NCBI GenBank assembly: GCA_001777915.1
Contig: MFFN01000002.1
Location: 124,001-188,000, forward strand
Direction of reading: 5' to 3'
Source of the DNA: Candidatus Edwardsbacteria bacterium RifOxyA12_full_54_48
Lineage (GTDB): Bacteria > Edwardsbacteria > AC1 > EtOH8
DNA length: 64,000 nt
This document shows positions 1 to 64,000 of the stretch, piece after piece (positions within the stretch are counted from its first letter, which is position 1; every line of letters begins with the position of its first letter). The translations under genes were made by a program, and so were the position numbers. The notes under the pieces are model-generated. The model searched no databases. It had not been told where the DNA came from and saw only the letters and a list, made by a program, of their open reading frames with translations.

Positions 1-485
1 TGCTGGGATCGGCCCATGCCGCCCTGTTCAGCGGCGACGCCCAGCAGTCCCGCCAGGGATATGAGGACATCATCAAGCGTTTCGGCAGCACCGAATCGGC
101 CAAGGAGGCCATGATCAACCTGGGCAATCTGAATTTTCAGATGCGCAACCAGGAGGAGGCCCTGAAAAATTACCAGCGGGCGGTCCAGGCCAAGCCCAAG
201 AGCTACCTGCTGATGTCGGCCGCCATCGGCGGGGTGGCCGCCTGTTATGAGCAGTCGGGCGATTTCAATAAAGCTGCCGAGGAATATATGCAGATATTCC
301 AGCGCTATCCCAAACAGAACTATATTTCGCTTAACGCCATGCTGTCAGCCGGCCGGTGCTATCGGGCGGCCGGAAACAATGCCAAGGCCCGCGAGGTTTA
401 TCAGGGGATCCTCAGCAAATATCCCGATGACCAGAACGCCCAGAAGGCCCGGTCGGCCCTGGCCATGCTTCCGACGGCGGAATGA
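1..485 (+). CDS. TPR-repeat protein, C-terminal part (5' end outside window)
   Basis: The reading frame is open from base 3 and runs into a TGA at 483-485, so the gene begins upstream of the window. The visible ~160 residues are helical tetratricopeptide-like repeats: pairs with the pattern LG.....G....A...Y......P, for example around INLGNLNF...EEALKNYQRA and AACYEQSGDFNKAAEEY. No catalytic motif is visible. TPR arrays of this type act as protein-interaction scaffolds, often in envelope complexes. The next gene (GH57) starts 10 bases downstream, so the two are probably co-transcribed. The N-terminus, and hence any signal peptide or extra domain, cannot be judged. Confidence 0.8.
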   Translation, partial: LGSAHAALFSGDAQQSRQGYEDIIKRFGSTESAKEAMINLGNLNFQMRNQEEALKNYQRAVQAKPKSYLLMSAAIGGVAACYEQSGDFNKAAEEYMQIFQRYPKQNYISLNAMLSAGRCYRAAGNNAKAREVYQGILSKYPDDQNAQKARSALAMLPTAE

Positions 486-495
486 GAAAGGAACC

Positions 496-2631
496 ATGCC
501 TGCCCTGAACGTCGCATTTCTGTGGCATATGCACCAACCCTGTTACCGGGAGCCGGATAACAGGGTTTTTCGCCTACCGTGGGTAAGGCTGCATGCCCTG
601 AAGGATTATTACGACATGGTCTCCATCGCCCAGCAGCATCCGGATATCAAGCTGTGCTTCAATCTGGTGCCGGTGCTGCTGGAACAGCTGCAGGATTACG
701 TATCGGGAAGTTGCAGCGATCTGCATCTGGAGGTCAGCAAAAAACCGGCCGCCGACCTGAACAACGAAGAAAAGCTCTTTGTGCTGCGGGATTTTTTCAT
801 GGCCAACTGGGCCAACATGGTGGAGGTCCATCCCCGGTACCGGGAGCTGCTGGGCAAGCGGGGCCGTAATCCCAAGCCCGGGGATCTGGCCGATATCGCC
901 AGACGGTTCAGCGTCCAGGACATCCGCGACCTGCAGGTCTGGTTCAATCTGGGCTGGACGGATCCGGTCCATTTCCAAAATGACCCCCAGCTGGCCCGGC
1001 TTAAGGCCAAGGGCAGCAACTTTACCGAGGAGGACAAGGGGCTTTTGTGGAACAGCCAGCAGGCCATCCTGGCCTCGATCATCCCGCTGTATAAACAGGC
1101 CTGGGATTCGGGACAGCTGGAGATATCCACCACCCCCTATTATCATCCCATCCTGCCGCTGCTGTGCGACAGCAATATCGCCCGGGAATCAATGCCGGGA
1201 GCCCCGCTGCCTCCGGCCTTTGTTTTCCCGGAGGATGCCCTGGCCCAGATCACCCAAGGGCTGGATTACCTGGAGAAGATATTCGGCCGGAGGCCGGCCG
1301 GGATGTGGCCCTCCGAGGGCAGCGTCAGCCGGGAGACGGTGGAGCTGATGGACCGGACCGGGGTCCGCTGGCTGGCCAGCGACGAGGGCATTCTGGAACG
1401 GTCGCTGGGACGGCATCTCCGCAGGGGGCACGAGCTGGCCCATCCTGAGATCTTATATCGTCCTTATCGCCTGGGCAGCTGCAGCCTGTTCTTCCGGGAC
1501 CGGGTGATCTCGGACAAGCTGGGCTTTGATTATTACAACTGGGACCCGGCCCAGGCGGCCCGGGACCTGGTGGCCAGGCTGGAGCAGTCGGCAGAAAAAC
1601 TGGGGGCCGAGGCCGCAAAACATATCGCCCCGATAATACTGGACGGCGAGAATGTCTGGGAATTCTTTCCGGATGACGGCCATGAATTCCTTAACCAGCT
1701 GTACGGCCGCCTGTCATCCAGCCAGAAGCTGAGATGCTGCACCTTCAGCCAGTATCTGGACGAACAGCATGATCTGCCCGGCCTGACGAAACTGTTTCCC
1801 GGCTCCTGGATAAACAGCGATTTCCGGATATGGATCGGGGCCGAGGAGGATAACGAGGCTTGGGAGCAGCTGCTCCGGGCCCGCCAGGCGGTCCAGCAGA
1901 GTCAGAAAACCCTGGAGGGAGATCCTGAGAGATACCGCCAGGTGATGGAGCAGATCTACACCGCCGAGGGCAGCGACTGGTGCTGGTGGTACGGCGGCAA
2001 CTTCTCCAGCGAGAATCTGGCCGAGTTCGACGAACTGTTCCGGGGGCATCTCCGGGCGGTGTACAAACTGCTGGAGATGGAGGCGCCGGAGCGACTGTTC
2101 CGGCCGATCGCCAAAGAGGGGGCGGAACGCCAGCCGGTGTCCCAGCCCATCGGCTTTATCACTCCGGCCATTGACGGCCGGGTCACCGAGTTCTACGAGT
2201 GGTCGGGCAGCGGCGTCTATGACGTCCATCTCAACGGCGGGGCCATGCGGCGCAGCCAGAGCTTTTTCTCGCAGGTCCACTTCGGATTCGACCCCGGGAA
2301 TTTTTATCTGCGGCTGGACCCTTCCCCCGGATCGAATTTGGGATCGCTGGGCGATGCCCGGCTGAAAGTGGAGCTGCTGAGCCCGGTCCGCAGAACCATG
2401 ATCTTCCGCCTAAAGGAACAGCAGGGGCCGGAGGGCTGCCTGATAGCGGCGGACCGGATCGTGGAGATGAAGATACCCTTTGAACTGACCGGGGCCAAAG
2501 CCGGAGAAAGCGTGGGCCTGCTGCTCATTCTGGAGGAGGGCGGCAACGAACTGGAGAAGCATCCCGACGGGCCGCCCATAACGATAAAGGTGCCGGGCCG
2601 GGATTTCGAGGACCACTACTGGCAGGCCTGA
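496..2631 (+). CDS. Glycoside hydrolase family 57 protein (alpha-amylase/glucanotransferase type)
   Basis: A 711-residue cytoplasmic-looking protein without signal peptide. The start ATG at 496 follows an AGAAAGGA ribosome site, and the GH57 homology begins at once with HMHQP (residues 11-15). Further family signatures are WPSEGS, with the likely nucleophile Glu at ~274, and DGENVWE, with the likely acid/base Asp at ~383. GH57 enzymes are retaining alpha-glucan hydrolases or transferases (amylase, 4-alpha-glucanotransferase, amylopullulanase). The ~300 residues after the catalytic barrel look like the C-terminal beta/helical extension of the longer members. The exact substrate cannot be read from sequence, but a role in glycogen-like polymer turnover is likely. 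It sits 10 bases after a TPR gene. Confidence 0.93.
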   Translation: MPALNVAFLWHMHQPCYREPDNRVFRLPWVRLHALKDYYDMVSIAQQHPDIKLCFNLVPVLLEQLQDYVSGSCSDLHLEVSKKPAADLNNEEKLFVLRDFFMANWANMVEVHPRYRELLGKRGRNPKPGDLADIARRFSVQDIRDLQVWFNLGWTDPVHFQNDPQLARLKAKGSNFTEEDKGLLWNSQQAILASIIPLYKQAWDSGQLEISTTPYYHPILPLLCDSNIARESMPGAPLPPAFVFPEDALAQITQGLDYLEKIFGRRPAGMWPSEGSVSRETVELMDRTGVRWLASDEGILERSLGRHLRRGHELAHPEILYRPYRLGSCSLFFRDRVISDKLGFDYYNWDPAQAARDLVARLEQSAEKLGAEAAKHIAPIILDGENVWEFFPDDGHEFLNQLYGRLSSSQKLRCCTFSQYLDEQHDLPGLTKLFPGSWINSDFRIWIGAEEDNEAWEQLLRARQAVQQSQKTLEGDPERYRQVMEQIYTAEGSDWCWWYGGNFSSENLAEFDELFRGHLRAVYKLLEMEAPERLFRPIAKEGAERQPVSQPIGFITPAIDGRVTEFYEWSGSGVYDVHLNGGAMRRSQSFFSQVHFGFDPGNFYLRLDPSPGSNLGSLGDARLKVELLSPVRRTMIFRLKEQQGPEGCLIAADRIVEMKIPFELTGAKAGESVGLLLILEEGGNELEKHPDGPPITIKVPGRDFEDHYWQA

Positions 2632-2648
2632 GCTCCGGCTGCACTAAG

Positions 2649-3728
2649 ATGACGATGAAAGCAAATCATGATAAACCTAAGGCCATGAATGGCCTCGTTA
2701 CTCCTCTAGGGGCTTATTTAACCCAGCCATTAAGGGCTGGGTTAAAAGCGGGGATCCTGCCTTTGCTGGCTTTGCTTCTCCTGTCGGCCAGGCCTTCGTG
2801 GGGCGTCACTCCGGTATTGCAGGGGGCGGGGATGGGCCGGGCGGTCGTTCCCCTTCCGTTAAAAAGTGCAGCCGCTGAAGGCCGGATAGCCATGGAAAGC
2901 CAGACGATCACGGCCGATCTCTATCCCGGTTTGGCGCTGATCAGATGGAAGATCGTCCTGAGCAACCGCGGTGGAAAAAATATTCAAATATCTTTGGCTC
3001 TCCCCAAAAGCGGAAGTTTTACCCACGATGAGATATCCATAATCAAGCTGGATTCGCTGTTCGACCTGAAAATATCCTGGAAAGGGCGGGAGCAGATGGT
3101 AAAAACCATCACTGCCGATCTCCGATCAAGCGACGGGTATCTTTCCCTGCCGGAATCGTACCGTGATTCGGTCAGCCAATGGTATGGCTGGGCGGTGGAT
3201 ATCCCGCCCGGCAGCCGGGATACGTTAAGATTATCGTACGCCGTCAGGACCGGCCCGGCCCAGCTGGCCCGGGGCGGCAATGTCCGCCGCTCGTTCTTCC
3301 TGGGATTTCTGCTGGAGCAGGCCCGGGCCTGGGAAGGACAGATGCAGGATACCGAATTACAGATCGATCTGAAAGGCCGGCTTTTGTCATCGCAAGTGTT
3401 CGGGATCTATCCCAGAGAAGTGTTTGAATACGACGACCAGGGGCGGCTTTATTTCCAGATCTCCGGCCGCAATCCCATCCGGCATGATGATGTATTGATG
3501 GGCTATGATAGCAAAGACGGGTTCGATTATTTTGCCGATTATCTGCAAAACAAAGATAAATATGACCGACCGATAAACCGCATCCAGCCGGACAGCCTTA
3601 AAACAAGCAAAATGCCTTCCGGCAGATTCGATGTCTATCCGTTCAAGGAATATGCCATCCTGGGGACGCTGGCGGCCTGCCTGGGGCTGGCCGCCCTGCT
3701 GGTGATATATCTTATAAGGAGGAGATAA
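2649..3728 (+). CDS. Membrane-anchored envelope protein of unknown function with a repeat-derived N-terminus
   Basis: A 359-residue protein I do not recognise. It has a signal-peptide-like hydrophobic stretch (residues ~35-52, ILPLLALLLLSARPSWG), a beta-rich extracytoplasmic region, and a C-terminal transmembrane helix (~335-356) followed by IRRR. It would be exported and anchored at its C-terminus. The start is uncertain. ATGs occur at 2649, 2655 and 2685, none with a clear ribosome site, and the first ~33 codons cover palindromic repeat DNA (2681-2745), which makes an unusually long leader before the hydrophobic core. The next gene starts one base after the stop behind a strong AAGGAGG, so the pair is an operon. 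Confidence 0.7.
   Translation: MTMKANHDKPKAMNGLVTPLGAYLTQPLRAGLKAGILPLLALLLLSARPSWGVTPVLQGAGMGRAVVPLPLKSAAAEGRIAMESQTITADLYPGLALIRWKIVLSNRGGKNIQISLALPKSGSFTHDEISIIKLDSLFDLKISWKGREQMVKTITADLRSSDGYLSLPESYRDSVSQWYGWAVDIPPGSRDTLRLSYAVRTGPAQLARGGNVRRSFFLGFLLEQARAWEGQMQDTELQIDLKGRLLSSQVFGIYPREVFEYDDQGRLYFQISGRNPIRHDDVLMGYDSKDGFDYFADYLQNKDKYDRPINRIQPDSLKTSKMPSGRFDVYPFKEYAILGTLAACLGLAALLVIYLIRRR
2681..2745. repeat. Palindromic repeat lying inside the coding sequence
   Basis: Two perfect hairpins sit in a row. GGCCAT (2681-2686) pairs with ATGGCC (2689-2694). TTAACCCAGCC (2718-2728) pairs with GGCTGGGTTAA (2735-2745) around a 6-base loop. They lie within the first codons of the 2649 gene and are read through in frame. 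The look is that of a dispersed intergenic palindrome that became part of a reading frame. Confidence 0.7.
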
Positions 3729-3729
3729 A

Positions 3730-4353
3730 ATGGACAAGTTCGCCGTTTCCACCGGATTGATCGGCCTGACAATCGGGCTGATCGCCCTGCTGGTATTCAT
3801 CTATCTGATCAGCCGCCTGGCCAAGCGAAAGGCCGGGGCCGGCCGGGCCGTCAACCTGCTGTTGAATTCGGCGGTGCTGGCCGTGCTCTCGGCGGCCTTC
3901 ATCTTCTTGTCGCTGTTCGTCCAGACCCTCAACCGTTACCTGCACGACCAGCGGATCGGCACCATCTCCGCCCGGCAGGAGGGGCAGGGCCTGAGGATGG
4001 AGTTTACCGATCTTAAGACCGAGCAACGGTTTAATTTCGAATTGAACGGCGACCAGTGGATGGTGGAGGGCTACATCGTCCGCTGGAACCCGCTGCTGAG
4101 GTGGCTGGGGGCCGGGGCCTATTACAAGATCGACCGATTCTCGGGGCGCTACGAATCGGATACCTGCTCGCTGGTTCCCGGACGGCAGGTGATAGACAGC
4201 TCCCATCGCGGGCTGTGGAAAAGCCTGCTCAAATACGGGCAACGGACAAAGCTGATCGACGCCGCCTACGGCATCGCCGCCTTCCAGTATCCGTCCCAGG
4301 AAGCCTACGGACTGTATATCAACGACAGCGGGTTTATCATCAAGAAGGAATGA
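3730..4353 (+). CDS. Two-helix membrane protein of unknown function
   Basis: A 207-residue protein with two N-terminal transmembrane helices (~residues 8-28 and ~43-65) and a soluble C-terminal domain. The domain contains RWNPLLRWLG...YKIDRFSGRY, a pattern I loosely associate with a small conserved family sometimes labelled as a putative multidrug/cation efflux protein. That label is not supported by any transporter fold here. The strong ribosome site AAGGAGG just upstream of ATG 3730 fixes the start. It follows the 2649 gene by one base and overlaps or abuts the prepilin-like gene, so it belongs to a three-gene envelope operon. Confidence 0.7.
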   Translation: MDKFAVSTGLIGLTIGLIALLVFIYLISRLAKRKAGAGRAVNLLLNSAVLAVLSAAFIFLSLFVQTLNRYLHDQRIGTISARQEGQGLRMEFTDLKTEQRFNFELNGDQWMVEGYIVRWNPLLRWLGAGAYYKIDRFSGRYESDTCSLVPGRQVIDSSHRGLWKSLLKYGQRTKLIDAAYGIAAFQYPSQEAYGLYINDSGFIIKKE

Positions 4354-4355
4354 AC

Positions 4356-4922
4356 ATGAGGATCAGGGATTCGGGCTGGTCGCTTCTGGAAACGATAATA
4401 GCCCTGACCATATTCGGAATAGTGATGGCGGGCATTTTCGGGGTGCTGGTCCCGACGTTCAGGGCTTTCGCCAAGAATCAGCTTCGGCATGAACTTTATA
4501 TGCAGACCGAACAGGCGCTGAACGGGCTGAACCGGAAGGTATCCGATTCATTCGGCTGGCTGGAGGGGGATTCGCATAGAATGCTGCTGGCGGCCCAAAA
4601 CGGCGATACCATCTCCATATTTCGCGGCACCAAGGACAGCGTTCTGTATGTCAATTCTAAGCCGGTCCTGCCGGCTGGGTATAAAACAGCCGAATTCAAT
4701 ATTCAATACAAGCCGATGAACGACAGCGCCATGGCCATGACCCCAGCCCAGTGTTTTACTGTCGCCGATGCCGACCAGAACGGCCTCATCCAGGGGGGCG
4801 AGATATCGCAGGTGGCTTCTATGGAACTGAGATTGACCGTCACCAAGGCCAGAGAGAGTTACACGGGATCGACCTTTCCCCGGATCCCACCGGCCATAGT
4901 GGAGATCGAGATCGGGGAGTGA
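4356..4922 (+). CDS. Prepilin-like (PulJ/GspJ-type) protein
   Basis: A 188-residue protein beginning with a class III signal: a short basic leader ending in Gly7, then W-S-L-L-E with the conserved Glu at +5, and a ~20-residue hydrophobic helix (TIIALTIFGIVMAGIFGVL). This is the N-terminal cleavage/methylation motif of type IV pilins and type II secretion pseudopilins. The length and the absence of Cys suggest a minor pseudopilin rather than a major pilin. An ATG at 4350 overlaps the previous stop. The ATG at 4356 is preferred because AAGAAGGA (4342-4349) lies at proper distance. No assembly ATPase or secretin gene is nearby, so its machine must be encoded elsewhere. Confidence 0.8.
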   Translation: MRIRDSGWSLLETIIALTIFGIVMAGIFGVLVPTFRAFAKNQLRHELYMQTEQALNGLNRKVSDSFGWLEGDSHRMLLAAQNGDTISIFRGTKDSVLYVNSKPVLPAGYKTAEFNIQYKPMNDSAMAMTPAQCFTVADADQNGLIQGGEISQVASMELRLTVTKARESYTGSTFPRIPPAIVEIEIGE

Positions 4923-4931
4923 GGGTTTTTC

Positions 4932-4985
4932 TTCACCGCAGAGGTGCGGAGGAATTTTAAACACTAAGCGCACAAAGGGCACAAC
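4932..4985. repeat. Dispersed intergenic repeat (CACCGCAGAG type), copy 1
   Basis: This piece begins TTCACCGCAGAGGTGCGGAG and continues with CACTAAG. A second copy with the same order (TTCACCGCA, GAG, CACTAAG) starts at 12338. Both are between genes. No coding potential is seen. Confidence 0.55.
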
Positions 4986-5023
4986 GGATTGACCCTGGCT
5001 TTTTCTCAAACCTGTTTTCATGG

Positions 5024-5107
5024 ATTCCCGCCGGAAGCCTGCCCTGAGTAAGGCAAGCAAGCCCTGCTGGCTCAGGGTTTGTCCCGTACTTGATGCGGGG
5101 CGGGAAT
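5024..5107. repeat. Palindromic intergenic repeat
   Basis: The outer arms ATTCCCGCC (5024-5032) and GGCGGGAAT (5099-5107) are perfect inverted repeats, and the inner arms CCCTGAG (5042-5048) and CTCAGGG (5071-5077) nest inside. This looks like a small non-autonomous palindromic element. It lies in the 4923-5251 gap, which otherwise holds only the yicC-family promoter. Confidence 0.6.
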
Positions 5108-5202
5108 GACATGCCAGGCCACCAAATCCGCAAAATCACATGCAATTAATGATCTATTCAGCCATCATCGGCGGCCTTGCCTGGGCCGTCTTTTATTTTC
5201 CG

Positions 5203-5230
5203 TTGACATCACCCTAATTTATGTTATAAT
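5203..5230 (+). promoter_or_regulatory. Sigma-70 promoter for the YicC-family gene
   Basis: TTGACA (5203-5208) and TATAAT (5225-5230) are separated by 16 bases. TG at 5222-5223 gives an extended -10. The start codon lies 22 bases after the -10 box. Confidence 0.85.
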
Positions 5231-5251
5231 AAGACTTTATATTGGGGCCTT

Positions 5252-6127
5252 ATGATAAAAAGCATGACCGGATACGGCCGGGCGGAGTCCACCCTTAACG
5301 GCTCCCGCCTGACCCTGGAAATACGCTCGGTGAACAACCGCTTCACCGACTTCGGCATCAGGCTGCCCCGGGCCTTCGCCAGCCTGGAGCCGGAGGTCAA
5401 GAAGTTTCTGCAGAAGCGCATCGCCCGCGGCTCGGTCAGCCTGACCGCCACCTACAACGGGGGCGAAGCCCCCGACCTGCCGGAGCTGGATCTCCGCAGC
5501 GCCGATCATTTCTACAAACTGCTCAACACCCTGCGCAAGCGCTACCGGATAAAGGACCCGGTGGAGCTGGAGGACATCTGCCACTTCTCCGAGATATTCA
5601 GGAGCCGTCAGGCCCCGCTGTCGCAGGGCAAGGCCTGGTCCGGACTGCAGGTCTGCCTGAAGAAGGCCCTGGACGATTTTGACCGCATGAGGATTCGCGA
5701 GGGCTCGGCCCTGGCGGCCGATCTCCGCAAGAACATCGCCGAGCTGAAAAAGAGCCTTTCGTCCATCGAGAAGCTGGCCCCCTTGAGGATCCGGCAGTTC
5801 CGCGACAAGTTCGCCCAGCGCCTTAAAAAGATCTCCCAGGGAACGGCCCTGGACCCCCAGCGGCTGATGCAGGAGGCGGCGGTCTACGCCGACCGGTGCG
5901 ATATCAGCGAGGAGTGCGTCCGCTTCGCCAGCCATATCAAGGCCTTTGAGGAATATCTGGACACCTCCCAGCCGGTGGGCCGGCGGCTGGACTTCCTGCT
6001 GCAGGAGATCAACCGCGAGGCCAACACCATCGGCTCCAAGGCCAACGACGACAAGATATCCCAGCTGGTGGTCCGGATAAAGGAGAACCTGGAGAAAATG
6101 AGGGAACAAGCCCAGAACGTGGAATAA
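5252..6127 (+). CDS. yicC: YicC/YloC family endoribonuclease-type protein
   Basis: A 291-residue cytoplasmic protein with the two family halves. The N-terminal domain opens with the hallmark MIKSMTGYGRAE. The C-terminal DUF1732-type domain ends with the very conserved RRLDFLLQEINREANTIGSKAND stretch (residues ~247-269). Bacterial YicC proteins are implicated in RNA turnover, and an endoribonuclease activity has been described for the family. In many genomes the gene lies just upstream of gmk-rpoZ. Here the same neighbours follow, but with a barrel-protein gene and a 550 bp gap between. It is driven by a near-consensus promoter at 5203-5230. Confidence 0.93.
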   Translation: MIKSMTGYGRAESTLNGSRLTLEIRSVNNRFTDFGIRLPRAFASLEPEVKKFLQKRIARGSVSLTATYNGGEAPDLPELDLRSADHFYKLLNTLRKRYRIKDPVELEDICHFSEIFRSRQAPLSQGKAWSGLQVCLKKALDDFDRMRIREGSALAADLRKNIAELKKSLSSIEKLAPLRIRQFRDKFAQRLKKISQGTALDPQRLMQEAAVYADRCDISEECVRFASHIKAFEEYLDTSQPVGRRLDFLLQEINREANTIGSKANDDKISQLVVRIKENLEKMREQAQNVE

Positions 6128-6148
6128 TATTAAGGGAAGGAATTTGCC

Positions 6149-7669
6149 ATGAAAAAGACCCTCTTGTCAATAACCCTGAGCCTGGCGCTGGCCGCCGGTC
6201 TTAACGCCCAGAGCCTCGCCACCCAGATGGAGGCCCATATCTCCATGTCCACCCCGGAGCTGAACCTGTACTTTCTGGACCTGGGCTTCCTGGACCTCAA
6301 CCTGGCCCACGGCAGCGTGGGGATGATGAACAACCCCGGGGGCCTGGGGAGGACCGGGATCATGGACGTCACCGTGGCCGGCAGCCTGTCCAAGGACGCC
6401 AGCATGAGCACCGACATCAGGCTGATGGACAGCACCGAGGTGACCGGGGAACTGAATATACCCACCTACCTGACCCTGACCGACCAGGGCGGGTTGGATT
6501 ACGTGGGGGTGGCCGGCAAGATGGGGCCCTTCGGGGTGGGCATCGCCTACCAGAGGAGCTTTGCCGTGGAGGCCGGGCTGGACAAGGCGGATATGGACAT
6601 CTCCCAAAGGTTCAATTACGCCTACGATTATATCCTGACCAGCGACGCCAACGGGCTGCTGCCGGGAGGACTGGCGGTCCCGGTGACCTTCAACGTCTCG
6701 GCGGTCACCAACGTCCGCCTAAAGGGCAGCGGGGAGGCCCGGATCTCCAACCAGCCGATCTTCGTGGGAGCCGGCACCAAATACGGTCCCATCAACATGG
6801 GGATGGGGTTTAAGGTGACCAGGATCGAGGCGCTGGCCAACACCAGCCTCAAGCTGTCCGGCAGCATCGACAGCCTCAGGGGGGAGCTGGATTCGGCCAA
6901 TTACGGCGGCCCCAGCGTGATCTTTGACAACGTGGACATCTACGCCCCGTTCGGTGATTCAATCTTCTACAGCAAATTCTCCAGCGACCTCCAGGGGACC
7001 CAGTACAGCCTGGTGCTGGGCGGGAACATGGAACTGCCCATCGTCAAGCTGGGGATGTCCCTGGAAATGGGAATGCCCTACAAACTCTCCGGATATTACT
7101 TCAACAACTCGGGACTGCCCGAAGGCCAGCCGCTGCTGGACAGCATCAGCGTCAGCAGCCTGCAGTACGACAGCGCCAGCCAGACATTCACCGGCGATGT
7201 CAAACTCAATCTGGGCGGGGTGGAATACACCCGCAAGACCGCCGCCGACACCGGCGAGATCGAGCTTCCCGGGGTGACCAGCCTGAAGGCCTCGCTGGGT
7301 CTCAAACTGTGGGGCCTGCGGGTGGGGGTCAACGGCGGCATGGACATGATGACCGGGGAATGGCCCATGATCGGCAATGCCTACGCCTCGCTGGGCACCT
7401 CGCTGTCCATCAAACGCACCAGCTTAAGATTGGGGCTGGCCAGCCGCTGGCAATACCTGGCCCTGGAGGATGACAAGCTTTACAGCTCGGCCCCTATGGT
7501 GATATTGGGTGCCGGGGTGGGCATCCCCTTTCCCAAGGGCGAGCTGATGCTGGGCTCCCGGATCAATCTGGCCAACGGGATCTTAAGCACCTCCAACCTG
7601 GAGAAGATGGAGGACTTCAAGCCCTGGGAGACCATCGCCCTCAACGCCGGGATCAGGGTATCGATCTGA
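6149..7669 (+). CDS. Predicted outer-membrane beta-barrel protein
   Basis: A 506-residue protein with a clean Sec signal peptide (residues 1-20, ending LNAQ). It then has many short alternating hydrophobic/polar strands rich in Gly, Ser and Thr, as in long-strand porin-like barrels. An early LNLAHGSVGMMNNPGGLGR segment resembles the N-terminal plug region (NPAG-like) of FadL/OmpP1-type barrels. The ribosome site AAGGGAAGGA precedes ATG 6149. The ligand is unknown; a transport or structural role in the outer membrane is inferred. It is 21 bases downstream of the YicC-family gene. Confidence 0.72.
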   Translation: MKKTLLSITLSLALAAGLNAQSLATQMEAHISMSTPELNLYFLDLGFLDLNLAHGSVGMMNNPGGLGRTGIMDVTVAGSLSKDASMSTDIRLMDSTEVTGELNIPTYLTLTDQGGLDYVGVAGKMGPFGVGIAYQRSFAVEAGLDKADMDISQRFNYAYDYILTSDANGLLPGGLAVPVTFNVSAVTNVRLKGSGEARISNQPIFVGAGTKYGPINMGMGFKVTRIEALANTSLKLSGSIDSLRGELDSANYGGPSVIFDNVDIYAPFGDSIFYSKFSSDLQGTQYSLVLGGNMELPIVKLGMSLEMGMPYKLSGYYFNNSGLPEGQPLLDSISVSSLQYDSASQTFTGDVKLNLGGVEYTRKTAADTGEIELPGVTSLKASLGLKLWGLRVGVNGGMDMMTGEWPMIGNAYASLGTSLSIKRTSLRLGLASRWQYLALEDDKLYSSAPMVILGAGVGIPFPKGELMLGSRINLANGILSTSNLEKMEDFKPWETIALNAGIRVSI

Positions 7670-8222
7670 AATTAAAACACCGGCAGCAAACTCAAGAAAT
7701 CATTTCCAGCCGTGACAAAGACCGGAGCTCCTGTGCCTGAATATATGTCCTCCGCTTTCTCTTTGAAGAGAAAGCTACAAAGAGAACTGTCGCTGCACCG
7801 CTGCCCGGTAGCCCTGAAACCAGCCGCCTAAATGTTTTGATCACGAAACCGGGCACCAGCAGGCAAAACATTCTTAACGGCGGCTTTTACCAGGCAGCAG
7901 CGCTGATGCGACCCGGGGCCCCGCCATCAGTGAAGCGGCGCACACTTCAGCCCCGATAAAGCAGTCATTGCGTCAAAGACATCCTGCAAGTTCTGGTTCA
8001 ATGAATGCCTGGGCGTAGGCCTTACTGTCCGCAGAACTGGGCGAGGCAAAGATTTCCTTCGTTTGCCGAACAAGCAGACTGACTCAGGACGTGCCTTTGG
8101 TTACTTTCGGCGCCTGCCCTGAGAAAAACAACCCGCCTTGTTTGTGAAGGGTCATAAGAAAGTAACATTTAAGTTGCTGCAGGCCCACTTTCAAAAATAT
8201 TTAATGCCAATTAATTATTTAT
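7670..8222. other. 553 bp gene-free region with inverted repeats
   Basis: I find no convincing gene here. It contains a perfect 10 bp hairpin, GCTTTCTCTT (7754-7763) with AAGAGAAAGC (7766-7775). It also has a distant inverted pair, GTTACTTTC (8100-8108) and GAAAGTAAC (8158-8166). The GC-rich middle resembles neither neighbour. The likeliest reading is a decayed or composite dispersed repeat upstream of gmk. No tRNA, tmRNA, 6S or RNase P signature was recognised. Confidence 0.5.
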
Positions 8223-8837
8223 ATGCATAACCTGACACGCCAGGGGTTTCCCATAATACTCTCCGCCCCGTCCGGGGCGGGCAAGACCAGCCTGTGCCGC
8301 AAGGTGGTGGAGAGGCACCCCGAGATCGTCTACTCCATATCGGTGACCTCCCGGCCGCCCCGCCCCAACGAAAAACACGGGCAGGACTATCATTTCGTGT
8401 CGGCGGCCGATTTCGAGGAGATGCTGGAGAGCGACGCTCTGGTGGAGTGGGCCATGGTCCACGATAATTATTACGGCACCCCCCGCAAGGACATCTCGGG
8501 CCAGCTGGAGCAGGGGCGGGACGTGATCATGGACATCGATACCGTGGGGGCCCGGTCGGTCAAGAAGACATACCCCCAGGCGATCAGCATCTTCGTGATC
8601 CCGCCCTCCATCGAGGCCCTGAAGCAGAGGCTGATGAGCCGGGCCACCGACAGCGACGAGGTGATCAGCAAGCGGCTGAACAAGGCCCGGCTGGAGATGG
8701 AGCAGATCGGCGATTTCGACTACTGGCTGGTCAATGACGACCTCAACCAGGCCATCGATGCGGTGGTAGCCATCATCCGGGCCGAGCGGCTCAGGCTTTC
8801 CAGGTACAACAAGGACGAGATCATAAAAATAATATAA
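8223..8837 (+). CDS. gmk: Guanylate kinase
   Basis: A 204-residue enzyme that phosphorylates GMP to GDP with ATP in the cytoplasm. The P-loop APSGAGKT lies at residues 15-22. It is followed by the GMP-binding segment SVTSRPPRPNEKHGQDYHFV and the lid region (YYGTPR). Length and order are normal for the family. It is followed by rpoZ and coaBC, a very common bacterial gene order. No clear Shine-Dalgarno sequence precedes ATG 8223, which lies just after AT-rich DNA. Confidence 0.97.
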   Translation: MHNLTRQGFPIILSAPSGAGKTSLCRKVVERHPEIVYSISVTSRPPRPNEKHGQDYHFVSAADFEEMLESDALVEWAMVHDNYYGTPRKDISGQLEQGRDVIMDIDTVGARSVKKTYPQAISIFVIPPSIEALKQRLMSRATDSDEVISKRLNKARLEMEQIGDFDYWLVNDDLNQAIDAVVAIIRAERLRLSRYNKDEIIKII

Positions 8838-8857
8838 AATCTTTAAGGAGACCGGCA

Positions 8858-9052
8858 ATGGCTTTCATTCCCATCGAAGAACTGAGCGAAGGCATGGAGA
8901 ACAAATACATGGCGGTCCTGGTGGCCGCCAAGGAGGCCCGGCGCCTCAACGACAAACGGAGGATGGGCCGGATGGACATGGCCCTGAAGCCCATCTCGCT
9001 GGCCCTGGAGCGGCTGAGGGACCACAAGGTGGAATTCCACGGCAATGACTAA
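8858..9052 (+). CDS. rpoZ: RNA polymerase omega subunit
   Basis: A 64-residue protein with the RpoZ/Rpb6 pattern (MENKYMAVLVAAKEARRLND...KPISLALERL). Omega binds the beta' subunit and aids polymerase assembly. The short length is typical of divergent omega proteins. The identification is strengthened by position: gmk lies 20 bases upstream and coaBC overlaps its last 8 bases. AAGGAG precedes ATG 8858. Confidence 0.9.
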   Translation: MAFIPIEELSEGMENKYMAVLVAAKEARRLNDKRRMGRMDMALKPISLALERLRDHKVEFHGND

Positions 9053-10241
9053 AGCTCCCAACATAGTGTTGGGGGTGACCGGCAGCATCGCCGCCTACAA
9101 GGCCCTGGACCTGGTCGGCCGCCTGAGGAAGAAAGGCTGCCGGGTGACGGTGATCATGACCGGCAATGCCTGCAAACTGGTGGGCCCGGCCTCATTCGAA
9201 GCCCTGTCGGGCAATCCGGTGGCCCGGGAACTATTTCCGGATTCCAAGCCGCAGAATATCGAGCACATATCCCTAGCCCAGCTGGCCGATGTGCTGGCGA
9301 TAGTGCCGGCCTCGGCCAATTTTATCGCCAAGGCCGCCGCCGGCATCGCCGACGATCTGCTGACCACGGTGGCCCTGGCCGTTAGGGCGCCGGTGCTGCT
9401 GGCCCCGGCCATGAATGTGAATATGTGGGAGAACCGGATCGTCCGTCAGAACGTCAAACGGCTGGCGGATAACGGCTGGCGGATGGTGGAGCCGGAATCA
9501 GGCCGGCTGGCCTGCGGGGCGGAGGGCAACGGTCGGCTGGCTTCGCTGGATAAGATTGAGAATGAAATCCTTTGCCTGCTGGGCTGGAAGGATGATTACC
9601 GGGACATCCCGCTGATCATCACCGCCGGGCGGACCGAGGAGCCCTGGGACCCGGTGAGGTTCATCTCCAACCGCTCATCCGGCAGGATGGGCATGGCCCT
9701 GGCCGAACAGTCCGCCCGCCGGGGGGCCAAAGTGACATTGATATCCGGCCCGGCCGATGTCCCGGCTCCGGAGGTATTCAAACATATAACGGTAAATACC
9801 GCCGCCCAGATGAGCCAGGCGGTGCTTAAAGAGCTGCCGCATAACCGGGCATTGATCATGGCGGCGGCGGTGGCGGACTACGCCCCAAAAAATATTGCCT
9901 CCGGCAAGATCAAAAAAAATAACGACGACGATATGACTTTGACCCTCAAGAAGAATCCCGATATAATTCAACTGGCCGCAGGCAGGCGAAAAGCCGGGAC
10001 GGTGCTGGTGGGTTTCGCCCTGGAGACGGATAATCTGATTGCCAACGCCAGGAAAAAGCTGGCCGCCAAAAAACTGGACCTGATCGTGGCCAACCCGGCA
10101 AAAACGCTGTCCAGTGAAAATATCCAGGCCGTGATCATCGACCAAAAAGGAAATACCGCCAAATTCCCCCCGATGCCGAAATCCCGGCTGGCGGGGCTGA
10201 TCCTGGACCGGACCATCAAATTGATAGGAGCCGATAAGTGA
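9045..10241 (+). CDS. coaBC: Bifunctional phosphopantothenoylcysteine decarboxylase / phosphopantothenate-cysteine ligase
   Basis: A 398-residue coenzyme A biosynthesis enzyme. Residues ~5-180 are the flavin-dependent CoaC decarboxylase (GVTGSIAAYKA, IEHISLA with the catalytic His, and the PAMN..MW substrate-binding motif). Residues ~186-395 are the CoaB ligase (ITAGRTEEPWDPVRFISNRSSGRMG, then AAAVADYAP and the K-rich K.KK...LTLKKNPDI segment). It ligates cysteine to 4'-phosphopantothenate and decarboxylates the product. It overlaps rpoZ by 8 bases and shares a GTGA junction with the next gene, indicating translational coupling. Confidence 0.97.
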   Translation: MTKAPNIVLGVTGSIAAYKALDLVGRLRKKGCRVTVIMTGNACKLVGPASFEALSGNPVARELFPDSKPQNIEHISLAQLADVLAIVPASANFIAKAAAGIADDLLTTVALAVRAPVLLAPAMNVNMWENRIVRQNVKRLADNGWRMVEPESGRLACGAEGNGRLASLDKIENEILCLLGWKDDYRDIPLIITAGRTEEPWDPVRFISNRSSGRMGMALAEQSARRGAKVTLISGPADVPAPEVFKHITVNTAAQMSQAVLKELPHNRALIMAAAVADYAPKNIASGKIKKNNDDDMTLTLKKNPDIIQLAAGRRKAGTVLVGFALETDNLIANARKKLAAKKLDLIVANPAKTLSSENIQAVIIDQKGNTAKFPPMPKSRLAGLILDRTIKLIGADK

Positions 10242-10918
10242 CATCAACCGTGGCCATCAGCCGGCTCAGGAAATATCTCCTCCAGGAGCAGGAGCAGGGC
10301 GTCAGCGAACTGGTGCTGAGCAAAAAACCGGTGATATCAAGCTCCGGCAGGAGCGGGGCCCTGGCCCGGTACCAAAAAGAGATCTCCGGCTGCGCCAAAT
10401 GCCCGCTGTCCAAAACCCGCACCAACTTCGTTTTCGGCGACGGGGATCCCAAAGCCGACATGGTCTTCGTGGGCGAGGCCCCGGGCCATGATGAGAATCT
10501 GCAGGGAAAACCCTTTGTGGGCGCCGCCGGGCAGCTGCTGACCAAGATCATCGAGGCCATCAAGCTGGACCGCTCCCAGGTATATATCTGCAACATTCTC
10601 AAGTGCCGCCCGCCGGGCAACCGCAATCCGGAGCCCCGGGAGATCGAGATGTGCGAGCCCTATCTGATCAGGCAGCTGGAGCTGATAAAACCCAAGGTGA
10701 TCTGTGCCCTGGGCACCTTCGCCGCCCAGACCCTGCTGAAAAACACCACCCCGATCTCAAAACTGCGGGGCCAGATCCACTACTATCATGATATAAAACT
10801 GGTGCCGACCTTCCATCCGGCGGCCCTGCTGCGGAACCCGGCCTGGAAGAGGCAGACCTGGGAGGACGTCCAATTGGTAAGAAAGATATACGATCAGGAA
10901 AGGTCCGATGGCCGATAG
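10238..10918 (+). CDS. udg: Uracil-DNA glycosylase, family 4 (iron-sulphur type)
   Basis: A 226-residue enzyme that removes uracil from DNA. The four Cys expected to hold a 4Fe-4S cluster are at 52, 55, 123 and 139. The active-site motifs are GEAPG (79-83) and HPAALLR near the C-terminus. The start is GTG at 10238, overlapping the coaBC stop. An ~45-residue N-terminal tail before the first Cys is common in bacterial versions. It overlaps dnaB by 11 bases. Confidence 0.94.
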   Translation: MTSTVAISRLRKYLLQEQEQGVSELVLSKKPVISSSGRSGALARYQKEISGCAKCPLSKTRTNFVFGDGDPKADMVFVGEAPGHDENLQGKPFVGAAGQLLTKIIEAIKLDRSQVYICNILKCRPPGNRNPEPREIEMCEPYLIRQLELIKPKVICALGTFAAQTLLKNTTPISKLRGQIHYYHDIKLVPTFHPAALLRNPAWKRQTWEDVQLVRKIYDQERSDGR

Positions 10919-12296
10919 CAACAACATGATAGAGAGGCTGCCGCCCCAGTCGCAGGACGCCGAGATGGCGGTGCTGGGCTCGATGCTGTTGTCGCCCGAG
11001 GCCGTCTCCCGGTCGGTGGAGATCATCAGCGACGAGGAGAATTTCTACTCCTCGGCCCACCGCAAGATATTCCGGGGCATCATCAACCTCTACGAGAAGA
11101 ACCAGCCGGCCGACCTGGTGACGGTGGCCGACGAACTGCGGCGCCTTAAGTGGCTGGACGACGCCGGGGGGCCGGTCTACCTCACCCGTCTGGTGGAGAG
11201 CGTGGCCACCGCGGCCAATGTCGATTATTACGCCCGGATCGTGCTGGAGAAGGCGGTGGTGCGCCGGCTGATCAACTCCGCCACCCAGATCGTTTCCTCC
11301 TGCTACGAGGCCAGCGAGACCGCCGAGGAATTATTGGACCGCGCCGAACAGCTGATATTCTCCATCAAGGAAAAGCGCCTTCGCAAGCATCTGATGCCGC
11401 TGGGCTCCTTCATCAAGGACAGCTTCGAGATGGTGGAGAAGATGTACAAGGAGAAGCGGCACATCACCGGGGTGGAGACCGGTTTTGCCGACCTGGACGA
11501 GATGACCTCCGGCATGCAGAAGGGGGACCTGATCATCGTCGGGGCCCGCCCCTCGGTGGGGAAGACCGCTTTCGCCCTGAACATCGCCCAGCATGCCGCC
11601 ATAACCAACAAGATACCGGTGGCGGTATTCAGCCTGGAGATGTCCAAGGAACAGCTGGTCATCCGCCTGCTGTGCTCCGAGGCCCGGGTGCCGGGGCATA
11701 AGGTGCGCAGCGGCTATCTCTCCCAGCAGGATTTTACCAAGCTGGTTTCGGCCGCCGGCCTGCTGCATGAGGCCCCGATATACATCGACGAGAGTTCCAG
11801 CTCCAGCCCCCTGGAGATCAGGGCCAAGGCCCGGCGCCTGAAGTCCGAGGTGGACCTGGGGCTGATCATCGTGGATTACCTCCAGCTGATGCGGGGCTCC
11901 AATTACCGCTCCGAGAACCGCCAGCAGGAGATCTCCGAGATATCCCGTTCCCTCAAGGCCCTGGCCAAGGAGCTGGATGTCCCGGTGATGGCCCTCTCCC
12001 AGCTGTCCCGCATCTCCGAACAGCGGGGCCAGGACTCCCGCCCCATCCTGTCCGACCTGCGCGAGTCGGGGGCCATCGAGCAGGACGCCGATGTGGTGCT
12101 GTTCCTGCACCGCCAGAAGGGCGTCTACAAGGACAAGGAGGAACGGAGCCAGTCCGAGCAGACGGACGCCGACAGCGCCGAGCTGATAATCGCCAAGCAG
12201 AGGAACGGCCCCACCGGCAAGTTCAACCTGACCTTCCTCAAGGAGTACACCCGGTTCGAGAACCAGACCCAGGAGCAGAGGACCGATCCGTTCTAA
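10908..12296 (+). CDS. dnaB: Replicative DNA helicase DnaB
   Basis: A 462-residue hexameric helicase that unwinds DNA at the replication fork. The N-terminal DnaB domain (PPQSQDAEMAVLGSMLL) interacts with primase. The RecA-like C-terminal domain has Walker A ARPSVGKT, the AVFSLEMS segment, Walker B LIIVDYLQLM, and the late LSQLSR...LSDLRESGAIEQDAD signature. Length is normal and no intein is present. It ends a co-directional run, gmk-rpoZ-coaBC-udg-dnaB. Confidence 0.97.
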   Translation: MADSNNMIERLPPQSQDAEMAVLGSMLLSPEAVSRSVEIISDEENFYSSAHRKIFRGIINLYEKNQPADLVTVADELRRLKWLDDAGGPVYLTRLVESVATAANVDYYARIVLEKAVVRRLINSATQIVSSCYEASETAEELLDRAEQLIFSIKEKRLRKHLMPLGSFIKDSFEMVEKMYKEKRHITGVETGFADLDEMTSGMQKGDLIIVGARPSVGKTAFALNIAQHAAITNKIPVAVFSLEMSKEQLVIRLLCSEARVPGHKVRSGYLSQQDFTKLVSAAGLLHEAPIYIDESSSSSPLEIRAKARRLKSEVDLGLIIVDYLQLMRGSNYRSENRQQEISEISRSLKALAKELDVPVMALSQLSRISEQRGQDSRPILSDLRESGAIEQDADVVLFLHRQKGVYKDKEERSQSEQTDADSAELIIAKQRNGPTGKFNLTFLKEYTRFENQTQEQRTDPF

Positions 12297-12337
12297 GCCG
12301 AATTGCGCCAATAATAGACCGCAAATGACCAGTATAT

Positions 12338-12375
12338 TTCACCGCAAAGACGCTGAGTGCACTAAGCTTGGGTTG
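12338..12375. repeat. Dispersed intergenic repeat (CACCGCAGAG type), copy 2
   Basis: TTCACCGCA followed by AAGACGCTGAG and CACTAAG matches the order seen from 4932. A later TCTGCGCCTCCGCGGTTTG piece (about 12392-12410) looks like the inverted partner. It fills the dnaB-mlaE gap (12297-12438). Confidence 0.55.
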
Positions 12376-12438
12376 AGGTATTACCGGAACATCTCTGCGC
12401 CTCCGCGGTTTGCCGTCTCAAACCATTAATCCGTTATT

Positions 12439-13239
12439 ATGCCTTTCAAACTTAACATTCTTTCCCAGCGCAGTATTTTCGAAAACATCGGCCGCTCGAC
12501 CATCGACCTTTTCCAGGGATGGGGAGCGGCTTTCATCCTTTTGGGAAAGATCGCCCTGTCATTAAGATACATCCTCAGGAATTTCTCCCAGGTCCTCACC
12601 CAGATGATGTTCTTCGGGGTGAGCTCCCTGCCGGTGGTGCTGTTCTCGGCGGTATTCACCGGGATGGTGGCCGGGGTGCAGGCCGCCTACCAGATGCAGG
12701 GCCTGGTGCCGCCCATCTGGCTGGGGGCCGGGATCTCCCGGGCGGTGCTGATAGAGCTGGGGCCGGTGCTGACCGCCCTGGTGGTGGCCGGCCGGGTGGG
12801 GGCCGGGATCGCCGCCGAGCTGGGCACCATGAAGGTCACCGAGCAGATCGACGCCCTGGAGACCATGGCCATCGACCCGGTGGCCTACCTGTACATGCCG
12901 CGTTTCGTGGCCGGGGCGGTGATGGCCCCGGTGTTGACGGTGTTCGCCAATTTCGTGGCCCTGATCGGCGGCTGGCTGGTGGCGGTGCTGTCGGTGGGCA
13001 TCTCCAGCCAGATGTACCTGGACGGCCTGCGATTCCATTTCCACACCCGGGACCTGGTGGGCGGGATCGTCAAATCGGTGTTCTTCGGGATCATCATCGC
13101 CACCTCGGGGTGCTTTCACGGCTCGACCACCGAGGGCGGGGCCGAGGGGGTGGGCAAGGCCACCACCAATTCGGTGGTCACCTCGGCGGTGCTGATACTG
13201 ATATTCGATTACATCATCTCGGCCTGGATATTCAGGTAA
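12439..13239 (+). CDS. mlaE: MlaE-family ABC transporter permease
   Basis: A 266-residue inner-membrane permease of the MCE/Mla phospholipid-transport family, with about five hydrophobic segments. The diagnostic stretch is GRVGAGIAAELGTMKVTEQIDALETMAIDP (from ~residue 116), where the EQIDAL loop contacts the ATPase. It should move phospholipid or other lipid between the inner membrane and a periplasmic MCE protein. Its ATPase partner (14762) follows but is separated by a foreign-looking AT-rich gene. No MCE-domain (MlaD) gene is in the window. No clear ribosome site is seen before ATG 12439. Confidence 0.93.
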   Translation: MPFKLNILSQRSIFENIGRSTIDLFQGWGAAFILLGKIALSLRYILRNFSQVLTQMMFFGVSSLPVVLFSAVFTGMVAGVQAAYQMQGLVPPIWLGAGISRAVLIELGPVLTALVVAGRVGAGIAAELGTMKVTEQIDALETMAIDPVAYLYMPRFVAGAVMAPVLTVFANFVALIGGWLVAVLSVGISSQMYLDGLRFHFHTRDLVGGIVKSVFFGIIIATSGCFHGSTTEGGAEGVGKATTNSVVTSAVLILIFDYIISAWIFR

Positions 13240-13259
13240 AACAAAAGCAGGTGTTTTAG

Positions 13260-14750
13260 ATGCAAGAAGTAACACAACAGAAAATATTATCAATTCATAT
13301 CGATAAATTAAAAAGTATTGTTAATTTACCTGAAATGTCTTTTGATGGTAAATATATCACTGGCATTTTTGGTGTAAATTGTTCAGGCAAATCAACAATA
13401 TTACACGATTTAGCGTGTTGCTATAATCCACAAAAAGAGGAACAACAAAACTATAAATTCAGCAATTTCTTTCTTCCTACTAGTGATTCAAAATGGGATG
13501 GTAGTAAGTTTACAATAAAGCACAGCTATAGAATTGGTGCTGACGCATATGATAATAAATTATTTGAATTTAGCAAGTCTAATGATAGGTGGAAACCAAA
13601 ATACAGTAAAAGAATCAAGAGGTATGTAGATTACATTGGAATTAAGACTTGCGTTCCACGGATAGAAGAAGAGAGGCAACGGACATTAATAAATTATCAA
13701 ACAAACCCTTTAACAAGCGAATTGCATACAACGGTTAAAAGAAAAGCAAGTTATGTTTTAAATCGCGTATATACAGAATATAATCTATTGAATAGTACAT
13801 TGCGTGGCACCACTTATACTGGTGTTGCCCACAATCGTTTGAGATATAGCGCACTTAGCATGGGTGCAGGCGAACAAAGAATATTTAAAATATTAGAGCA
13901 AATATATAAAGCACCCAAATACAGTTTGATTTTGATAGATGAAATAGATTTACTTATGCATAATGATGCACTAAATAGACTTATTGAAGTACTTTCCGAG
14001 AGAGCAATAGATAAAAATATTCAAATAATATTTACATCACATAGAGAAACATCACTAGATTTGAGTAATTATATTAATATTAGGCATATACACACAATAG
14101 GTGAAAGCACGTTATGTTTCAATAATACAAAACCAGACGCAATACACCGTTTAACTGGTAGAATTGAAAAACGCCTTGAAATATTTGTCGAAGATGAGTT
14201 TGCTCGTTCTATTGTAGAAAAAATTGCCATGGACATGGGACTTTTAAAGTATCTTTCAATAAAAGAATATGGTGCTGCTATTAATTGTTTTACCGTTGTA
14301 GCTGGCTTATTATTAAACTCAGATAATATTGATAATACTTTATTTGTTTTAGATGGTGATAGATACGTAAGTAGTTCAGAAAAGTCTGAATTTATTAATA
14401 AATTGATTACTGGTTCAGATGAAACAGCAAACAGATTACGTGCAAAAGCATTAACACATATAACGGAAGTAATTTTACCGGCAGCAACGAGTCCCGAACA
14501 ACATGTGTATAATATTCTAAAATCGTTACAAAACACTGAAAATGAGTTTGTTTCCCTCGCAAATAATATTTCCGTTGAGAATGATAATCATAATTATATT
14601 GATAGAATCATAGATACAATAGGCTTAGACCAGAAAGCTGGTTTAGTAAGAATTATAGATTTAATTTCTGAAAGAGAAGAGTGGGAAACAATGGTTAGTA
14701 ATATTAAAACTTGGTTGGAAAGTAAAAAAACAGAAGTAATCGAAAATTAA
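13260..14750 (+). CDS. OLD-like AAA/ABC ATPase with TOPRIM nuclease domain (probable defence gene)
   Basis: A 496-residue protein. The ABC-type ATPase half has Walker A GVNCSGKST (38-46), signature LSMGAGEQR (199-207), Walker B LILIDEID (Asp227-Glu228) and the switch His in FTSHRE. The C-terminal half has TOPRIM-like acidic motifs: LEIFVEDEFA (Glu311-Glu313) and LFVLDGD (Asp365, Asp367). This order, ATPase then TOPRIM, is that of OLD-family nucleases, many of which act in phage defence alone or with a partner. Codon use is strikingly AT-rich: bases 13261-13320 hold 14 G/C, against 46 in 12781-12840. It sits exactly between mlaE and mlaF with 20 and 11 base gaps. The ribosome site AGGTG is weak. 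No UvrD-like, retron or toxin partner is adjacent. Family assignment is from motifs only. Confidence 0.8.
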   Translation: MQEVTQQKILSIHIDKLKSIVNLPEMSFDGKYITGIFGVNCSGKSTILHDLACCYNPQKEEQQNYKFSNFFLPTSDSKWDGSKFTIKHSYRIGADAYDNKLFEFSKSNDRWKPKYSKRIKRYVDYIGIKTCVPRIEEERQRTLINYQTNPLTSELHTTVKRKASYVLNRVYTEYNLLNSTLRGTTYTGVAHNRLRYSALSMGAGEQRIFKILEQIYKAPKYSLILIDEIDLLMHNDALNRLIEVLSERAIDKNIQIIFTSHRETSLDLSNYINIRHIHTIGESTLCFNNTKPDAIHRLTGRIEKRLEIFVEDEFARSIVEKIAMDMGLLKYLSIKEYGAAINCFTVVAGLLLNSDNIDNTLFVLDGDRYVSSSEKSEFINKLITGSDETANRLRAKALTHITEVILPAATSPEQHVYNILKSLQNTENEFVSLANNISVENDNHNYIDRIIDTIGLDQKAGLVRIIDLISEREEWETMVSNIKTWLESKKTEVIEN

Positions 14751-14761
14751 TAAACATTTTA

Positions 14762-15490
14762 ATGATCGAGATATCCAACATATACAAATCCTTCAACTCC
14801 AAGCAGGTGCTGGCCGGGGTGGACCTGTCTATCAACACCGGGGAGACCATGGTGATCATCGGCGGGTCGGGCTGCGGCAAGAGCGTCCTGCTGCGCCATA
14901 TCATCGGGCTGATGCAGCCGGATAAGGGATCCATCAAAATTGACGGCACCGAGCTGGCCCATATCAGAAAAAATGAATTGTTCGCCCTGCGGAAGCGCCT
15001 GGGTATGTTGTTTCAGGGGGCGGCCCTGTTCGATTCGCTGACGGTGGCCGAGAACGTGGGGCTGGGGCTCAAGGAGCATTCGGAATATTCGGCCGAGCAG
15101 ATATCCGGCATCGTCAATAAAAAGCTGGAGCTGGTGGGCATGTCCGGCACCGGCGGCCTGATGCCGGCCGAGCTCTCCGGCGGGATGAAGAAGCGGGTGG
15201 GGCTGGCCCGGGCCATCGCCATGGACCCGGAATACATCCTCTACGACGAGCCCACCACCGGGCTGGATCCCATCATGGCCGACAAGATCAACGATCTGAT
15301 CATCGACCTTCGGAACAAGATGACGCTGACCTCGATAGCGGTCACCCACGACATGGTCAGCGCCTCCAAGATCGCCGACCGGATCGCCATGCTGCATCAG
15401 GGCAGGATCATCTTCTGCGGCACCCCGGAGGAGATAAAAGGATCGCCGGACCAAAGGGTCCAGCGGTTCATCAACGGCGAGGCCGATTAA
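14762..15490 (+). CDS. mlaF: MlaF-family ABC transporter ATP-binding protein
   Basis: A 242-residue ATPase with Walker A GGSGCGKS, signature LSGGMKKR, Walker B ILYDEPTTGLDP and a switch His in AVTHDM. The GGM variant of the signature is typical of Mla/Ttg2A-type ATPases. It energises lipid transport with the permease at 12439. The 11 bases before its ATG are AT-rich and show no Shine-Dalgarno sequence, so translation may depend on the inserted upstream gene. A strong terminator follows at once. Confidence 0.95.
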   Translation: MIEISNIYKSFNSKQVLAGVDLSINTGETMVIIGGSGCGKSVLLRHIIGLMQPDKGSIKIDGTELAHIRKNELFALRKRLGMLFQGAALFDSLTVAENVGLGLKEHSEYSAEQISGIVNKKLELVGMSGTGGLMPAELSGGMKKRVGLARAIAMDPEYILYDEPTTGLDPIMADKINDLIIDLRNKMTLTSIAVTHDMVSASKIADRIAMLHQGRIIFCGTPEEIKGSPDQRVQRFINGEAD

Positions 15491-15517
15491 AAAGCCCGGA
15501 TTTTCATCCGGGCTTTT
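15490..15517 (+). terminator. Rho-independent terminator after mlaF
   Basis: A perfect 12 bp stem, AAAAGCCCGGAT (15490-15501) with ATCCGGGCTTTT (15506-15517), has a TTTC loop and ends in a T run. It can serve both strands, as the next gene is convergent. Confidence 0.92.
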
Positions 15518-15543
15518 GTCAAACGGTTGATTCTTAACAGAGG

Positions 15544-15603
15544 ACCTCACCCTACCCCTCTCCTAATGCTTTAGGAGAGGGAAGCCGACAGGCAGGGAGA
15601 GGT
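15544..15603. repeat. 60 bp imperfect palindromic intergenic repeat
   Basis: It starts ACCTC (15544-15548) and ends GAGGT (15599-15603). The core hairpin is CCCTCTCCTAA (15556-15566) with TTAGGAGAGGG (15571-15581). It lies between two convergent genes. Confidence 0.65.
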
Positions 15604-15613
15604 CAAAGACCCA

Positions 15614-16648
15614 TTACTGCCAGCCAAGAAACCTCAAGGTATTGTTCAGGCTGATGTCATCCAGCTCTTTTTGGCTGAAGCCCCTGGATTTCAGCATCCT
15701 TATAAGACCGGGCAGTTTGTCCGGACCGTCCAGTCCCTCCGGTGTTTCCCGTATTCCGTCGAAATCCGAGCCGATGGCCAAGATATCGGTCCCGGCCAAC
15801 TCTTTAATATACTCGAACTGGTCGGCCACACTCTCTACCGATTTGGGTTTATGTTTATCCCCCAGAAAGGCCGGACAAAAATTTATTCCCATCAATCCCA
15901 TTTTATCAGACACGGCCTTGATCTGCTTGTCCGAGGCATTCCTGAAATGCCCGTTGAGAAATTTTACGCAGGAATGAGACAGCAGGGGGGGATGTCGGCT
16001 GGTTTTCAGCACATCCCAGAAAGTTTTTTCCGAGGAATGGGAGAGGTCGATATGGATGCCCAGTTTATCGGCCCGGGCGATGAGTTTGCGTCCCAGCGGG
16101 GTGAGACCTTTGTCCAAGCCGGTTTTATGCGCGCTGTAGGCCGAAGTGGCAAACTGGTTGGAGTTGTTCCAGGTGAGGGTCAGGATCCTCACCCCTTGGT
16201 CATAAAGTGAATCCAGCCGGGAGATGTCGCCGTCCAGCACGTGACCGCCCTCCACTGCCAGCATGATCCCTACCTTGTTATTTTTACGGCATTCCTGCCA
16301 GCTCTTTTTATCGCTGACCAGCATCAGTTCAGAGGGATGGTCGGATATCTCCTTCTTTGCTGCGGCTATCAGCTGCCGGGCCCGGTCCCATGCCTTGCGG
16401 TGCCTGTATTTGGGAGACACCCAGCAGGCGTAGACCTGCAGGCCGATCCCGCCGGCTGTTAGTTTTTCCGGAGCGACCTGGCTTTTTGCCTGCTGCCCGC
16501 CGATCCCCTTACCGTCGGCCAGGTTGATGGCGGTGTCGCAATGCAGGTCGCAGATGGTGGTTTGGGACATATTGTCGCCGGCTCCCTGTAAAATATTTGC
16601 GGATAAAATTATCCTTGATAGTGTCGGAAAAATGAGGCGGTGCTTCAT
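15614..16648 (-). CDS. Membrane dipeptidase (peptidase family M19)
   Basis: A 344-residue zinc-dependent dipeptidase of the renal-dipeptidase family. Metal-binding motifs are DLHCD near residue 33, the Glu of AVEGG, DLSHSSEKTFWDV and LSHSCVK. It should split dipeptides, possibly including D-residues from wall turnover. The start ATG at 16648 is backed by GGGAGGA. The first ~25 residues form a modest hydrophobic leader, so export is possible but uncertain. It is divergent from the peptide-binding lipoprotein gene, which suggests a shared peptide-use theme. Confidence 0.92.
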   Translation of the reverse strand: MKHRLIFPTLSRIILSANILQGAGDNMSQTTICDLHCDTAINLADGKGIGGQQAKSQVAPEKLTAGGIGLQVYACWVSPKYRHRKAWDRARQLIAAAKKEISDHPSELMLVSDKKSWQECRKNNKVGIMLAVEGGHVLDGDISRLDSLYDQGVRILTLTWNNSNQFATSAYSAHKTGLDKGLTPLGRKLIARADKLGIHIDLSHSSEKTFWDVLKTSRHPPLLSHSCVKFLNGHFRNASDKQIKAVSDKMGLMGINFCPAFLGDKHKPKSVESVADQFEYIKELAGTDILAIGSDFDGIRETPEGLDGPDKLPGLIRMLKSRGFSQKELDDISLNNTLRFLGWQ

Positions 16649-16666
16649 AATATCCTCCCAAAAGGT

Positions 16667-16695
16667 ACTATACTACAGAAATATTGACAAATCAA
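16667..16695 (-). promoter_or_regulatory. Promoter for the dipeptidase gene
   Basis: On the minus strand, TTGATT (16695-16690) and TATAGT (16672-16667) are 17 bases apart, followed by GGGAGGA and the start codon at 16648. Confidence 0.7.
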
Positions 16696-16705
16696 CAAAT
16701 TTTAC

Positions 16706-16732
16706 TTGACAAATCGCTTAACTTATTATAAT
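16706..16732 (+). promoter_or_regulatory. Promoter for the peptide-binding lipoprotein gene
   Basis: TTGACA (16706-16711) and TATAAT (16727-16732) have a slightly short 15-base spacer. A second TTGACA occurs at 16684. The start codon is at 16790. Confidence 0.65.
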
Positions 16733-16789
16733 TTATACATATTACAGGGGATCAGGGCTATAATCGAACGTTAATAAAAGGAGCGAACC

Positions 16790-18946
16790 ATGAGATCATG
16801 GGTTTTTCGTGGATTATTTTTAATGATCGCCGGATTCTTTCTGGTGCTGTCCGGATGTTCCCAAAGCGAAAAGTATCCGCCCAGCGAATCCGGAGGGACT
16901 TTGACCATCGGCACCTTGAACGAGCCGGCCTCCTTGAATCCGCTGCGGCTGTCATTCACGGCCTCCACCGATATCCATGAAAAACTGTTCATGAGCCTGC
17001 ATCACTTCGACCAGGGCATGAACATCGTGGCCGGGCTGGCCCGCTCCTGGAAGTTCTCGGAGGATTTCAAGGAGGTCACCTATGTTCTGCGCAAGGATGT
17101 CAAGTGGAGCGACGGACAGCCGGTGACTGCCGAGGATGTCAAGTTCTCCTTCGACATGATGCGCGATCCCCAGATAAAATACGCCCGGTCCGGCGGCCTG
17201 CAGTTCGTGGAGAAGGTCGAGGTGGTGGGGCCCCTGGCGGTGAAGTTCTTTTTCAACCGGGTATATTCCGACGAGCTGTTCGATACCGGGATCATGGTCC
17301 TGCCCAAGCACATTCTGGAGAAGCTGAGCGCCGCCAATTCCACCGAGTTCGACGCCACCCCGGTGGGCGACGGGCCGTACAGGGTGGAGGAATGGGTGCG
17401 GGGCGACCGTCTGGTGCTGGCCGCCAATCCGGACTTCTACAAGGGCAAACCGGCCCTGGATCGGATCGTTTTTAAATTTTTCGGGGACGAGGCCAGCCTG
17501 ATGAACGCCCTGCAGAACGGCTCGGTGGACATGACCAACGACCTGTCGCCCCAGTATGCCCTCAAGGTCCAGGGCGACCCCAATCTGACCTCCATTGAAT
17601 ATCCCGGGCGCACCTACACCTTCATCGGCTGGAATTTGAACAGCCCGCTGTTCTCCGATGTCAGCCTGCGCAAAGCCTTCGCCCTGAGCATCGACCAAAC
17701 GGCCCTGATCAACGACGTTTTGATGGGCAAGGGCAAGCCGGCCAACGGCCCGTTCCTGCCCACCAGTTGGGCCTACGATCAGGGCCAGAAGGCCCAGCCC
17801 TACGATCCCCAACAGGCCAAAACCCTGCTGGCCGAGATGGGCTGGAAGGACAAGAACCGCGAGGGATACCTGGCCAAGGGGCCCAAGCAGGTGCTGGAGC
17901 TTAACCTGCTGCTGGCCCAGGGACAGCCGGTGCAGGAGGCCACCGCCGTGCTGATCAGGGAACAGCTTAAAGTCGTAGGGGTCAAGGTCAACCTGGCGGT
18001 GGTGGATGCCAGGACCTTCATTCAGCGGCTGAGGAGCGGCCAGTACGACGCCATGCTGTTCTCCTGGAAGAACGATTTCAAGGTGGACCCCACGGCGGTG
18101 TGGCATTCGGCCCCGGAGAAGGGCATTTATAATTTCATCCTTAAGTATTCCAATTCCTCGGTGGACAGCCTTATCGACGTGGGCCTGGCCACTTTAAGCC
18201 GCCGCAAGGCCAAGGATATCTGGGTCAAGTTCCAGCAGGTGGTCAATACCGAGATGCCGGCCACCTATCTGTATGTTCCGGACGTGGTCACCATCATCTA
18301 CAAGGGGGTCAAGGGTCCGGCCCAGGATGCCCGCGGGCCGATGGCTTCGCTGGACGAGTGGTGGATCCCGGCCGCCCAGAGAAGGGGAGAGGCCCTGGCC
18401 TCCGCAACCCCCTCCGCTGTGGTGCCGCCGCCGCCATCCCAGCCGGTGGAGACCGCCGCTCCGGAAAGAGGGCGGCCGGAAAAACCGACCACCGCAGTAA
18501 CAACCAAGCCCCAGCCCATAGCCACCAGGACCGAACAGCCGGCACCCAAGCCGGCGGCCGCACCGGTGGTGACTCCGCCCAAGCCTGCCGCGGTGAACCC
18601 CCAGGACTTGCTGGTAGCCGAGGCTGCACCATCGGCGCCCGCCCCAGTCCCGGAGGAGGCCCCTGCCGAGCCTGAAATTCGCCCCACCGAACCCGAAGCG
18701 GTGAAGATCGTTTCTCCGTCCTATCCCGAGACCGCCCGTAAGGCCGGGATCACCGGGAGGGTGTATGTAAAGTTATTGGTGGGCCCTGACGGCAAGGTCA
18801 AGGATGCCCAGGTGATCCGGGGGATAGGGTACGGCTGCGACGAGGCCGCCACCGATGCCGCCTACAAGGCGGTGTTCAAACCGGGGACCAAGAACGGCAA
18901 GCCGGCCGATACCTATATCACCATTCCCTATCCGTTCATGAAATAA
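16790..18946 (+). CDS. Peptide ABC-type substrate-binding lipoprotein fused to a TonB C-terminal domain
   Basis: A 718-residue protein. Residues 1-23 are a lipoprotein signal with lipobox LSGC (Cys23). Residues ~35-525 are a complete SBP_bac_5 (OppA/DppA-like) domain: GGTLTIGTLNEPASLNPL, the VKWSDGQPVTAEDVKFS motif, then NSPLFSDVSLRKAFALSID. Residues ~535-635 are a Pro/Ala-rich linker. Residues ~640-718 are a TonB_C-type domain (PSYPETARKAGITGRVYVKLLVGPDG, ending near the stop). A binding protein normally delivers peptides to an inner-membrane permease, while TonB_C touches outer-membrane receptors. Having both in one chain is unusual. No oligopeptide permease genes are adjacent. The frame is continuous and a terminator follows, so this is not a join of two genes. 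Confidence 0.88.
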   Translation: MRSWVFRGLFLMIAGFFLVLSGCSQSEKYPPSESGGTLTIGTLNEPASLNPLRLSFTASTDIHEKLFMSLHHFDQGMNIVAGLARSWKFSEDFKEVTYVLRKDVKWSDGQPVTAEDVKFSFDMMRDPQIKYARSGGLQFVEKVEVVGPLAVKFFFNRVYSDELFDTGIMVLPKHILEKLSAANSTEFDATPVGDGPYRVEEWVRGDRLVLAANPDFYKGKPALDRIVFKFFGDEASLMNALQNGSVDMTNDLSPQYALKVQGDPNLTSIEYPGRTYTFIGWNLNSPLFSDVSLRKAFALSIDQTALINDVLMGKGKPANGPFLPTSWAYDQGQKAQPYDPQQAKTLLAEMGWKDKNREGYLAKGPKQVLELNLLLAQGQPVQEATAVLIREQLKVVGVKVNLAVVDARTFIQRLRSGQYDAMLFSWKNDFKVDPTAVWHSAPEKGIYNFILKYSNSSVDSLIDVGLATLSRRKAKDIWVKFQQVVNTEMPATYLYVPDVVTIIYKGVKGPAQDARGPMASLDEWWIPAAQRRGEALASATPSAVVPPPPSQPVETAAPERGRPEKPTTAVTTKPQPIATRTEQPAPKPAAAPVVTPPKPAAVNPQDLLVAEAAPSAPAPVPEEAPAEPEIRPTEPEAVKIVSPSYPETARKAGITGRVYVKLLVGPDGKVKDAQVIRGIGYGCDEAATDAAYKAVFKPGTKNGKPADTYITIPYPFMK

Positions 18947-18961
18947 CGCAGAGATATTTTA

Positions 18962-18990
18962 AAAGCCCCTTCATCAGAAGGGGCTTTCTT
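18962..18990 (+). terminator. Rho-independent terminator
   Basis: An 11 bp stem, AAAGCCCCTTC (18962-18972) with GAAGGGGCTTT (18977-18987), has an ATCA loop followed by CTTG. It lies just after the SBP-TonB gene and before the convergent pyrE. Confidence 0.88.
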
Positions 18991-19038
18991 GTTTTCCCAT
19001 GGATCCCCGTTTAAGCCGGGAATCACAGAAACGGTTAA

Positions 19039-19617
19039 CTATTTCTTGGGGCTGCTGCCGTGCTTGGCCAGCGGTATCCCTTGCTGGCACAGCGGACAAT
19101 TTTCAGGGTCGAAGGTCTCCACCTTTTCGTGATACAACGAGAAGAAGGGGGCCCCGAAATCCGGTTTCTCGGCGCTGCGGTCTATGAACACCGCCACGCC
19201 TTTCAGTTCCGCTCCGGCTTTTTTTACCGCCTCAATGGTCTCCAGAACCGAGCCTCCGGTGGTCATCACGTCGTCCACCACCAGCACCTTTTCGTCCTTG
19301 GCCAAGGACATCCCTCTTAAGAAACCCCGGCCGTCCGGCGTCCGCTCGGCATAAATGGCCTTTTTGCCCATCTCCCGGGCCACCTCGAAGGCGATGATAA
19401 TCCCGCCGGTGGTCGGGCCGGCCACGGTATCGATATCAGTCCCTTTTAAATGCTCGGCAATGGTCCGGCAGAACAGGGCGGCGTCGGCCGGCTGCTGGAG
19501 GACCCGGAATTTCTCGAAATAGAAACGGCTGTGGCGGCCCGAGGTCAACAGGAAATGACCGTCCAGCAAAACCTGATTTTTAATAAGTATCTGTTTTATA
19601 TCTTCATTTGAGAGCAT
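19039..19617 (-). CDS. pyrE: Orotate phosphoribosyltransferase
   Basis: A 192-residue enzyme joining orotate to PRPP to form OMP. The PRPP-binding motif VLVVDDVMTTGGS and the upstream GPTTGGIIIA loop are intact. The C-terminus carries a CPLC pair, known from several bacterial PyrE proteins. It overlaps pyrF by 14 bases and is the last gene of the minus-strand pyrimidine cluster. Confidence 0.96.
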   Translation of the reverse strand: MLSNEDIKQILIKNQVLLDGHFLLTSGRHSRFYFEKFRVLQQPADAALFCRTIAEHLKGTDIDTVAGPTTGGIIIAFEVAREMGKKAIYAERTPDGRGFLRGMSLAKDEKVLVVDDVMTTGGSVLETIEAVKKAGAELKGVAVFIDRSAEKPDFGAPFFSLYHEKVETFDPENCPLCQQGIPLAKHGSSPKK

Positions 19618-20338
19618 CTTCGATCTCCTTGATTATCTTTGTGGCGGCGTCGGCCGGATCTTTAGCCGCGGTGATGGGGCGGCCCACCACCAGGTAGTCG
19701 GCCCCGGTACTGATGGCCTGTCCCGGGGTCAGGAATCGCTTCTGGTCGTCGCTGGAGCTGTCGGCCGGGCGTATGCCTGGCGTCAGGATCACAAACTCGC
19801 TTCCCAGCTCCTGGCGCAGCATGGCTATCTCGTGGGGCGAGGCTACCACGCCGTCCAGCCCGGCGCTCTGGCTTAAGCGGGCCAGGTGCAGCACCTGTTC
19901 CTCTATGGACCGTCCGGGAGTGCCCAGCACATCCTGGAAAGTGGCCTCGTCCATGCTGGTCAGGACCGTCACCCCCAGCATGACGGGCTTGGTCTTTTTA
20001 TCGCTGGAGGCGGAATTGGTGACAGTGGTGGCCGCCGTCTCCATCATGGAAAACCCGCCCATGGCGTGCATGTTGAACATATCGACGCCCAGTTCGTAGG
20101 CCGCCTGGGCGGCCCGGGCCACGGTGTTGGGGATGTCGTGGTATTTGAGATCCAGAAAGACCTGGTGTCCCCGTTCTTTTATCAGTTCGACTATTTTGGG
20201 GCCACAGGAGGTGAACAGCTGGTTGCCCACCTTGTAAAAATTCACCGAGGAGCCCAGCCGATCTATTAAATTCTGCGCCTGCTTCAGATCCGGCACGTCC
20301 AGGGCCACTATCAGCCGGTCGCGGGGGGAGATGTTCAT
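19604..20338 (-). CDS. pyrF: Orotidine 5'-phosphate decarboxylase
   Basis: A 244-residue enzyme converting OMP to UMP. It has the LIVALDVPD opening and the catalytic Lys/Asp array in FLDLKYHDIPNTV (from ~residue 59). The late motif is TPGIRPADSSSDDQKR and the phosphate-binding loop is VVGRPIT. Length fits the group I enzymes. It lies 14 bases after rlpA and overlaps pyrE. Confidence 0.96.
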   Translation of the reverse strand: MNISPRDRLIVALDVPDLKQAQNLIDRLGSSVNFYKVGNQLFTSCGPKIVELIKERGHQVFLDLKYHDIPNTVARAAQAAYELGVDMFNMHAMGGFSMMETAATTVTNSASSDKKTKPVMLGVTVLTSMDEATFQDVLGTPGRSIEEQVLHLARLSQSAGLDGVVASPHEIAMLRQELGSEFVILTPGIRPADSSSDDQKRFLTPGQAISTGADYLVVGRPITAAKDPADAATKIIKEIEDALK

Positions 20339-20352
20339 AGAAGTCCTTTAGC

Positions 20353-20814
20353 TTATTGGGGATATTTTAACACTTCCAGTTTGACCTGTCCGATGGACAG
20401 CAGATCGATGGTTTTGGCGGCCCCGTAGGACAGGTCTATGATCCGTCCCTTGATGAAAGGGCCCCGGTCGTTGATCCGGACGGTGATGCTCTGGTCGTTG
20501 GACAGATTGGTGACCCGGACCATGGTGCCGAAGGGCAGGGTGCGGTGGGCGGCGGTCATGGCATTCATGTCGAAGGTCTCGCCGTTGGCGGTCTTTCGGC
20601 CGTGGAATTCCTTGCCGTAATAACTGGCGATGCCGGTGACGGTGGTCAGGGGCCATTCGGCGGCCGGTTTCTCATTTTTCTTGACGGGATCGCTCTGAGG
20701 GGCCGCCGTCTCCCTGGCCGGCCCTGCGCGGTAGATGGGGGCCGGGGCGCAGCTCAGCAGGGCCAGCAGGACGGAGAAGGCGACCAGCCTGCTTTTAAAA
20801 TTTGACATCAGCAT
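20353..20814 (-). CDS. rlpA: RlpA-like septal ring lytic transglycosylase lipoprotein
   Basis: A 153-residue lipoprotein: lipobox LLSC with Cys22, a short linker, then one double-psi beta-barrel RlpA domain (GIASYYGKEFHGRKTANGE, LPFGTMVRVTNL, RINDRGPF...IDLS). RlpA cleaves denuded peptidoglycan strands. The catalytic-type Asp in NDRGPF is present. There is no SPOR domain, so septal targeting is doubtful. ATGs at 20814 and 20808 are both possible; the latter forms a TGATG junction with pyrD. Its place inside a pyrimidine operon looks like chance co-transcription. Confidence 0.92.
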   Translation of the reverse strand: MLMSNFKSRLVAFSVLLALLSCAPAPIYRAGPARETAAPQSDPVKKNEKPAAEWPLTTVTGIASYYGKEFHGRKTANGETFDMNAMTAAHRTLPFGTMVRVTNLSNDQSITVRINDRGPFIKGRIIDLSYGAAKTIDLLSIGQVKLEVLKYPQ

Positions 20815-21734
20815 TTCAATATCCCGGTAAGGTTCTTAATTCTGGGGAGGTTGTTCTCCCGGCAGTATCCTGTCATTCCCGCCAGGATGTCCTTGGCCGC
20901 CGAGGGGTTGACAAAATTGGCGGTCCCTATCTGCACCGCCGCGGCCCCGGTGATCATGAACTCCAGGGCATCCCGGTGATCCATGATGCCGCCCAGGCCG
21001 ATCAGCGGGATCTTTACCGAATGGTAGGTCTTATAAAGATTGTACAGGGCCACCGGTTTGATGGCCGGCCCGGAAAGGCCCCCGGTTATGTTGCCCAGCA
21101 CCGGACGGCGTTTTCTTATGTCCACCGCCATGCCGTAGAGGGTGTTGATCAGGGACAGGGCGTCGGCCCCGGCTTTCTCGGCCGCCCGGGCGATGGCGGC
21201 GATGTCGCTGACATTGGGGCTGAGCTTTACTATCAGGGTCTTTTTGTAGACCCGGCGGACCGCTTTGGTCAGGGCCGCGGCGCTGGCCGGGTCGGTGCCG
21301 AAGGCTATCCCGCCGTGCCTGACGTTGGGGCAGGAGATGTTCAACTCCAGGGCCGGGATATCGGTTATTTTATCCAGCTTTCCCGCCAGCTGGGCATACT
21401 CTTCAATGGTGTTGCCGGCGATGTTGGCGATGATCACAGCACCTTTTCCGAGCAGACGCGGCAGCTTTTCTTTTTTAAAGACCTCGAACCCCACGTTGGC
21501 CAGCCCGATGGAATTGAGCATCCCGCAGGCCGTCTCGCAGATCCGGGGCGGCTGGTTGCCGGCCCGGGGGGAAAGGGTGATGGTCTTGGTGATGACGGCC
21601 CCGAAATCCCCGGGTTTTGCCAAGGGGGAGTATTCCGTTCCGTAGCCAAAAGTGCCGGAGGCGGCAATGACGGGATTTTTTAGCTCCAATCCGGCCAGGC
21701 TGACCCGCAGGTCGATGTTTTTTAATTGCTTCAT
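20808..21734 (-). CDS. pyrD: Dihydroorotate dehydrogenase B, catalytic subunit
   Basis: A 308-residue FMN enzyme oxidising dihydroorotate to orotate. It has NPVIAASGTFGYG, LELNISCPNV with the catalytic Cys expected of class 1B, IGLGGIMDHRDALEF and the phosphate site GAAAVQIGTA. The ATG at 21734 forms an ATGA overlap with pyrK and is preferred over an upstream TTG. Partnership with PyrK makes this the NAD-linked, soluble class 1B complex. Confidence 0.96.
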   Translation of the reverse strand: MKQLKNIDLRVSLAGLELKNPVIAASGTFGYGTEYSPLAKPGDFGAVITKTITLSPRAGNQPPRICETACGMLNSIGLANVGFEVFKKEKLPRLLGKGAVIIANIAGNTIEEYAQLAGKLDKITDIPALELNISCPNVRHGGIAFGTDPASAAALTKAVRRVYKKTLIVKLSPNVSDIAAIARAAEKAGADALSLINTLYGMAVDIRKRRPVLGNITGGLSGPAIKPVALYNLYKTYHSVKIPLIGLGGIMDHRDALEFMITGAAAVQIGTANFVNPSAAKDILAGMTGYCRENNLPRIKNLTGILKC

Positions 21735-22507
21735 ATGACGCAATCCTGGTCCCAGTCGATCCGCCGGCTGTCGAAAACCGGACCTTTGTCGCAGACCGAA
21801 AGGTAGCCGCCGTCGCTGTCCCTGACCACGCAGCCCTGGCAGGCCCCCACCCCGCAGGCCATGAATGATTCCAGAGAAACCTGGCAGGGTGTTTTTTTAT
21901 CCCGGCAGATCCGGGCCACCGCCTTAAGCATGGGCCACGGCCCGCAGGCATAGACCACCGGGTCCTGGCAGTCCTCCAGTCTACCCGGCAGCAGGGAGGT
22001 GACCAAGCCTTTTTTCCCGCAGCTTCCGTCATCACTTGACAGGCGGCACATTTTTATGTCGGGTGGTATCAGCTCGGAGGAGGACCGGCATCCGTAAAGC
22101 AATTCATGCTTCAGTTTCAGGCTTTTCAGCCGGCGGCCCAGAAAGCCCATCGGAGCGATCCCCATACCCCCGGCCACCAGCAGATGGTGCCGTTTGCCGG
22201 GATCGATGTCAAATCCCTTTCCCAGCGGCCCGATGATATCCAAGGTGTCCCGGGGCGTCATTTTGGAGAGCAATTCGGTGCCGGATCCCTTGACCTCGTA
22301 AAGGACCGATACCCTATCCCCCCGGATGTCGTTGATGCTGAAAGGGCGGCGAAGCAGGGGATGATCCGACCCGGTGCTGAGCCGGATATGTATAAATTGC
22401 CCGGGGTCGGCGCTTTTGGCCAACCCGGGAGCTTTAAGGGACAGTTCATGGGCCTTATCGCTAACAGGGATATTCGAGGCGATCTGTATTGAAGGATATT
22501 GCTTCAT
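21731..22507 (-). CDS. pyrK: Dihydroorotate dehydrogenase electron-transfer subunit
   Basis: A 258-residue iron-sulphur flavoprotein that passes electrons from PyrD to NAD. It has the FAD-binding motif RPFSIND, the NAD-binding region LLVAGGMGIAPM, and the C-terminal 2Fe-2S ligand cluster CGVGACQGC plus a later Cys. It starts directly after the stop of the upstream TPR gene and overlaps pyrD by 4 bases. Confidence 0.95.
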   Translation of the reverse strand: MKQYPSIQIASNIPVSDKAHELSLKAPGLAKSADPGQFIHIRLSTGSDHPLLRRPFSINDIRGDRVSVLYEVKGSGTELLSKMTPRDTLDIIGPLGKGFDIDPGKRHHLLVAGGMGIAPMGFLGRRLKSLKLKHELLYGCRSSSELIPPDIKMCRLSSDDGSCGKKGLVTSLLPGRLEDCQDPVVYACGPWPMLKAVARICRDKKTPCQVSLESFMACGVGACQGCVVRDSDGGYLSVCDKGPVFDSRRIDWDQDCVI

Positions 22508-24067
22508 TTATCTGGGATCCATCGAGCGGTTTATATTCGGCCCCGGTATCAGAGGCGTGGGCGGAGTATCTTTGGCGTCACTGTCGGGCGGGTGTGCCTG
22601 GGCGCTATCGGGCGGTGCCGGAGGGGCTTCTGGTTTCTGTTCCAGGGGCCGTATATTCATCTCGATCTCCGGTTCAGTGTCGCTGACGGTGGTGTCGATC
22701 GGCTGGTTCAGCATCAGCCTGGCGCCGTTGGCGTATCTGGTCCGGGGGTATTTTTCTATCAAGACAGCCAGCAGGCTGTCCGACTTTAAAGTATCCGACA
22801 GGTAATTTCGCGCTGTCCAAGCCGCTGCATACCAGGCCTTGGAGGCCAGCTGCTTATCACCGGAACCGCTGGCAACCCGGCTATAGGCGGCCAGGGCGGA
22901 ATCCGGCTTGTTCAGTCCGAACAGGTAATGCTCGGCCATCAGAAACTGTAATTTGGCGCTTTGTTCCGCCGCCTGCTGATCGGATTGCTGGCGATAGGCC
23001 AGCAGCAAAGAGATATCAGCGCTTTTCTTTAGCGCGGCTTCGCGGACATGGGCGGCTGGGTTTTCGTTTCGGGCCTTGTTGTAGTAAACCAAGGCGCTGT
23101 CCAGCTCCTGTCCGGCTTCATGGATCTGCCCGATTTTGAACCAGGCCTCGGAGGATACGGCGGTCTTGGGATATTTCTGCGCCAGACCATAGTACAGTCC
23201 AACCGCAACGTCGGTTGTGATCCCCGGGGTTTGGCAGTTCAAGATCTCCAGTTCTATGGCCGATATCCGGCTCTTATCGGACTCCCGCTTCAGCAAGCGT
23301 TGATACAACGGCAGGGCCGCGGAATGTCTGCCATTCCCCTGGTAGGCCTGGCCCAGCAACATGGTGACCTGATAGCGGAAGTTCCTTTTGATCCGGGAAT
23401 CCAGAATCATCTCCAGCTCCCGGATGGAGTTGGTGAATTCATTCAGGGAGAACAGGCACCGGGCGTAATTATAACGAGCATCGATCACCAGATCGCTTTT
23501 ATAGTGATTATGCAGGAAGCGCTCCCAGGAGATGATCGCTTTGGGATAATCGGGGATGGCCTGCAGTATCAAGGCCTCCAAATACGCCGTCCTTTGATTG
23601 ATGTTTCTGTCGTCGGTCCTTATCTGGGACAATTCCCACAAGGCCTTGTCCCATTGCTTCAGGTTATGGGAGATAAGGGCGCTGTTCAGTTGGGACCAGG
23701 CCGAATATCTGCTTTCCGGATAGTATTGCCGTATCTCCTGGTACTTGCGGGCCGCCTTGTCGTATTCGCCCCTCAGGTAATAGGCATTGCCCATATTATA
23801 CAGGCTGGGAAGGACCCAGCGGCTGTTGGGATATCTCAGGGCCACATCGGCATATTTGTCGATGGCTTTTTTCAGGCCGTCCTTTTCCGCGCCGCTGGCG
23901 GCGGTGGTGTCGGGAAACTGCTGGTGCTTCTGGCTGGCCGAATTGTAGAGTTTTTGGGCGTTGTAGTAGGTGTTGAAATAGGCGCAGCCCAAATTTCCGG
24001 CCAGCATAACCAGCGTCAGAACAAAGCCGGTCCTTTTGGCAAGCGTTATGCATCTATTGTTTGACAT
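22508..24067 (-). CDS. TPR-repeat lipoprotein
   Basis: A 519-residue protein. The start ATG at 24067 gives a short basic N-terminus, a hydrophobic segment and lipobox NLGC (Cys28), followed by AYFNTYYNAQKLY. About ten TPR-like repeats follow (ALRYPNSRWVLPSLYNMGNAYYLRGEYDKAA, KYPKTAVSSEAWFKIGQI and others). The tail, from ~455, is Pro- and acid-rich and probably disordered. The architecture resembles the outer-membrane scaffold lipoproteins common in FCB bacteria. Function is unknown; it is co-transcribed with tldD upstream and pyrK downstream with no gap. Confidence 0.82.
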   Translation of the reverse strand: MSNNRCITLAKRTGFVLTLVMLAGNLGCAYFNTYYNAQKLYNSASQKHQQFPDTTAASGAEKDGLKKAIDKYADVALRYPNSRWVLPSLYNMGNAYYLRGEYDKAARKYQEIRQYYPESRYSAWSQLNSALISHNLKQWDKALWELSQIRTDDRNINQRTAYLEALILQAIPDYPKAIISWERFLHNHYKSDLVIDARYNYARCLFSLNEFTNSIRELEMILDSRIKRNFRYQVTMLLGQAYQGNGRHSAALPLYQRLLKRESDKSRISAIELEILNCQTPGITTDVAVGLYYGLAQKYPKTAVSSEAWFKIGQIHEAGQELDSALVYYNKARNENPAAHVREAALKKSADISLLLAYRQQSDQQAAEQSAKLQFLMAEHYLFGLNKPDSALAAYSRVASGSGDKQLASKAWYAAAWTARNYLSDTLKSDSLLAVLIEKYPRTRYANGARLMLNQPIDTTVSDTEPEIEMNIRPLEQKPEAPPAPPDSAQAHPPDSDAKDTPPTPLIPGPNINRSMDPR

Positions 24068-24075
24068 ATTGGGGA

Positions 24076-25515
24076 TCAGGAGACTCCTATCTGGACGTTG
24101 CGGAATCTGGCCGGGGAGACCCCGTGCCCGACATGAGCGGTCTGCCCCGGCTGGCCCTTGCCGCAGTTGGGGATGCCCCATAGGTGCCATGATCTGCTGT
24201 TGCAGATGGCATCGCAGGAATTCCAGAATTCGGGGGTCAGGCCGGTATAGGTGGGGTTCTTGTATGCCTGGCCGGTAAGCCGACCGCCCTTGATCTGCCA
24301 GGCGATCTCGGTGGTGAACTGGAAATTAAGCCTTTTGTCGTCTATGCTCCAGGTCTTGGTGGTGTCGAACAGGACCCCGTCGGCGGTGTCGGCTATGAGG
24401 TTCTGGTAATCCCAGCTGCCCGGCTCCAGGTTGATATTGGTCATCCGGATCAGGGGGATCCGGTTCCATCCGTCGGCCCGCATGGCGCCACCCGACAACA
24501 GGCCCAGCTGGGCTGCCGTTTCCCGGGAGCTCAGATAACCGGTAAAAAGACCGTTCTTTATTATGGGCACATTCTGGGCCGGCACTCCTTCGTCATCCCA
24601 TCCGAAGGTCCCCAGCCCTCCCGGCGCCGTGGCATCGGCATTGACGTTGACCATATCCGACCCGTACTTAAGGGCATTCAGCTTGTCGGTGGTCAGGAAG
24701 CTGGTGCCGGCATAGGCCGCCTCGGTGCCGTAGACCCGGTCCAGCTCGATGGGATGGCCGATAGATTCATGCACCTGCAGGGCCAGTTGGTTGGTGGCAA
24801 TAATGATCGTGCCCTTTTTGGCCGGACAAAGAGGGGCCTTGAGAAGCAAGGAGGCCTCGCGGGATATCTTCTCGGCGTTGCCCGCCAGGTCCAGTTTTTC
24901 GATGAACTCATATCCGGCCTGGCCGGTATCCCCGCCCATGTTGGGGTAGGTTCGGATCTGAACCTCCGGTCCGTCCACCGCCAGGGCGCTGATCTCCCCG
25001 CCGGATTCGGTGATCTCCTGCGACAGCAGGCTGCCCTGGGTGGAGGCAAACACCTTATCCTCATGAAAGAACCACAGGCTGCCCCGGGCCACTTTTATAT
25101 CCGGATTCCGGCGCATGATGGTATCGGCCTCCAGCAGCAGGGAGATCTTCTGCTCCAAGGGTACCTTAAAGGGATCCTGCTGGATTTTTGTTCTGTAGCC
25201 CCCGGTTTGTTTTTTCAGCGGGGACAACACCGCCGGCTCCCCGGGCGACAGGGCGGAGGCCCGGGCTATCTCCACCGCCAGCCTGACCACCCTGGCTATC
25301 TCCGATGTCTCCAGTTTGGAGCTGGAGGCGAAGCCCCAGGATCCATTGATCAGCACCCGGAGGCCGAATCCCTGGTCGGAGGAATTGGTGGCCGATTCCA
25401 CCGTGCCGTTCTTGGTGGATATATTCTGCCGCCGGGAGCCGAGCACCCGTACATCGGCGTAATCTATTCCTTTGGCCGGCAGGCTGGCGATTACCTTTTT
25501 AGCGAACGACTTCAT
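24076..25515 (-). CDS. tldD: TldD/PmbA family metalloprotease
   Basis: A 479-residue protein of the TldD type. The metal-binding HESIGH motif (HExxxH) lies near residue 250, after NQLALQV. The late GLLSGGAMRADGWNRIPLIRMTN segment and the C-terminal Cys-containing stretch are also typical. TldD with TldE degrades unfolded peptides and matures some modified peptides. A separate TldE partner is not in the window. The start at ATG 25515 is fixed by GGGAGG four bases upstream. Confidence 0.93.
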   Translation of the reverse strand: MKSFAKKVIASLPAKGIDYADVRVLGSRRQNISTKNGTVESATNSSDQGFGLRVLINGSWGFASSSKLETSEIARVVRLAVEIARASALSPGEPAVLSPLKKQTGGYRTKIQQDPFKVPLEQKISLLLEADTIMRRNPDIKVARGSLWFFHEDKVFASTQGSLLSQEITESGGEISALAVDGPEVQIRTYPNMGGDTGQAGYEFIEKLDLAGNAEKISREASLLLKAPLCPAKKGTIIIATNQLALQVHESIGHPIELDRVYGTEAAYAGTSFLTTDKLNALKYGSDMVNVNADATAPGGLGTFGWDDEGVPAQNVPIIKNGLFTGYLSSRETAAQLGLLSGGAMRADGWNRIPLIRMTNINLEPGSWDYQNLIADTADGVLFDTTKTWSIDDKRLNFQFTTEIAWQIKGGRLTGQAYKNPTYTGLTPEFWNSCDAICNSRSWHLWGIPNCGKGQPGQTAHVGHGVSPARFRNVQIGVS

Positions 25516-25545
25516 GATACCTCCCAAATATACTCTTTAACAGTA

Positions 25546-25575
25546 AATATAACATAAAACCTATGGATTTATCAA
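25546..25575 (-). promoter_or_regulatory. Promoter for the tldD-pyrE operon
   Basis: On the minus strand, TTGATA (25575-25570) and TATATT (25551-25546) are 18 bases apart, with TG before the -10. It can drive the whole seven-gene run to pyrE. Confidence 0.65.
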
Positions 25576-25633
25576 TGATAACTTCATCCTTTCCGAGCTA
25601 AAAAAATATATCACAAGAGGGAAACAATTGTTC

Positions 25634-25662
25634 TTGAAAGCCAACGGGATAAGTGATATATT
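25634..25662 (+). promoter_or_regulatory. Promoter for the lipoprotein-uvrC operon
   Basis: TTGAAA (25634-25639) and TATATT (25657-25662) have an exact 17-base spacer, and TG at 25654-25655 extends the -10. The ~100-base leader holds small hairpins around 25712-25735. Confidence 0.75.
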
Positions 25663-25768
25663 CTAACTCAACCCAGCGGACTTGAAACGCGCGCCAATTG
25701 AAATTAATGCCGGAATATTCCGCCCTTCGGGGGTCCGGCTGTAAACATTATCCTGGAGACACGGCAAG

Positions 25769-26407
25769 ATGACCAACAAAATAAATTTGTTTTTAGCGGG
25801 ATTGTTTTTCGTGTTGGCGACGGCGTCATGTGTCCCCCGGCCGGAGGGTGCGGCCGACAGCGAAACGATCGACATTCGGGAAGATCCTTTACAGCTGCCG
25901 TTAGAAGGGCAGGAGCCTATCAAAATATCGGCCCAGGGCTACGACATAACCATTAAACCAAAGGCCGAATATGTTTTAAAGGGCTTGGTGCTGAGTAGGA
26001 AAAATTACGGCTCGGATTGGAATTCAATCATATCCCCCTGCGATCTGGCGGTGGCCTGGGGCAAGATGACCACCACCGGACTGTATAAAAAGGTGAAATG
26101 GTCCCAAGGCAATCGCTGGTATTACTGGCGCTATGATGAGGGATTTCCTTTCGACAATTCCTTCATTGCCCGTTATTCGGCCAACGTTCACGCCATCCCG
26201 GCCAACGACAACCTCCGGGCGGCCCTGTTGCACATCTCCTCCGGAGATACGCTAGAGGCCTATGGTTTTTTGGTCTATGTGGATGCCGTTAAGGGAGAGG
26301 GCAATTTCTGGTGGAATTCCTCCTTGAGCCGGGAGGACGCCGGGGACGGCTCCTGTGAAGTGATGTATATTGATGAGATCCAATTCCGGGGAATGGTATA
26401 CCGTTAA
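25769..26407 (+). CDS. Predicted lipoprotein of a conserved uncharacterised family
   Basis: A 212-residue protein with a signal peptide ending TASC (Cys21), then a compact domain rich in Trp and Tyr: VAWGKMTTTGLY, RWYYWRY, SANVHAIPAND, and near the C-terminus YVDAVKGEGNFWWNSSLSREDAGDG with a Cys. I recall proteins with these WYYWRY and GEGNFWW-like motifs in many bacteria, without known function. The domain is presumably periplasmic or surface-held. Its stop overlaps the next ATG by one base. Confidence 0.7.
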   Translation: MTNKINLFLAGLFFVLATASCVPRPEGAADSETIDIREDPLQLPLEGQEPIKISAQGYDITIKPKAEYVLKGLVLSRKNYGSDWNSIISPCDLAVAWGKMTTTGLYKKVKWSQGNRWYYWRYDEGFPFDNSFIARYSANVHAIPANDNLRAALLHISSGDTLEAYGFLVYVDAVKGEGNFWWNSSLSREDAGDGSCEVMYIDEIQFRGMVYR

Positions 26408-27855
26408 TGGCAATGGAGCCACAAGTTCATAAATACGAGCGAACCAGAGAATTAAATGACCGGCAGTGGCTGGAGAAGCTATGGGATCTCTATAGCCAGA
26501 AGCTGTGCATCCTCAACCTGCAGGCCGAGAGGAAGAAGGAGCGGGACCTGCTGGAGGTCATGGCCTGGCTGCTGAAGAGCATGGCCCGGGACGATCACCG
26601 GATGGACCTGCTGATGATGCAGGCCAGGCATTACAGCGATATCGGGGATTTGAACAGGGCCGAGGAGACGGTGGAACAGCTGCTGGCCTCGATCACACCT
26701 GATACCGGCAGAGACCTGATCCGTCAGGCCTATGAATGGCGGGCGCTGATAGCCCGGGAGAAGACCCAGACCCGCCGGGCCCTGCAGTACTACCAGGAGG
26801 CGGAGAAGCATGCCGACAGCGACCTGGACCGGGCCGGGATCTGGCTGGACAAGGGCCTGACCATGGTCTATGGCAACCAGCTTCAGCCTGCCGAGAAGCT
26901 GTTGCGGCAGGCGATAGCGGTCTACGAGAGGTTCAATTCGGCGGACATCCTGGGAGACGCCTACAACAACCTGGGCATCTGCCTGATAAATCAGGAAAAG
27001 GTGCCCGAAGCCCTGGCGGCCTACAGCCAGGCCATCAGATATTACGACCGTTCCGGTTATAAACTGGGCAGCGCCATCGTCTCCGGCAATATCTCGGAGA
27101 TTTACTGGTACCACGGAGATTACGACCGGGCGTTAAGATCCGCTTACGACTGCCAGCGATTGGGGACCGAGGCCCAGGACCAGATCAGCGTGGGCCTGAG
27201 CTACGAAATGCTGGGGCGGCTTCATATGGACCTGGGAAGTTTCGAAAGGGGGGCGGAATTCCTCAAGGAATCCATCCGGGCCGTGGAGCAGGTGGATGAC
27301 CGGGCGGTGCTGGCGCTCAACAATTCCTACCTGGCCCAGTGTTATTCCCGGATGGGCGATAGCGGTAAGGCCCGGGAGCATTTTGAGGCTTCCCTGGCCA
27401 TCAACCGGGAGCTGGATGATCCGGAACTGACCGCCAGGCTGGACCTGGCCGGGATCCATATAGGCCGGTTATCCCGGCCCGGCGGGCCGGTCCTGAGGAT
27501 GATAGAAGAATACACCGCCAAGTACCGGCAGCACCTGAGAAAAAACGATGTCTGCAAGCTGCTTTATGAGAAAGCGGTGCTGCTTTCCGAAACCGGCCGG
27601 CAGGATGAGGCCGAAAAGGCCTATGCCGAACTCCTGGCCGGCATTCCGCCCACCATTCATAAATCGTTCATCCTCAGCGTACAAATCCTGGGTCATTTGA
27701 TCTTCAAGAGACTGGGCAATTCGGACCGGGCTTCTGAGCATCGCCATAGGGCGCAGTACCTGCGAGACGAGATACGGGAACACATTTCCGATCCGGACTT
27801 GAGATCATGTTTTATGGGCAAGAAAGAGGTCGGGCTGATCGATGAAAGGGAATAG
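26407..27855 (+). CDS. Cytoplasmic TPR-repeat protein
   Basis: A 482-residue protein without signal peptide or membrane helix. Roughly nine TPR units are visible (DAYNNLGICLINQEKVPEALAAYSQAI, GLSYEMLGRLHMDLGSFERGAEFLKESI, LALNNSYLAQCYSRMGDSGKAREHFEASL). It resembles the C-terminal halves of large signalling or adenylate-cyclase-like TPR proteins, but no catalytic domain is attached. It is similar in length and style to the TPR gene at 47173. It is coupled to the upstream lipoprotein gene by a one-base overlap. Confidence 0.82.
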   Translation: MAMEPQVHKYERTRELNDRQWLEKLWDLYSQKLCILNLQAERKKERDLLEVMAWLLKSMARDDHRMDLLMMQARHYSDIGDLNRAEETVEQLLASITPDTGRDLIRQAYEWRALIAREKTQTRRALQYYQEAEKHADSDLDRAGIWLDKGLTMVYGNQLQPAEKLLRQAIAVYERFNSADILGDAYNNLGICLINQEKVPEALAAYSQAIRYYDRSGYKLGSAIVSGNISEIYWYHGDYDRALRSAYDCQRLGTEAQDQISVGLSYEMLGRLHMDLGSFERGAEFLKESIRAVEQVDDRAVLALNNSYLAQCYSRMGDSGKAREHFEASLAINRELDDPELTARLDLAGIHIGRLSRPGGPVLRMIEEYTAKYRQHLRKNDVCKLLYEKAVLLSETGRQDEAEKAYAELLAGIPPTIHKSFILSVQILGHLIFKRLGNSDRASEHRHRAQYLRDEIREHISDPDLRSCFMGKKEVGLIDERE

Positions 27856-27860
27856 CTGGT

Positions 27861-28532
27861 ATGTGCGGAAGATTCGTAAGAAAGAGCGGGGGAGAGGAGG
27901 TCTCCCGGGAATTCGATGTCGGCTTAAGTGATATCTCCTTTCTGCTGGAGCCCGGCTATAATATCGCCCCGGGGAACCAGGTGGCGGCAGTGGTCAAAAG
28001 TGACCGGCTGGCCGTCGTGGCATTCCGCTGGGGCCTGATCCCGCCCTGGGCCAAGGACGAAAGAACCGGATATAAAATGATCAATGCCCGGGCGGAGACG
28101 CTGAGTGTTAAGCCCAGCTTTAAAAAGCCTTTTCAGAGCCAGCGCTGCCTGGTCATAGCCGACGGTTTTTACGAATGGAGCGGCCGGAGCCGGCCGAAGG
28201 TCCCGTATTATTTCCACCGGAAGGATCCAGCCCCCATGGGTCTGGCCGGGTTGTTCGAATCGTGGCCCGGTCCCGGAGGACGGGTGGTCAACAGCTGCGC
28301 CATCGTCACCACCGCGGCCAACTCCCTGATGCAGCCGGTCCATGACCGGATGCCGGCCATCATCGCCCGGGAGGATTATCGTCTCTGGCTGGACAACGGC
28401 ATTTTCGATGGAAAGGCCCTCGGGGCTTTGCTCCGGCCCTATCCCCCGGAGGACATGGAGTGCTATCCGGTGTCCCCCCTGGTCAATTCCCCCCCCAACA
28501 ATTCCCTGCAGTGCATTCAACCAGTTCAGTAG
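27861..28532 (+). CDS. yedK: SRAP/HMCES-type DNA-protein crosslink enzyme (YedK family)
   Basis: A 223-residue SOS response-associated peptidase domain protein. The invariant Cys2 follows the start Met (MCGRF). Other signatures are NIAPGNQ, FRWGLIPPWAKD, NARAET, RCLVIADGFYEW and the His of PVHDRMPAII. The Cys2 N-terminus forms a thiazolidine link to abasic sites in single-stranded DNA, protecting them. Removal of Met1 is required, and Cys2 is right behind it. It is adjacent to uvrC, which fits a DNA repair operon. Confidence 0.95.
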   Translation: MCGRFVRKSGGEEVSREFDVGLSDISFLLEPGYNIAPGNQVAAVVKSDRLAVVAFRWGLIPPWAKDERTGYKMINARAETLSVKPSFKKPFQSQRCLVIADGFYEWSGRSRPKVPYYFHRKDPAPMGLAGLFESWPGPGGRVVNSCAIVTTAANSLMQPVHDRMPAIIAREDYRLWLDNGIFDGKALGALLRPYPPEDMECYPVSPLVNSPPNNSLQCIQPVQ

Positions 28533-28536
28533 TTTG

Positions 28537-30324
28537 ATGAAAACACCGGATAAAATAGACACCCTCCCGGAATTGCCCGGGGTCTATATCTTCAAGGACC
28601 CGGCCGGAAAAGATATCTACATCGGCAAGGCCAAGAATATCAGGGACCGGGTGCTGGGACATTTCCGAAATACCGGGAACGCCAAGGAGGAAAAATTGAT
28701 CTCCTGCTCGGCCGATATAGATTACATCGTCACCGATTCCGAACCGGAGGCCTTGATCCTTGAAGCCGAGCTGGTGAAGAAACGGCAGCCCAGGTATAAC
28801 ATTCTTTTAAAGGACGATAAAAAATTCCCCTGGATAAAGATCACCAATGAGCCATACCCCAGGATATTCTCCACCCGGAACCTGACCGAAGACGGCTCGC
28901 GCCTTTTCGGACCATTCACTGACAGCACCGCCCTGAACCGGACCCTGGCTTTGGTCAAACAGATATTCCCCGTCCGAACCTGCCATCATCAGCTCCCCGC
29001 CCAAAGACCCTCCCGCCCCTGCCTCAACCATCAAATAGGCCGCTGCCTGGCTCCCTGCCAGGGCCAGGTCAGCCCCCAGGAATACCGGAAGATGGTAGAG
29101 GCCATAGTGAAATATATTTCCGGGCGAAGCCGGGAGCTGGTGCATGAACTGGAAGCATTGCGCGACGCCGCCGCCCAACAGTTGGATTTCGAACAGGCGG
29201 CCCATTGGAGGGATCAGTTGCAGAACCTGGAGAGGGTGACCGCCAGGCAGAAAATAATTTTCCGGGGGATGATCAACACCGATTTCATCGCCCTGGCCCG
29301 GCTGAGAAAACAGATAATGTTCACGGTGCTTTCCTTTCGGGGCGGAAGGCTGACGGCCCGGTATGACCGGGCCATCGAAGATCCCCTGGGGGTCGGGGAT
29401 CCCGAACTGATGTCATCATTCATCTCCCAGCATTATTTGAACTCCCTTACCATCCCCGACAACATAATCATGGAAACCTTGCCCCGGGACCGGGAGCTGC
29501 TGGAGGGTGTCATGGGCAATTTCAAGGGAACCCCGGTATCGCTTAAACTGCCATCGAGCGCCACCGATAAAAAACTTCAGAGATTCGCGGGGAAACAGCT
29601 GCAGAGCAAGATGGATGAAATGGTGGCGGGGAAGGAGAAATTAAGCGCTAAAACCGCCCAGCCCCTGATAGAGGTTCAACGGGCTCTGGGCCTGGATAAG
29701 CTTCCCCGGCTGGTGGCGGCTTTCGATATCTCCAACATCTCCGGCACCGACAGCGTTGGTTCGGCGGTCTGCTTCAAGGACGGCAGGCCTTACAAGACTG
29801 GATACCGGCACTTCAAGGTGAGGATCAGCGGTCCCAACGATACCGCCATGATCAAGGAGACGGTGGGGCGTTATCTGGTTCACGTCATGGAAAATAAGAT
29901 GGCCATGCCCGATCTGATCCTGGTGGATGGAGGATTGCCCCAGTTGAAGGCGGCCTTGCAATTGAAGAAGGAAAAAGGCTATAATGTGACCATGGCCGGG
30001 CTGGCCAAAAGAATGGAAGAATTGTTCCTGGAGGACGGGAACGTCGTCAGCCTGCCCAGGAGTTCATCCGGGCTGCATTTGATGCAGCGGCTGCGTGACG
30101 AGGCTCATCGCTTTGCCCAAAGGTACCATCATGCGCTCCGGGCCGGTCATGCCAACAATACCAGATTGGTCTCCATCAGGGGAGTGGGCTCCGGCATCTC
30201 CGGCAGACTGCTGAGAAAATTCGGCTCGGTAAAGCGCATTGCCTCGGCCAGCCCGGAAGAGCTGGCGGAGGTTGTCGGGGCAGCGCTGGCCTCCAGAATA
30301 TTGCAGGAATTTGAAAAGGGCTGA
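28537..30324 (+). CDS. uvrC: Excinuclease ABC subunit C
   Basis: A 595-residue nucleotide-excision repair nuclease. It has a GIY-YIG domain at residues ~10-90 (GVYIFKD...YIGKAKNIRDRV), a Cys-containing region with C.NHQIGRCLAPC, a UVR domain (LEALRDAAAQQLDFEQAAHWRDQL) and an RNase H-like nuclease (AFDISNISGTDSVGSAVCF, ILVDGG). C-terminal helix-hairpin-helix motifs follow. The ATG at 28537 is chosen because homology begins there; the longer upstream frame overlaps the SRAP gene. UvrA and UvrB are not in the window. Confidence 0.96.
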   Translation: MKTPDKIDTLPELPGVYIFKDPAGKDIYIGKAKNIRDRVLGHFRNTGNAKEEKLISCSADIDYIVTDSEPEALILEAELVKKRQPRYNILLKDDKKFPWIKITNEPYPRIFSTRNLTEDGSRLFGPFTDSTALNRTLALVKQIFPVRTCHHQLPAQRPSRPCLNHQIGRCLAPCQGQVSPQEYRKMVEAIVKYISGRSRELVHELEALRDAAAQQLDFEQAAHWRDQLQNLERVTARQKIIFRGMINTDFIALARLRKQIMFTVLSFRGGRLTARYDRAIEDPLGVGDPELMSSFISQHYLNSLTIPDNIIMETLPRDRELLEGVMGNFKGTPVSLKLPSSATDKKLQRFAGKQLQSKMDEMVAGKEKLSAKTAQPLIEVQRALGLDKLPRLVAAFDISNISGTDSVGSAVCFKDGRPYKTGYRHFKVRISGPNDTAMIKETVGRYLVHVMENKMAMPDLILVDGGLPQLKAALQLKKEKGYNVTMAGLAKRMEELFLEDGNVVSLPRSSSGLHLMQRLRDEAHRFAQRYHHALRAGHANNTRLVSIRGVGSGISGRLLRKFGSVKRIASASPEELAEVVGAALASRILQEFEKG

Positions 30325-30837
30325 ATGAAAATATATCATTGCCAGTACCATCTGCCTTTGGGGATGGTCTTTGTCTCCGCCACCGATATCGGGCTGTTTT
30401 CGGTGATTTTGGGGGAACCTGCGCTGGAAGGTCATTTCAAGGAATTGGAGGTCCGGTTTCAATGCCAGTTCATCCAAAACCCCGGCCGGTTTGAAGACAT
30501 TTACGTTGACCTGGCCGGCTATTTCTCCGGCATCCAGATCGACTTCAGTTACCCCCTGGATTTAAGGGGCATCACGCCTTTTGAACGCGAGGTATGGAAC
30601 AAGGTCCGCCAGATCCCCTATGGCCAGGTGCGGTCCTATAAGTGGCTGGCCGACCAGATCCACCACCCCAAAGCCTTCAAAGCGGTGGGCAGGGCGCTGG
30701 GCCTCAACCCCCTGCCGGTAATTATTCCCTGCCACCGGGTGATCATGCAGGACCTTTCCACCGGAGGGTTTTCGGCCGGAGTGGGGTGGAAAGAAAGGCT
30801 GCTGCGCCTGGAGCGCGGGGAGCTCAGCCTGTTATGA
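30325..30837 (+). CDS. ogt: Methylated-DNA-protein-cysteine methyltransferase
   Basis: A 170-residue suicide repair protein that takes methyl groups from O6-methylguanine. The active-site motif is PCHRVI, preceded by the helix-turn-helix segment VWNKVRQIPYGQVRSYKWLA and GRALGLNPLPVIIP. It starts directly after the uvrC stop, extending the repair cluster SRAP-uvrC-ogt. Confidence 0.95.
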   Translation: MKIYHCQYHLPLGMVFVSATDIGLFSVILGEPALEGHFKELEVRFQCQFIQNPGRFEDIYVDLAGYFSGIQIDFSYPLDLRGITPFEREVWNKVRQIPYGQVRSYKWLADQIHHPKAFKAVGRALGLNPLPVIIPCHRVIMQDLSTGGFSAGVGWKERLLRLERGELSLL

Positions 30838-30866
30838 GCCGCACAATATTTAAAGGAGACAAAGGA

Positions 30867-32255
30867 ATGAATATCACCTTTCATGGAGCTGCCAAAAATG
30901 TCACCGGGTCCATGCACCTGATTGAAATCGGAGGGAAAAAACTGCTCCTGGAATGCGGGATTCATCAGGGCCGACGGGAAAAAAGCGAGGACCAGAACAG
31001 AAATCTTCCCTTTAACCCGGCAGAGATCGACGCCATGATCCTGTCCCACGCCCATCTGGATCACAGCGGGAACATCCCGACCTTGGTGAAGAACGGCTTC
31101 AAGGGTGACATCTATATGACCTCGGCCACCAGGGACCTGCTGGGCTTGATGCTCCGGGATTCGGCCCATATCCAGGAGAGCGACATAAAATTTGTCAATA
31201 AAAAAAGAGCGGCCCGGGGACTGCCGTTAAAAGAACCCTTGTATACCATGGATGACGCCGAGAGGGCGCTGGACTATTTTGTCAGCCTGTCATATGAGCG
31301 GGCTTTCAATCCCCTGCCGGGGGTCAAAGCCGTATTCCATGATGCCGGCCATATCCTGGGCTCGGCTATGGTGGATCTGGAGCTTACCGAGAACGGAAAG
31401 GTCAAAAGATTCTTCTTCACCGGTGATCTGGGCCGGAAACACCTGCCCATCATCCGCGACCCCTACCAGCCGGTCCAGGCCGATTATCTTTTGATGGAAA
31501 GCACCTACGGGGACCGGACCCACGGCCTCATAGAAGAGACCGGCCGGAGACTTCAGGAGATAGTCCGGCGGGTCCATGACCGCAAAGGCAAGCTGATCAT
31601 CCCGGCTTTTTCGGTGGGACGCACCCAGGAGGTCGTTTACGAATTGCACGGCATGTTTGAAGCGGGAAAACTGCCGGCCCTTCCGATATATGTAGACAGC
31701 CCCTTGTCCGTGAATGTTACCAATATCTTCCGGATGCATCCCGAATGTTTTGACAAAGAGACGCGCCGGCAGATAGAAAACCATCATGATCCTTTCGGGT
31801 TCAGCCGTCTGACCTACGTCCTGACAGCGGAGGATTCTAAAAAACTCAACAAAACCGACGATCCCTGCATCATCATCTCGGCCTCGGGAATGTGCGAAGG
31901 AGGGCGGGTGCTGCATCATTTGAGGAATTCCCTGGGCGACCCGCGAAACATGGTTTTGATAGTCGGATTCCAGGCCCAGGGCACTTTGGGAAAGCGGCTG
32001 GTTGATGAATCCCCTTCGGTGAGAATATTCGGCGAAGAGCAGGACGTCCGGGCCGAGATAAAGGTGCTGAACGGGTTTTCGGCCCACGCCGACCGCAACG
32101 ATCTGATCGATTTTGTAGACAACATGAAAGGCGGAGCGGGGAAGGTGTTCCTGGTCCATGGCGAGGAGGCCCAAAGCCAGAGTTTGGCCCAGGCTTTACG
32201 GGAAACGGGGAGAGAGGTGCTGGTGCCGGATCCGGAGCAAAAGTTGGAACTGTAG
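30867..32255 (+). CDS. Beta-CASP metallo-beta-lactamase-fold ribonuclease
   Basis: A 462-residue enzyme. The zinc site SHAHLDHSG lies at residues ~60-68 with a further HAGHILGSA motif. The beta-CASP insert holds IPAFSVGRTQEVVYEL, and the C-terminal RNA-specificity region includes GMCEGGR and the late FSAHADRND. This is the bacterial relative of eukaryotic CPSF-73, acting on RNA. The ATG at 30867 follows AAAGGAG and matches the family start. It is the last gene of the + strand repair operon. Confidence 0.94.
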   Translation: MNITFHGAAKNVTGSMHLIEIGGKKLLLECGIHQGRREKSEDQNRNLPFNPAEIDAMILSHAHLDHSGNIPTLVKNGFKGDIYMTSATRDLLGLMLRDSAHIQESDIKFVNKKRAARGLPLKEPLYTMDDAERALDYFVSLSYERAFNPLPGVKAVFHDAGHILGSAMVDLELTENGKVKRFFFTGDLGRKHLPIIRDPYQPVQADYLLMESTYGDRTHGLIEETGRRLQEIVRRVHDRKGKLIIPAFSVGRTQEVVYELHGMFEAGKLPALPIYVDSPLSVNVTNIFRMHPECFDKETRRQIENHHDPFGFSRLTYVLTAEDSKKLNKTDDPCIIISASGMCEGGRVLHHLRNSLGDPRNMVLIVGFQAQGTLGKRLVDESPSVRIFGEEQDVRAEIKVLNGFSAHADRNDLIDFVDNMKGGAGKVFLVHGEEAQSQSLAQALRETGREVLVPDPEQKLEL

Positions 32256-32264
32256 TTTATCTGC

Positions 32265-32293
32265 TTGATTTTTTCTCCCAGAAAAGTTATAAT
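32265..32293 (+). promoter_or_regulatory. Promoter for tRNA-Arg
   Basis: TTGATT (32265-32270) and TATAAT (32288-32293) are 17 bases apart. A ~75-base leader with a GTGCT/AGCAC hairpin (32304-32316) precedes the tRNA. Confidence 0.75.
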
Positions 32294-32374
32294 TACCGGC
32301 AATGTGCTGGCAGCACCCCGCCGGCTGCGGGATAAAACGCATGAAAGCCTGGCATAAATATAAGCATATGAAAT

Positions 32375-32451
32375 GCGCTCGTAGCTCAACTGGATAGAGC
32401 ACCAGCCTCCGAAGCTGGGGGTTGCCCGTTCAAATCGGGCCGGGCGCACCA
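32375..32451 (+). tRNA. tRNA-Arg (anticodon CCG)
   Basis: A 77-base cloverleaf with acceptor GCGCTCG pairing CGGGCGC and D-arm TAGCTCAACTGGATAGAGCA. The anticodon stem CCAGC/GCTGG encloses loop CTCCGAA (anticodon CCG, reading CGG), and the T-arm is GCCCG-TTCAAAT-CGGGC. CCA is encoded at 32449-32451. CGG codons are plentiful in this GC-rich genome. Confidence 0.97.
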
Positions 32452-32487
32452 TTTTGTACCGGCCGATACCAATATTAACGATTTTCA

Positions 32488-34473
32488 ATGATCATCAAAG
32501 TGAAAAAACTTATCGCAGCGAGCATAGGCCCGGGGGCAGGGCCCTGGCTCGTTTTTTTAATCTCCTTTCTGGTCTATCTGAAGACCATGGCCCCCACCAT
32601 CGGCCCGATAGACTCCGGGGAACTATCACTGGTCTGCCGGTCGCTGGGAATAGCCCATCCCACCGGATATCCGTTATATACCCTGCTGGGTAGGCTTTGG
32701 GTGTTCCTGGTTCCCTTCGGGGAGCTGGCCTGGAAACTGAACCTGTTGTCATCATTTTTCATGGCTTTTTCCGCCAGCTGGCTGTTCCGGATAATTGCGG
32801 AACTGGAGATCAAGGGGGAGATCGCATTTTCAGCAGCGCTGATATATGCCTTTTCACCGGTGATCTGGCAGCAGGCGGCCTTTCTGGAGGTTTATGCCCT
32901 AAGCGCCCTGCTGGCCATGATCCTGCTGTGGCTGGCCGTCAGGTACCATAAATCCCGGGAGGGCAGATATTTTCTGTTGGGGGCTTTTCTGACCGGGCTG
33001 GGACTGGGCAATCATTTAAGCCTGCTGTGGCTGATTCCCGGATTGTTGGTGATGACGCTAATAAGGACAGGCCGATCGAAGCTGAAACCACTGGGGGGAG
33101 GGGTCTTATTTTTCATCTTCGGCCTGTCGATCTACTTGTTCCTGCCCATCCGTTCAAACCTGGCTCCATTGTTAAACTGGGGCAACCCCAGCAATTGGGA
33201 GCGGTTCTTTTGGCATGTCAGCGGAAAGCAATATCAGGTGTGGATGTTCAACCGATCGTGGGGGGAATTGCTGGCTAATTTCAGGAACTTCCTTGAACTA
33301 TGGCTGGACAACCCGGGCCTGTATCTTTGGTGGCTGATACCTCCCGGGATGTATGCCGTATTCAAAAAAAGTCAGATCCTTTTTTGGTCCCTGCTGGCAA
33401 TATTTTGCCTGGCGGTATTTTACGGCATCAATTACAGCATCCCCGATATCGAGGCCTATTATATTCCGGCCTTCATCGGTTCCTTTATTTTCCTGGCCTT
33501 CGGGCTTGAGTGGATACGCCGCCGGCTGGCGGCCGGACAGGAAAGGCTGGGAAAGGTCTTCGCCGGCGCGGTGCTGGGGCTTTTCCTCCTGCCTCTGGCC
33601 CTGAACTTCAGGGCCAATGACAACAGCCGGAACCAGATGGCCTATGCCCTGGCCGGCAATGTCCTGGCATCGGCCGCTCCCAATGGTTTGATCCTGGCCG
33701 ATAACTGGGATATCTATTCCCCCTGCCTTTACTTGATGCAGAGAGACCGGCTCCGCCCGGATGTCATCCTGATCGACAAGGAACTGCTGCGAAGGAGCTG
33801 GTACCTGGAGTATCTGGAGAGGCGTTATCCGGAATTCTACCACAGCTGCCGGGAAAGGATAGAGGCCTTCAAAAAACAACTGTTTCCCTTTGAGCACGGC
33901 CAACCCTATGATCATCAAGCCATCCAGCGGGAATTCATAGCCATGATAAATGCCCTGCTGCTGGCCAACTATTACGACCATCAGCCGTATCTTACCCAGA
34001 ACAAGCCGATAGGCGATTTCGCCGGGATAGCCCCCGATCACCAGCGGATTCCCGAAGGACTGCTGTATCGGCTGAAGCTTCCCGGCATGATCGAGCGGGT
34101 GCCGGACGAATTCATGTTCTCCGGGCAGTTGCTGAATACCGACACCCTGGCCCTGTCGTCCCGGGACAAGATGCTTTACCGGATGATGCCCCAGATGCTG
34201 TACCAGCGGGGGATGTATCTGGCCCAGAACCTGCTGTTCGACCAGGCCCTGGATTATTTCCTCCAGGCCTTGCGATACGAAAGGAACAAGGCCTCCCTGT
34301 ACCTGGCCCTGGGCGGCACCTATGCCGGCCTTAACCGGGTGGAGGAGGCCAGCGATGCCTTTCAGAAGGCCCTGCTGCTGGAGCCGGGCAATCCGGTGGC
34401 CCTGGAGAACCTGCGGAGGATGTCCATGTTCCTGCCCGGCGGTCCCAAGGGCATTTCAACGGAAATAAAATAA
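32488..34473 (+). CDS. DUF2723-family membrane glycosyltransferase-like protein with C-terminal TPR
   Basis: A 661-residue integral membrane protein. The N-terminal signature is YLKTMAPTIGPIDSGELSLVCRSLGIAHPTGYPLYTLLGRL (from ~residue 30), the acidic-loop and H-P-x-G-Y/P motif of DUF2723 (TMEM260-like, GT-C fold). About ten hydrophobic helices follow to ~residue 370. The soluble remainder includes two TPR units (QALDYFLQALRYERNKASLYLALGGTYAGLNRVEEASDAFQKAL). Eukaryotic TMEM260 is a protein O-mannosyltransferase. A role in glycosylating exported proteins is inferred. The gene just downstream encodes a very large secreted protein. Confidence 0.88.
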   Translation: MIIKVKKLIAASIGPGAGPWLVFLISFLVYLKTMAPTIGPIDSGELSLVCRSLGIAHPTGYPLYTLLGRLWVFLVPFGELAWKLNLLSSFFMAFSASWLFRIIAELEIKGEIAFSAALIYAFSPVIWQQAAFLEVYALSALLAMILLWLAVRYHKSREGRYFLLGAFLTGLGLGNHLSLLWLIPGLLVMTLIRTGRSKLKPLGGGVLFFIFGLSIYLFLPIRSNLAPLLNWGNPSNWERFFWHVSGKQYQVWMFNRSWGELLANFRNFLELWLDNPGLYLWWLIPPGMYAVFKKSQILFWSLLAIFCLAVFYGINYSIPDIEAYYIPAFIGSFIFLAFGLEWIRRRLAAGQERLGKVFAGAVLGLFLLPLALNFRANDNSRNQMAYALAGNVLASAAPNGLILADNWDIYSPCLYLMQRDRLRPDVILIDKELLRRSWYLEYLERRYPEFYHSCRERIEAFKKQLFPFEHGQPYDHQAIQREFIAMINALLLANYYDHQPYLTQNKPIGDFAGIAPDHQRIPEGLLYRLKLPGMIERVPDEFMFSGQLLNTDTLALSSRDKMLYRMMPQMLYQRGMYLAQNLLFDQALDYFLQALRYERNKASLYLALGGTYAGLNRVEEASDAFQKALLLEPGNPVALENLRRMSMFLPGGPKGISTEIK

Positions 34474-34491
34474 ACCGGCCGCATAAAATGA

Positions 34492-34519
34492 TTGACAATT
34501 TGCTCTATTATGTTAAAAT
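34492..34519 (+). promoter_or_regulatory. Promoter for the large secreted protein gene
   Basis: TTGACA (34492-34497) and TAAAAT (34514-34519) are 16 bases apart, with TG at 34511-34512 extending the -10. GGAGG lies just before ATG 34567. Confidence 0.75.
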
Positions 34520-34566
34520 ATTGAATGCGAATAATGAAAACAATATTCATCACTAATGGAGGGGTT

Positions 34567-37500
34567 ATGAAAAAAACAAGTCTGTTCATCATGGCGGTTT
34601 TACTGGTAGCCGCCGTCAGCGCCCTGGGTCAGACCCACGGCGACTACCGCTCAGCTGCCAGCGGCAACTGGGGCACCGCCGCCACCTGGGAGACCTACGA
34701 TACGGTCAGCACCAGTTGGGTGGCGGCATCGGTACAGCCTACCTCGGCTAATAATGTCACTATTCAAACCGGAGACACTGTAATTGTAGAAGCCAGCCCC
34801 AAGAACTGCCTGGATCTTACCATCGAGGCCAACGCCAAACTTTACGCCAACAGTACTTCAAACAGATACATAAACATCTATGGCAGCACCATCACCAATA
34901 ACGGACTGATGGGTGGCGGCACTGATGGTCTTTGCATAACCGCCTGTTATGCAGCCGACCTGCTTTTCCAGGGATCGGGCACCACCGACATATCCCGCCT
35001 CAGGCCGGCCAGCGGACAAAATGGGAGAACGATGACCATCGATATGGACATCCTTCTTCGTTTTGCGGGGGCCAGTCTTTATTGCAACAGCAGTTCCAGC
35101 ATGACCTTTAACATCAATACCGGAAAGACGGTGAGCTTCGGGCCCGGTTCGTTCTTCGCCTACGGAACCAACGGTGCCACAGCTACCACCGGTATGGGCA
35201 ACGCCGTGGTGAACATCGACGGCAACATGATCATGTACAATGGATCCAATTTCAACGTTTCAGTTACCACCGGCAACACCTCCACGGTCAACATCTCGGG
35301 GCTGCTCTCGGCCGGGGATTCCATCATGGCCAACGGCACCGGCAGCGAGGTGTTCAACATCAATACGGGCGGCCAGCTGCTGTTCCCCAACACCGACACC
35401 CTGACCTTCCTGGATTCGCTGAATTTCTTCGATCCCAGCGGGTTGTCTCTCACCTATCCCATAACCGTGGCCGGCAAGCTGGGGCTGATGAGCGGGGTCA
35501 TCGACAGCGCCCAGTACATCAAGATGCTGGACAACTCGACAATCCAGAGGACTACCGGGCGATTGAACCAAGCGCCTATATTCGGCAACACCATCAACCT
35601 GATATATTACGGGGCGGCGGCCTGCACCACCGGCTATGAGATGCCGACCACCGACATCGTCCAGAAGCTGGCCGTCAACAATCCCGGCGGACTGACCATG
35701 GATGAAACGGTAATGGTCAACGATACCCTGTTCCTGACCGATGGGGTGATCCGAGTGATCGGAGACAACTATCTGGGAGCGGCCGGGGCAGTGGACCGAA
35801 CCACCGGCTATGTCATCGGCATGATGGGCAGGGTGGTGGAAGCTGGGGCCAACATAAATAAGGCCTTTGACATTGGAACCGCATCGGGATACTCCCCGGT
35901 CACCCTGGATTTCAACGTGGTGGCCAAACAGGGGCTGATGTCAGTCAAAACTGTCGCTTCGACCGCCCCTGGCGTCACCACTCCCGAGAACTGCATGCTC
36001 CGTTACTGGGAGCTGGGCATGCGCCCGGATTCTCTGATAACATTCGGGTCATACAGCCTGACCCTGAATTACCTGCCGTTCGATTTCAACACCGGTTTTA
36101 TCGAATCCACCGATGAGCCCGGCATGGTGGCGGGCAGGTACGACAGTGCCTGGACCTTCCCGGTGATCGGCACCAGGAACCCCGGAGGAGCAGCGGACGG
36201 GGGATCGGTGGTGCTGGACAGCCTGACCGCATTTGACATCTTCACCCTGGCCAAGGATCAGGATGCCATCTACACCTTCAGCGACACCATCGCACCGTAC
36301 ATAACTGGCGTTTCCCCGGCCTGGGGCGCCACCGGGGTCGGGCTCAACGACACCATCGTCATCGCCTTCTCCGAGCCGATGAACACCGATTCGCTCGACG
36401 GATTCACCGATCCCTTCCATGATTTCACCCCCAGCTGGAACGCAGCCGGCGATACCTTCACCCTGGTCCCCCAGGACCCCTATCCCTACAGCACGGTGAT
36501 GTCCGTTATAATCACCGCAGGGAAAGACCTGGCGGGCAACAGTATGGCCATTCTGCCGGATACCGTGGTTCAGTTCACCACCGCCCCCTTCCAGGGCCCG
36601 TCCATCACCCTGGTCCAGCAGCCGGAGGACACCTACGACGGGACCGGTCCCTTCCCGGTGCGGGCGGTGATCACCGACCTGGGCAAGGCGGGGATCGCGG
36701 CCGACACCCTGTGGTACACCGACAACGCCACCGACTGGTGGGCTATGGTCCATTCCTCGACCGACGGAGATACCTTCAACTACAGCATTCCCGGGCCACT
36801 GGCGGCCGGAACGGTGATAGAATTCTTCTTCGGGGCCTGGGACGACGGGGGGACGGTGCAGTATGACCCCAGCATGTACCGGGGCTATCAGTTCCGCATC
36901 CTGGACCCGCTGGCGCCCACCGGCCTGGCTGCAAACGGAGGCAACCTGACCGTCGACCTATCCTGGGCCCCGCCGGCCGAAGTAATTGATTATTCCAATT
37001 CAAACGCTACCGGTTTCTTCTGGGACGCCGGAGACATCATCTCCACCCGGTTCACCCCCCAGCATTATCCCTGCAAGGTGGAACAGGTTGTTTCATCATG
37101 GTGGAATGCCATTGGGATTGACTCGGTCGAGGTTCACGTCTGGGCGGACGACGGGGCCGGCCTGCCCGATCGGTCGGTCGAACTGGTGCCGCCCCGGGTG
37201 GTGCTGCCTCTGGACTACCCGAACTATACTGTGATCGACATATCTTCCGAAAATCTGATACTGTCTTCCGGTGACTTCCATGTTGGTTATGTCATCCGGA
37301 CCGACAACTATCCCATGCCCACGTGCGACAGCGATGGTCCGGGGATCCGCTCGCTGGTATATGATTCCTCTGCAACGACCTGGGGCAACATGATCGACGG
37401 CAGCAACAATTATCACGACTGGAGCCATCAGGCGGCGGTCACCTACCATAATTACAGCAAGGGCCTGGCACTGAAATCTTATGTGCCTAAACCAGGGGAC

Positions 37501-38103
37501 AAGTCGCTGCCGAAGCTGGCCGACATCAAGACCGCAATGATCGCCACCAAGCAAACCCCGGTGTATCCCAGCCTGATGGGGGCCCTGTTCCTGGCCAAGA
37601 ACATCACCGGTTATGATCTCATGCGGAGCGACGTCTCCGGCGGGCCTTATGCCGAGCTGGCCAAGATCAACGACACCACCTATACCGACAACACTGTTCT
37701 GAACAATAACACATACTACTATGTGGTCAGAGCCCTCTATGCCTCTCCCGACACCTTCAGCGACTATTCCAACCAGGCCTCGGCCACTCCCACCGGGGTG
37801 GAGGGAAGGCCGGAGTCCCGGGCCTATGTCCTGCAGCTCAGGGCCGCCGCCCCCAACCCCATGACAACCGGCACCGCCATCAGGTTCAGCCTGCCGGCAT
37901 CGGCCCAGGCCAGCCTGGAGGTGTTCAACGTGCTGGGCCAGAAGGTCACAACTTTGGCCAATGGGAAACTGGATGCCGGGCACCACACGGCGAACTGGGA
38001 CGGCACCGACCGCCACGGGGCCAAACTGGCATCGGGCGTGTATATCTACCAGCTGAGGACCATGAACAAAACACTGACCAAGCGGATCACGATTCTCCGT
38101 TAA
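34567..38103 (+). CDS. Large secreted multidomain protein with FlgD-like C-terminal sorting-type domain
   Basis: An 1178-residue exported protein. The signal peptide is residues 1-22. A region rich in short beta repeats begins SGNWGTAATWETYD...NNVTIQTGDTVIV, as in parallel-beta surface proteins. An Ig-like domain (YITGVSPAWGATGVGLNDTIVIAFSEPM, Big_5 type) lies at ~577-675. A fibronectin type III domain starts (APTGLAANGG...VDLSWAPPAE, ~783) and seems to resume only at ITGYDLMRSD (~1015), with a ~200-residue module inserted between. The C-terminus (~1090-1178) is a FlgD-like Ig domain ending KRITILR, the tail used for type-IX-like sorting. It is probably surface-exposed or adhesive. No enzyme motif was recognised. 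It has its own promoter and terminator. Confidence 0.85.
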   Translation: MKKTSLFIMAVLLVAAVSALGQTHGDYRSAASGNWGTAATWETYDTVSTSWVAASVQPTSANNVTIQTGDTVIVEASPKNCLDLTIEANAKLYANSTSNRYINIYGSTITNNGLMGGGTDGLCITACYAADLLFQGSGTTDISRLRPASGQNGRTMTIDMDILLRFAGASLYCNSSSSMTFNINTGKTVSFGPGSFFAYGTNGATATTGMGNAVVNIDGNMIMYNGSNFNVSVTTGNTSTVNISGLLSAGDSIMANGTGSEVFNINTGGQLLFPNTDTLTFLDSLNFFDPSGLSLTYPITVAGKLGLMSGVIDSAQYIKMLDNSTIQRTTGRLNQAPIFGNTINLIYYGAAACTTGYEMPTTDIVQKLAVNNPGGLTMDETVMVNDTLFLTDGVIRVIGDNYLGAAGAVDRTTGYVIGMMGRVVEAGANINKAFDIGTASGYSPVTLDFNVVAKQGLMSVKTVASTAPGVTTPENCMLRYWELGMRPDSLITFGSYSLTLNYLPFDFNTGFIESTDEPGMVAGRYDSAWTFPVIGTRNPGGAADGGSVVLDSLTAFDIFTLAKDQDAIYTFSDTIAPYITGVSPAWGATGVGLNDTIVIAFSEPMNTDSLDGFTDPFHDFTPSWNAAGDTFTLVPQDPYPYSTVMSVIITAGKDLAGNSMAILPDTVVQFTTAPFQGPSITLVQQPEDTYDGTGPFPVRAVITDLGKAGIAADTLWYTDNATDWWAMVHSSTDGDTFNYSIPGPLAAGTVIEFFFGAWDDGGTVQYDPSMYRGYQFRILDPLAPTGLAANGGNLTVDLSWAPPAEVIDYSNSNATGFFWDAGDIISTRFTPQHYPCKVEQVVSSWWNAIGIDSVEVHVWADDGAGLPDRSVELVPPRVVLPLDYPNYTVIDISSENLILSSGDFHVGYVIRTDNYPMPTCDSDGPGIRSLVYDSSATTWGNMIDGSNNYHDWSHQAAVTYHNYSKGLALKSYVPKPGDKSLPKLADIKTAMIATKQTPVYPSLMGALFLAKNITGYDLMRSDVSGGPYAELAKINDTTYTDNTVLNNNTYYYVVRALYASPDTFSDYSNQASATPTGVEGRPESRAYVLQLRAAAPNPMTTGTAIRFSLPASAQASLEVFNVLGQKVTTLANGKLDAGHHTANWDGTDRHGAKLASGVYIYQLRTMNKTLTKRITILR

Positions 38104-38114
38104 ATTCAGCCTGA

Positions 38115-38150
38115 TAAAGCCGGGCCTCTTAAAGGGCCCGGCTTTATTTT
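38115..38150 (+). terminator. Rho-independent terminator
   Basis: A 12 bp stem, TAAAGCCGGGCC (38115-38126) with GGCCCGGCTTTA (38135-38146), is followed by TTTT. Confidence 0.92.
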
Positions 38151-38178
38151 AACCTGATATTTCGTTTTAAGAATTTTG

Positions 38179-38207
38179 TTGACAAATCCCTGTTTAGTTA
38201 GTAAACT
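38179..38207 (+). promoter_or_regulatory. Promoter for holA, giving a nearly leaderless transcript
   Basis: TTGACA (38179-38184) and TAAACT (38202-38207) are 17 bases apart. The start codon at 38219 is only 11 bases past the -10, and no Shine-Dalgarno sequence is seen. TATACA at 38207-38212 is an alternative -10 with poor spacing. Confidence 0.55.
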
Positions 38208-38218
38208 ATACAGTTAAG

Positions 38219-39214
38219 ATGACATTTAACGACTTAGAACGCCAGATCGCGGCAAAAAAGATAGCTTTGGCGTATTTTTTCCCGGGAGAAGAGGAGTATC
38301 TAAAAGATCAGGCCATCGGCCGGCTGGCCCTGGCTTTCCTGGGCGAATCCCAGGTTTCACAGGGTTTGGAGCGCATCTCGGCCACCGAGCAGGACGGGAT
38401 CAGCATCCTGCAGCGCACCCAGAGCCTGGGGATGTTTGCCGAACAGCGGGTGATAGTGGTCAAGGAGATAGAGGCCCTCTCGGTAAAGAGCCGGAAGCAG
38501 ATCCTGGAACACCTGGATTCTCCCGGCCAGGACGTCTGTTTGATATTATGCTCGGTGAATCTGGACAAGAAGACAGCCTTTTACAAGGGGTTGGCCGAGA
38601 AGATACCCACCTTGGTCTTCAACCAGCTGAAGGAGGCCGAGACCGTGAAATGGGTGATGGCCAAGGCCTCCGCCCGGGGGTTAAAGATCGTTCCCGCCGG
38701 AGCCCAGATGCTGGTCGAGATATCCGGCAATAACCTGGGCATACTGGACAAGGAAATAGAGAAGTTTGAGATATACACCATCGGTCAAAACCGGTCCGAA
38801 ATTACCGAAGCCGACATAAAGGCACTGGCCGGGTCGTCATTCGAAGTTGAGAGTTACGAACTGGCCGGCGCCATCTGCAACCGGGACCGGGACCGGTCGC
38901 TGATACTTTACGAAAAACTGCTGTCCTCCGGGGAGGACCCGGTAAGGCTGGTCAGCGCTGTCTGCTATCAGCTGGAAAAATACTGGAAGGTGCTCCTGAT
39001 GACCGCCCGCGGGATATCCCCCCGTCAGATCGGATACAGCATCCAGAGCCATGAATATTACGTCAACCAGATGATCCCCGCCTCGCGGAAGAGGACCCCG
39101 CAGCAGTATCTGTGGGCCATGGGCCAGATCTACCGGACCGAATATGCCCTTAAATCCGGACGGGGAGAGCCCCGAAGCCTGGTGCAAAAACTTATCTATA
39201 AATTATCTTCCTAA
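38219..39214 (+). CDS. holA: DNA polymerase III delta subunit
   Basis: A 331-residue clamp-loader subunit that opens the beta sliding clamp. It opens with AYFFPGEEEYLKDQA, the typical HolA start with an acidic nucleotide-fold loop. It has the usual hydrophobic core (QRVIVVKEIEALS, VKWVMAKASARGLKI, ...LVEISGNNLGILDKEIEKF) and C-terminal helical collar (KYWKVLLM, YRTEYALKSGRGEPRSLVQKLIYKL). Length is normal. Confidence 0.93.
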   Translation: MTFNDLERQIAAKKIALAYFFPGEEEYLKDQAIGRLALAFLGESQVSQGLERISATEQDGISILQRTQSLGMFAEQRVIVVKEIEALSVKSRKQILEHLDSPGQDVCLILCSVNLDKKTAFYKGLAEKIPTLVFNQLKEAETVKWVMAKASARGLKIVPAGAQMLVEISGNNLGILDKEIEKFEIYTIGQNRSEITEADIKALAGSSFEVESYELAGAICNRDRDRSLILYEKLLSSGEDPVRLVSAVCYQLEKYWKVLLMTARGISPRQIGYSIQSHEYYVNQMIPASRKRTPQQYLWAMGQIYRTEYALKSGRGEPRSLVQKLIYKLSS

Positions 39215-39230
39215 ATTTAAGGAAATAATA

Positions 39231-40112
39231 ATGGCTGTAGAGAATATCACTGGCAACGAGTCGATAGAGGAACTTCAACGGCTGACGGAGGTCTTCAACA
39301 AACGGATCCGGCTGCTGGACGAAAAGAAGGCCGCCACCAAGCCGGAGATCTTCCAGAAGGTGCGCGGGGAGTATGAGGCCAAGCTGCTGGAACTGCAGGT
39401 TCTGCTGGAGGAGAAGGGCGCCGGAATGCAGGAGACGCTGGATGCGGCTCTGGCCGAGCAGGCCGGATTGCTGGCCCGGGAGAAGGAGATCCGCACCGAG
39501 ATGGAGGAACTGGAATTGCGGGCCGCCATCGGCGAGGTGGAGGATGCCGACTATGCCCGGAAATCGGAGGCCCATAATAGCGAGAACGAGGCCATTGTAG
39601 CCAAACTCCAGGAGCTGACGGAAAAGATAGATCGCTGCCGGGCGCTGATCGGCGGGGAAACTGCCCAGCCGGCTGCTCTCGTGGCATCCGAACCTCCGGC
39701 AACGCCCCCGCCGCACCAGGCTGTTGCTTCCAAGCCGGCATCCCCGCCGCCCCCGGCGGCTCCAAGGCCGGAACCAACCCCACCGCCTGCCCCGGAGCCG
39801 GAGGTTCAACCCACACCGGCAGTTCAGCGCAGCGAGTTGGACGATCTGGAGAAGCAGTTCGCCAGCATATTGGGTGCCAATTTCGGCCAGGAGCAACCGG
39901 CGGCCGAACCCGTAGCCCCGATACCCGAACCGATCCAGATAGAGGAAAACGTTTCATTTGAGCCCCAAGTCGAGGAGGCCGCCATCGGGGAGTCCCATGA
40001 GGGCGAACTTAAATGCCCCAAGTGCGGAGCCTTCAACCGGGCCGACAACTGGTACTGCGAGAAATGCGGCAATGAGCTGATCAACGCCACCGATCTGCTG
40101 GGCGGAAAATAA
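39231..40112 (+). CDS. Coiled-coil, proline-rich protein with C-terminal zinc ribbon
   Basis: A 293-residue protein in three parts. Residues ~1-145 form a long charged coiled coil (EELQRLTEVFNKRIRLLDEKK...). Residues ~150-205 are a Pro/Ala/Glu linker. A terminal zinc ribbon CPKCGAFNRADNWYCEKCG (two CxxC pairs) ends the chain at ~262-280. No enzyme signature is seen. Zinc ribbons of this sort often bind protein or nucleic acid. The start ATG 39231 follows AAGGA. It is 16 bases after holA. Confidence 0.78.
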   Translation: MAVENITGNESIEELQRLTEVFNKRIRLLDEKKAATKPEIFQKVRGEYEAKLLELQVLLEEKGAGMQETLDAALAEQAGLLAREKEIRTEMEELELRAAIGEVEDADYARKSEAHNSENEAIVAKLQELTEKIDRCRALIGGETAQPAALVASEPPATPPPHQAVASKPASPPPPAAPRPEPTPPPAPEPEVQPTPAVQRSELDDLEKQFASILGANFGQEQPAAEPVAPIPEPIQIEENVSFEPQVEEAAIGESHEGELKCPKCGAFNRADNWYCEKCGNELINATDLLGGK

Positions 40113-40135
40113 AGGACTTTCAGATAAATAGATTG

Positions 40136-40174
40136 AAAGCCTTCAGAGATGATTTGTTGATCTGAGGGCTTTTG
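40136..40174 (+). terminator. Probable terminator between the zinc-ribbon gene and leuS
   Basis: AAAGCCTTCAGA (40136-40147) pairs TCTGAGGGCTTT (40161-40172) with one G:T pair and is followed by a short T run. leuS begins 30 bases later. Confidence 0.7.
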
Positions 40175-40204
40175 CAATTAAATCGAACAACCGGAATATC
40201 AAAT

Positions 40205-42826
<2,622 letters not shown>

Positions 42827-42838
42827 AGGGTGATTGAC

Positions 42839-42868
42839 AAAAATGCTGGCAACAATGCCAGCATTTTT
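42839..42868 (+). terminator. Rho-independent terminator after leuS
   Basis: A 13 bp stem, AAAAATGCTGGCA (42839-42851) with TGCCAGCATTTTT (42856-42868), has an ACAA loop. Confidence 0.93.
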
Positions 42869-42922
42869 GTATAATACACTATCAGGTATTTAAGATTTAA
42901 GAATTGTGTTAAGGAGTAAAAT

Positions 42923-43501
42923 ATGTCAACAACAGAAATAGCAGTTTTTATATCAGCAATTGCAACATTAATATCAGCTGCTGCCGTAATAGTTTCAGCA
43001 ATAACGGCACGGGCTACTATAAAATATGCAAAAACGACAGAAGAAATGGCGAAGGACGAAAAAAGGAAATATAACTATAATATATTTAATGATAAATTTA
43101 AAAGCATCAACAATAATTATTTAACTATTACGGTAATAGGCCCCAAGGAAAAAGAATATAATGGATCACATGCATTACGTTTATTGATACCTGAAAATAA
43201 CTTACGTGGGCTACAAAATAATTTGGTTAAAGAAAGGGGTTTAAAACAATTTCGATATGTTATACAAACCATGGATTTGTTAATTAAAGATTTAAATAAG
43301 TTACATAAAGAGGATAAAGCCTCCATTAAAGAGAATGTAATAAAGTTTTATGAAAATTCTATTAAAGAATTTATTGAAATACTTTTAACCTATAAAGAGC
43401 ACATCAACGGTTTGATACCAGAGCAAAGGATATTAGTTACAGAATGTTATGATTTCTACGAAATAATGTCAAAACTTGAAAACAGCATAGATGGAGGCTA
43501 G
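42923..43501 (+). CDS. AT-rich orphan membrane protein (possible abortive-infection type)
   Basis: A 192-residue protein with one N-terminal transmembrane helix (~residues 5-28), then a charged, Lys- and Asn-rich helical cytoplasmic region (KTTEEMAKDEKRK..., FRYVIQTMDLLIKDL..., ENSIKEFIEILLTYKEH). The layout recalls putative phage abortive-infection proteins of the AbiC-like group, but I see no decisive motif. Base use is clearly more AT-rich than leuS or the next gene, pointing to transfer. A good AAGGAG (42911-42916) precedes ATG 42923. It follows a strong terminator, so it should have its own promoter, but the best boxes are badly spaced. Confidence 0.6.
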   Translation: MSTTEIAVFISAIATLISAAAVIVSAITARATIKYAKTTEEMAKDEKRKYNYNIFNDKFKSINNNYLTITVIGPKEKEYNGSHALRLLIPENNLRGLQNNLVKERGLKQFRYVIQTMDLLIKDLNKLHKEDKASIKENVIKFYENSIKEFIEILLTYKEHINGLIPEQRILVTECYDFYEIMSKLENSIDGG

Positions 43502-43619
43502 TACTAAAAATATATGTATCCTTTAAGGGCGTAGAATAAATAACCACCCTTAAAATCAAATTGTCCCATAATAAATATTATGTAAACTATTAATATTGCT
43601 TATTACGCAAGGACTTATA

Positions 43620-44459
43620 ATGCAGATCCTCACTCCAAACAGCCTTAAAGACCACTCCCTTCTCGATTCCGGCGATGGCCGGAAGCTGGAACGCTTTGGC
43701 GGTTATCTGATCTCCCGGCCCGAGCCGCAAGCCATCTGGAACAAAAAACTCCCGGCCGATCAATGGAACAAAGCTCAGGCTGTCTTCATTGAGACCGGTA
43801 AATGGCGGCAAGTTTCGCCTCCTCCCCGGCCCTGGCTTTTCCGATACCAAGGTCTGACACTGGAGCTCAAACTGACCCCGTACAAACATACCGGAGTATT
43901 CCCGGAACAGGCCGTCAACTGGGACTGGATATCGGAATTGATCACTAAAAGCCAGCCTAAACCAAGTATCCTCAACCTGTTCGCCTATACCGGAGCTGCC
44001 ACCTTGGCGGCGGCGGCAGCCGGAGCCAGGGTCTGCCACCTGGATTCATCCCAACCGGCCGTCAAATGGGCCAAACGCAACCAGGAACTGAGCAATCTGG
44101 CCGATAAACCCATCCGCTGGATGGTGGATGACTGCCTTAAGTTCGCCGAGCGGGAGGTCAAACGTGGGGTTAGATATGACGGTATCATCATGGATCCGCC
44201 GGCATTTGGCCGTGATACCTCAGGTAAAACATTCAAATTTGACCGAGATCTGCCCAGACTTTTGGCCATCTGCTCCAAGTTATTGCCGGACAATCCTTTG
44301 TTTTTCCTGATCAATGCCTATAATGTGGGGCATTCGCCCCAGACCCTTAAGAACCTGCTGGCCGATATTCTGCCGCCAGATCGGATCCAATGCGGTGAAC
44401 TTCATTTGGGCAATAATGATATCTCCATGCCTTGCAGTATATTTGCCAGATTTAGTTAA
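43620..44459 (+). CDS. Class I SAM-dependent methyltransferase, RlmI-like
   Basis: A 279-residue protein with a Rossmann methyltransferase core: SAM motif LNLFAYTGAATLAAAAAGARVCHLDSS (~residues 115-141) and the substrate/catalytic motif IIMDPPAFGR (~190-199). DPPAFGR is typical of rRNA base methyltransferases related to RlmI and RlmL. The ~100-residue N-terminal part is not a full PUA domain. An rRNA target is inferred from the family only. ATG 43620 follows AAGGA. Confidence 0.85.
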   Translation: MQILTPNSLKDHSLLDSGDGRKLERFGGYLISRPEPQAIWNKKLPADQWNKAQAVFIETGKWRQVSPPPRPWLFRYQGLTLELKLTPYKHTGVFPEQAVNWDWISELITKSQPKPSILNLFAYTGAATLAAAAAGARVCHLDSSQPAVKWAKRNQELSNLADKPIRWMVDDCLKFAEREVKRGVRYDGIIMDPPAFGRDTSGKTFKFDRDLPRLLAICSKLLPDNPLFFLINAYNVGHSPQTLKNLLADILPPDRIQCGELHLGNNDISMPCSIFARFS

Positions 44460-44479
44460 ACCATATATTTATTTAATCA

Positions 44480-44510
44480 AAAAGCCCGGTCTTATAAAGA
44501 CCGGGCTTTT
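44480..44510. terminator. Bidirectional terminator
   Basis: A 14 bp stem, AAAAGCCCGGTCTT (44480-44493) with AAGACCGGGCTTTT (44497-44510), lies between convergent genes, with T runs on both strands. Confidence 0.92.
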
Positions 44511-44529
44511 ACTATTTCATCTAACCACC

Positions 44530-45231
44530 TTAGAATACGTAGGTTGCAATAAGTTTGGCAGTGATCCCGCTGATCTCCAGCGGCAACGGCAGGACCTGAT
44601 CCTTGTCGTGGTCGTAATACTCCAATACATCATTGACATTGTCCGGTTCGTGGCTTTCCTTGATTATCAGGTGATCCACCTCGCCCATCTTGTAGCCGAT
44701 CTCGGCGCTGATATTGAACTTGGGCAGGGCCACCAGGTCCAGCCCTCCGAAGATGCCGAAAGTGGCGGCGCTTCCCTCGGAGTTCCAGTAATGGTTCCAT
44801 TGGTTGGGCCTGACCTGGCTGGCGTCCAGTCCGGCCCAGATGTTGCCCACCGAGACGCCGGCCTTGGCCTTTAACACCATGGGCACCAGCGGCATGGCGT
44901 ACTGCACGAAGACATCCACCGGCATCAGTTTGACCTTGTAGGCATGCTGGTCCAGGTTGTCCTCGGCCCATTCCTTGCTGCTGCTCCAGTATCCCAGGTC
45001 CACCCCGCCGCCCAATCCCAGGGGCAGGCCCAGTTTAACCTGACCCCCGAAGATGGCGGCCGAGCCGAAGGCTGTCTGGTGGTCGTAAAGCAGCACCTGC
45101 TCGTTGATGGTGGTCAACGCCGGGCTGTAGAGCCCGACATAGGGCCCCACGCCGATCTCCAGACCCGGCAGGGCATTGGCGCTAAGCGATAGCAGGATGA
45201 TGGCCGAAACCATCAGGGATATTTTCTTCAT
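44530..45231 (-). CDS. Predicted outer-membrane beta-barrel protein
   Basis: A 233-residue protein with a signal peptide (1-20, ending SANA). Amphipathic strands follow with a Gly-rich pattern (GLEIGVGPYVGLYSP, KLGLPLGLGGGVDLGYW, AKAGVSVGNIWAGLD). The last residue is Phe (ATYVF), the usual outer-membrane insertion signal. It looks like an 8-stranded OmpA/OmpW-type barrel. Function is unknown. It has its own promoter and a shared terminator. Confidence 0.8.
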   Translation of the reverse strand: MKKISLMVSAIILLSLSANALPGLEIGVGPYVGLYSPALTTINEQVLLYDHQTAFGSAAIFGGQVKLGLPLGLGGGVDLGYWSSSKEWAEDNLDQHAYKVKLMPVDVFVQYAMPLVPMVLKAKAGVSVGNIWAGLDASQVRPNQWNHYWNSEGSAATFGIFGGLDLVALPKFNISAEIGYKMGEVDHLIIKESHEPDNVNDVLEYYDHDKDQVLPLPLEISGITAKLIATYVF

Positions 45232-45261
45232 AATGACGCTCCGTATTGTGTTGTCTTTAAT

Positions 45262-45289
45262 GTTATACCAATTTAAGGGTCCAAGTCAA
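45262..45289 (-). promoter_or_regulatory. Promoter for the 44530-45231 barrel gene
   Basis: On the minus strand, TTGACT (45289-45284) and TATAAC (45267-45262) are 16 bases apart, with TG extending the -10. Confidence 0.72.
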
Positions 45290-45294
45290 GCAGT

Positions 45295-46455
45295 TCACCG
45301 GATCACCACCATCTTGCCTACGCTCCGGTATTCCCCGGCGCTCAGCTGGTAGAAGTAGATGCCGTTGGCCACCCGGTTCCGGCCGCGGTCCTTTAGGTCC
45401 CAGGTCTGGCTGTAATACCCGGCCGGCTGCTCGGCATCCACCAGGGTGGCCACCTGCTGTCCGGCGATGTTGTATACCTCCAGTTTGACCCGGGCCTGCC
45501 GGGGCAGCTGATAGCTGACGGCCACCGGCCGGTTGGACGGGTTGGGCGCGGCCCGGCCCAGGAAAAATCCGCCCGGTATGCCCAACCCGGCATTCAATGT
45601 CAGGGCGGTGTTCCCGCTGCAGATCTCGGCTCCCTGATCGTTATACAGCCGGTAAGAAAGGGCGACCGGGGTCTGGCTGGCCTTGTTACCCTCGAAGCTC
45701 ATGGAGAACAGCTGGCCGGATGGCTCCTGGCCCTCCTGCCATTTGGCGGCGCTGATGACGGTCCTTCCCTCCTGCTGCTTGCTCAAGAAAAGCTGCGGCT
45801 TGTCTCCCCCCTGCCAGAGGTCCGATGCTTCCAGCGCTTTGACCTTCAGCAGCGACTGGTCGTACTCGATCTCGGCATCCATCGAGGCAAAAATTATCTC
45901 CGGCGATATCCTGGCAATCAGCTTCAATTTTTCGCCGGGCGCCGCCTCCAGGCTGACCGGCCCTTCCTGATAACCGCCGGATTTGGCTGATTTGGGATTG
46001 TCGGCCCGGTTCCAGGAGTAGATGAAGCCGCTCAGGTCCTCGATGGTGCCGGTGAAATCCTGGGAGACCTCGGTCTCGATGACCCCCCTCTCCACGTCGA
46101 TCACCCGGGCCTGGACGGTGTAGGTGTTGCCGATCTTGGAGATGGTGCCGCCCATCATCTTGGACACCGCCATCAACTGCCCCACCTGGACCAGGCAGGA
46201 GGCGTCGCTGCAGGCCCCGGTCAGCTGGAATTTCTGCTCCCGGAGGATCTTGTCCATCTGCTCCCGCTCCAGCACGTTGAAGTGGCGGGTGTTCACCAGC
46301 TCGGCCCGCAGGCGGTCCGACAGGATCACCGCCTCGGCCTGGCTGATGTTGCGGGGCTCGAACTGCAGCACCGCCACCGCCGTCTTCTCCTGCCCCCGGG
46401 ACAGGCCCGGCAGCAGCAACAGCAGAACCGGGATCAGGATCCTATATTTCATCAT
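45295..46455 (-). CDS. Secreted protein: CsgG/FlgO-like domain, cohesin-like domain and FlgD-like tail
   Basis: A 386-residue exported protein. After the signal peptide (~1-21), residues ~25-150 resemble the CsgG/FlgO-type fold (VAVLQFEPRNISQAEAVILSDRLRAELVNT, ILREQKFQLTGACSDASCLVQVGQLM). This is the nucleotide-fold-like domain of curli/flagellar outer-membrane factors. Residues ~165-285 look like a cohesin/hydrophobic-ligand beta domain (APGEKLKLIARIS...AEIEYDQSLLKV). Residues ~300-386 are a FlgD-like Ig tail (APNPSNRPVAVSYQLPR...GRNRVANGIYFYQL). It lies 3 bases downstream of the thioredoxin gene. ATGs at 46455 and 46452 are both possible after GAGGTG. Confidence 0.8.
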   Translation of the reverse strand: MMKYRILIPVLLLLLPGLSRGQEKTAVAVLQFEPRNISQAEAVILSDRLRAELVNTRHFNVLEREQMDKILREQKFQLTGACSDASCLVQVGQLMAVSKMMGGTISKIGNTYTVQARVIDVERGVIETEVSQDFTGTIEDLSGFIYSWNRADNPKSAKSGGYQEGPVSLEAAPGEKLKLIARISPEIIFASMDAEIEYDQSLLKVKALEASDLWQGGDKPQLFLSKQQEGRTVISAAKWQEGQEPSGQLFSMSFEGNKASQTPVALSYRLYNDQGAEICSGNTALTLNAGLGIPGGFFLGRAAPNPSNRPVAVSYQLPRQARVKLEVYNIAGQQVATLVDAEQPAGYYSQTWDLKDRGRNRVANGIYFYQLSAGEYRSVGKMVVIR

Positions 46456-46458
46456 GCT

Positions 46459-47007
46459 TCACCTCTTGGTTTTTTTTGATTTGCTCTTCTTGGGGTAGAT
46501 CACCTTGTCCAGCACCTTGCCCAGCGCGGCCACCCCCTTCTTCTGGTCGAAGCCGTGCCCGATATAGCGGATGGTTCCGGAGCCGTCGATCAGCACCAGG
46601 GTGGGAAAGCTCTTGACGTTGTATTTGTCGGCCACCGCGTTGAACTGGTCCAGCAGAACGGTGCATCCATAGCGGGCGGAGTCGAAATACTTGAGCAGGG
46701 TGTCCTTCTTCTCCCCCACGTCCACCAGCACCAGGATCAGGGAGTCGGACGGGTACCTTTTCACCAGGCTGTCCAGCAGGGGCAGCTCCTTCTGGCAGGG
46801 CTTGCACCAGGTGGTGTAAAAATCCAGCAGCACCGCCTGGTGTCCCTTGGGGGCGATATGTTCTGAAAGGAAGAACCGGGAGCCGTCCAGGGCCGGCAGG
46901 AAGAAGGTGGGGGCCGGAGCGCCCACCTTGACGGTGTCCTGGGCCATCAGGCCGGAGGCCGAGGCGGCCGCCAGGACCAAGAACAATAAAATTCTTAACT
47001 GTTTCAT
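46459..47007 (-). CDS. TlpA-like periplasmic thioredoxin-fold protein
   Basis: A 182-residue exported thiol-disulphide protein. The signal peptide runs to GLMAQ (~residue 22) and the active site WCKPC (CxxC) sits in LLDFYTTWCKPCQKE. A cis-Pro is present in SFPTLVLIDGSG. Such proteins reduce or rearrange disulphides in the envelope. The start ATG 47007 follows AGAGGA. The partner downstream has a Cys pair (CSDASC), a plausible but unproven client. Confidence 0.9.
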   Translation of the reverse strand: MKQLRILLFLVLAAASASGLMAQDTVKVGAPAPTFFLPALDGSRFFLSEHIAPKGHQAVLLDFYTTWCKPCQKELPLLDSLVKRYPSDSLILVLVDVGEKKDTLLKYFDSARYGCTVLLDQFNAVADKYNVKSFPTLVLIDGSGTIRYIGHGFDQKKGVAALGKVLDKVIYPKKSKSKKTKR

Positions 47008-47037
47008 ATTCCTCTCGTTGAAAAGCATCATCTTTGA

Positions 47038-47067
47038 ATGATAACAGAACAAAAACGGCCTTGTCAA
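47038..47067 (-). promoter_or_regulatory. Promoter for the thioredoxin-CsgG-like operon
   Basis: On the minus strand, TTGACA (47067-47062) and TATCAT (47043-47038) are 18 bases apart, upstream of ATG 47007. Confidence 0.65.
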
Positions 47068-47121
47068 TCAAAATAATTATATATTTTGACCGGTGGTTTG
47101 CCCCGGGAAAGCCATAAAATT

Positions 47122-47151
47122 AAAGCCTTTCGAAGATTTACGAAAGGCTTT
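47122..47151 (-). terminator. Terminator after the 47173 TPR gene
   Basis: An 11 bp stem, AAAGCCTTTCG (47122-47132) with CGAAAGGCTTT (47141-47151), lies just past the TPR stop. On the minus strand it is followed by AATTTTAT. Confidence 0.85.
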
Positions 47152-47172
47152 TATCGGGCGGGGGTCCTTTGT

Positions 47173-48585
47173 TCAAAGAACGGTTTCCAGCTCCCCGATC
47201 ATCAGCCGGTATTCGTATTCCGGCGTGGCGGCGTTCAGGCTGCGGTAGAGCGACAGGGCCTTCTCCCGGTGTTCCTCTGAGCGGTTCGCCCGGAACAGGG
47301 CGTATTCGATCTCCGCCTGGAAACGCGGTTCGGCATGTTCGGATGACAGCTCCAGAAGCTTTTCGGCCAGGGCCACCCGGTCATCCCGGCATTCCCGCTG
47401 GAGTTTCAAAATGCTGCCTTTGACCGTGATCTCCCGGTTGGAGACCCGGCCGGCGATCTCCAGGGCTTCCTTGACGGTGGTTGTGGCCAGCTCCGGGCGG
47501 CCGGTATCCGAATAATTCAGCGCCTGCTGGTAGAGATAGGAGCACAGGTAATGCATCAGGTTGATCTCCCGCCCCAGGGCGATGGCCCGGTCCAGGCAGC
47601 GCTCCGAGCTTTTCAGGTCGCCGGACAGCCTCTCCAGCTTTCCCAGCATATAGTGGCCGAAGCTGGTGATGGGTTTGTCGCCGAAACGGACGGATATCTC
47701 CAGCTGTCTTTGGTAACAATCACGGGCCGGGCCGAACCGGCCCTGGCTGTAGTAAAGATCCCCCATGTTCACCATGGTATAGGCCTCGGTGCGCTCATCA
47801 CCGATCGCCCGGGCCAGCGCCAGTTGCTGGTTATACCCGTCCAGAGCTTGCTGGTGCCGCCCGGCCTTGGCATGGATAATGGCCATGTTGCCGATACTGG
47901 CGCAGATCCCCGCCGTGTTCCCCACCATCTGGCTGCACTTCAGTGACCGCTGGTAGTACTCCATGGCCCGGACGTAATCCTCCTGGTCCAGATATACGTT
48001 GCCGATGTTGCCGGTGACCCACCCCAGGCGGATGGTATCACTGGTCTGCTCGCAGATCTTTATCTGGCGGTCGTAATACTTCATGGCCTCTTCGTAATTG
48101 CCCTGATCGTAGTATATCACCCCGATCAGCCCCAAAGCGTGTCCGGCATCCTTCAGGTTTCCCTCCTTTTCGGAGATGGCCAGATATTCCCGGAAATACT
48201 CCATAGCCTTGGCATATTCGCACTGCTTGTAAAATATATTGCCCAGATAGCTATGGGAGGCGGCCCTTTCCTTTTCATCCCCCAGGGATTCGAAGTCCCT
48301 GGCCGCTTCCTCGGCCAAGCGGAAGGCCTCGTCATAATCCCCCTTCAATATCAGTGTGGCGCTAAGCAGGCTCCGGCACTTGGCGGCCAGCCAGGGATCG
48401 CCGGTTTTGACGGCAAACTCCAGATTGCGGCGCTGGATGGCCTCGGAATCGTTCCACCGGCCGGTCAGCTGAAGCACATAGGCCCTCTCCCGGTATATAT
48501 AGTAGGGGTAATACAACGGCCGGCCATCGGCTTGGGCCGTCAGCCACAGGTCTTTTTTATGATATTGCCGGAATTTTATGCTCAT
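47173..48585 (-). CDS. Cytoplasmic TPR-repeat protein
   Basis: A 470-residue protein built almost entirely of ~40-residue TPR units of the adenylate-cyclase/Rapsyn style (GHALGLIGVIYYDQGNYEEAMKYYDRQI, GNIGNVYLDQEDYVRAMEYYQRSL, MVNMGDLYYSQGRFGPARDCYQRQL). No signal peptide and no catalytic domain. Such arrays usually form the C-terminal half of large signalling proteins. Here the frame starts with MSIKFRQYHKKDLW and has its own promoter, so it is free-standing. It is similar in size to the TPR protein at 26407. Function is unknown. Confidence 0.82.
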   Translation of the reverse strand: MSIKFRQYHKKDLWLTAQADGRPLYYPYYIYRERAYVLQLTGRWNDSEAIQRRNLEFAVKTGDPWLAAKCRSLLSATLILKGDYDEAFRLAEEAARDFESLGDEKERAASHSYLGNIFYKQCEYAKAMEYFREYLAISEKEGNLKDAGHALGLIGVIYYDQGNYEEAMKYYDRQIKICEQTSDTIRLGWVTGNIGNVYLDQEDYVRAMEYYQRSLKCSQMVGNTAGICASIGNMAIIHAKAGRHQQALDGYNQQLALARAIGDERTEAYTMVNMGDLYYSQGRFGPARDCYQRQLEISVRFGDKPITSFGHYMLGKLERLSGDLKSSERCLDRAIALGREINLMHYLCSYLYQQALNYSDTGRPELATTTVKEALEIAGRVSNREITVKGSILKLQRECRDDRVALAEKLLELSSEHAEPRFQAEIEYALFRANRSEEHREKALSLYRSLNAATPEYEYRLMIGELETVL

Positions 48586-48619
48586 ATATGTTTGAATAAT
48601 TTACCTGGATATGATGTTT

Positions 48620-48649
48620 ACTATAACATTTATCTTATGATCTATTCAA
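48620..48649 (-). promoter_or_regulatory. Promoter for the 47173 TPR gene
   Basis: On the minus strand, TTGAAT (48649-48644) and TATAGT (48625-48620) are 18 bases apart, with TG extending the -10. Confidence 0.65.
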
Positions 48650-48676
48650 GAACAATAAGTGATTTCGTGAGTCATT

Positions 48677-49459
48677 TCACAGTTTTTTGACCTTAGCTTC
48701 TATAACTTTTCTGATCTTCTCGAATGAAGGCGGCGGGCCGGTATTTACCTGTTTGTTATCGATAAATAAAGCATCGGATATTCCCCATTTCAGGAAATTG
48801 CCGCGGTCCAGGGTATCCACCGTTTCGAAAACAACCTTTGGGCCTAATTCCAATGCCGCCCGCCTGGCCCTCTCATGGGTCAAATTCTGGGCCGGGCACC
48901 AGCCGTTGATGAACGAGGTGACCGTAATCACCCCCGGCCTTTTCTGCGGTTTGGCCCTCTGCTTGATCCATCTGGGCGCCTGGGCATCGGCGGAGAAAGG
49001 CTTCCAGACCAGCTGGCTGATGCCGTCCCGGTCGGCCTTTTGGTAGCCGTGCCTTTTGAACCAGGAGGCCTTCATCCAGAAAGGCAGGATCACTCCCCAG
49101 GCGGCCAGCCCCTTGGCGCCCAATGAGCGGACATCCTCCTCGGCCGCTTCCAGCAGGGCCTTCCCCATCCCGGCCTTCTGGAAATTGCCGCGGCCCTTTT
49201 TGTATCCGTGGACCCAGATGCAGTTGATGAAATACAGGTCCTGTCCTTCGGCGGTGGAATGTTCGATGGGCAGGTATTGGATCATGCCGCCGGCCACCCC
49301 GTGGTCGTCCACCGCCAGCTTGACCCCCAGGCCCCGGTCCTTCATTTTGCCGTACCATTTTTCCTTGTGGTCACCGGCCTCCTTGATCTCATCGGACCAG
49401 TCCTCCAGGCACAGGAAATACGAACTTAGATCTTTCTGACCAAGGTCTATTATCTGCAT
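48677..49459 (-). CDS. GNAT acetyltransferase with C-terminal YoaP-like domain
   Basis: A 260-residue cytoplasmic protein. The first ~150 residues are a GNAT domain with the acetyl-CoA loop GRGNFQKAGMGKALLEAAEEDVRSLGAKG. The last ~80 residues match the YoaP-like domain (INGWCPAQNLTHERARRAA...DTLDRGNFLKWGISDALFIDNKQVNTGPP), a thioredoxin-like module often attached to GNATs. The substrate is unknown. ATG 49459 follows GGAGGAAAAA. Confidence 0.88.
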   Translation of the reverse strand: MQIIDLGQKDLSSYFLCLEDWSDEIKEAGDHKEKWYGKMKDRGLGVKLAVDDHGVAGGMIQYLPIEHSTAEGQDLYFINCIWVHGYKKGRGNFQKAGMGKALLEAAEEDVRSLGAKGLAAWGVILPFWMKASWFKRHGYQKADRDGISQLVWKPFSADAQAPRWIKQRAKPQKRPGVITVTSFINGWCPAQNLTHERARRAALELGPKVVFETVDTLDRGNFLKWGISDALFIDNKQVNTGPPPSFEKIRKVIEAKVKKL

Positions 49460-49497
49460 ATTTTTCCTCCGGTGAATTAGAAATGGAAATTAAATAG

Positions 49498-49631
49498 TGT
49501 CATCCTGAGGCTTGCCATGAAACAGTCATTCTTTTGACCTTTGAAGGAAGACTTCGAGGCAGCACAGGTTGAAGGATGAATAACCGTCACCCATTCGGCT
49601 TGCCAGAGCGTAGGCAATTCTCAGGGTGACA
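49498..49631. repeat. MITE-like palindromic element, copy 1 (134 bp)
   Basis: It starts TGTCATCCTGAG (49498-49509) and ends CTCAGGGTGACA (49620-49631), near-perfect 12 bp terminal inverted repeats. The interior is closely repeated in copy 2, for example ACTTCGAGGC and GGCTTGCCAGAGCGTAGGC. No gene is encoded. Confidence 0.8.
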
Positions 49632-49638
49632 ATTTCGT

Positions 49639-49828
49639 TGTCATCCTGAGAGCTTGCCCTGAAACTGTCATTCGTTTAACCTTTGAAGAGGGACTTCGAG
49701 GCGGCACAGGCTGAAGGATGAGTTACCGTCACCCATTCCGCTTACGCTACTCTAATGTCTTCTTTAAGTGCAGTAGCTTTTGCGGAGGCACTCGGCTTGC
49801 CAGAGCGTAGGCGATTCTCAGGGTGACA
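49639..49828. repeat. MITE-like palindromic element, copy 2 (190 bp)
   Basis: It has the same termini (TGTCATCCTGAG at 49639-49650, CTCAGGGTGACA at 49817-49828) and the same orientation as copy 1, 7 bases after it. Copy 2 is 56 bp longer because of an extra segment around 49740-49795. Further end fragments occur at 49997-50008 (TGTCACCCTGAG) and 52237-52247 (CTCAGGATGAC). Confidence 0.8.
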
Positions 49829-49876
49829 GTGGTTAGATATTAGTTTATAATTTGGCCAGAATAAAGTCAAGAAAAA

Positions 49877-49946
49877 ACCGCCCCTCCGTCCCCCTTGAGC
49901 TGGCACTGAGCAAGTCGAAGTGCAAGGAGGGGACCAAAGGGGTGGT
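49877..49946. repeat. Palindromic GGGGTGGT-type intergenic repeat
   Basis: It begins ACCGCCCCTCC and ends AAAGGGGTGGT, an imperfect palindrome. The 23-base right arm (49924-49946) matches 52592-52613 inside purL with one substitution and one missing base. The rest of 49829-50050 shows no gene. Confidence 0.7.
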
Positions 49947-50050
49947 CAAAAAAGTTCATATAGCTGCCGGCTGACCCCGCCCTACTATCCACTGATTGTC
50001 ACCCTGAGACCTCTCCCCGCCCAGCAGGTTGAACGGGTGGCGAGGGTTTT

Positions 50051-50659
50051 CTAAAATTTACAACTGCCGCCGCCCTTCTTTTGGTAATACTGCTGGTGGT
50101 ATTCCTCGGCCCGGTAGAATTCCCCGGCCGGAGTGATCTCGGTGACTATCGGCCGGGAGTATTTGTGCGACCCATCCAGTTTTTCTTTTGATGCCTGGGC
50201 AGTTTTCTGCTGTTCCGGGGTGGTGTAGAATACGGCCGAGCGGTATTGCGAGCCCACGTCCGGGCCCTGGCGGCCGGGCGTGGTGGGGTTGTGATTCTCC
50301 CAGAAGACCTTCAGCAGATCATCATAGCTGATGACCGCCGGGTCGTAGGTCAGGCGGATGGCCTCGGCGTGGCCGGTGGTGTCGGTGCAGACCTGTTGGT
50401 AGGTGGGATCCTGGGTGTGGCCGCCGGTGTAGCCCACCTCGGTGGAAATGACCCCTTTGAGCTTCTGGAAGTCAGCCTCCACCCCCCAGAAACACCCGGC
50501 CGCGAATATGGCGGTTTCCATCTTTTTATCCTTTGCCCTGGTGTTATCGGGGCGGGTTTGAAACCCGCCCTTACTTTTATTGTCTTGGCCCTGGGCATTA
50601 AGTGTTAGGACAAAGCCCAGCAGAAAAGCCAGCAGGCTGAGATAGATTCGTTTATTCAA
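50051..50659 (-). CDS. msrA: Exported peptide methionine sulphoxide reductase A
   Basis: A 202-residue enzyme reducing methionine-S-sulphoxide. The catalytic motif is AAGCFWGVE with Cys56. Other conserved parts are [29 protein letters not shown] and [20 protein letters not shown]. Residues 1-23 are a signal peptide, so it should repair envelope proteins. The linker between signal and catalytic domain (~residues 30-38) is encoded by a perfect 21 bp palindrome (50550-50570). MsrA proteins without a signal peptide normally start where Met47 lies here. Confidence 0.95.
50550..50570. repeat. 21 bp perfect palindrome within msrA
   Basis: GGGCGGGTTT (50550-50559), one base, then AAACCCGCCC (50561-50570). 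It is translated as part of the msrA linker and reads like a common intergenic palindrome inserted in frame. Confidence 0.75.
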
Positions 50660-50743
50660 AAGAAAAACCCTCCTTTAGCCAATATAAGGCCGAATAGAGG
50701 GTTTGTCAAGAGATAATGCTTGATTATAAGCACATATTATTAA

Positions 50744-51538
50744 TTAAATATCAGTCCTATCTTCGTCATAAAACCCATGTATCTTAATTGAATTTAATGC
50801 TGGCTCTATTTGTTTGAAATGATTATAATACTGCGCTTTTGTGCCGTCACTGATATAGAAAATCATATATGCGATCTCCTTCCCAGGTGTTATAAAAAAT
50901 GACAAAGAACCGTATTGGGGTTGGTAGGGTTCAAATATTATTGGTATATTTTTAATAAGCCAAGAATCGTCTTTTACGCAAAAGCCAATCTCTGTGAAAT
51001 TGCCGACATAACGATATTCTTGTGTATATTTGTGCTTAATCGTAAGGCTACTATCAATGTGTAAACCATTTATTATCAATTTTCCGGAATGTGGAACTAC
51101 ACGGCTATTAAAGACGAACAGTGGGTAACTAAATTGCCATCCCCAATCTTCACCGATGTTATGAGCCTTTAAATCCCAGCGATTACCAGAGTATGTGTTT
51201 ACAGTGTCAAAAACTACCGTTTCGGGTGTAAAATAATTCGTATGATCAAGATAACCGATAATTATATTCTCTTTAACATCGTTGTCAAGGTGTCTAAACA
51301 GATAGTTGTATGAATTTCTAGCCTTGGATTTATCTACTGAACCACCTAAAGAACTGAGCGTGCTTTTCTCAATATGTAAACTAAACTGATCTTCATAAAG
51401 AGTAACCATTAAATTTTCAGGCACTGCAATACCCATGAAATGGGAATGCCATTGCAGGCCTCTGTAAATGACAGATGCAATTTCATAAGAAACTATTATC
51501 AGAATTATAACAATTATTGATATTCGGGTTATTTTCAT
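50744..51538 (-). CDS. AT-rich orphan, single-helix membrane protein
   Basis: A 264-residue protein I do not recognise. One N-terminal transmembrane helix (~residues 5-25) is followed by a soluble beta-rich domain with many aromatic residues (GWQFSYPLFVFNSRVVPHSGKL, FEPYQPQYGSLSFFIT). The base composition is much more AT-rich than msrA. ATG 51538 lacks a ribosome site; a TTG seven codons upstream also exists. It lies among dispersed repeats. The 84-base gap to msrA and 51560-51637 hold no gene. Confidence 0.6.
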   Translation of the reverse strand: MKITRISIIVIILIIVSYEIASVIYRGLQWHSHFMGIAVPENLMVTLYEDQFSLHIEKSTLSSLGGSVDKSKARNSYNYLFRHLDNDVKENIIIGYLDHTNYFTPETVVFDTVNTYSGNRWDLKAHNIGEDWGWQFSYPLFVFNSRVVPHSGKLIINGLHIDSSLTIKHKYTQEYRYVGNFTEIGFCVKDDSWLIKNIPIIFEPYQPQYGSLSFFITPGKEIAYMIFYISDGTKAQYYNHFKQIEPALNSIKIHGFYDEDRTDI

Positions 51539-51580
51539 GAATATTGCGTCTAAAAACAATGTATACTAAATGATAAGCGT

Positions 51581-51622
51581 GGATTGCTTCATTTGCCAGA
51601 GAACAGCAACCCTGCAATGACA
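51581..51622. repeat. Short intergenic repeat with ATTGC/GCAAT ends
   Basis: GGATTGCTTC at 51581-51590 and GCAATGACA at 51614-51622 form an inverted pair around a short centre. It resembles other dispersed palindromes in the region but has no second copy in this window. Confidence 0.4.
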
Positions 51623-51637
51623 TGAAAACGTTCCTCA

Positions 51638-51675
51638 ACCAAATCGGTAAAATCTGCGAAAATCAGCGTCCCATT
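51638..51675. repeat. Direct repeat, left copy (38 bp)
   Basis: It begins ACCAAATCGGTAAAATCTGC and ends ATCAGCGTCCCATT. It matches 52258-52295 at 34 of 38 positions in the same orientation. It includes the stop and last codons of the AT-rich gene at 51663. Confidence 0.8.
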
Positions 51676-52157
51676 TCACGTTTATAACTTTCAATTAACT
51701 TTTTCACATCTTCGTCTATAATATCCGAAGTTACATGTTTCTCGATGAATAATAGAGCCTCTTTAAAATTGTAGAACAAATTACTTACAGCAATGTTGTA
51801 CTCTTTACCATCTACAACTCCCTGAATGAAGACTGCCTTCGGTATAGATCCGAAATAGTAGATATTATTCGGATAAATATTAATAATATTCTGCCATTTA
51901 AAATACGTTACTTTTTTAAACTTAAGTTTAAATATACTAATATCAATAAATTCCAAGCCTTCGCTTTTTATGGTAATAGTGATATACGGTAAAACGATAA
52001 AACTAAAATAAACGCCAGCAAAAGAAAGGATTAAACCATATATTATATTAAAACTACTGGGTTCTTTATGGATTTTATCCAGGAATATTAGTATTATTAA
52101 TAATATTACAATCTGGGAAAGTATTATAGCCGTTTTCTTGATTTTTAAAATTAGCAT
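51663..52157 (-). CDS. AT-rich orphan membrane protein between direct repeats
   Basis: A 164-residue protein (168 if the GTG at 52169 is used). Two close hydrophobic segments (~residues 8-27 and ~38-58) are followed by a soluble domain with alternating strands (ITITIKSEGLEFIDISIFKLKFKKVTYFKWQNI), loosely like a bacterial PH-type domain, and a helical tail. I do not recognise the family. It is extremely AT-rich against its neighbours. Its final codons (Glu-Met-Gly-Arg-stop) fall inside the left 38 bp direct repeat. No ribosome site is visible. Confidence 0.6.
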   Translation of the reverse strand: MLILKIKKTAIILSQIVILLIILIFLDKIHKEPSSFNIIYGLILSFAGVYFSFIVLPYITITIKSEGLEFIDISIFKLKFKKVTYFKWQNIINIYPNNIYYFGSIPKAVFIQGVVDGKEYNIAVSNLFYNFKEALLFIEKHVTSDIIDEDVKKLIESYKREMGR

Positions 52158-52257
52158 ATAACATTTCACAATTAATGTTATGCCTATATCCCTTGGTGGT
52201 TACAGATCCTTCGGCTTGCCAGGCAAGTTTGTCGGACTCAGGATGACCCTACACAAA

Positions 52258-52295
52258 ACCAAATCAGTAAAATCTGCGTTTATCAGCGTCCCATT
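52258..52295. repeat. Direct repeat, right copy (38 bp)
   Basis: It differs from the left copy (51638-51675) at 4 positions, three of them one AAA/TTT triplet. With the left copy it brackets the AT-rich gene; the two starts are 620 bp apart. The upstream bases 52208-52247 contain CTTCGGCTTGCC and CTCAGGATGAC, remnants of the MITE-like family at 49498. Confidence 0.8.
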
Positions 52296-52318
52296 AAGCC
52301 CCGTTCACCAGGGTGGGG

Positions 52319-54565
52319 TCACTTCATCATATTCGGGATGGCCTCTTCCCAGGTTTTTCGGGCCTCGGCCACCGGAATGTCTATCAGATCCTTTATGACT
52401 AGCTTCTCTCCCCCGACCGTGCCCAGCTTTAGAATGTCAACGCCCTGCTTCTTTGCCAATGCTTCCAGTTTCTCAACATCCGCCGCCCTGCTTGACAGGA
52501 TGATACGGGTCTGGGTCTCGGCGAACAGCTTGAAGTCTCCCCTGCCGGGCAGGCCGGACAGATCAGCAACCAATCCTGTCCCCTCCTTGTTAAGGAGGGG
52601 ATCAAGGGGTGGTGTAAAACAACATTCGGCCAGGGCCACGGCCAGACCGCCCTCGGAGCAGTCGTGGGCCGAGCGGACCAGTCCGGCCCTGATGGCATCC
52701 CGGACAAAATCGTGCAGTTTCTTTTCGGCCTCCAGGTCGATGGCCGGGGCGTCTCCGTTCACCTGGCCGTGCACCGCTTTAAGATACTCCGAGCCCCCGA
52801 TATCCGGCTGGGATTTTATATCTCCGGCCAGAAACACGACATCTCCGGCCTGCTTGAACCACTGGGTGGTGATGTGGGACAGGTCCTCGATCAGCCCCAC
52901 CATCCCTATCAAGGGCGTGGGATAGACGCTGTGGGTAAGGCTTTCGTTGTATAAACTGACGTTGCCGGAGATCACCGGCACCTCCAGCACTTTGCAGGCC
53001 TGGGCCAGCCCCTCCACCGCCTGCTTCATCTGGTAAAAGACCTCCGGCTTATAGGGATTGCCGAAATTCAGGCAGTCGGTCAGGCCCAAGGGCCTGGCCC
53101 CGGAACAGGCCAGATTACGGGCGGCCTCGGCCACTGCTATGGCCCCGCCGTTGAAAGGATTTAAATAGCAATACCGCCCGTTGCAGTCGGTGGTGATGCC
53201 GATGGCCTTGTTGGTGCCGCGGATCCGCAGGACGGCGGCATCCGACCCCGGCAGGACCGCGGTGTTGGTTCGCACCTGGTGGTCATACTGCTGATACACC
53301 CAGCGTTTGCTGGCAATGGTAGGGGCCGATAGTACACTATTTAGCGACTTATTGTGATCTTTTGGTTCCTTGATGTCGTTTTGTATGAATTGCTTTAACT
53401 TATCCAGATAACCCGGTCTGTTGCTTTCTCTTTGGTATACCGGGGCCTCATCAACCAGGGTCTTTACCGGGATGTCGGCAAAGACCTCGTCCTTCCATTT
53501 GATCCTGACTTTCCCGTCATTGGTGACCACCCCTATCGAGGAACAATGAAGCTCCCATTTGTCAAATATCGCTTTGATCTGGTCGTAATTCTCCTTGGGA
53601 GCCACCACCACCATCCTTTCCTGGGATTCGGACAGCATGATCTCGTATGGGGTCATCCCCTTCTCCCGCAGGGGAACCTGGGACATATCCATCTCCAGGC
53701 CGGTCCCGGCCCGGGAGGCCATCTCGATGGACGAGCTGGTCAGCCCGGCCGCCCCCATGTCCTGGATGCCCACCGCCAGGCCGGACTCGATCAGCTCCAG
53801 GGTGGCCTCCAGCAGGAGTTTCTTGGTGAAGGGGTCCCCTATCTGGACAGAGGGACGCTTGGCCGATGATGCCTCGGACAGCTCCTCGGAGGCGAAGGTG
53901 GCCCCGTGGATGCCGTCCCGGCCGGTGGTGGCCCCCACCGCTATCACCAGGTTGCCGGGCCCGGAGGCAAAGCCCCGCATGATCTTCTTGTTCTCCACCA
54001 GCCCCAGGCACATCACGTTGACTAACGGGTTGGTGGTGTAGGACTCGTCGAACACCACCGAGCCGCCCACGGTGGGAATGCCCACGCAGTTGCCGTAATC
54101 GGCGATGCCGGAGACCACCCCGGAGAACAGGTGCCTCACATGGGCGTCGTCCAGCGAGCCGAAGTACAGCGGGTCCATCAGGGCGATGGGTCTGGCCCCC
54201 ATGGTGAAGATGTCGCGCAGGATGCCGCCGATGCCGGTGGCCGCCCCCTGATAGGGCTCGATGGCCGAGGGGTGGTTGTGGCTCTCCACCTTCATGGCGA
54301 TCCCCAGACCGTCCCCGATGTCCACTATCCCGGCGTTCTCCCCCGGGCCCTGCAGCACCTGGGGCGCCCGGGTGGGGAACAGCTTCAGCAGCGGCTTGGA
54401 ATTCTTGTAGGAGCAGTGTTCGGACCACAGCACCGAGAAGATGCCCAGCTCGGTATAGCTGGGGGTCCGCCCCATTATCCGCTGGATGCTGTCGAACTCC
54501 TCCTGGCTGAGCCCGAAGCTTTGGGCCAGTTTTATATCTACGGCAGGTTCCTGATGTTTGGTCAT
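52319..54565 (-). CDS. purL: Phosphoribosylformylglycinamidine synthase subunit PurL
   Basis: A 748-residue small-type PurL that converts FGAR to FGAM using ammonia supplied by PurQ. It has SYKNSKPLL with the early [11 protein letters not shown] motif, [42 protein letters not shown], the LLSESQERM-type motif, and a repeated ATP-binding-like half. At ~residues 650-664 the normal run AECCF...ADLSGLPG carries an extra [14 protein letters not shown], encoded by a palindromic repeat (52575-52616). The reading frame is intact. It is the last gene of the minus-strand purine block. Confidence 0.96.
52575..52616. repeat. Palindromic repeat inserted in frame within purL
   Basis: TCCCCTCCTT (52579-52588) pairs AAGGAGGGGA (52592-52601) around a 3-base loop, followed by TCAAGGGGTGGT. 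The segment 52592-52613 matches the intergenic repeat at 49924-49946 with one substitution and one indel. The length is compatible with an intact frame. Confidence 0.82.
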
Positions 54566-54566
54566 G

Positions 54567-55364
54567 TTATTTCTTCAGGTTTGAAGGTTGCGGTTTATTG
54601 GCGCCTCCCGGGGAGGCGGTCTTTCGGGAATTGGCCTTCGGCCCGTTCTGGGAATTGGCCCGGGGCTTGCGGCGCTGTATCTTGAAGGTCTTGCGGAGCA
54701 GCGATATTTTTATGTCCGGCTTCTTGTCCTGGACATGGTTGACGAAGAAGTCCACCACCTCGGGATCGAACTGGGTGCCGGAATGGATCAGCAGTTCGGC
54801 CTCGGCCGTCTTCTGCGGCAGGCCCTTGCGGTAGGGGCGGTCGGCGGTCATGGCATCATAGGCGTCGGCCACCGCGATTATCCTGGCCAGCCGGCTGATG
54901 TCGTGGCCCTTCTTCTTGTTGGGATAACCGCTGCCGTCGAATTTTTCGTGATGGTCCCGGATGATGTCGGCCACCGTGCAGAGCTTGGAAAAGCCGGAGA
55001 TGATGTGGTAGCCCCGTTCGGCATGATGATGGATCTCGGTCAGGTCGTCGCTGCTCAATTCCTCTTCTTTATCCAAAGTGGCCTCGTCCACCCCCAGCTT
55101 GCCGAAATCGTGCAGCAGGGCCGCCACCTCCAGGGTCAGCAGGTCCTCCTGGGGCAGGCCCATCCGCATTCCGATGGCCAGGGAATAAAAGGTCACCCGG
55201 ATGATGTGTCCGTCATGGTAGGGCACCAGCCGGTCCACCACCTTGGCCAGCTGGCGCAGCTGGCGGATCATCTTGTCGGGGTCGCCGGCCAGGATCTGGT
55301 CCAGCTTGGTCAGCAGTTGGGCAATGGCGTTGACGTCCGGCTGTTTGTACGGCTTGTTCAGCAT
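54567..55364 (-). CDS. HD-GYP domain phosphodiesterase-like protein
   Basis: A 265-residue protein. The HD motif lies in [18 protein letters not shown], followed by HH.ERGYHII and [16 protein letters not shown], the GYP signature, then [27 protein letters not shown] enzymes degrade cyclic di-GMP. The C-terminal ~50 residues are a basic, low-complexity tail. No receiver or sensor domain is attached. It sits between purQ and purL with gaps of one base on each side, an odd place for a signalling enzyme. Confidence 0.92.
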
Positions 55365-55365
55365 G

Positions 55366-56061
55366 TCATCTTGCTCCCAGGAAGTTCTTGATGGAGTCGA
55401 ATACCAGGCTTCCGTCGGACGATCCCAGCAGCTGCTCCATGGCCCGCTCCGGGTGGGGCATCATTCCCAGGACGTTGCCCTGCTGGTTGGTGATGCCGGC
55501 GATGTTGTTCACCGAGCCGTTGGGATTGGCGCTGTCGTCAACCCGGCCCGAGCCGTCGCTGTAGCGGAATACCACCCGGCCGCTGTCCTCCAGTTCCTTT
55601 ATGGTCCTCTGGTCGGCAAAATAATTGCCCTCCTTGTGGGCGATGGGGACTCTCAGCAGCTGTCCCGCCGTCAGCCGATTGGTGAACGGCAGGGTATTGT
55701 TCTCCACCTTCAGGTGAACCGTTTTGCAGATGAACTGCAGGCTGCGGTTGACCAGCATGGCCCCCGGCAGCAGCCCGCTCTCCAGCAGGATCTGGAATCC
55801 GTTGCAGATGCCGATCACCGGGCCGCCCTGCCCGGCGAAATCCATCACCTGCTTCATGATGGGCGAGAATCGGGCGATGGCCCCGGTCCGAAGATAGTCG
55901 CCGTAGGAGAAGCCGCCGGGCAGGATCACGCAGTCGCAGTTGTTCAGCGAATTCTCCCGGTGCCAGACATACTCCACCTGGCATTTAAGATGGTCCTTCA
56001 CCGCCCGGTAGCAGTCGTAATCGCAGTTGGAGCCGGGAAAGGTTATCACCGCAAATTTCAT
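55366..56061 (-). CDS. purQ: Phosphoribosylformylglycinamidine synthase subunit PurQ
   Basis: A 231-residue glutamine amidotransferase giving ammonia to PurL. It has the GSNCDYD opening, the class I triad Cys in GICNGFQILLE and the His of PHPERAMEQ near the C-terminus, plus PGGFSYGDYLRTGAIA. ATG 56061 follows GGAGGGCGA, which lies inside purS; the two genes overlap by 4 bases. Confidence 0.96.
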   Translation of the reverse strand: MKFAVITFPGSNCDYDCYRAVKDHLKCQVEYVWHRENSLNNCDCVILPGGFSYGDYLRTGAIARFSPIMKQVMDFAGQGGPVIGICNGFQILLESGLLPGAMLVNRSLQFICKTVHLKVENNTLPFTNRLTAGQLLRVPIAHKEGNYFADQRTIKELEDSGRVVFRYSDGSGRVDDSANPNGSVNNIAGITNQQGNVLGMMPHPERAMEQLLGSSDGSLVFDSIKNFLGAR

Positions 56062-56309
56062 TCGCCCTCCCTCAGGGAATAGCTGTACTGCTCGATCACC
56101 GGGTTGGACAGGATCTGCCGGCACATCTGGTCGACCTTTTTCTCCACCGCCTTCCGGTCGTGGCTGTCGAACCGCACCTGGATGAACTTGCCCATCCGGA
56201 CCTCCTCGATGTCCCGGTATCCCATGGTCTCCATGGAGCGTTTGAGGGTGGTGCCCTGGGGGTCCAGCACCAACTCCTTCAGGGTGACATGGATCTCAGC
56301 TGTCAGCAA
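56058..56309 (-). CDS. purS: Phosphoribosylformylglycinamidine synthase subunit PurS
   Basis: An 83-residue subunit that bridges PurQ and PurL. It has the family pattern VTLKELVLDPQGTTLKRSMETMGY and IQVRFDS. The start appears to be TTG at 56309, with AAGGAG about 8 bases upstream; no suitable ATG is present. It overlaps pssA by 14 bases and purQ by 4. Confidence 0.92.
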   Translation of the reverse strand: MLTAEIHVTLKELVLDPQGTTLKRSMETMGYRDIEEVRMGKFIQVRFDSHDRKAVEKKVDQMCRQILSNPVIEQYSYSLREGE

Positions 56310-57045
56310 TTTTTCTTCTCCTTTTGTTCTTCAATTTTTCCATGTGGCTTGATCGGTAGATCCTCCAAATCAGACCGAACAGGATGTATCCGGTCAGGAT
56401 GGGGAAAAGCGTCAGGTTGGGATTTTTAATGATGCCCAGGATGGCCAGCATGAACCCGCCGTAGATCAGATAGGATTTGAAGCTGCGGTCGGCCATCTTG
56501 GGGATGGGCGGATATTCGATGTCGCTGACCATCAGGAAGGAAAGCAGGATGATCACCAGCGGGATGAAGCGCACCAGGGACAGGTCGTAGCCGACGGCGT
56601 TGCTGAACAGCAGGAAGCTGGCCACCACCCCCCCGGCCGCCGGGGTGGGCAGGCCGTGGAAGATCTCCTTCTCGTTCAGGCTCTTGATGTTGGCGTTGAA
56701 GCGGGCCAGCCGGATGGCCCCGGCCACCACGAAAGCGAAGGCGGTCAGGCTGCCCCACAGCCCCAGGTTCTTCAAGGCCAGCGGGTAGATCAGGATCATG
56801 GGGGCCAGCACGAAGGACACCACGTCGGACAGCGAGTCCAGCTCGGCCCCGAAGCGGCTGTAGTGGTGGGTCAGCCGGGCCACCATCCCGTCTATGGAAT
56901 CGAAGAAGCCGGCCAGGATGATCAGCCAGGCCCCCCGGTAATAGTTGCCGTTGAAGGCCTCGATGATGGCCAGCACCCCGCAGAACAGGTTTCCGCTGGT
57001 GAAGACGCTGGGCAGGAACGCCGGGGTTTTGATCTTGGGTTTCAT
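56296..57045 (-). CDS. pssA: CDP-diacylglycerol-serine O-phosphatidyltransferase
   Basis: A 249-residue integral membrane enzyme making phosphatidylserine. The CDP-alcohol phosphotransferase motif DGMVARLTHHYSRFGAELDSLSD (DGxxAR...G...D...D) lies at ~52-74, and about seven hydrophobic helices are seen. Its product feeds psd just upstream. It starts 5 bases after the relic psd tail described at 57046-57110. It overlaps purS, so phospholipid and purine genes are coupled. Confidence 0.95.
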   Translation of the reverse strand: MKPKIKTPAFLPSVFTSGNLFCGVLAIIEAFNGNYYRGAWLIILAGFFDSIDGMVARLTHHYSRFGAELDSLSDVVSFVLAPMILIYPLALKNLGLWGSLTAFAFVVAGAIRLARFNANIKSLNEKEIFHGLPTPAAGGVVASFLLFSNAVGYDLSLVRFIPLVIILLSFLMVSDIEYPPIPKMADRSFKSYLIYGGFMLAILGIIKNPNLTLFPILTGYILFGLIWRIYRSSHMEKLKNKRRRKIADS

Positions 57046-57103
57046 TTCATAAAACCTATTTATTGAATATGGCGATCGGGGTGACGCCCCCTTTGACCCT
57101 GTC

Positions 57104-57314
57104 GCGATACCGTGATTTATCCGACGAAGTATTTGTTTTACCGTTACGAAGTCGGAACGATATCGCTATAAATCATCAAGGCTCTGCCGAGCCTTACTCT
57201 CAGGCCGCCCCAGCGGCCTCTATGAACGACCAGCGATAGGCTTCAGGCTATCGCTGAAAGATTAAATTTCGCCTCATCTAACCTGAAATCACAATCTGTG
57301 ATTTCAAGTTAGAT
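57104..57314. other. Array of five hairpins at the 3' end of psd, upstream of pssA
   Basis: Five inverted repeats follow one another. TGATTTAT (57113-57120) pairs ATAAATCA (57168-57175), enclosing CCGAC/GTCGG. AAGGCTC pairs GAGCCTT (57178-57195). AGGCCGC pairs GCGGCCT (57202-57219). CAGCGATAG pairs CTATCGCTG (57231-57256). A long stem at 57276-57314 has one mismatch and holds the psd stop codon. Beyond it, 57057-57110 (minus strand) reads RDRVKGGVTPIAIFNK and a stop, echoing the psd end DRVKGGVTVIGSMDGDI. The gap 57046-57308 has no other gene. Confidence 0.75.
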
Positions 57315-57965
57315 ATCACCGTCCATACTCCCTATCACCGTCACCCCGCCTTTTACCCTGTCCCCCACCTTCACATTGATCTTGGTGCCCAGCGGCAGCA
57401 GCAGGTCTATCCGGGAGCCGAACTTCATCAGTCCCATCCGCTGCCCGGCGCTTACCTCATCTCCCAGTTTGGGATAGCACACCACCCGGCGGGCCAGGAT
57501 CCCGGCGATCTGTTTCATCAGGATCTTCCCGTAGGGGGTTTCGATCCCCAGTTGCATCTGCTCGTTGGCCAGCGAGGCCTTTTCCTCGAAGGCCGGAAAG
57601 AATTTGCCGGGATGGTACTGCTGGTATACCACCCGGCCGGAGATGGGGATCCAATTGATGTGGACATCCAGGGGAGATAAAAAGACGCTGACCTGCATGA
57701 CCTTTTTCCTGAACAGAAATGCATCCTCGGTCTCCCGGACGATCACCACTTTGCCGTCGGCCGGGGATATCAGCCGGCCCGGAAGATATTCCCCCTGCCG
57801 GGCCGGATCGCGAAAGAAGAACATCATGAACAGGGCCACCACCGCAAAGGCCAGGGTCAGATAGGCCGTTATCTGGTTTTTGGTGATCAGCCAGGCCGCC
57901 AGGGCGATGACGAAGAACAGCCCGGCGATGGCGATGGTCGGCATTCCCTCCGGGGCCAGCTTCAT
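57309..57965 (-). CDS. psd: Phosphatidylserine decarboxylase
   Basis: A 218-residue short-form proenzyme that makes phosphatidylethanolamine. It has two N-terminal hydrophobic segments, SPADGKVV, FLSPLDVHINWIPISG with catalytic-type Asp/His, and the self-cleavage site MKFGSR (Gly183-Ser184) that yields the pyruvoyl group. The last ~9 residues (VIGSMDGDI) differ from a second tail found beyond the hairpin array, so the present C-terminus may be secondary. It overlaps the next upstream gene (GGDEF-like) by 4 bases. Confidence 0.95.
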   Translation of the reverse strand: MKLAPEGMPTIAIAGLFFVIALAAWLITKNQITAYLTLAFAVVALFMMFFFRDPARQGEYLPGRLISPADGKVVIVRETEDAFLFRKKVMQVSVFLSPLDVHINWIPISGRVVYQQYHPGKFFPAFEEKASLANEQMQLGIETPYGKILMKQIAGILARRVVCYPKLGDEVSAGQRMGLMKFGSRIDLLLPLGTKINVKVGDRVKGGVTVIGSMDGDI

Positions 57966-59182
57966 GCGCCTCCTCCCCCGATGTCGCTGATGATCACGTT
58001 GCCGCCCTTGGCCTGCATCTCGTGCAGCCTTTGGGAAGCGTCGTTGAATATCTGCTCGTAGGAGATCCCGTCGTCGGGGAAGGTGAACACCGCCAGGCTG
58101 ATGGTCAGGCGCTGGGAGCTGAAGGCCTGGTCGTTGATGGTGGCATCGTAATCGATGATCTTCTTGATCTTTTCGGCGAACTGCAGGGCCTGGCCCTTTT
58201 CGGTCTCCAGCAGGGCCGCGGCGAATTTGTCCTCGTCCAGCCGGCAGGAGATGTCTATCCTCCGGACATGTTCGTTGAGCAGCATGCCGATCCGGGCCAG
58301 CACCTTGTCCCCGGCCTGGGTGCCGTTGCTTTCGACAAAGGCCTTGAAATTGTCCAGGTCCATCAGGGTGAATGACAGCTTGTGCCCGAAACGCTTGGCC
58401 CGGTTGAGTTCTGCCAGGGCCCGCTCGTCAAAATACCTCCGGTTCAGCAGGCCGGTCAGCTTGTCCTTGGTGTAGAGCTTTTCGAACAGCCCGGCGTTGT
58501 CCAGGGCCATGGAGCCCAGGCTCTGGAAGATCATCATCAGGTTCCGCTCCTCCTTGGAGCGCCGCTGGATCCTGCCCAGGGAGACCACCCCCATCACATT
58601 ATTTCTCTGCACCAGGGGGATGCACAGGACGGGATTGATCCTTTTATCCCGGGTGTTCTCCAGCTTCTGTTTTATCAGGTTGCTCTCGTTCTCGAAATCC
58701 TCCTTGGCCATGATCACCCGCTTGGCGGCGGTATGGCCCACGTACCCCTCCCCCACCTTGATCACCAGTTCCTGGGCGATCTTGGGGTCCAGCCCTATGG
58801 ACTCGGCCACCGCCAGCTCCGCCCCCTCGTCGCCCACCTTGAAAAAGATCACCTCTTCGGAGTCGAACAGCTGCTGGGCTATCCGGCTCAGCAGCATCGG
58901 CAGCTTTTCCCTTTCCAGACTGCCCCCCAGGGTCCGGGCCAGTTCCAGCAGGACCATGAACACCCGGGAGCGCTCGGAATGGTCCTTCTCCATGGTGGTC
59001 AGAGAGCTCTTCATGCTGGCGATGATGTCCCGCTGACGGCGTTCGTCCTCCTTCAGCCGTTTGAGCTCGTTCTGGGCCATGCCGCAGGCCACGGTCTTCT
59101 GCCCGGCCTTGCCGCTGGCGATCAGGAACAGCACCAGGAAAAGGACCGCCGATCCTATTGCTCCATATGTCAACATGTCCAT
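57962..59182 (-). CDS. GAF plus degenerate GGDEF domain membrane protein
   Basis: A 406-residue protein: an N-terminal transmembrane helix (~residues 5-24), a short coiled coil, a GAF domain (~65-210) and a GGDEF-fold domain (DKLTGLLNRRYFDE..., FTLMDLDNFKAFVES). The catalytic loop reads RLDEDKF where active enzymes have RYGGDEF, so both glycines and the Glu are lost. It is probably a c-di-GMP or nucleotide sensor rather than a diguanylate cyclase. The ATG at 59182 is favoured over 59188 because of its spacing from AGGGGG. It lies between purB and psd. Confidence 0.88.
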   Translation of the reverse strand: MDMLTYGAIGSAVLFLVLFLIASGKAGQKTVACGMAQNELKRLKEDERRQRDIIASMKSSLTTMEKDHSERSRVFMVLLELARTLGGSLEREKLPMLLSRIAQQLFDSEEVIFFKVGDEGAELAVAESIGLDPKIAQELVIKVGEGYVGHTAAKRVIMAKEDFENESNLIKQKLENTRDKRINPVLCIPLVQRNNVMGVVSLGRIQRRSKEERNLMMIFQSLGSMALDNAGLFEKLYTKDKLTGLLNRRYFDERALAELNRAKRFGHKLSFTLMDLDNFKAFVESNGTQAGDKVLARIGMLLNEHVRRIDISCRLDEDKFAAALLETEKGQALQFAEKIKKIIDYDATINDQAFSSQRLTISLAVFTFPDDGISYEQIFNDASQRLHEMQAKGGNVIISDIGGGGA

Positions 59183-59200
59183 GATCATCCCCCTATCTTT

Positions 59201-60505
59201 TCAGTTGGGGCCGTTCAACCCGATACGCTTAAAAATATGTCCGATATTCCGGATAAAACTTTCGGGATCGAATACATCGGCAATGGCCTTGGCATCCAAT
59301 GATCTTGCCACTTCGGCATCGGCCAGAACCAGTTGCTTGAGGTTTCCGCCCCCCTCCCATACCTTCATGGCGTTGCGCTGGATGATGCGGTAGGCGTCCT
59401 CCCGGGATATGCCCTTCTCCACCAAAGCCAGCAGCAGTTTCTGGGAAAAGATCAGCCCCCCGGATGACTCGATGTTCAGTGCCATCCTCTCCGGATAGAC
59501 CCTTAGGCCCTCGATCAGCCAGATGGTCTTGTTCAAAATATAATCCAGGGCGATGGTGCTGTCGGGGATCACTATCCTCTCGGCCGAGGAATGGGAGATG
59601 TCCCGTTCATGCCACAGGGCCACATTCTCCATCCCCACCAGGGCATTGGTCCGGATCACCCGGGCCATCCCGCAGATCCGCTCGGAGATGATGGGGTTCC
59701 GCTTGTGGGGCATGGCCGAGGAGCCCTTCTGTTTTTCCGAGAACGGCTCCTCCGCCTCCCGGACCTCGGTCCTCTGCAGGTGGCGGATCTCCAGGGCGAT
59801 CTTGTCCAGGGTGGAGGCGATGATGCCCAGGGTGCACAGGTATTCGGCATGGCGGTCCCGCTGGACGATCTGGGTGGACACCGGCTCCGGCTTCAATTCC
59901 AGTTTCTGGCAGACGTATTCCTCCACCGAGGGGTCGATATGGGCGAAGGTGCCCACCGCGCCGGAGATCTTTCCGCAGGAGATCGTCTCGATGGCCCGTT
60001 CCATCCGGAGAATGTCACGCTGTATCTCCTGCCACCACATGGCCAGCTTCAGCCCGAAGGTGGTGGGCTCGGCATGGATGCCGTGGCTGCGCCCCATCAT
60101 CAGGGTGTCCTTGTGTTCCCAGGCCCTTTGTTTCAGGACCGCCGAAAGCTTATTCAGGTCGTCCATCAGCAGCCGGCCGGCCTCCTTCATCAGCACCGCC
60201 CAGGCGGTGTCCAGCACGTCGGACGAGGTCAGGCCCATGTGGATGAAGCGGCCCGATTCGCCCACCTGCTGGTTGACGCTGGTCAGAAAGGCGATGACAT
60301 CGTGCTGGACCTCGGCCTCGATCTGGTCTATCCGGGCGATGTCGAAGCCGGCCCTGGCCTTGATGTTCTCCAGGTCTTTTTGGGGAATGCGCCCCAGCCG
60401 GGCCTGGGCCTCGCAGGCCAGGATCTCGATGTCCAGCCATTTCTGGAACTTGTTCTGTTCGCTCCAGACGGCCTTCATCTTGGGCAGGGTATAGCGTTCG
60501 ATCAT
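59201..60505 (-). CDS. purB: Adenylosuccinate lyase
   Basis: A 434-residue enzyme splitting adenylosuccinate and SAICAR in purine synthesis. The fumarase-superfamily signature is SSAMPHKRNPI (~residues 255-265). GRSHGIHAEPTTFG carries the catalytic His, and the early segment is GLTSSDVLDTA. Length is normal. It lies 9 bases downstream of folA. Confidence 0.97.
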   Translation of the reverse strand: MIERYTLPKMKAVWSEQNKFQKWLDIEILACEAQARLGRIPQKDLENIKARAGFDIARIDQIEAEVQHDVIAFLTSVNQQVGESGRFIHMGLTSSDVLDTAWAVLMKEAGRLLMDDLNKLSAVLKQRAWEHKDTLMMGRSHGIHAEPTTFGLKLAMWWQEIQRDILRMERAIETISCGKISGAVGTFAHIDPSVEEYVCQKLELKPEPVSTQIVQRDRHAEYLCTLGIIASTLDKIALEIRHLQRTEVREAEEPFSEKQKGSSAMPHKRNPIISERICGMARVIRTNALVGMENVALWHERDISHSSAERIVIPDSTIALDYILNKTIWLIEGLRVYPERMALNIESSGGLIFSQKLLLALVEKGISREDAYRIIQRNAMKVWEGGGNLKQLVLADAEVARSLDAKAIADVFDPESFIRNIGHIFKRIGLNGPN

Positions 60506-60514
60506 CTTGAAATC

Positions 60515-60991
60515 TTATCTTATCTTTTTATAAAGAATATTGGTAAATTCCTTGTAATCGGTCTCCGAAAGCCTCTCCCATTCTGTTTCATCGAACTCCG
60601 GAAATTTTGTGTCCCCGGCGCAATCCTGTTTGAGCCAGGATACGCAAAGGAAATCGGCCAGGGGCAATGCCTGCCGGTAAATTTCCGCCCCTCCGATGAA
60701 GAATATCTTTTTGCCGTATTCCTCCGCTTGGGCCAGGGCCTGATCCATGCTTTGGCAGGCCGTCCCCCCCGGGATGTCCATTGGGGACCGGGAGACCACG
60801 ATATTGTTGCGGTTGGGCAGCGGCTTCCCGATAGACTGGTAGGTCCTCCGCCCCATGATCACGGTATTACCGGAGGTCAGTTTTTTGAACAGCTTCAGAT
60901 CCTCCGGCAGGTGCCAGGGCATCTGGTTGTCCTTTCCGATGACCCGGTCCCGGGTCATGGCCACGATGATGCATTTCTCGGCATTGCTCAA
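60515..60991 (-). CDS. folA: Dihydrofolate reductase
   Basis: A 158-residue enzyme regenerating tetrahydrofolate with NADPH. It has VIGKDNQMPWHLPEDLKLFK with the substrate-binding acidic residue, VIMGRRTYQSIGKPLPNR and IFFIGGAEIY. The start is TTG at 60991, forming a TTGA overlap with thyA; no nearer ATG keeps the family N-terminus. The thyA-folA pair is a classic couple. Confidence 0.96.
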   Translation of the reverse strand: MSNAEKCIIVAMTRDRVIGKDNQMPWHLPEDLKLFKKLTSGNTVIMGRRTYQSIGKPLPNRNNIVVSRSPMDIPGGTACQSMDQALAQAEEYGKKIFFIGGAEIYRQALPLADFLCVSWLKQDCAGDTKFPEFDETEWERLSETDYKEFTNILYKKIR

Positions 60992-61851
60992 ACCGCCACC
61001 TCGAACTTTATTCCCGGGTGAGGCTGATAATCCTCCAGGGTCACATCTTCGTATTTCAGGTCGAACAGGGGCTTGTCGGCGATCCTGACCCTGGGAAGCG
61101 GCCGGGGTTCCCTCTCCAACTGCAGCTTCAGCCCCGGCAGGTGATTCTCATAGATATGGGCGTCGATGATGGTATGGGCGAATTCCCCCGCCTGATAGCC
61201 GGTCTCCTGGGCCAGCATCATGGTCAGCAGGGAATAACAGGCCAGGTTGAAGGGGATCCCCAGGGCGATGTCGCCGGAACGCTGGGTCAGGTGGCAGTTG
61301 AGCTGGTCCCCGGAAACGCTGAAACAGAAGGTGTAATGGCAGGGCGGCAGCCGGCTCTGGGCGGCATTGCCGGGATGCCAGGCCGAGACCACCATCCGGC
61401 GCAGGTTGGGGGTGGTGGGATTTTCTTTTATCTCCCGCAGGATGTCGACCACATACCGGATCTGGTCGAAAACCTTTCCCCCGCTGTCGGGATCCATGCT
61501 GGTCCAGCGCTGGCCCCATTTCTCGCCCTCCACTCCGCTGTCGGGCACGGGATAACGCCGCCAGAACCTGCCATAGGCCGTCTCCAGCCTGCCGTCTGCG
61601 TCGGCCCAGGCGTCCCAGATCTTGGTCTTGGTCTTCAGGTCGCGGATGTGGGCCTGGCCGCTTAAGTACCAAAGCAGTTCGTGCAGCATGGAGTTGAAAT
61701 ACATCTGCTTGGTGGTCAGCAGGGGATAGCCCTGCTGCAGGTCGATCTTGTAAAAAACGCCGAAACAGCTGTAGGTGGAAACGCCGGTGCGGTTCTTCTG
61801 CACCGTCCCGTTGTCCAGGACATATTTTACCAGGTCCAGATATTCACGCAT
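60988..61851 (-). CDS. thyA: Thymidylate synthase
   Basis: A 287-residue enzyme methylating dUMP to dTMP and oxidising methylene-tetrahydrofolate to dihydrofolate. The active-site Cys lies in LPPCHYTF, followed by LNCHLTQRSGDIALGIPFNLACYSLL and the late IDAHIYENH. It overlaps folA by 4 bases, so the two reactions are co-produced. Confidence 0.97.
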   Translation of the reverse strand: MREYLDLVKYVLDNGTVQKNRTGVSTYSCFGVFYKIDLQQGYPLLTTKQMYFNSMLHELLWYLSGQAHIRDLKTKTKIWDAWADADGRLETAYGRFWRRYPVPDSGVEGEKWGQRWTSMDPDSGGKVFDQIRYVVDILREIKENPTTPNLRRMVVSAWHPGNAAQSRLPPCHYTFCFSVSGDQLNCHLTQRSGDIALGIPFNLACYSLLTMMLAQETGYQAGEFAHTIIDAHIYENHLPGLKLQLEREPRPLPRVRIADKPLFDLKYEDVTLEDYQPHPGIKFEVAV

Positions 61852-61905
61852 AAATTTATTGACCCCTCCCTTCCCTCCCCGATGCGGAGAGGGTTGATCG
61901 GGCAG

Positions 61906-62541
61906 TTAGGATGAGAATTTTTCCTTGAGGGTGATGAACCTTAAGTAATCGTCGATCTCCACCAGGCTGGTGATGATCAGCTTCTTGTCCTCGATGCGGA
62001 TCAGTTTGAGGGTCAGAAGTTTTTTGACTATCTCCTCGGTCTTGGAGGCGTCGATGCCGATTATTCCGCCCAGGGCGGCGTAATCATACGGGAAGTCCAC
62101 CACGATCCCCTCGGCCGTCTGGGCCCCCCGTTCCTTGGCCATGGACACCAGCAGGGCCACCACCCGGCGCATCTCGTCCCGGATCAACAGGAACTCCACC
62201 TGGCGGTTGGTGTCCCTCAGGCGGCGGGTCATGGTCTCCAGAACATACTCGATCATGGGGTTGTCCTTGAGCTGGGATTTGAAGGCGTCCCGGTCCACGA
62301 TCAGCAGGTTGACCTCGTCCACCGCGGTGGCGGTGGCCGACCGGGGGCTGCCGTCGATCACCGCCATCTCCCCGAAGAAATCCCCCTCCTTGATGATGGC
62401 CAGGGTCTTCTCGATGTTCCCGGCGCTGCGGCTGATCTTGATCTTTCCGGCCCGGATCAGGTACATTTCGCTTCCGGCGTCTCCCTGCCTGAAAATGACC
62501 TCGTCCGGTTTAAAATTCTTTTCGTATTCCTGACCAGCCAT
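61906..62541 (-). CDS. Crp/Fnr-family transcription regulator
   Basis: A 211-residue protein. The N-terminal cyclic-nucleotide-binding fold (residues ~10-120) has FRQGDAGSEMYLIRAGKIKISR and GDFFGEMAVIDGSPRSATATA; the last resembles the phosphate-binding cassette of cAMP-binding proteins. The C-terminal winged helix (~150-200) includes ALGGIIGIDASKTEEIVKKLLTLKLI. The ligand is unknown. ATG 62541 follows GGGGGAA. It has its own promoter and is followed by thyA after a 54-base gap. Confidence 0.88.
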   Translation of the reverse strand: MAGQEYEKNFKPDEVIFRQGDAGSEMYLIRAGKIKISRSAGNIEKTLAIIKEGDFFGEMAVIDGSPRSATATAVDEVNLLIVDRDAFKSQLKDNPMIEYVLETMTRRLRDTNRQVEFLLIRDEMRRVVALLVSMAKERGAQTAEGIVVDFPYDYAALGGIIGIDASKTEEIVKKLLTLKLIRIEDKKLIITSLVEIDDYLRFITLKEKFSS

Positions 62542-62601
62542 ACGGCATTCCCCCAATATTTAAGTTGAGACGACTTTTCAGGTTTTCCCCTTTAAAGCAT
62601 A

Positions 62602-62630
62602 AATATATCATTAACTTACGAATATTTCAA
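62602..62630 (-). promoter_or_regulatory. Promoter for the Crp-like gene and the thyA-purL block
   Basis: On the minus strand, TTGAAA (62630-62625) and TATATT (62607-62602) have a 17-base spacer, with TG extending the -10. It can drive the Crp-like gene and possibly the following operon. Confidence 0.75.
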
Positions 62631-62643
62631 GGAAAAACTAAAA

Positions 62644-62671
62644 GGGCGTCTTAATTTAACATAAGACGCCC
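62644..62671 (-). terminator. Terminator after the secreted FlgD-tail gene
   Basis: A 10 bp stem, GGGCGTCTTA (62644-62653) with TAAGACGCCC (62662-62671). On the minus strand it is followed by TTTTAGTTTTT. Confidence 0.9.
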
Positions 62672-62687
62672 CGGATGGAAGTGATGC

Positions 62688-64000
62688 TTATCGGATGGAG
62701 ATGATCTTTTCCAGCATTTTTCCGTAACCGGTCTCGGCCTTTATGAAGTACACCCCGGCGGCCGCCCGTTTGCCGGCTTGATCCCGGCCGTCCCAAACAA
62801 AATTGTGCCGTCCCCCGGGTTTCTCCCCCTCGAACACCGTTTTTACCATCCGGCCGCAGATGTCGTATATCCTGAGGGTCACCGGTGATTTGCCGGGAAG
62901 GCTCAGGCTGAAGGTGCTTTTTTGCCGGAACGGACTGGGATAGGCCGAAAGCCCCGGTTTCAGGCTGGCGCCGGACCGAAGGGGGTTTTCATCATTGCTG
63001 ATCCCCAGCGCGGGATTTCCGAAGAATCCCGTTATCAGGGAGTCCACCGGCTGGCTGAACCCGGCCCCGGCGGTTATCCAAAGGCTCTGTCCCGAACCAT
63101 AGGTGTTATAAACCGCCGCTATGGCCGAAGTGACCGTTCCCAGATGGGCCAAGGGAACCGCCGCCGGCTGCAGGCCGCTCAGCCGGCCGTTGACGGCCGC
63201 AAGTATTCCCAGGGTGTCTCCGTGATCGATCGATGCCACCCCGAAAGGATTTTGATAATCGGATATCACGTTGATCCCGGCCCCGGTATAAAAGGCATAA
63301 CCGGTGGCCCCCAGCCATCGGCTTACCGGCAACAGATTGCTTCCTCCGCTTAAATTGTAGACCGATTTTCCCACCGACAAGGCCAACCCGCCCGATCCGA
63401 TAAAACTGCTCACCCGGGAAGAATCGGCCATGGTCAGACCGTTTTCCAGGATCAGGGCCTGGTAATTCCCGCCGATCACGGGAGGCATCAAGCTCAGGCT
63501 GTCGACCTGGCCCCAGCGGGTTCTTGCCAGATTTAGCATTCCGGACGACGAACCGATGCACAGCGCATCCCCGGATCCCAGCACCCACAGCCCGAGGTCT
63601 GCATTTCTGGTCAGGGTATCCAGGCTGTCGATTCCGGATACCGTGACCTGGTACCTGCCCGGAGAGGCATCGGTCGAGGAGACTACTTTTACTGAACAGG
63701 AATCCAAGGGAACAAGCACATCCCGGTCGAACTCAACGGATATGGAACCGGATGAAGGCAATGGTGTCACCTGGGCGCTCATACAGACCGGCAGGGCAAA
63801 ACCGTTGACCGGCTCCAGCCGCACCCGGAAGCAGGCGCTGTCCCCCTGGCTGAGGGTGGTCTCCGCCGGATCGGCGCTGATCCCGAAATCCCGGTAATGC
63901 AGGGAGACATTGGTATAATGATGATCATAATCATCGGCAATTGCATTCGGCGTCTCCAGGGAAGAATTAGCCACCCCCCAATCCAGGCTCTCTGCCCCCA
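62688..64000 (-). CDS. Secreted protein, C-terminal part with FlgD-like tail (5' end outside window)
   Basis: The frame is open to the window edge; the codons before position 63974 read GAESLDWGVAN, so the gene starts upstream. The visible ~437 residues hold beta-rich repeats (FGISADPAETTLSQGDSACFRVRLEPVNGF, a Cys-containing Ig-like segment). A region follows with a Rossmann-like or GATase-like pattern (ALCIGSSSGMLNLARTRWGQVDSLS, YQALILENGL). The C-terminal FlgD-like Ig domain (~350-437) runs from SAYPSPFRQKSTFSLSLPG to EKIISIR. The domain order resembles secreted peptidase or adhesin tails, but the catalytic part, if any, is not in view. Confidence 0.85.
   Translation of the reverse strand, partial: GAESLDWGVANSSLETPNAIADDYDHHYTNVSLHYRDFGISADPAETTLSQGDSACFRVRLEPVNGFALPVCMSAQVTPLPSSGSISVEFDRDVLVPLDSCSVKVVSSTDASPGRYQVTVSGIDSLDTLTRNADLGLWVLGSGDALCIGSSSGMLNLARTRWGQVDSLSLMPPVIGGNYQALILENGLTMADSSRVSSFIGSGGLALSVGKSVYNLSGGSNLLPVSRWLGATGYAFYTGAGINVISDYQNPFGVASIDHGDTLGILAAVNGRLSGLQPAAVPLAHLGTVTSAIAAVYNTYGSGQSLWITAGAGFSQPVDSLITGFFGNPALGISNDENPLRSGASLKPGLSAYPSPFRQKSTFSLSLPGKSPVTLRIYDICGRMVKTVFEGEKPGGRHNFVWDGRDQAGKRAAAGVYFIKAETGYGKMLEKIISIR

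Follow-up and report, generated by a model that had tools for sequence, protein, structure and literature searches.

Among the closest described systems are the palindrome-associated transposable elements (PATEs) of Haloquadratum, whose palindromes are entered by small mobile repeats (PMC3119063). A second relevant system, named "insertion with long target duplication", was reported for restriction-modification genes of H. pylori (Nobusato et al., 2000, in the account given by the passages citing it in PMC3031569 and PMC1643837). Here, we analyzed the junction between psd and pssA in a window of 64,000 nucleotides (G000:C2:124001-188000, where G000 is the Candidatus Edwardsbacteria genome that carries the window). 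On the minus strand psd with hairpin H5 is followed by hairpins A, B, C and D, by the short remnant DRVKGGVTPIAIFNK-stop and finally by pssA (Table 1).

Table 1. Features of the psd-pssA junction, in positions of the window.
Feature	Position	Strand	Remarks
psd (phosphatidylserine decarboxylase)	57309..57965	-	PF02666, E 1.3e-41; current tail GDRVKGGVTVIGSMDGDI
H5, separate hairpin	57276..57314	.	18-nt arms; holds the psd stop
Hairpin A of the dispersed ABCD element	57231..57256	-	CAGCGATAGCCTGAAGCCTATCGCTG
Hairpin B of the ABCD element	57202..57219	-	AGGCCGCTGGGGCGGCCT
Hairpin C of the ABCD element	57178..57195	-	AAGGCTCGGCAGAGCCTT; in relatives letters replaced, pairing kept
Hairpin D of the ABCD element	57104..57168	-	Interrupted by palindromic ~42 nt, about 57113-57155
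Whole ABCD element	57104..57256	-	Quasi-palindromic PATE/REPIN-like repeat, non-autonomous IS200-type candidate
Displaced old psd tail	57056..57103	-	DRVKGGVTPIAIFNK-stop, 48 nt; 51/54 nt as in the intact G002 psd tail
pssA (CDP-alcohol phosphatidyltransferase)	56296..57045	-	PF01066, E 1.6e-20

The original prediction had described positions 57104-57314 as a single run of five hairpins. The hairpins are real and the last of them does contain the psd stop (TAA, 57309-57311), but they do not form one unit: H5 is separate, and A to D make up the dispersed element. A strict counter found four hairpins in the 211-bp spacer, and the 301 other 211-bp stretches of the window contained at most three (mean 0.37). 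The stretch that interrupts hairpin D in the window is a palindrome itself (TCCGAC...GTCGGA).

Comparison of the psd-pssA junctions in sister genomes revealed an empty site in the congener G002. There, psd has a single tail of the old type, DRVKGGITPIAIFNK-stop, and pssA follows directly. While the window remnant matches this tail almost completely, it agrees with the psd end of its own genome at only 30 of 54 nucleotides. The junctions are also compact in the outgroup genera (G004, G005 and G007). The empty site, the high identity and the compact outgroup junctions together identify the remnant as the displaced ancestral psd tail, as had been proposed. It was likewise correct that the DRVKGGVT codons of the two copies agree at 19 of 24 bases; all five differences fall on third codon positions. 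Over a 23-nt core of the psd tail the copies match at 19 positions, and 424 control stretches reached 16 at most. The distance to pssA needed revision, since only an out-of-frame ATG lies 5 bases past the remnant stop and the in-frame pssA ATG is 10 bases away.

The current psd tail is of a VIGxM type that is common to G001, G003, G008 and G009. In G001, G008 and G009 this tail is present although the ABCD element is absent at psd. ABCD is therefore probably not the source of the new tail, and the idea that one element both inserted and supplied psd with a new end had to be given up. G003 carries ABCD at the same psd site (~87% over 210 bp), with an uninterrupted hairpin D and the same junction between D and the tail as in the window. 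Beyond psd, this genome additionally contains an ORF and two further partial copies of the tail, and a copy of H5 follows the second psd tail copy. Other relatives contain different DNA at this position: a ParA-like gene follows psd in G008 and a HicB-like gene in G009, and in G001 a methylase adjoins pssA, with a contig break between the psd and pssA sides. The draft assemblies break at these repeats. In G006, ~150 bp lie ahead of pssA together with a possible remnant, IKFNK-stop.

Sliding identity revealed that the pssA side of the junction is 91-96% identical to G002, while the psd side is no closer to G002 than to G001 or G003. Furthermore, the pssA start MKPKIKTP is found only in the window genome and in G002. 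This sequence profile hints that the junction may owe its present form to recombination between relatives, which would have combined a G002-like pssA side with a different psd side. By homologous or homology-facilitated recombination, psd together with its tail, the hairpins and the element would have come from a G003-like relative, with a crossover within the psd tail and the recipient tail left behind; the D-tail junction in common with G003 fits this as well. However, such an event leaves the origin of the second tail in the donor unexplained, as well as the same pattern at many other genes, and a G001-specific base in the lysC head copies of G001 points to local duplication instead. The identity profile is thus suggestive of an import of psd without being decisive, and as the full explanation we consider recombination rather unlikely. 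A later recombination between relatives has probably also shaped the window junction, since its arrangement of first tail, hairpin, ABCD and tail is common to G003 while the old tail and the pssA start are G002-like.

We next turn to the ABCD element itself. Copies occur elsewhere in the window genome and in relatives, which bears out the original view of the array as a structured repeat of mobile type. A covariance model built from 14 copies located about 50 sites, distributed over seven genomes from two genera of Edwardsbacteria; three additional members of the same family and 51 more distant genomes gave none. The layout is A (AGCGATA...TATCGCT), CATCA, B, C, TGATG and D (AGCGATA...TATCGCT). 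Stems A and D have changed on both sides with pairing retained, and stem C occurs in several variants, all of them paired (GGCTC/GAGCC, CCCCGAT/ATCGGGG, TGGTCA/TGACCA and others). These pair counts exclude the alignment of both-strand model matches, in which the strands are mixed. Small palindromes are nested within ABCD hairpins, the 42-nt one in window hairpin D among them; others were seen at loci L167, L177, L181, L192-L194 and L200.

Conserved stems with compensatory changes, located inside a putative operon, would also be compatible with a regulatory RNA or a processing element of the psd-pssA mRNA, which had been offered as an alternative. Against this, copies of the element are scattered over many unrelated sites, also next to a transposase gene, and ABCD is nearly its own reverse complement, with the covariance model scoring both strands. 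An Rfam search with the element matched no family. Nothing positive in favor of an RNA function emerged, and we regard it as improbable.

Y1 transposase genes are associated with the hairpins in three genomes. Such a gene is located between hairpins B and C on contig C6 of the window genome, after A-B on contig C64 of G003 and between ABCD copies in G008. A TnpA gene occupies L100 8016-8459. The transposase matches PF01797 (Y1_Tnp, E 1.9e-26) and scores above the cut-off of the IS200/IS605 model NF033573; with the REP-transposase model NF047646 it reaches 27-29 bits, below the cut-off of 80. Its relatives include solved TnpA structures of the ISHp608 type (PDB). The ABCD family thus combines two traits of PATEs and MITEs, namely dispersed transposase-free copies with subterminal hairpins and, at the same ends, an HUH-Y1 transposase related to IS200 TnpA. 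A conserved REP/REPIN foot (GTAG, GT[AG]G) was seen neither in the 14-copy alignment nor in the site list. Since neither this foot nor the TnpAREP class applies, we do not file ABCD as a REP. The closest resemblance is to a PATE or REPIN, and the transposase gene between or beside the hairpins, the IS200/IS605 match and the ISHp608-type relatives favor the PATE. ABCD is probably related to an IS200-like Y1 element, though non-autonomous itself, and TnpA would mobilize it.

BLAST with hairpin H5 (TTGAAATCACA...TGTGATTTCAA) gave matches at L042 and L048 (G020, a distant family) and at L041 (G004, another genus). From these matches, H5 may be an independent and widespread repeat. The ends of H5, ATCTAAC...GTTAGAT, are attC-like, and integron integrase genes are present in G003 and, broken, in G009, as might be expected for integron-type cassette insertion. 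However, the window genome contains no integron integrase above the family cut-off, neither attI nor an attC array was recognized beside intI of G003, and the boundaries of the inserts are copies of the host gene. We consequently rejected the integron reading as largely refuted and give it next to no weight. The integrase gene in G003 (L093 7418-8398, contig C70) is intact and that in G009 (L098 148-1129, contig C29) is apparently frameshifted; no attC array was recognized near these genes.

The situation at psd is not unique. At several loci, 33-140 bp of the start or end of a core gene flank accessory cargo. We take the genes concerned to be lysC, atpK, ymdB, uvrB and comEC from our reading of their translations; folD, V-ATPase B and an acyl-CoA dehydrogenase gene are affected as well. 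The comEC tail is present three times in G008, and the ymdB tail is duplicated in G002, as is the atpK tail in G000, G001 and G003. Heads are duplicated for folD (G000), V-ATPase B (G002, G003 and G006) and lysC (four copies in G001, two each in G000 and G002). In G000 the uvrB head and the acyl-CoA dehydrogenase tail are duplicated, the latter being single-copy in relatives, which have other DNA downstream. Several of the tail-type repeats terminate a few bases or less from the stop codon. Among the cargo we found a BglII-type endonuclease with an MT-A70 methylase, a C5 methylase with Vsr, and N6/N4 methylases. Long target repeats thus surround inserts while the host gene stays intact, and a relative has the target in single copy (psd in G002).

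Further observations concern individual loci. The four lysC heads of G001 (L295 6247-9343, contig C47; 55-92 bp, ~88-97% identical) lie between cargo ORFs in a cassette-like array; the G001-specific base they have in common is the one pointing to local duplication. The BglII-type endonuclease gene adjoins the MT-A70 methylase gene upstream of folD (L100 8894-10188), and directly upstream of folD most genomes examined have differing, often ORF-like sequence (L221-L230), which suggests a second insertion hotspot. Within the window, a 39-bp direct repeat (51637-51675 and 52257-52295, 90%) surrounds a 168-aa ORF downstream of purL and could represent an interspersed repeat instead of duplicated target DNA.

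A site-specific integrative element for which the 3' end of psd serves as attB, and which brings in a replacement tail, would leave exactly an intact gene and a displaced old tail, the classical outcome, and the window would then be its decayed remnant. The different cargo after psd in G008 and G009 would agree with this. Speaking against it, many unrelated genes with different sequences behave alike, and the identity of the tail core is only 83%. No integrase or other recombinase was seen within or beside the psd insert; the tyrosine recombinases found with PF00589 in the window genome are all on another contig, C5. An integrative element at psd therefore appears very unlikely.

To assess gene-end duplications with internal controls, gene-end probes of 95 nt were matched against DNA of the same strand that lay no more than 6 kb away and in no other ORF. 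The scan of the lineage (~0.86 Mb) comprised the window and 400 kb from each of the genomes G000 and G002; the unrelated control G021 contributed another 400 kb. The G000 sample gave nine matches on the expected side, five of them clear (folD, acyl-CoA dehydrogenase, lysC, atpK and uvrB); the others are weak or stem from interspersed repeats. Two matches fell on the wrong side, both in one RHS-type repeat. In G002 we counted six on the expected and four on the wrong side; one interspersed repeat accounts for three wrong-side and two expected-side matches, and the expected-side excess is modest. The 400 kb of G021 gave zero matches in any class. The window also gave zero, as the psd copy is too short for the threshold and the psd case rests on direct comparison. 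Expected-side counts are thus separate from wrong-side and control counts; the raw counts include repeats, and clear cases were split from interspersed repeats by eye after the matches had been seen. The test was designed after the pattern had partly been noticed in the same data, with G002 and G021 as independent samples, and the G000 result is supporting evidence rather than a calibrated rate.

Taken together, we favor, with moderate confidence, the reading that cargo entered the psd-pssA junction by an insertion of the long-target-duplication type and that the insert now holds a hairpin element. This type of insertion has been known since 2000, and we know of no agreed mechanism for it. We infer the following course of events, including the origin of the long duplications. 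In an ancestor, DNA would have entered the 3' end of psd in such a manner that the insert came to be flanked by two copies of the psd tail. One, upstream and now diverged, would close the intact psd; the other, downstream, would be the old tail stranded ahead of pssA. In the window genome the insert now contains H5 and one ABCD copy. TnpA would have moved the latter by recognizing its terminal hairpins while the DNA was single-stranded, and this movement would create no target duplication. ABCD insertion as the maker of the duplications was dropped, since flank duplication is absent at most single-copy ABCD sites. The tail duplication would rather belong to a broader process of cargo insertion at gene ends, with ABCD as one occupant of the site. 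Against this reading stands the limited similarity of the window tail copies, which have only 19 of 23 nucleotides in common; the copies would therefore be old, or one of them imported.

More speculatively, Edwardsbacteria could possess an undescribed mobile-cassette process, a tentative idea that we consider rather unlikely. In this process, each small cargo unit would be bounded by 33-140 bp copied from the start or end of a core gene, a copy that the unit either brings along or generates. Arrays of units would build up next to the unbroken gene, exchange could occur through the repeats, and ABCD and the Y1 transposase may take part. The loci illustrate how, in nature, genes are gained at operon junctions without breaking the host gene; for comparison they offer an empty site as well as several gene families. 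The many instances, the arrays of up to four copies and the related genomes make the duplication mechanism testable in this lineage. A further addition is a family of four-hairpin repeats that is structurally distinct, shows compensating changes and is linked to an IS200-like transposase.

Like PATEs (PMC3119063), ABCD elements are short, lack a transposase and have palindromes near both ends that resemble IS200/IS605-type ends, and other small palindromic repeats reside inside the palindromes. They may also resemble PATEs in making no target duplication of their own, as most single copies have no flank repeats. Unlike PATEs, ABCD has two hairpins per half and a closing CATCA/TGATG stem, is about 113 bp long and nearly self-complementary, and occurs in a bacterial phylum, where its mobility is putative. 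With REPINs and REPtrons with TnpAREP (PMC3116915, PMC6006769) it has in common the inverted hairpin doublet, the dispersed copies and a transposase gene flanked by the same repeats, but it differs in the missing GTAG foot and in a transposase of IS200/IS605 rather than REP type. Integron cassette arrays likewise have cargo separated by repeated short sites; in Edwardsbacteria, however, a piece of the neighboring core gene serves as the repeated site, and no integrase accompanies it. As in the H. pylori insertions, as far as the citing passages describe them, accessory DNA, often restriction-modification genes, lies between long and variable direct target repeats. Compared with that description, the Edwardsbacteria insertions occur at the starts and ends of core genes and repeatedly at one gene, with up to four copies, and they bring in cargo other than restriction-modification genes in an uncultured phylum.
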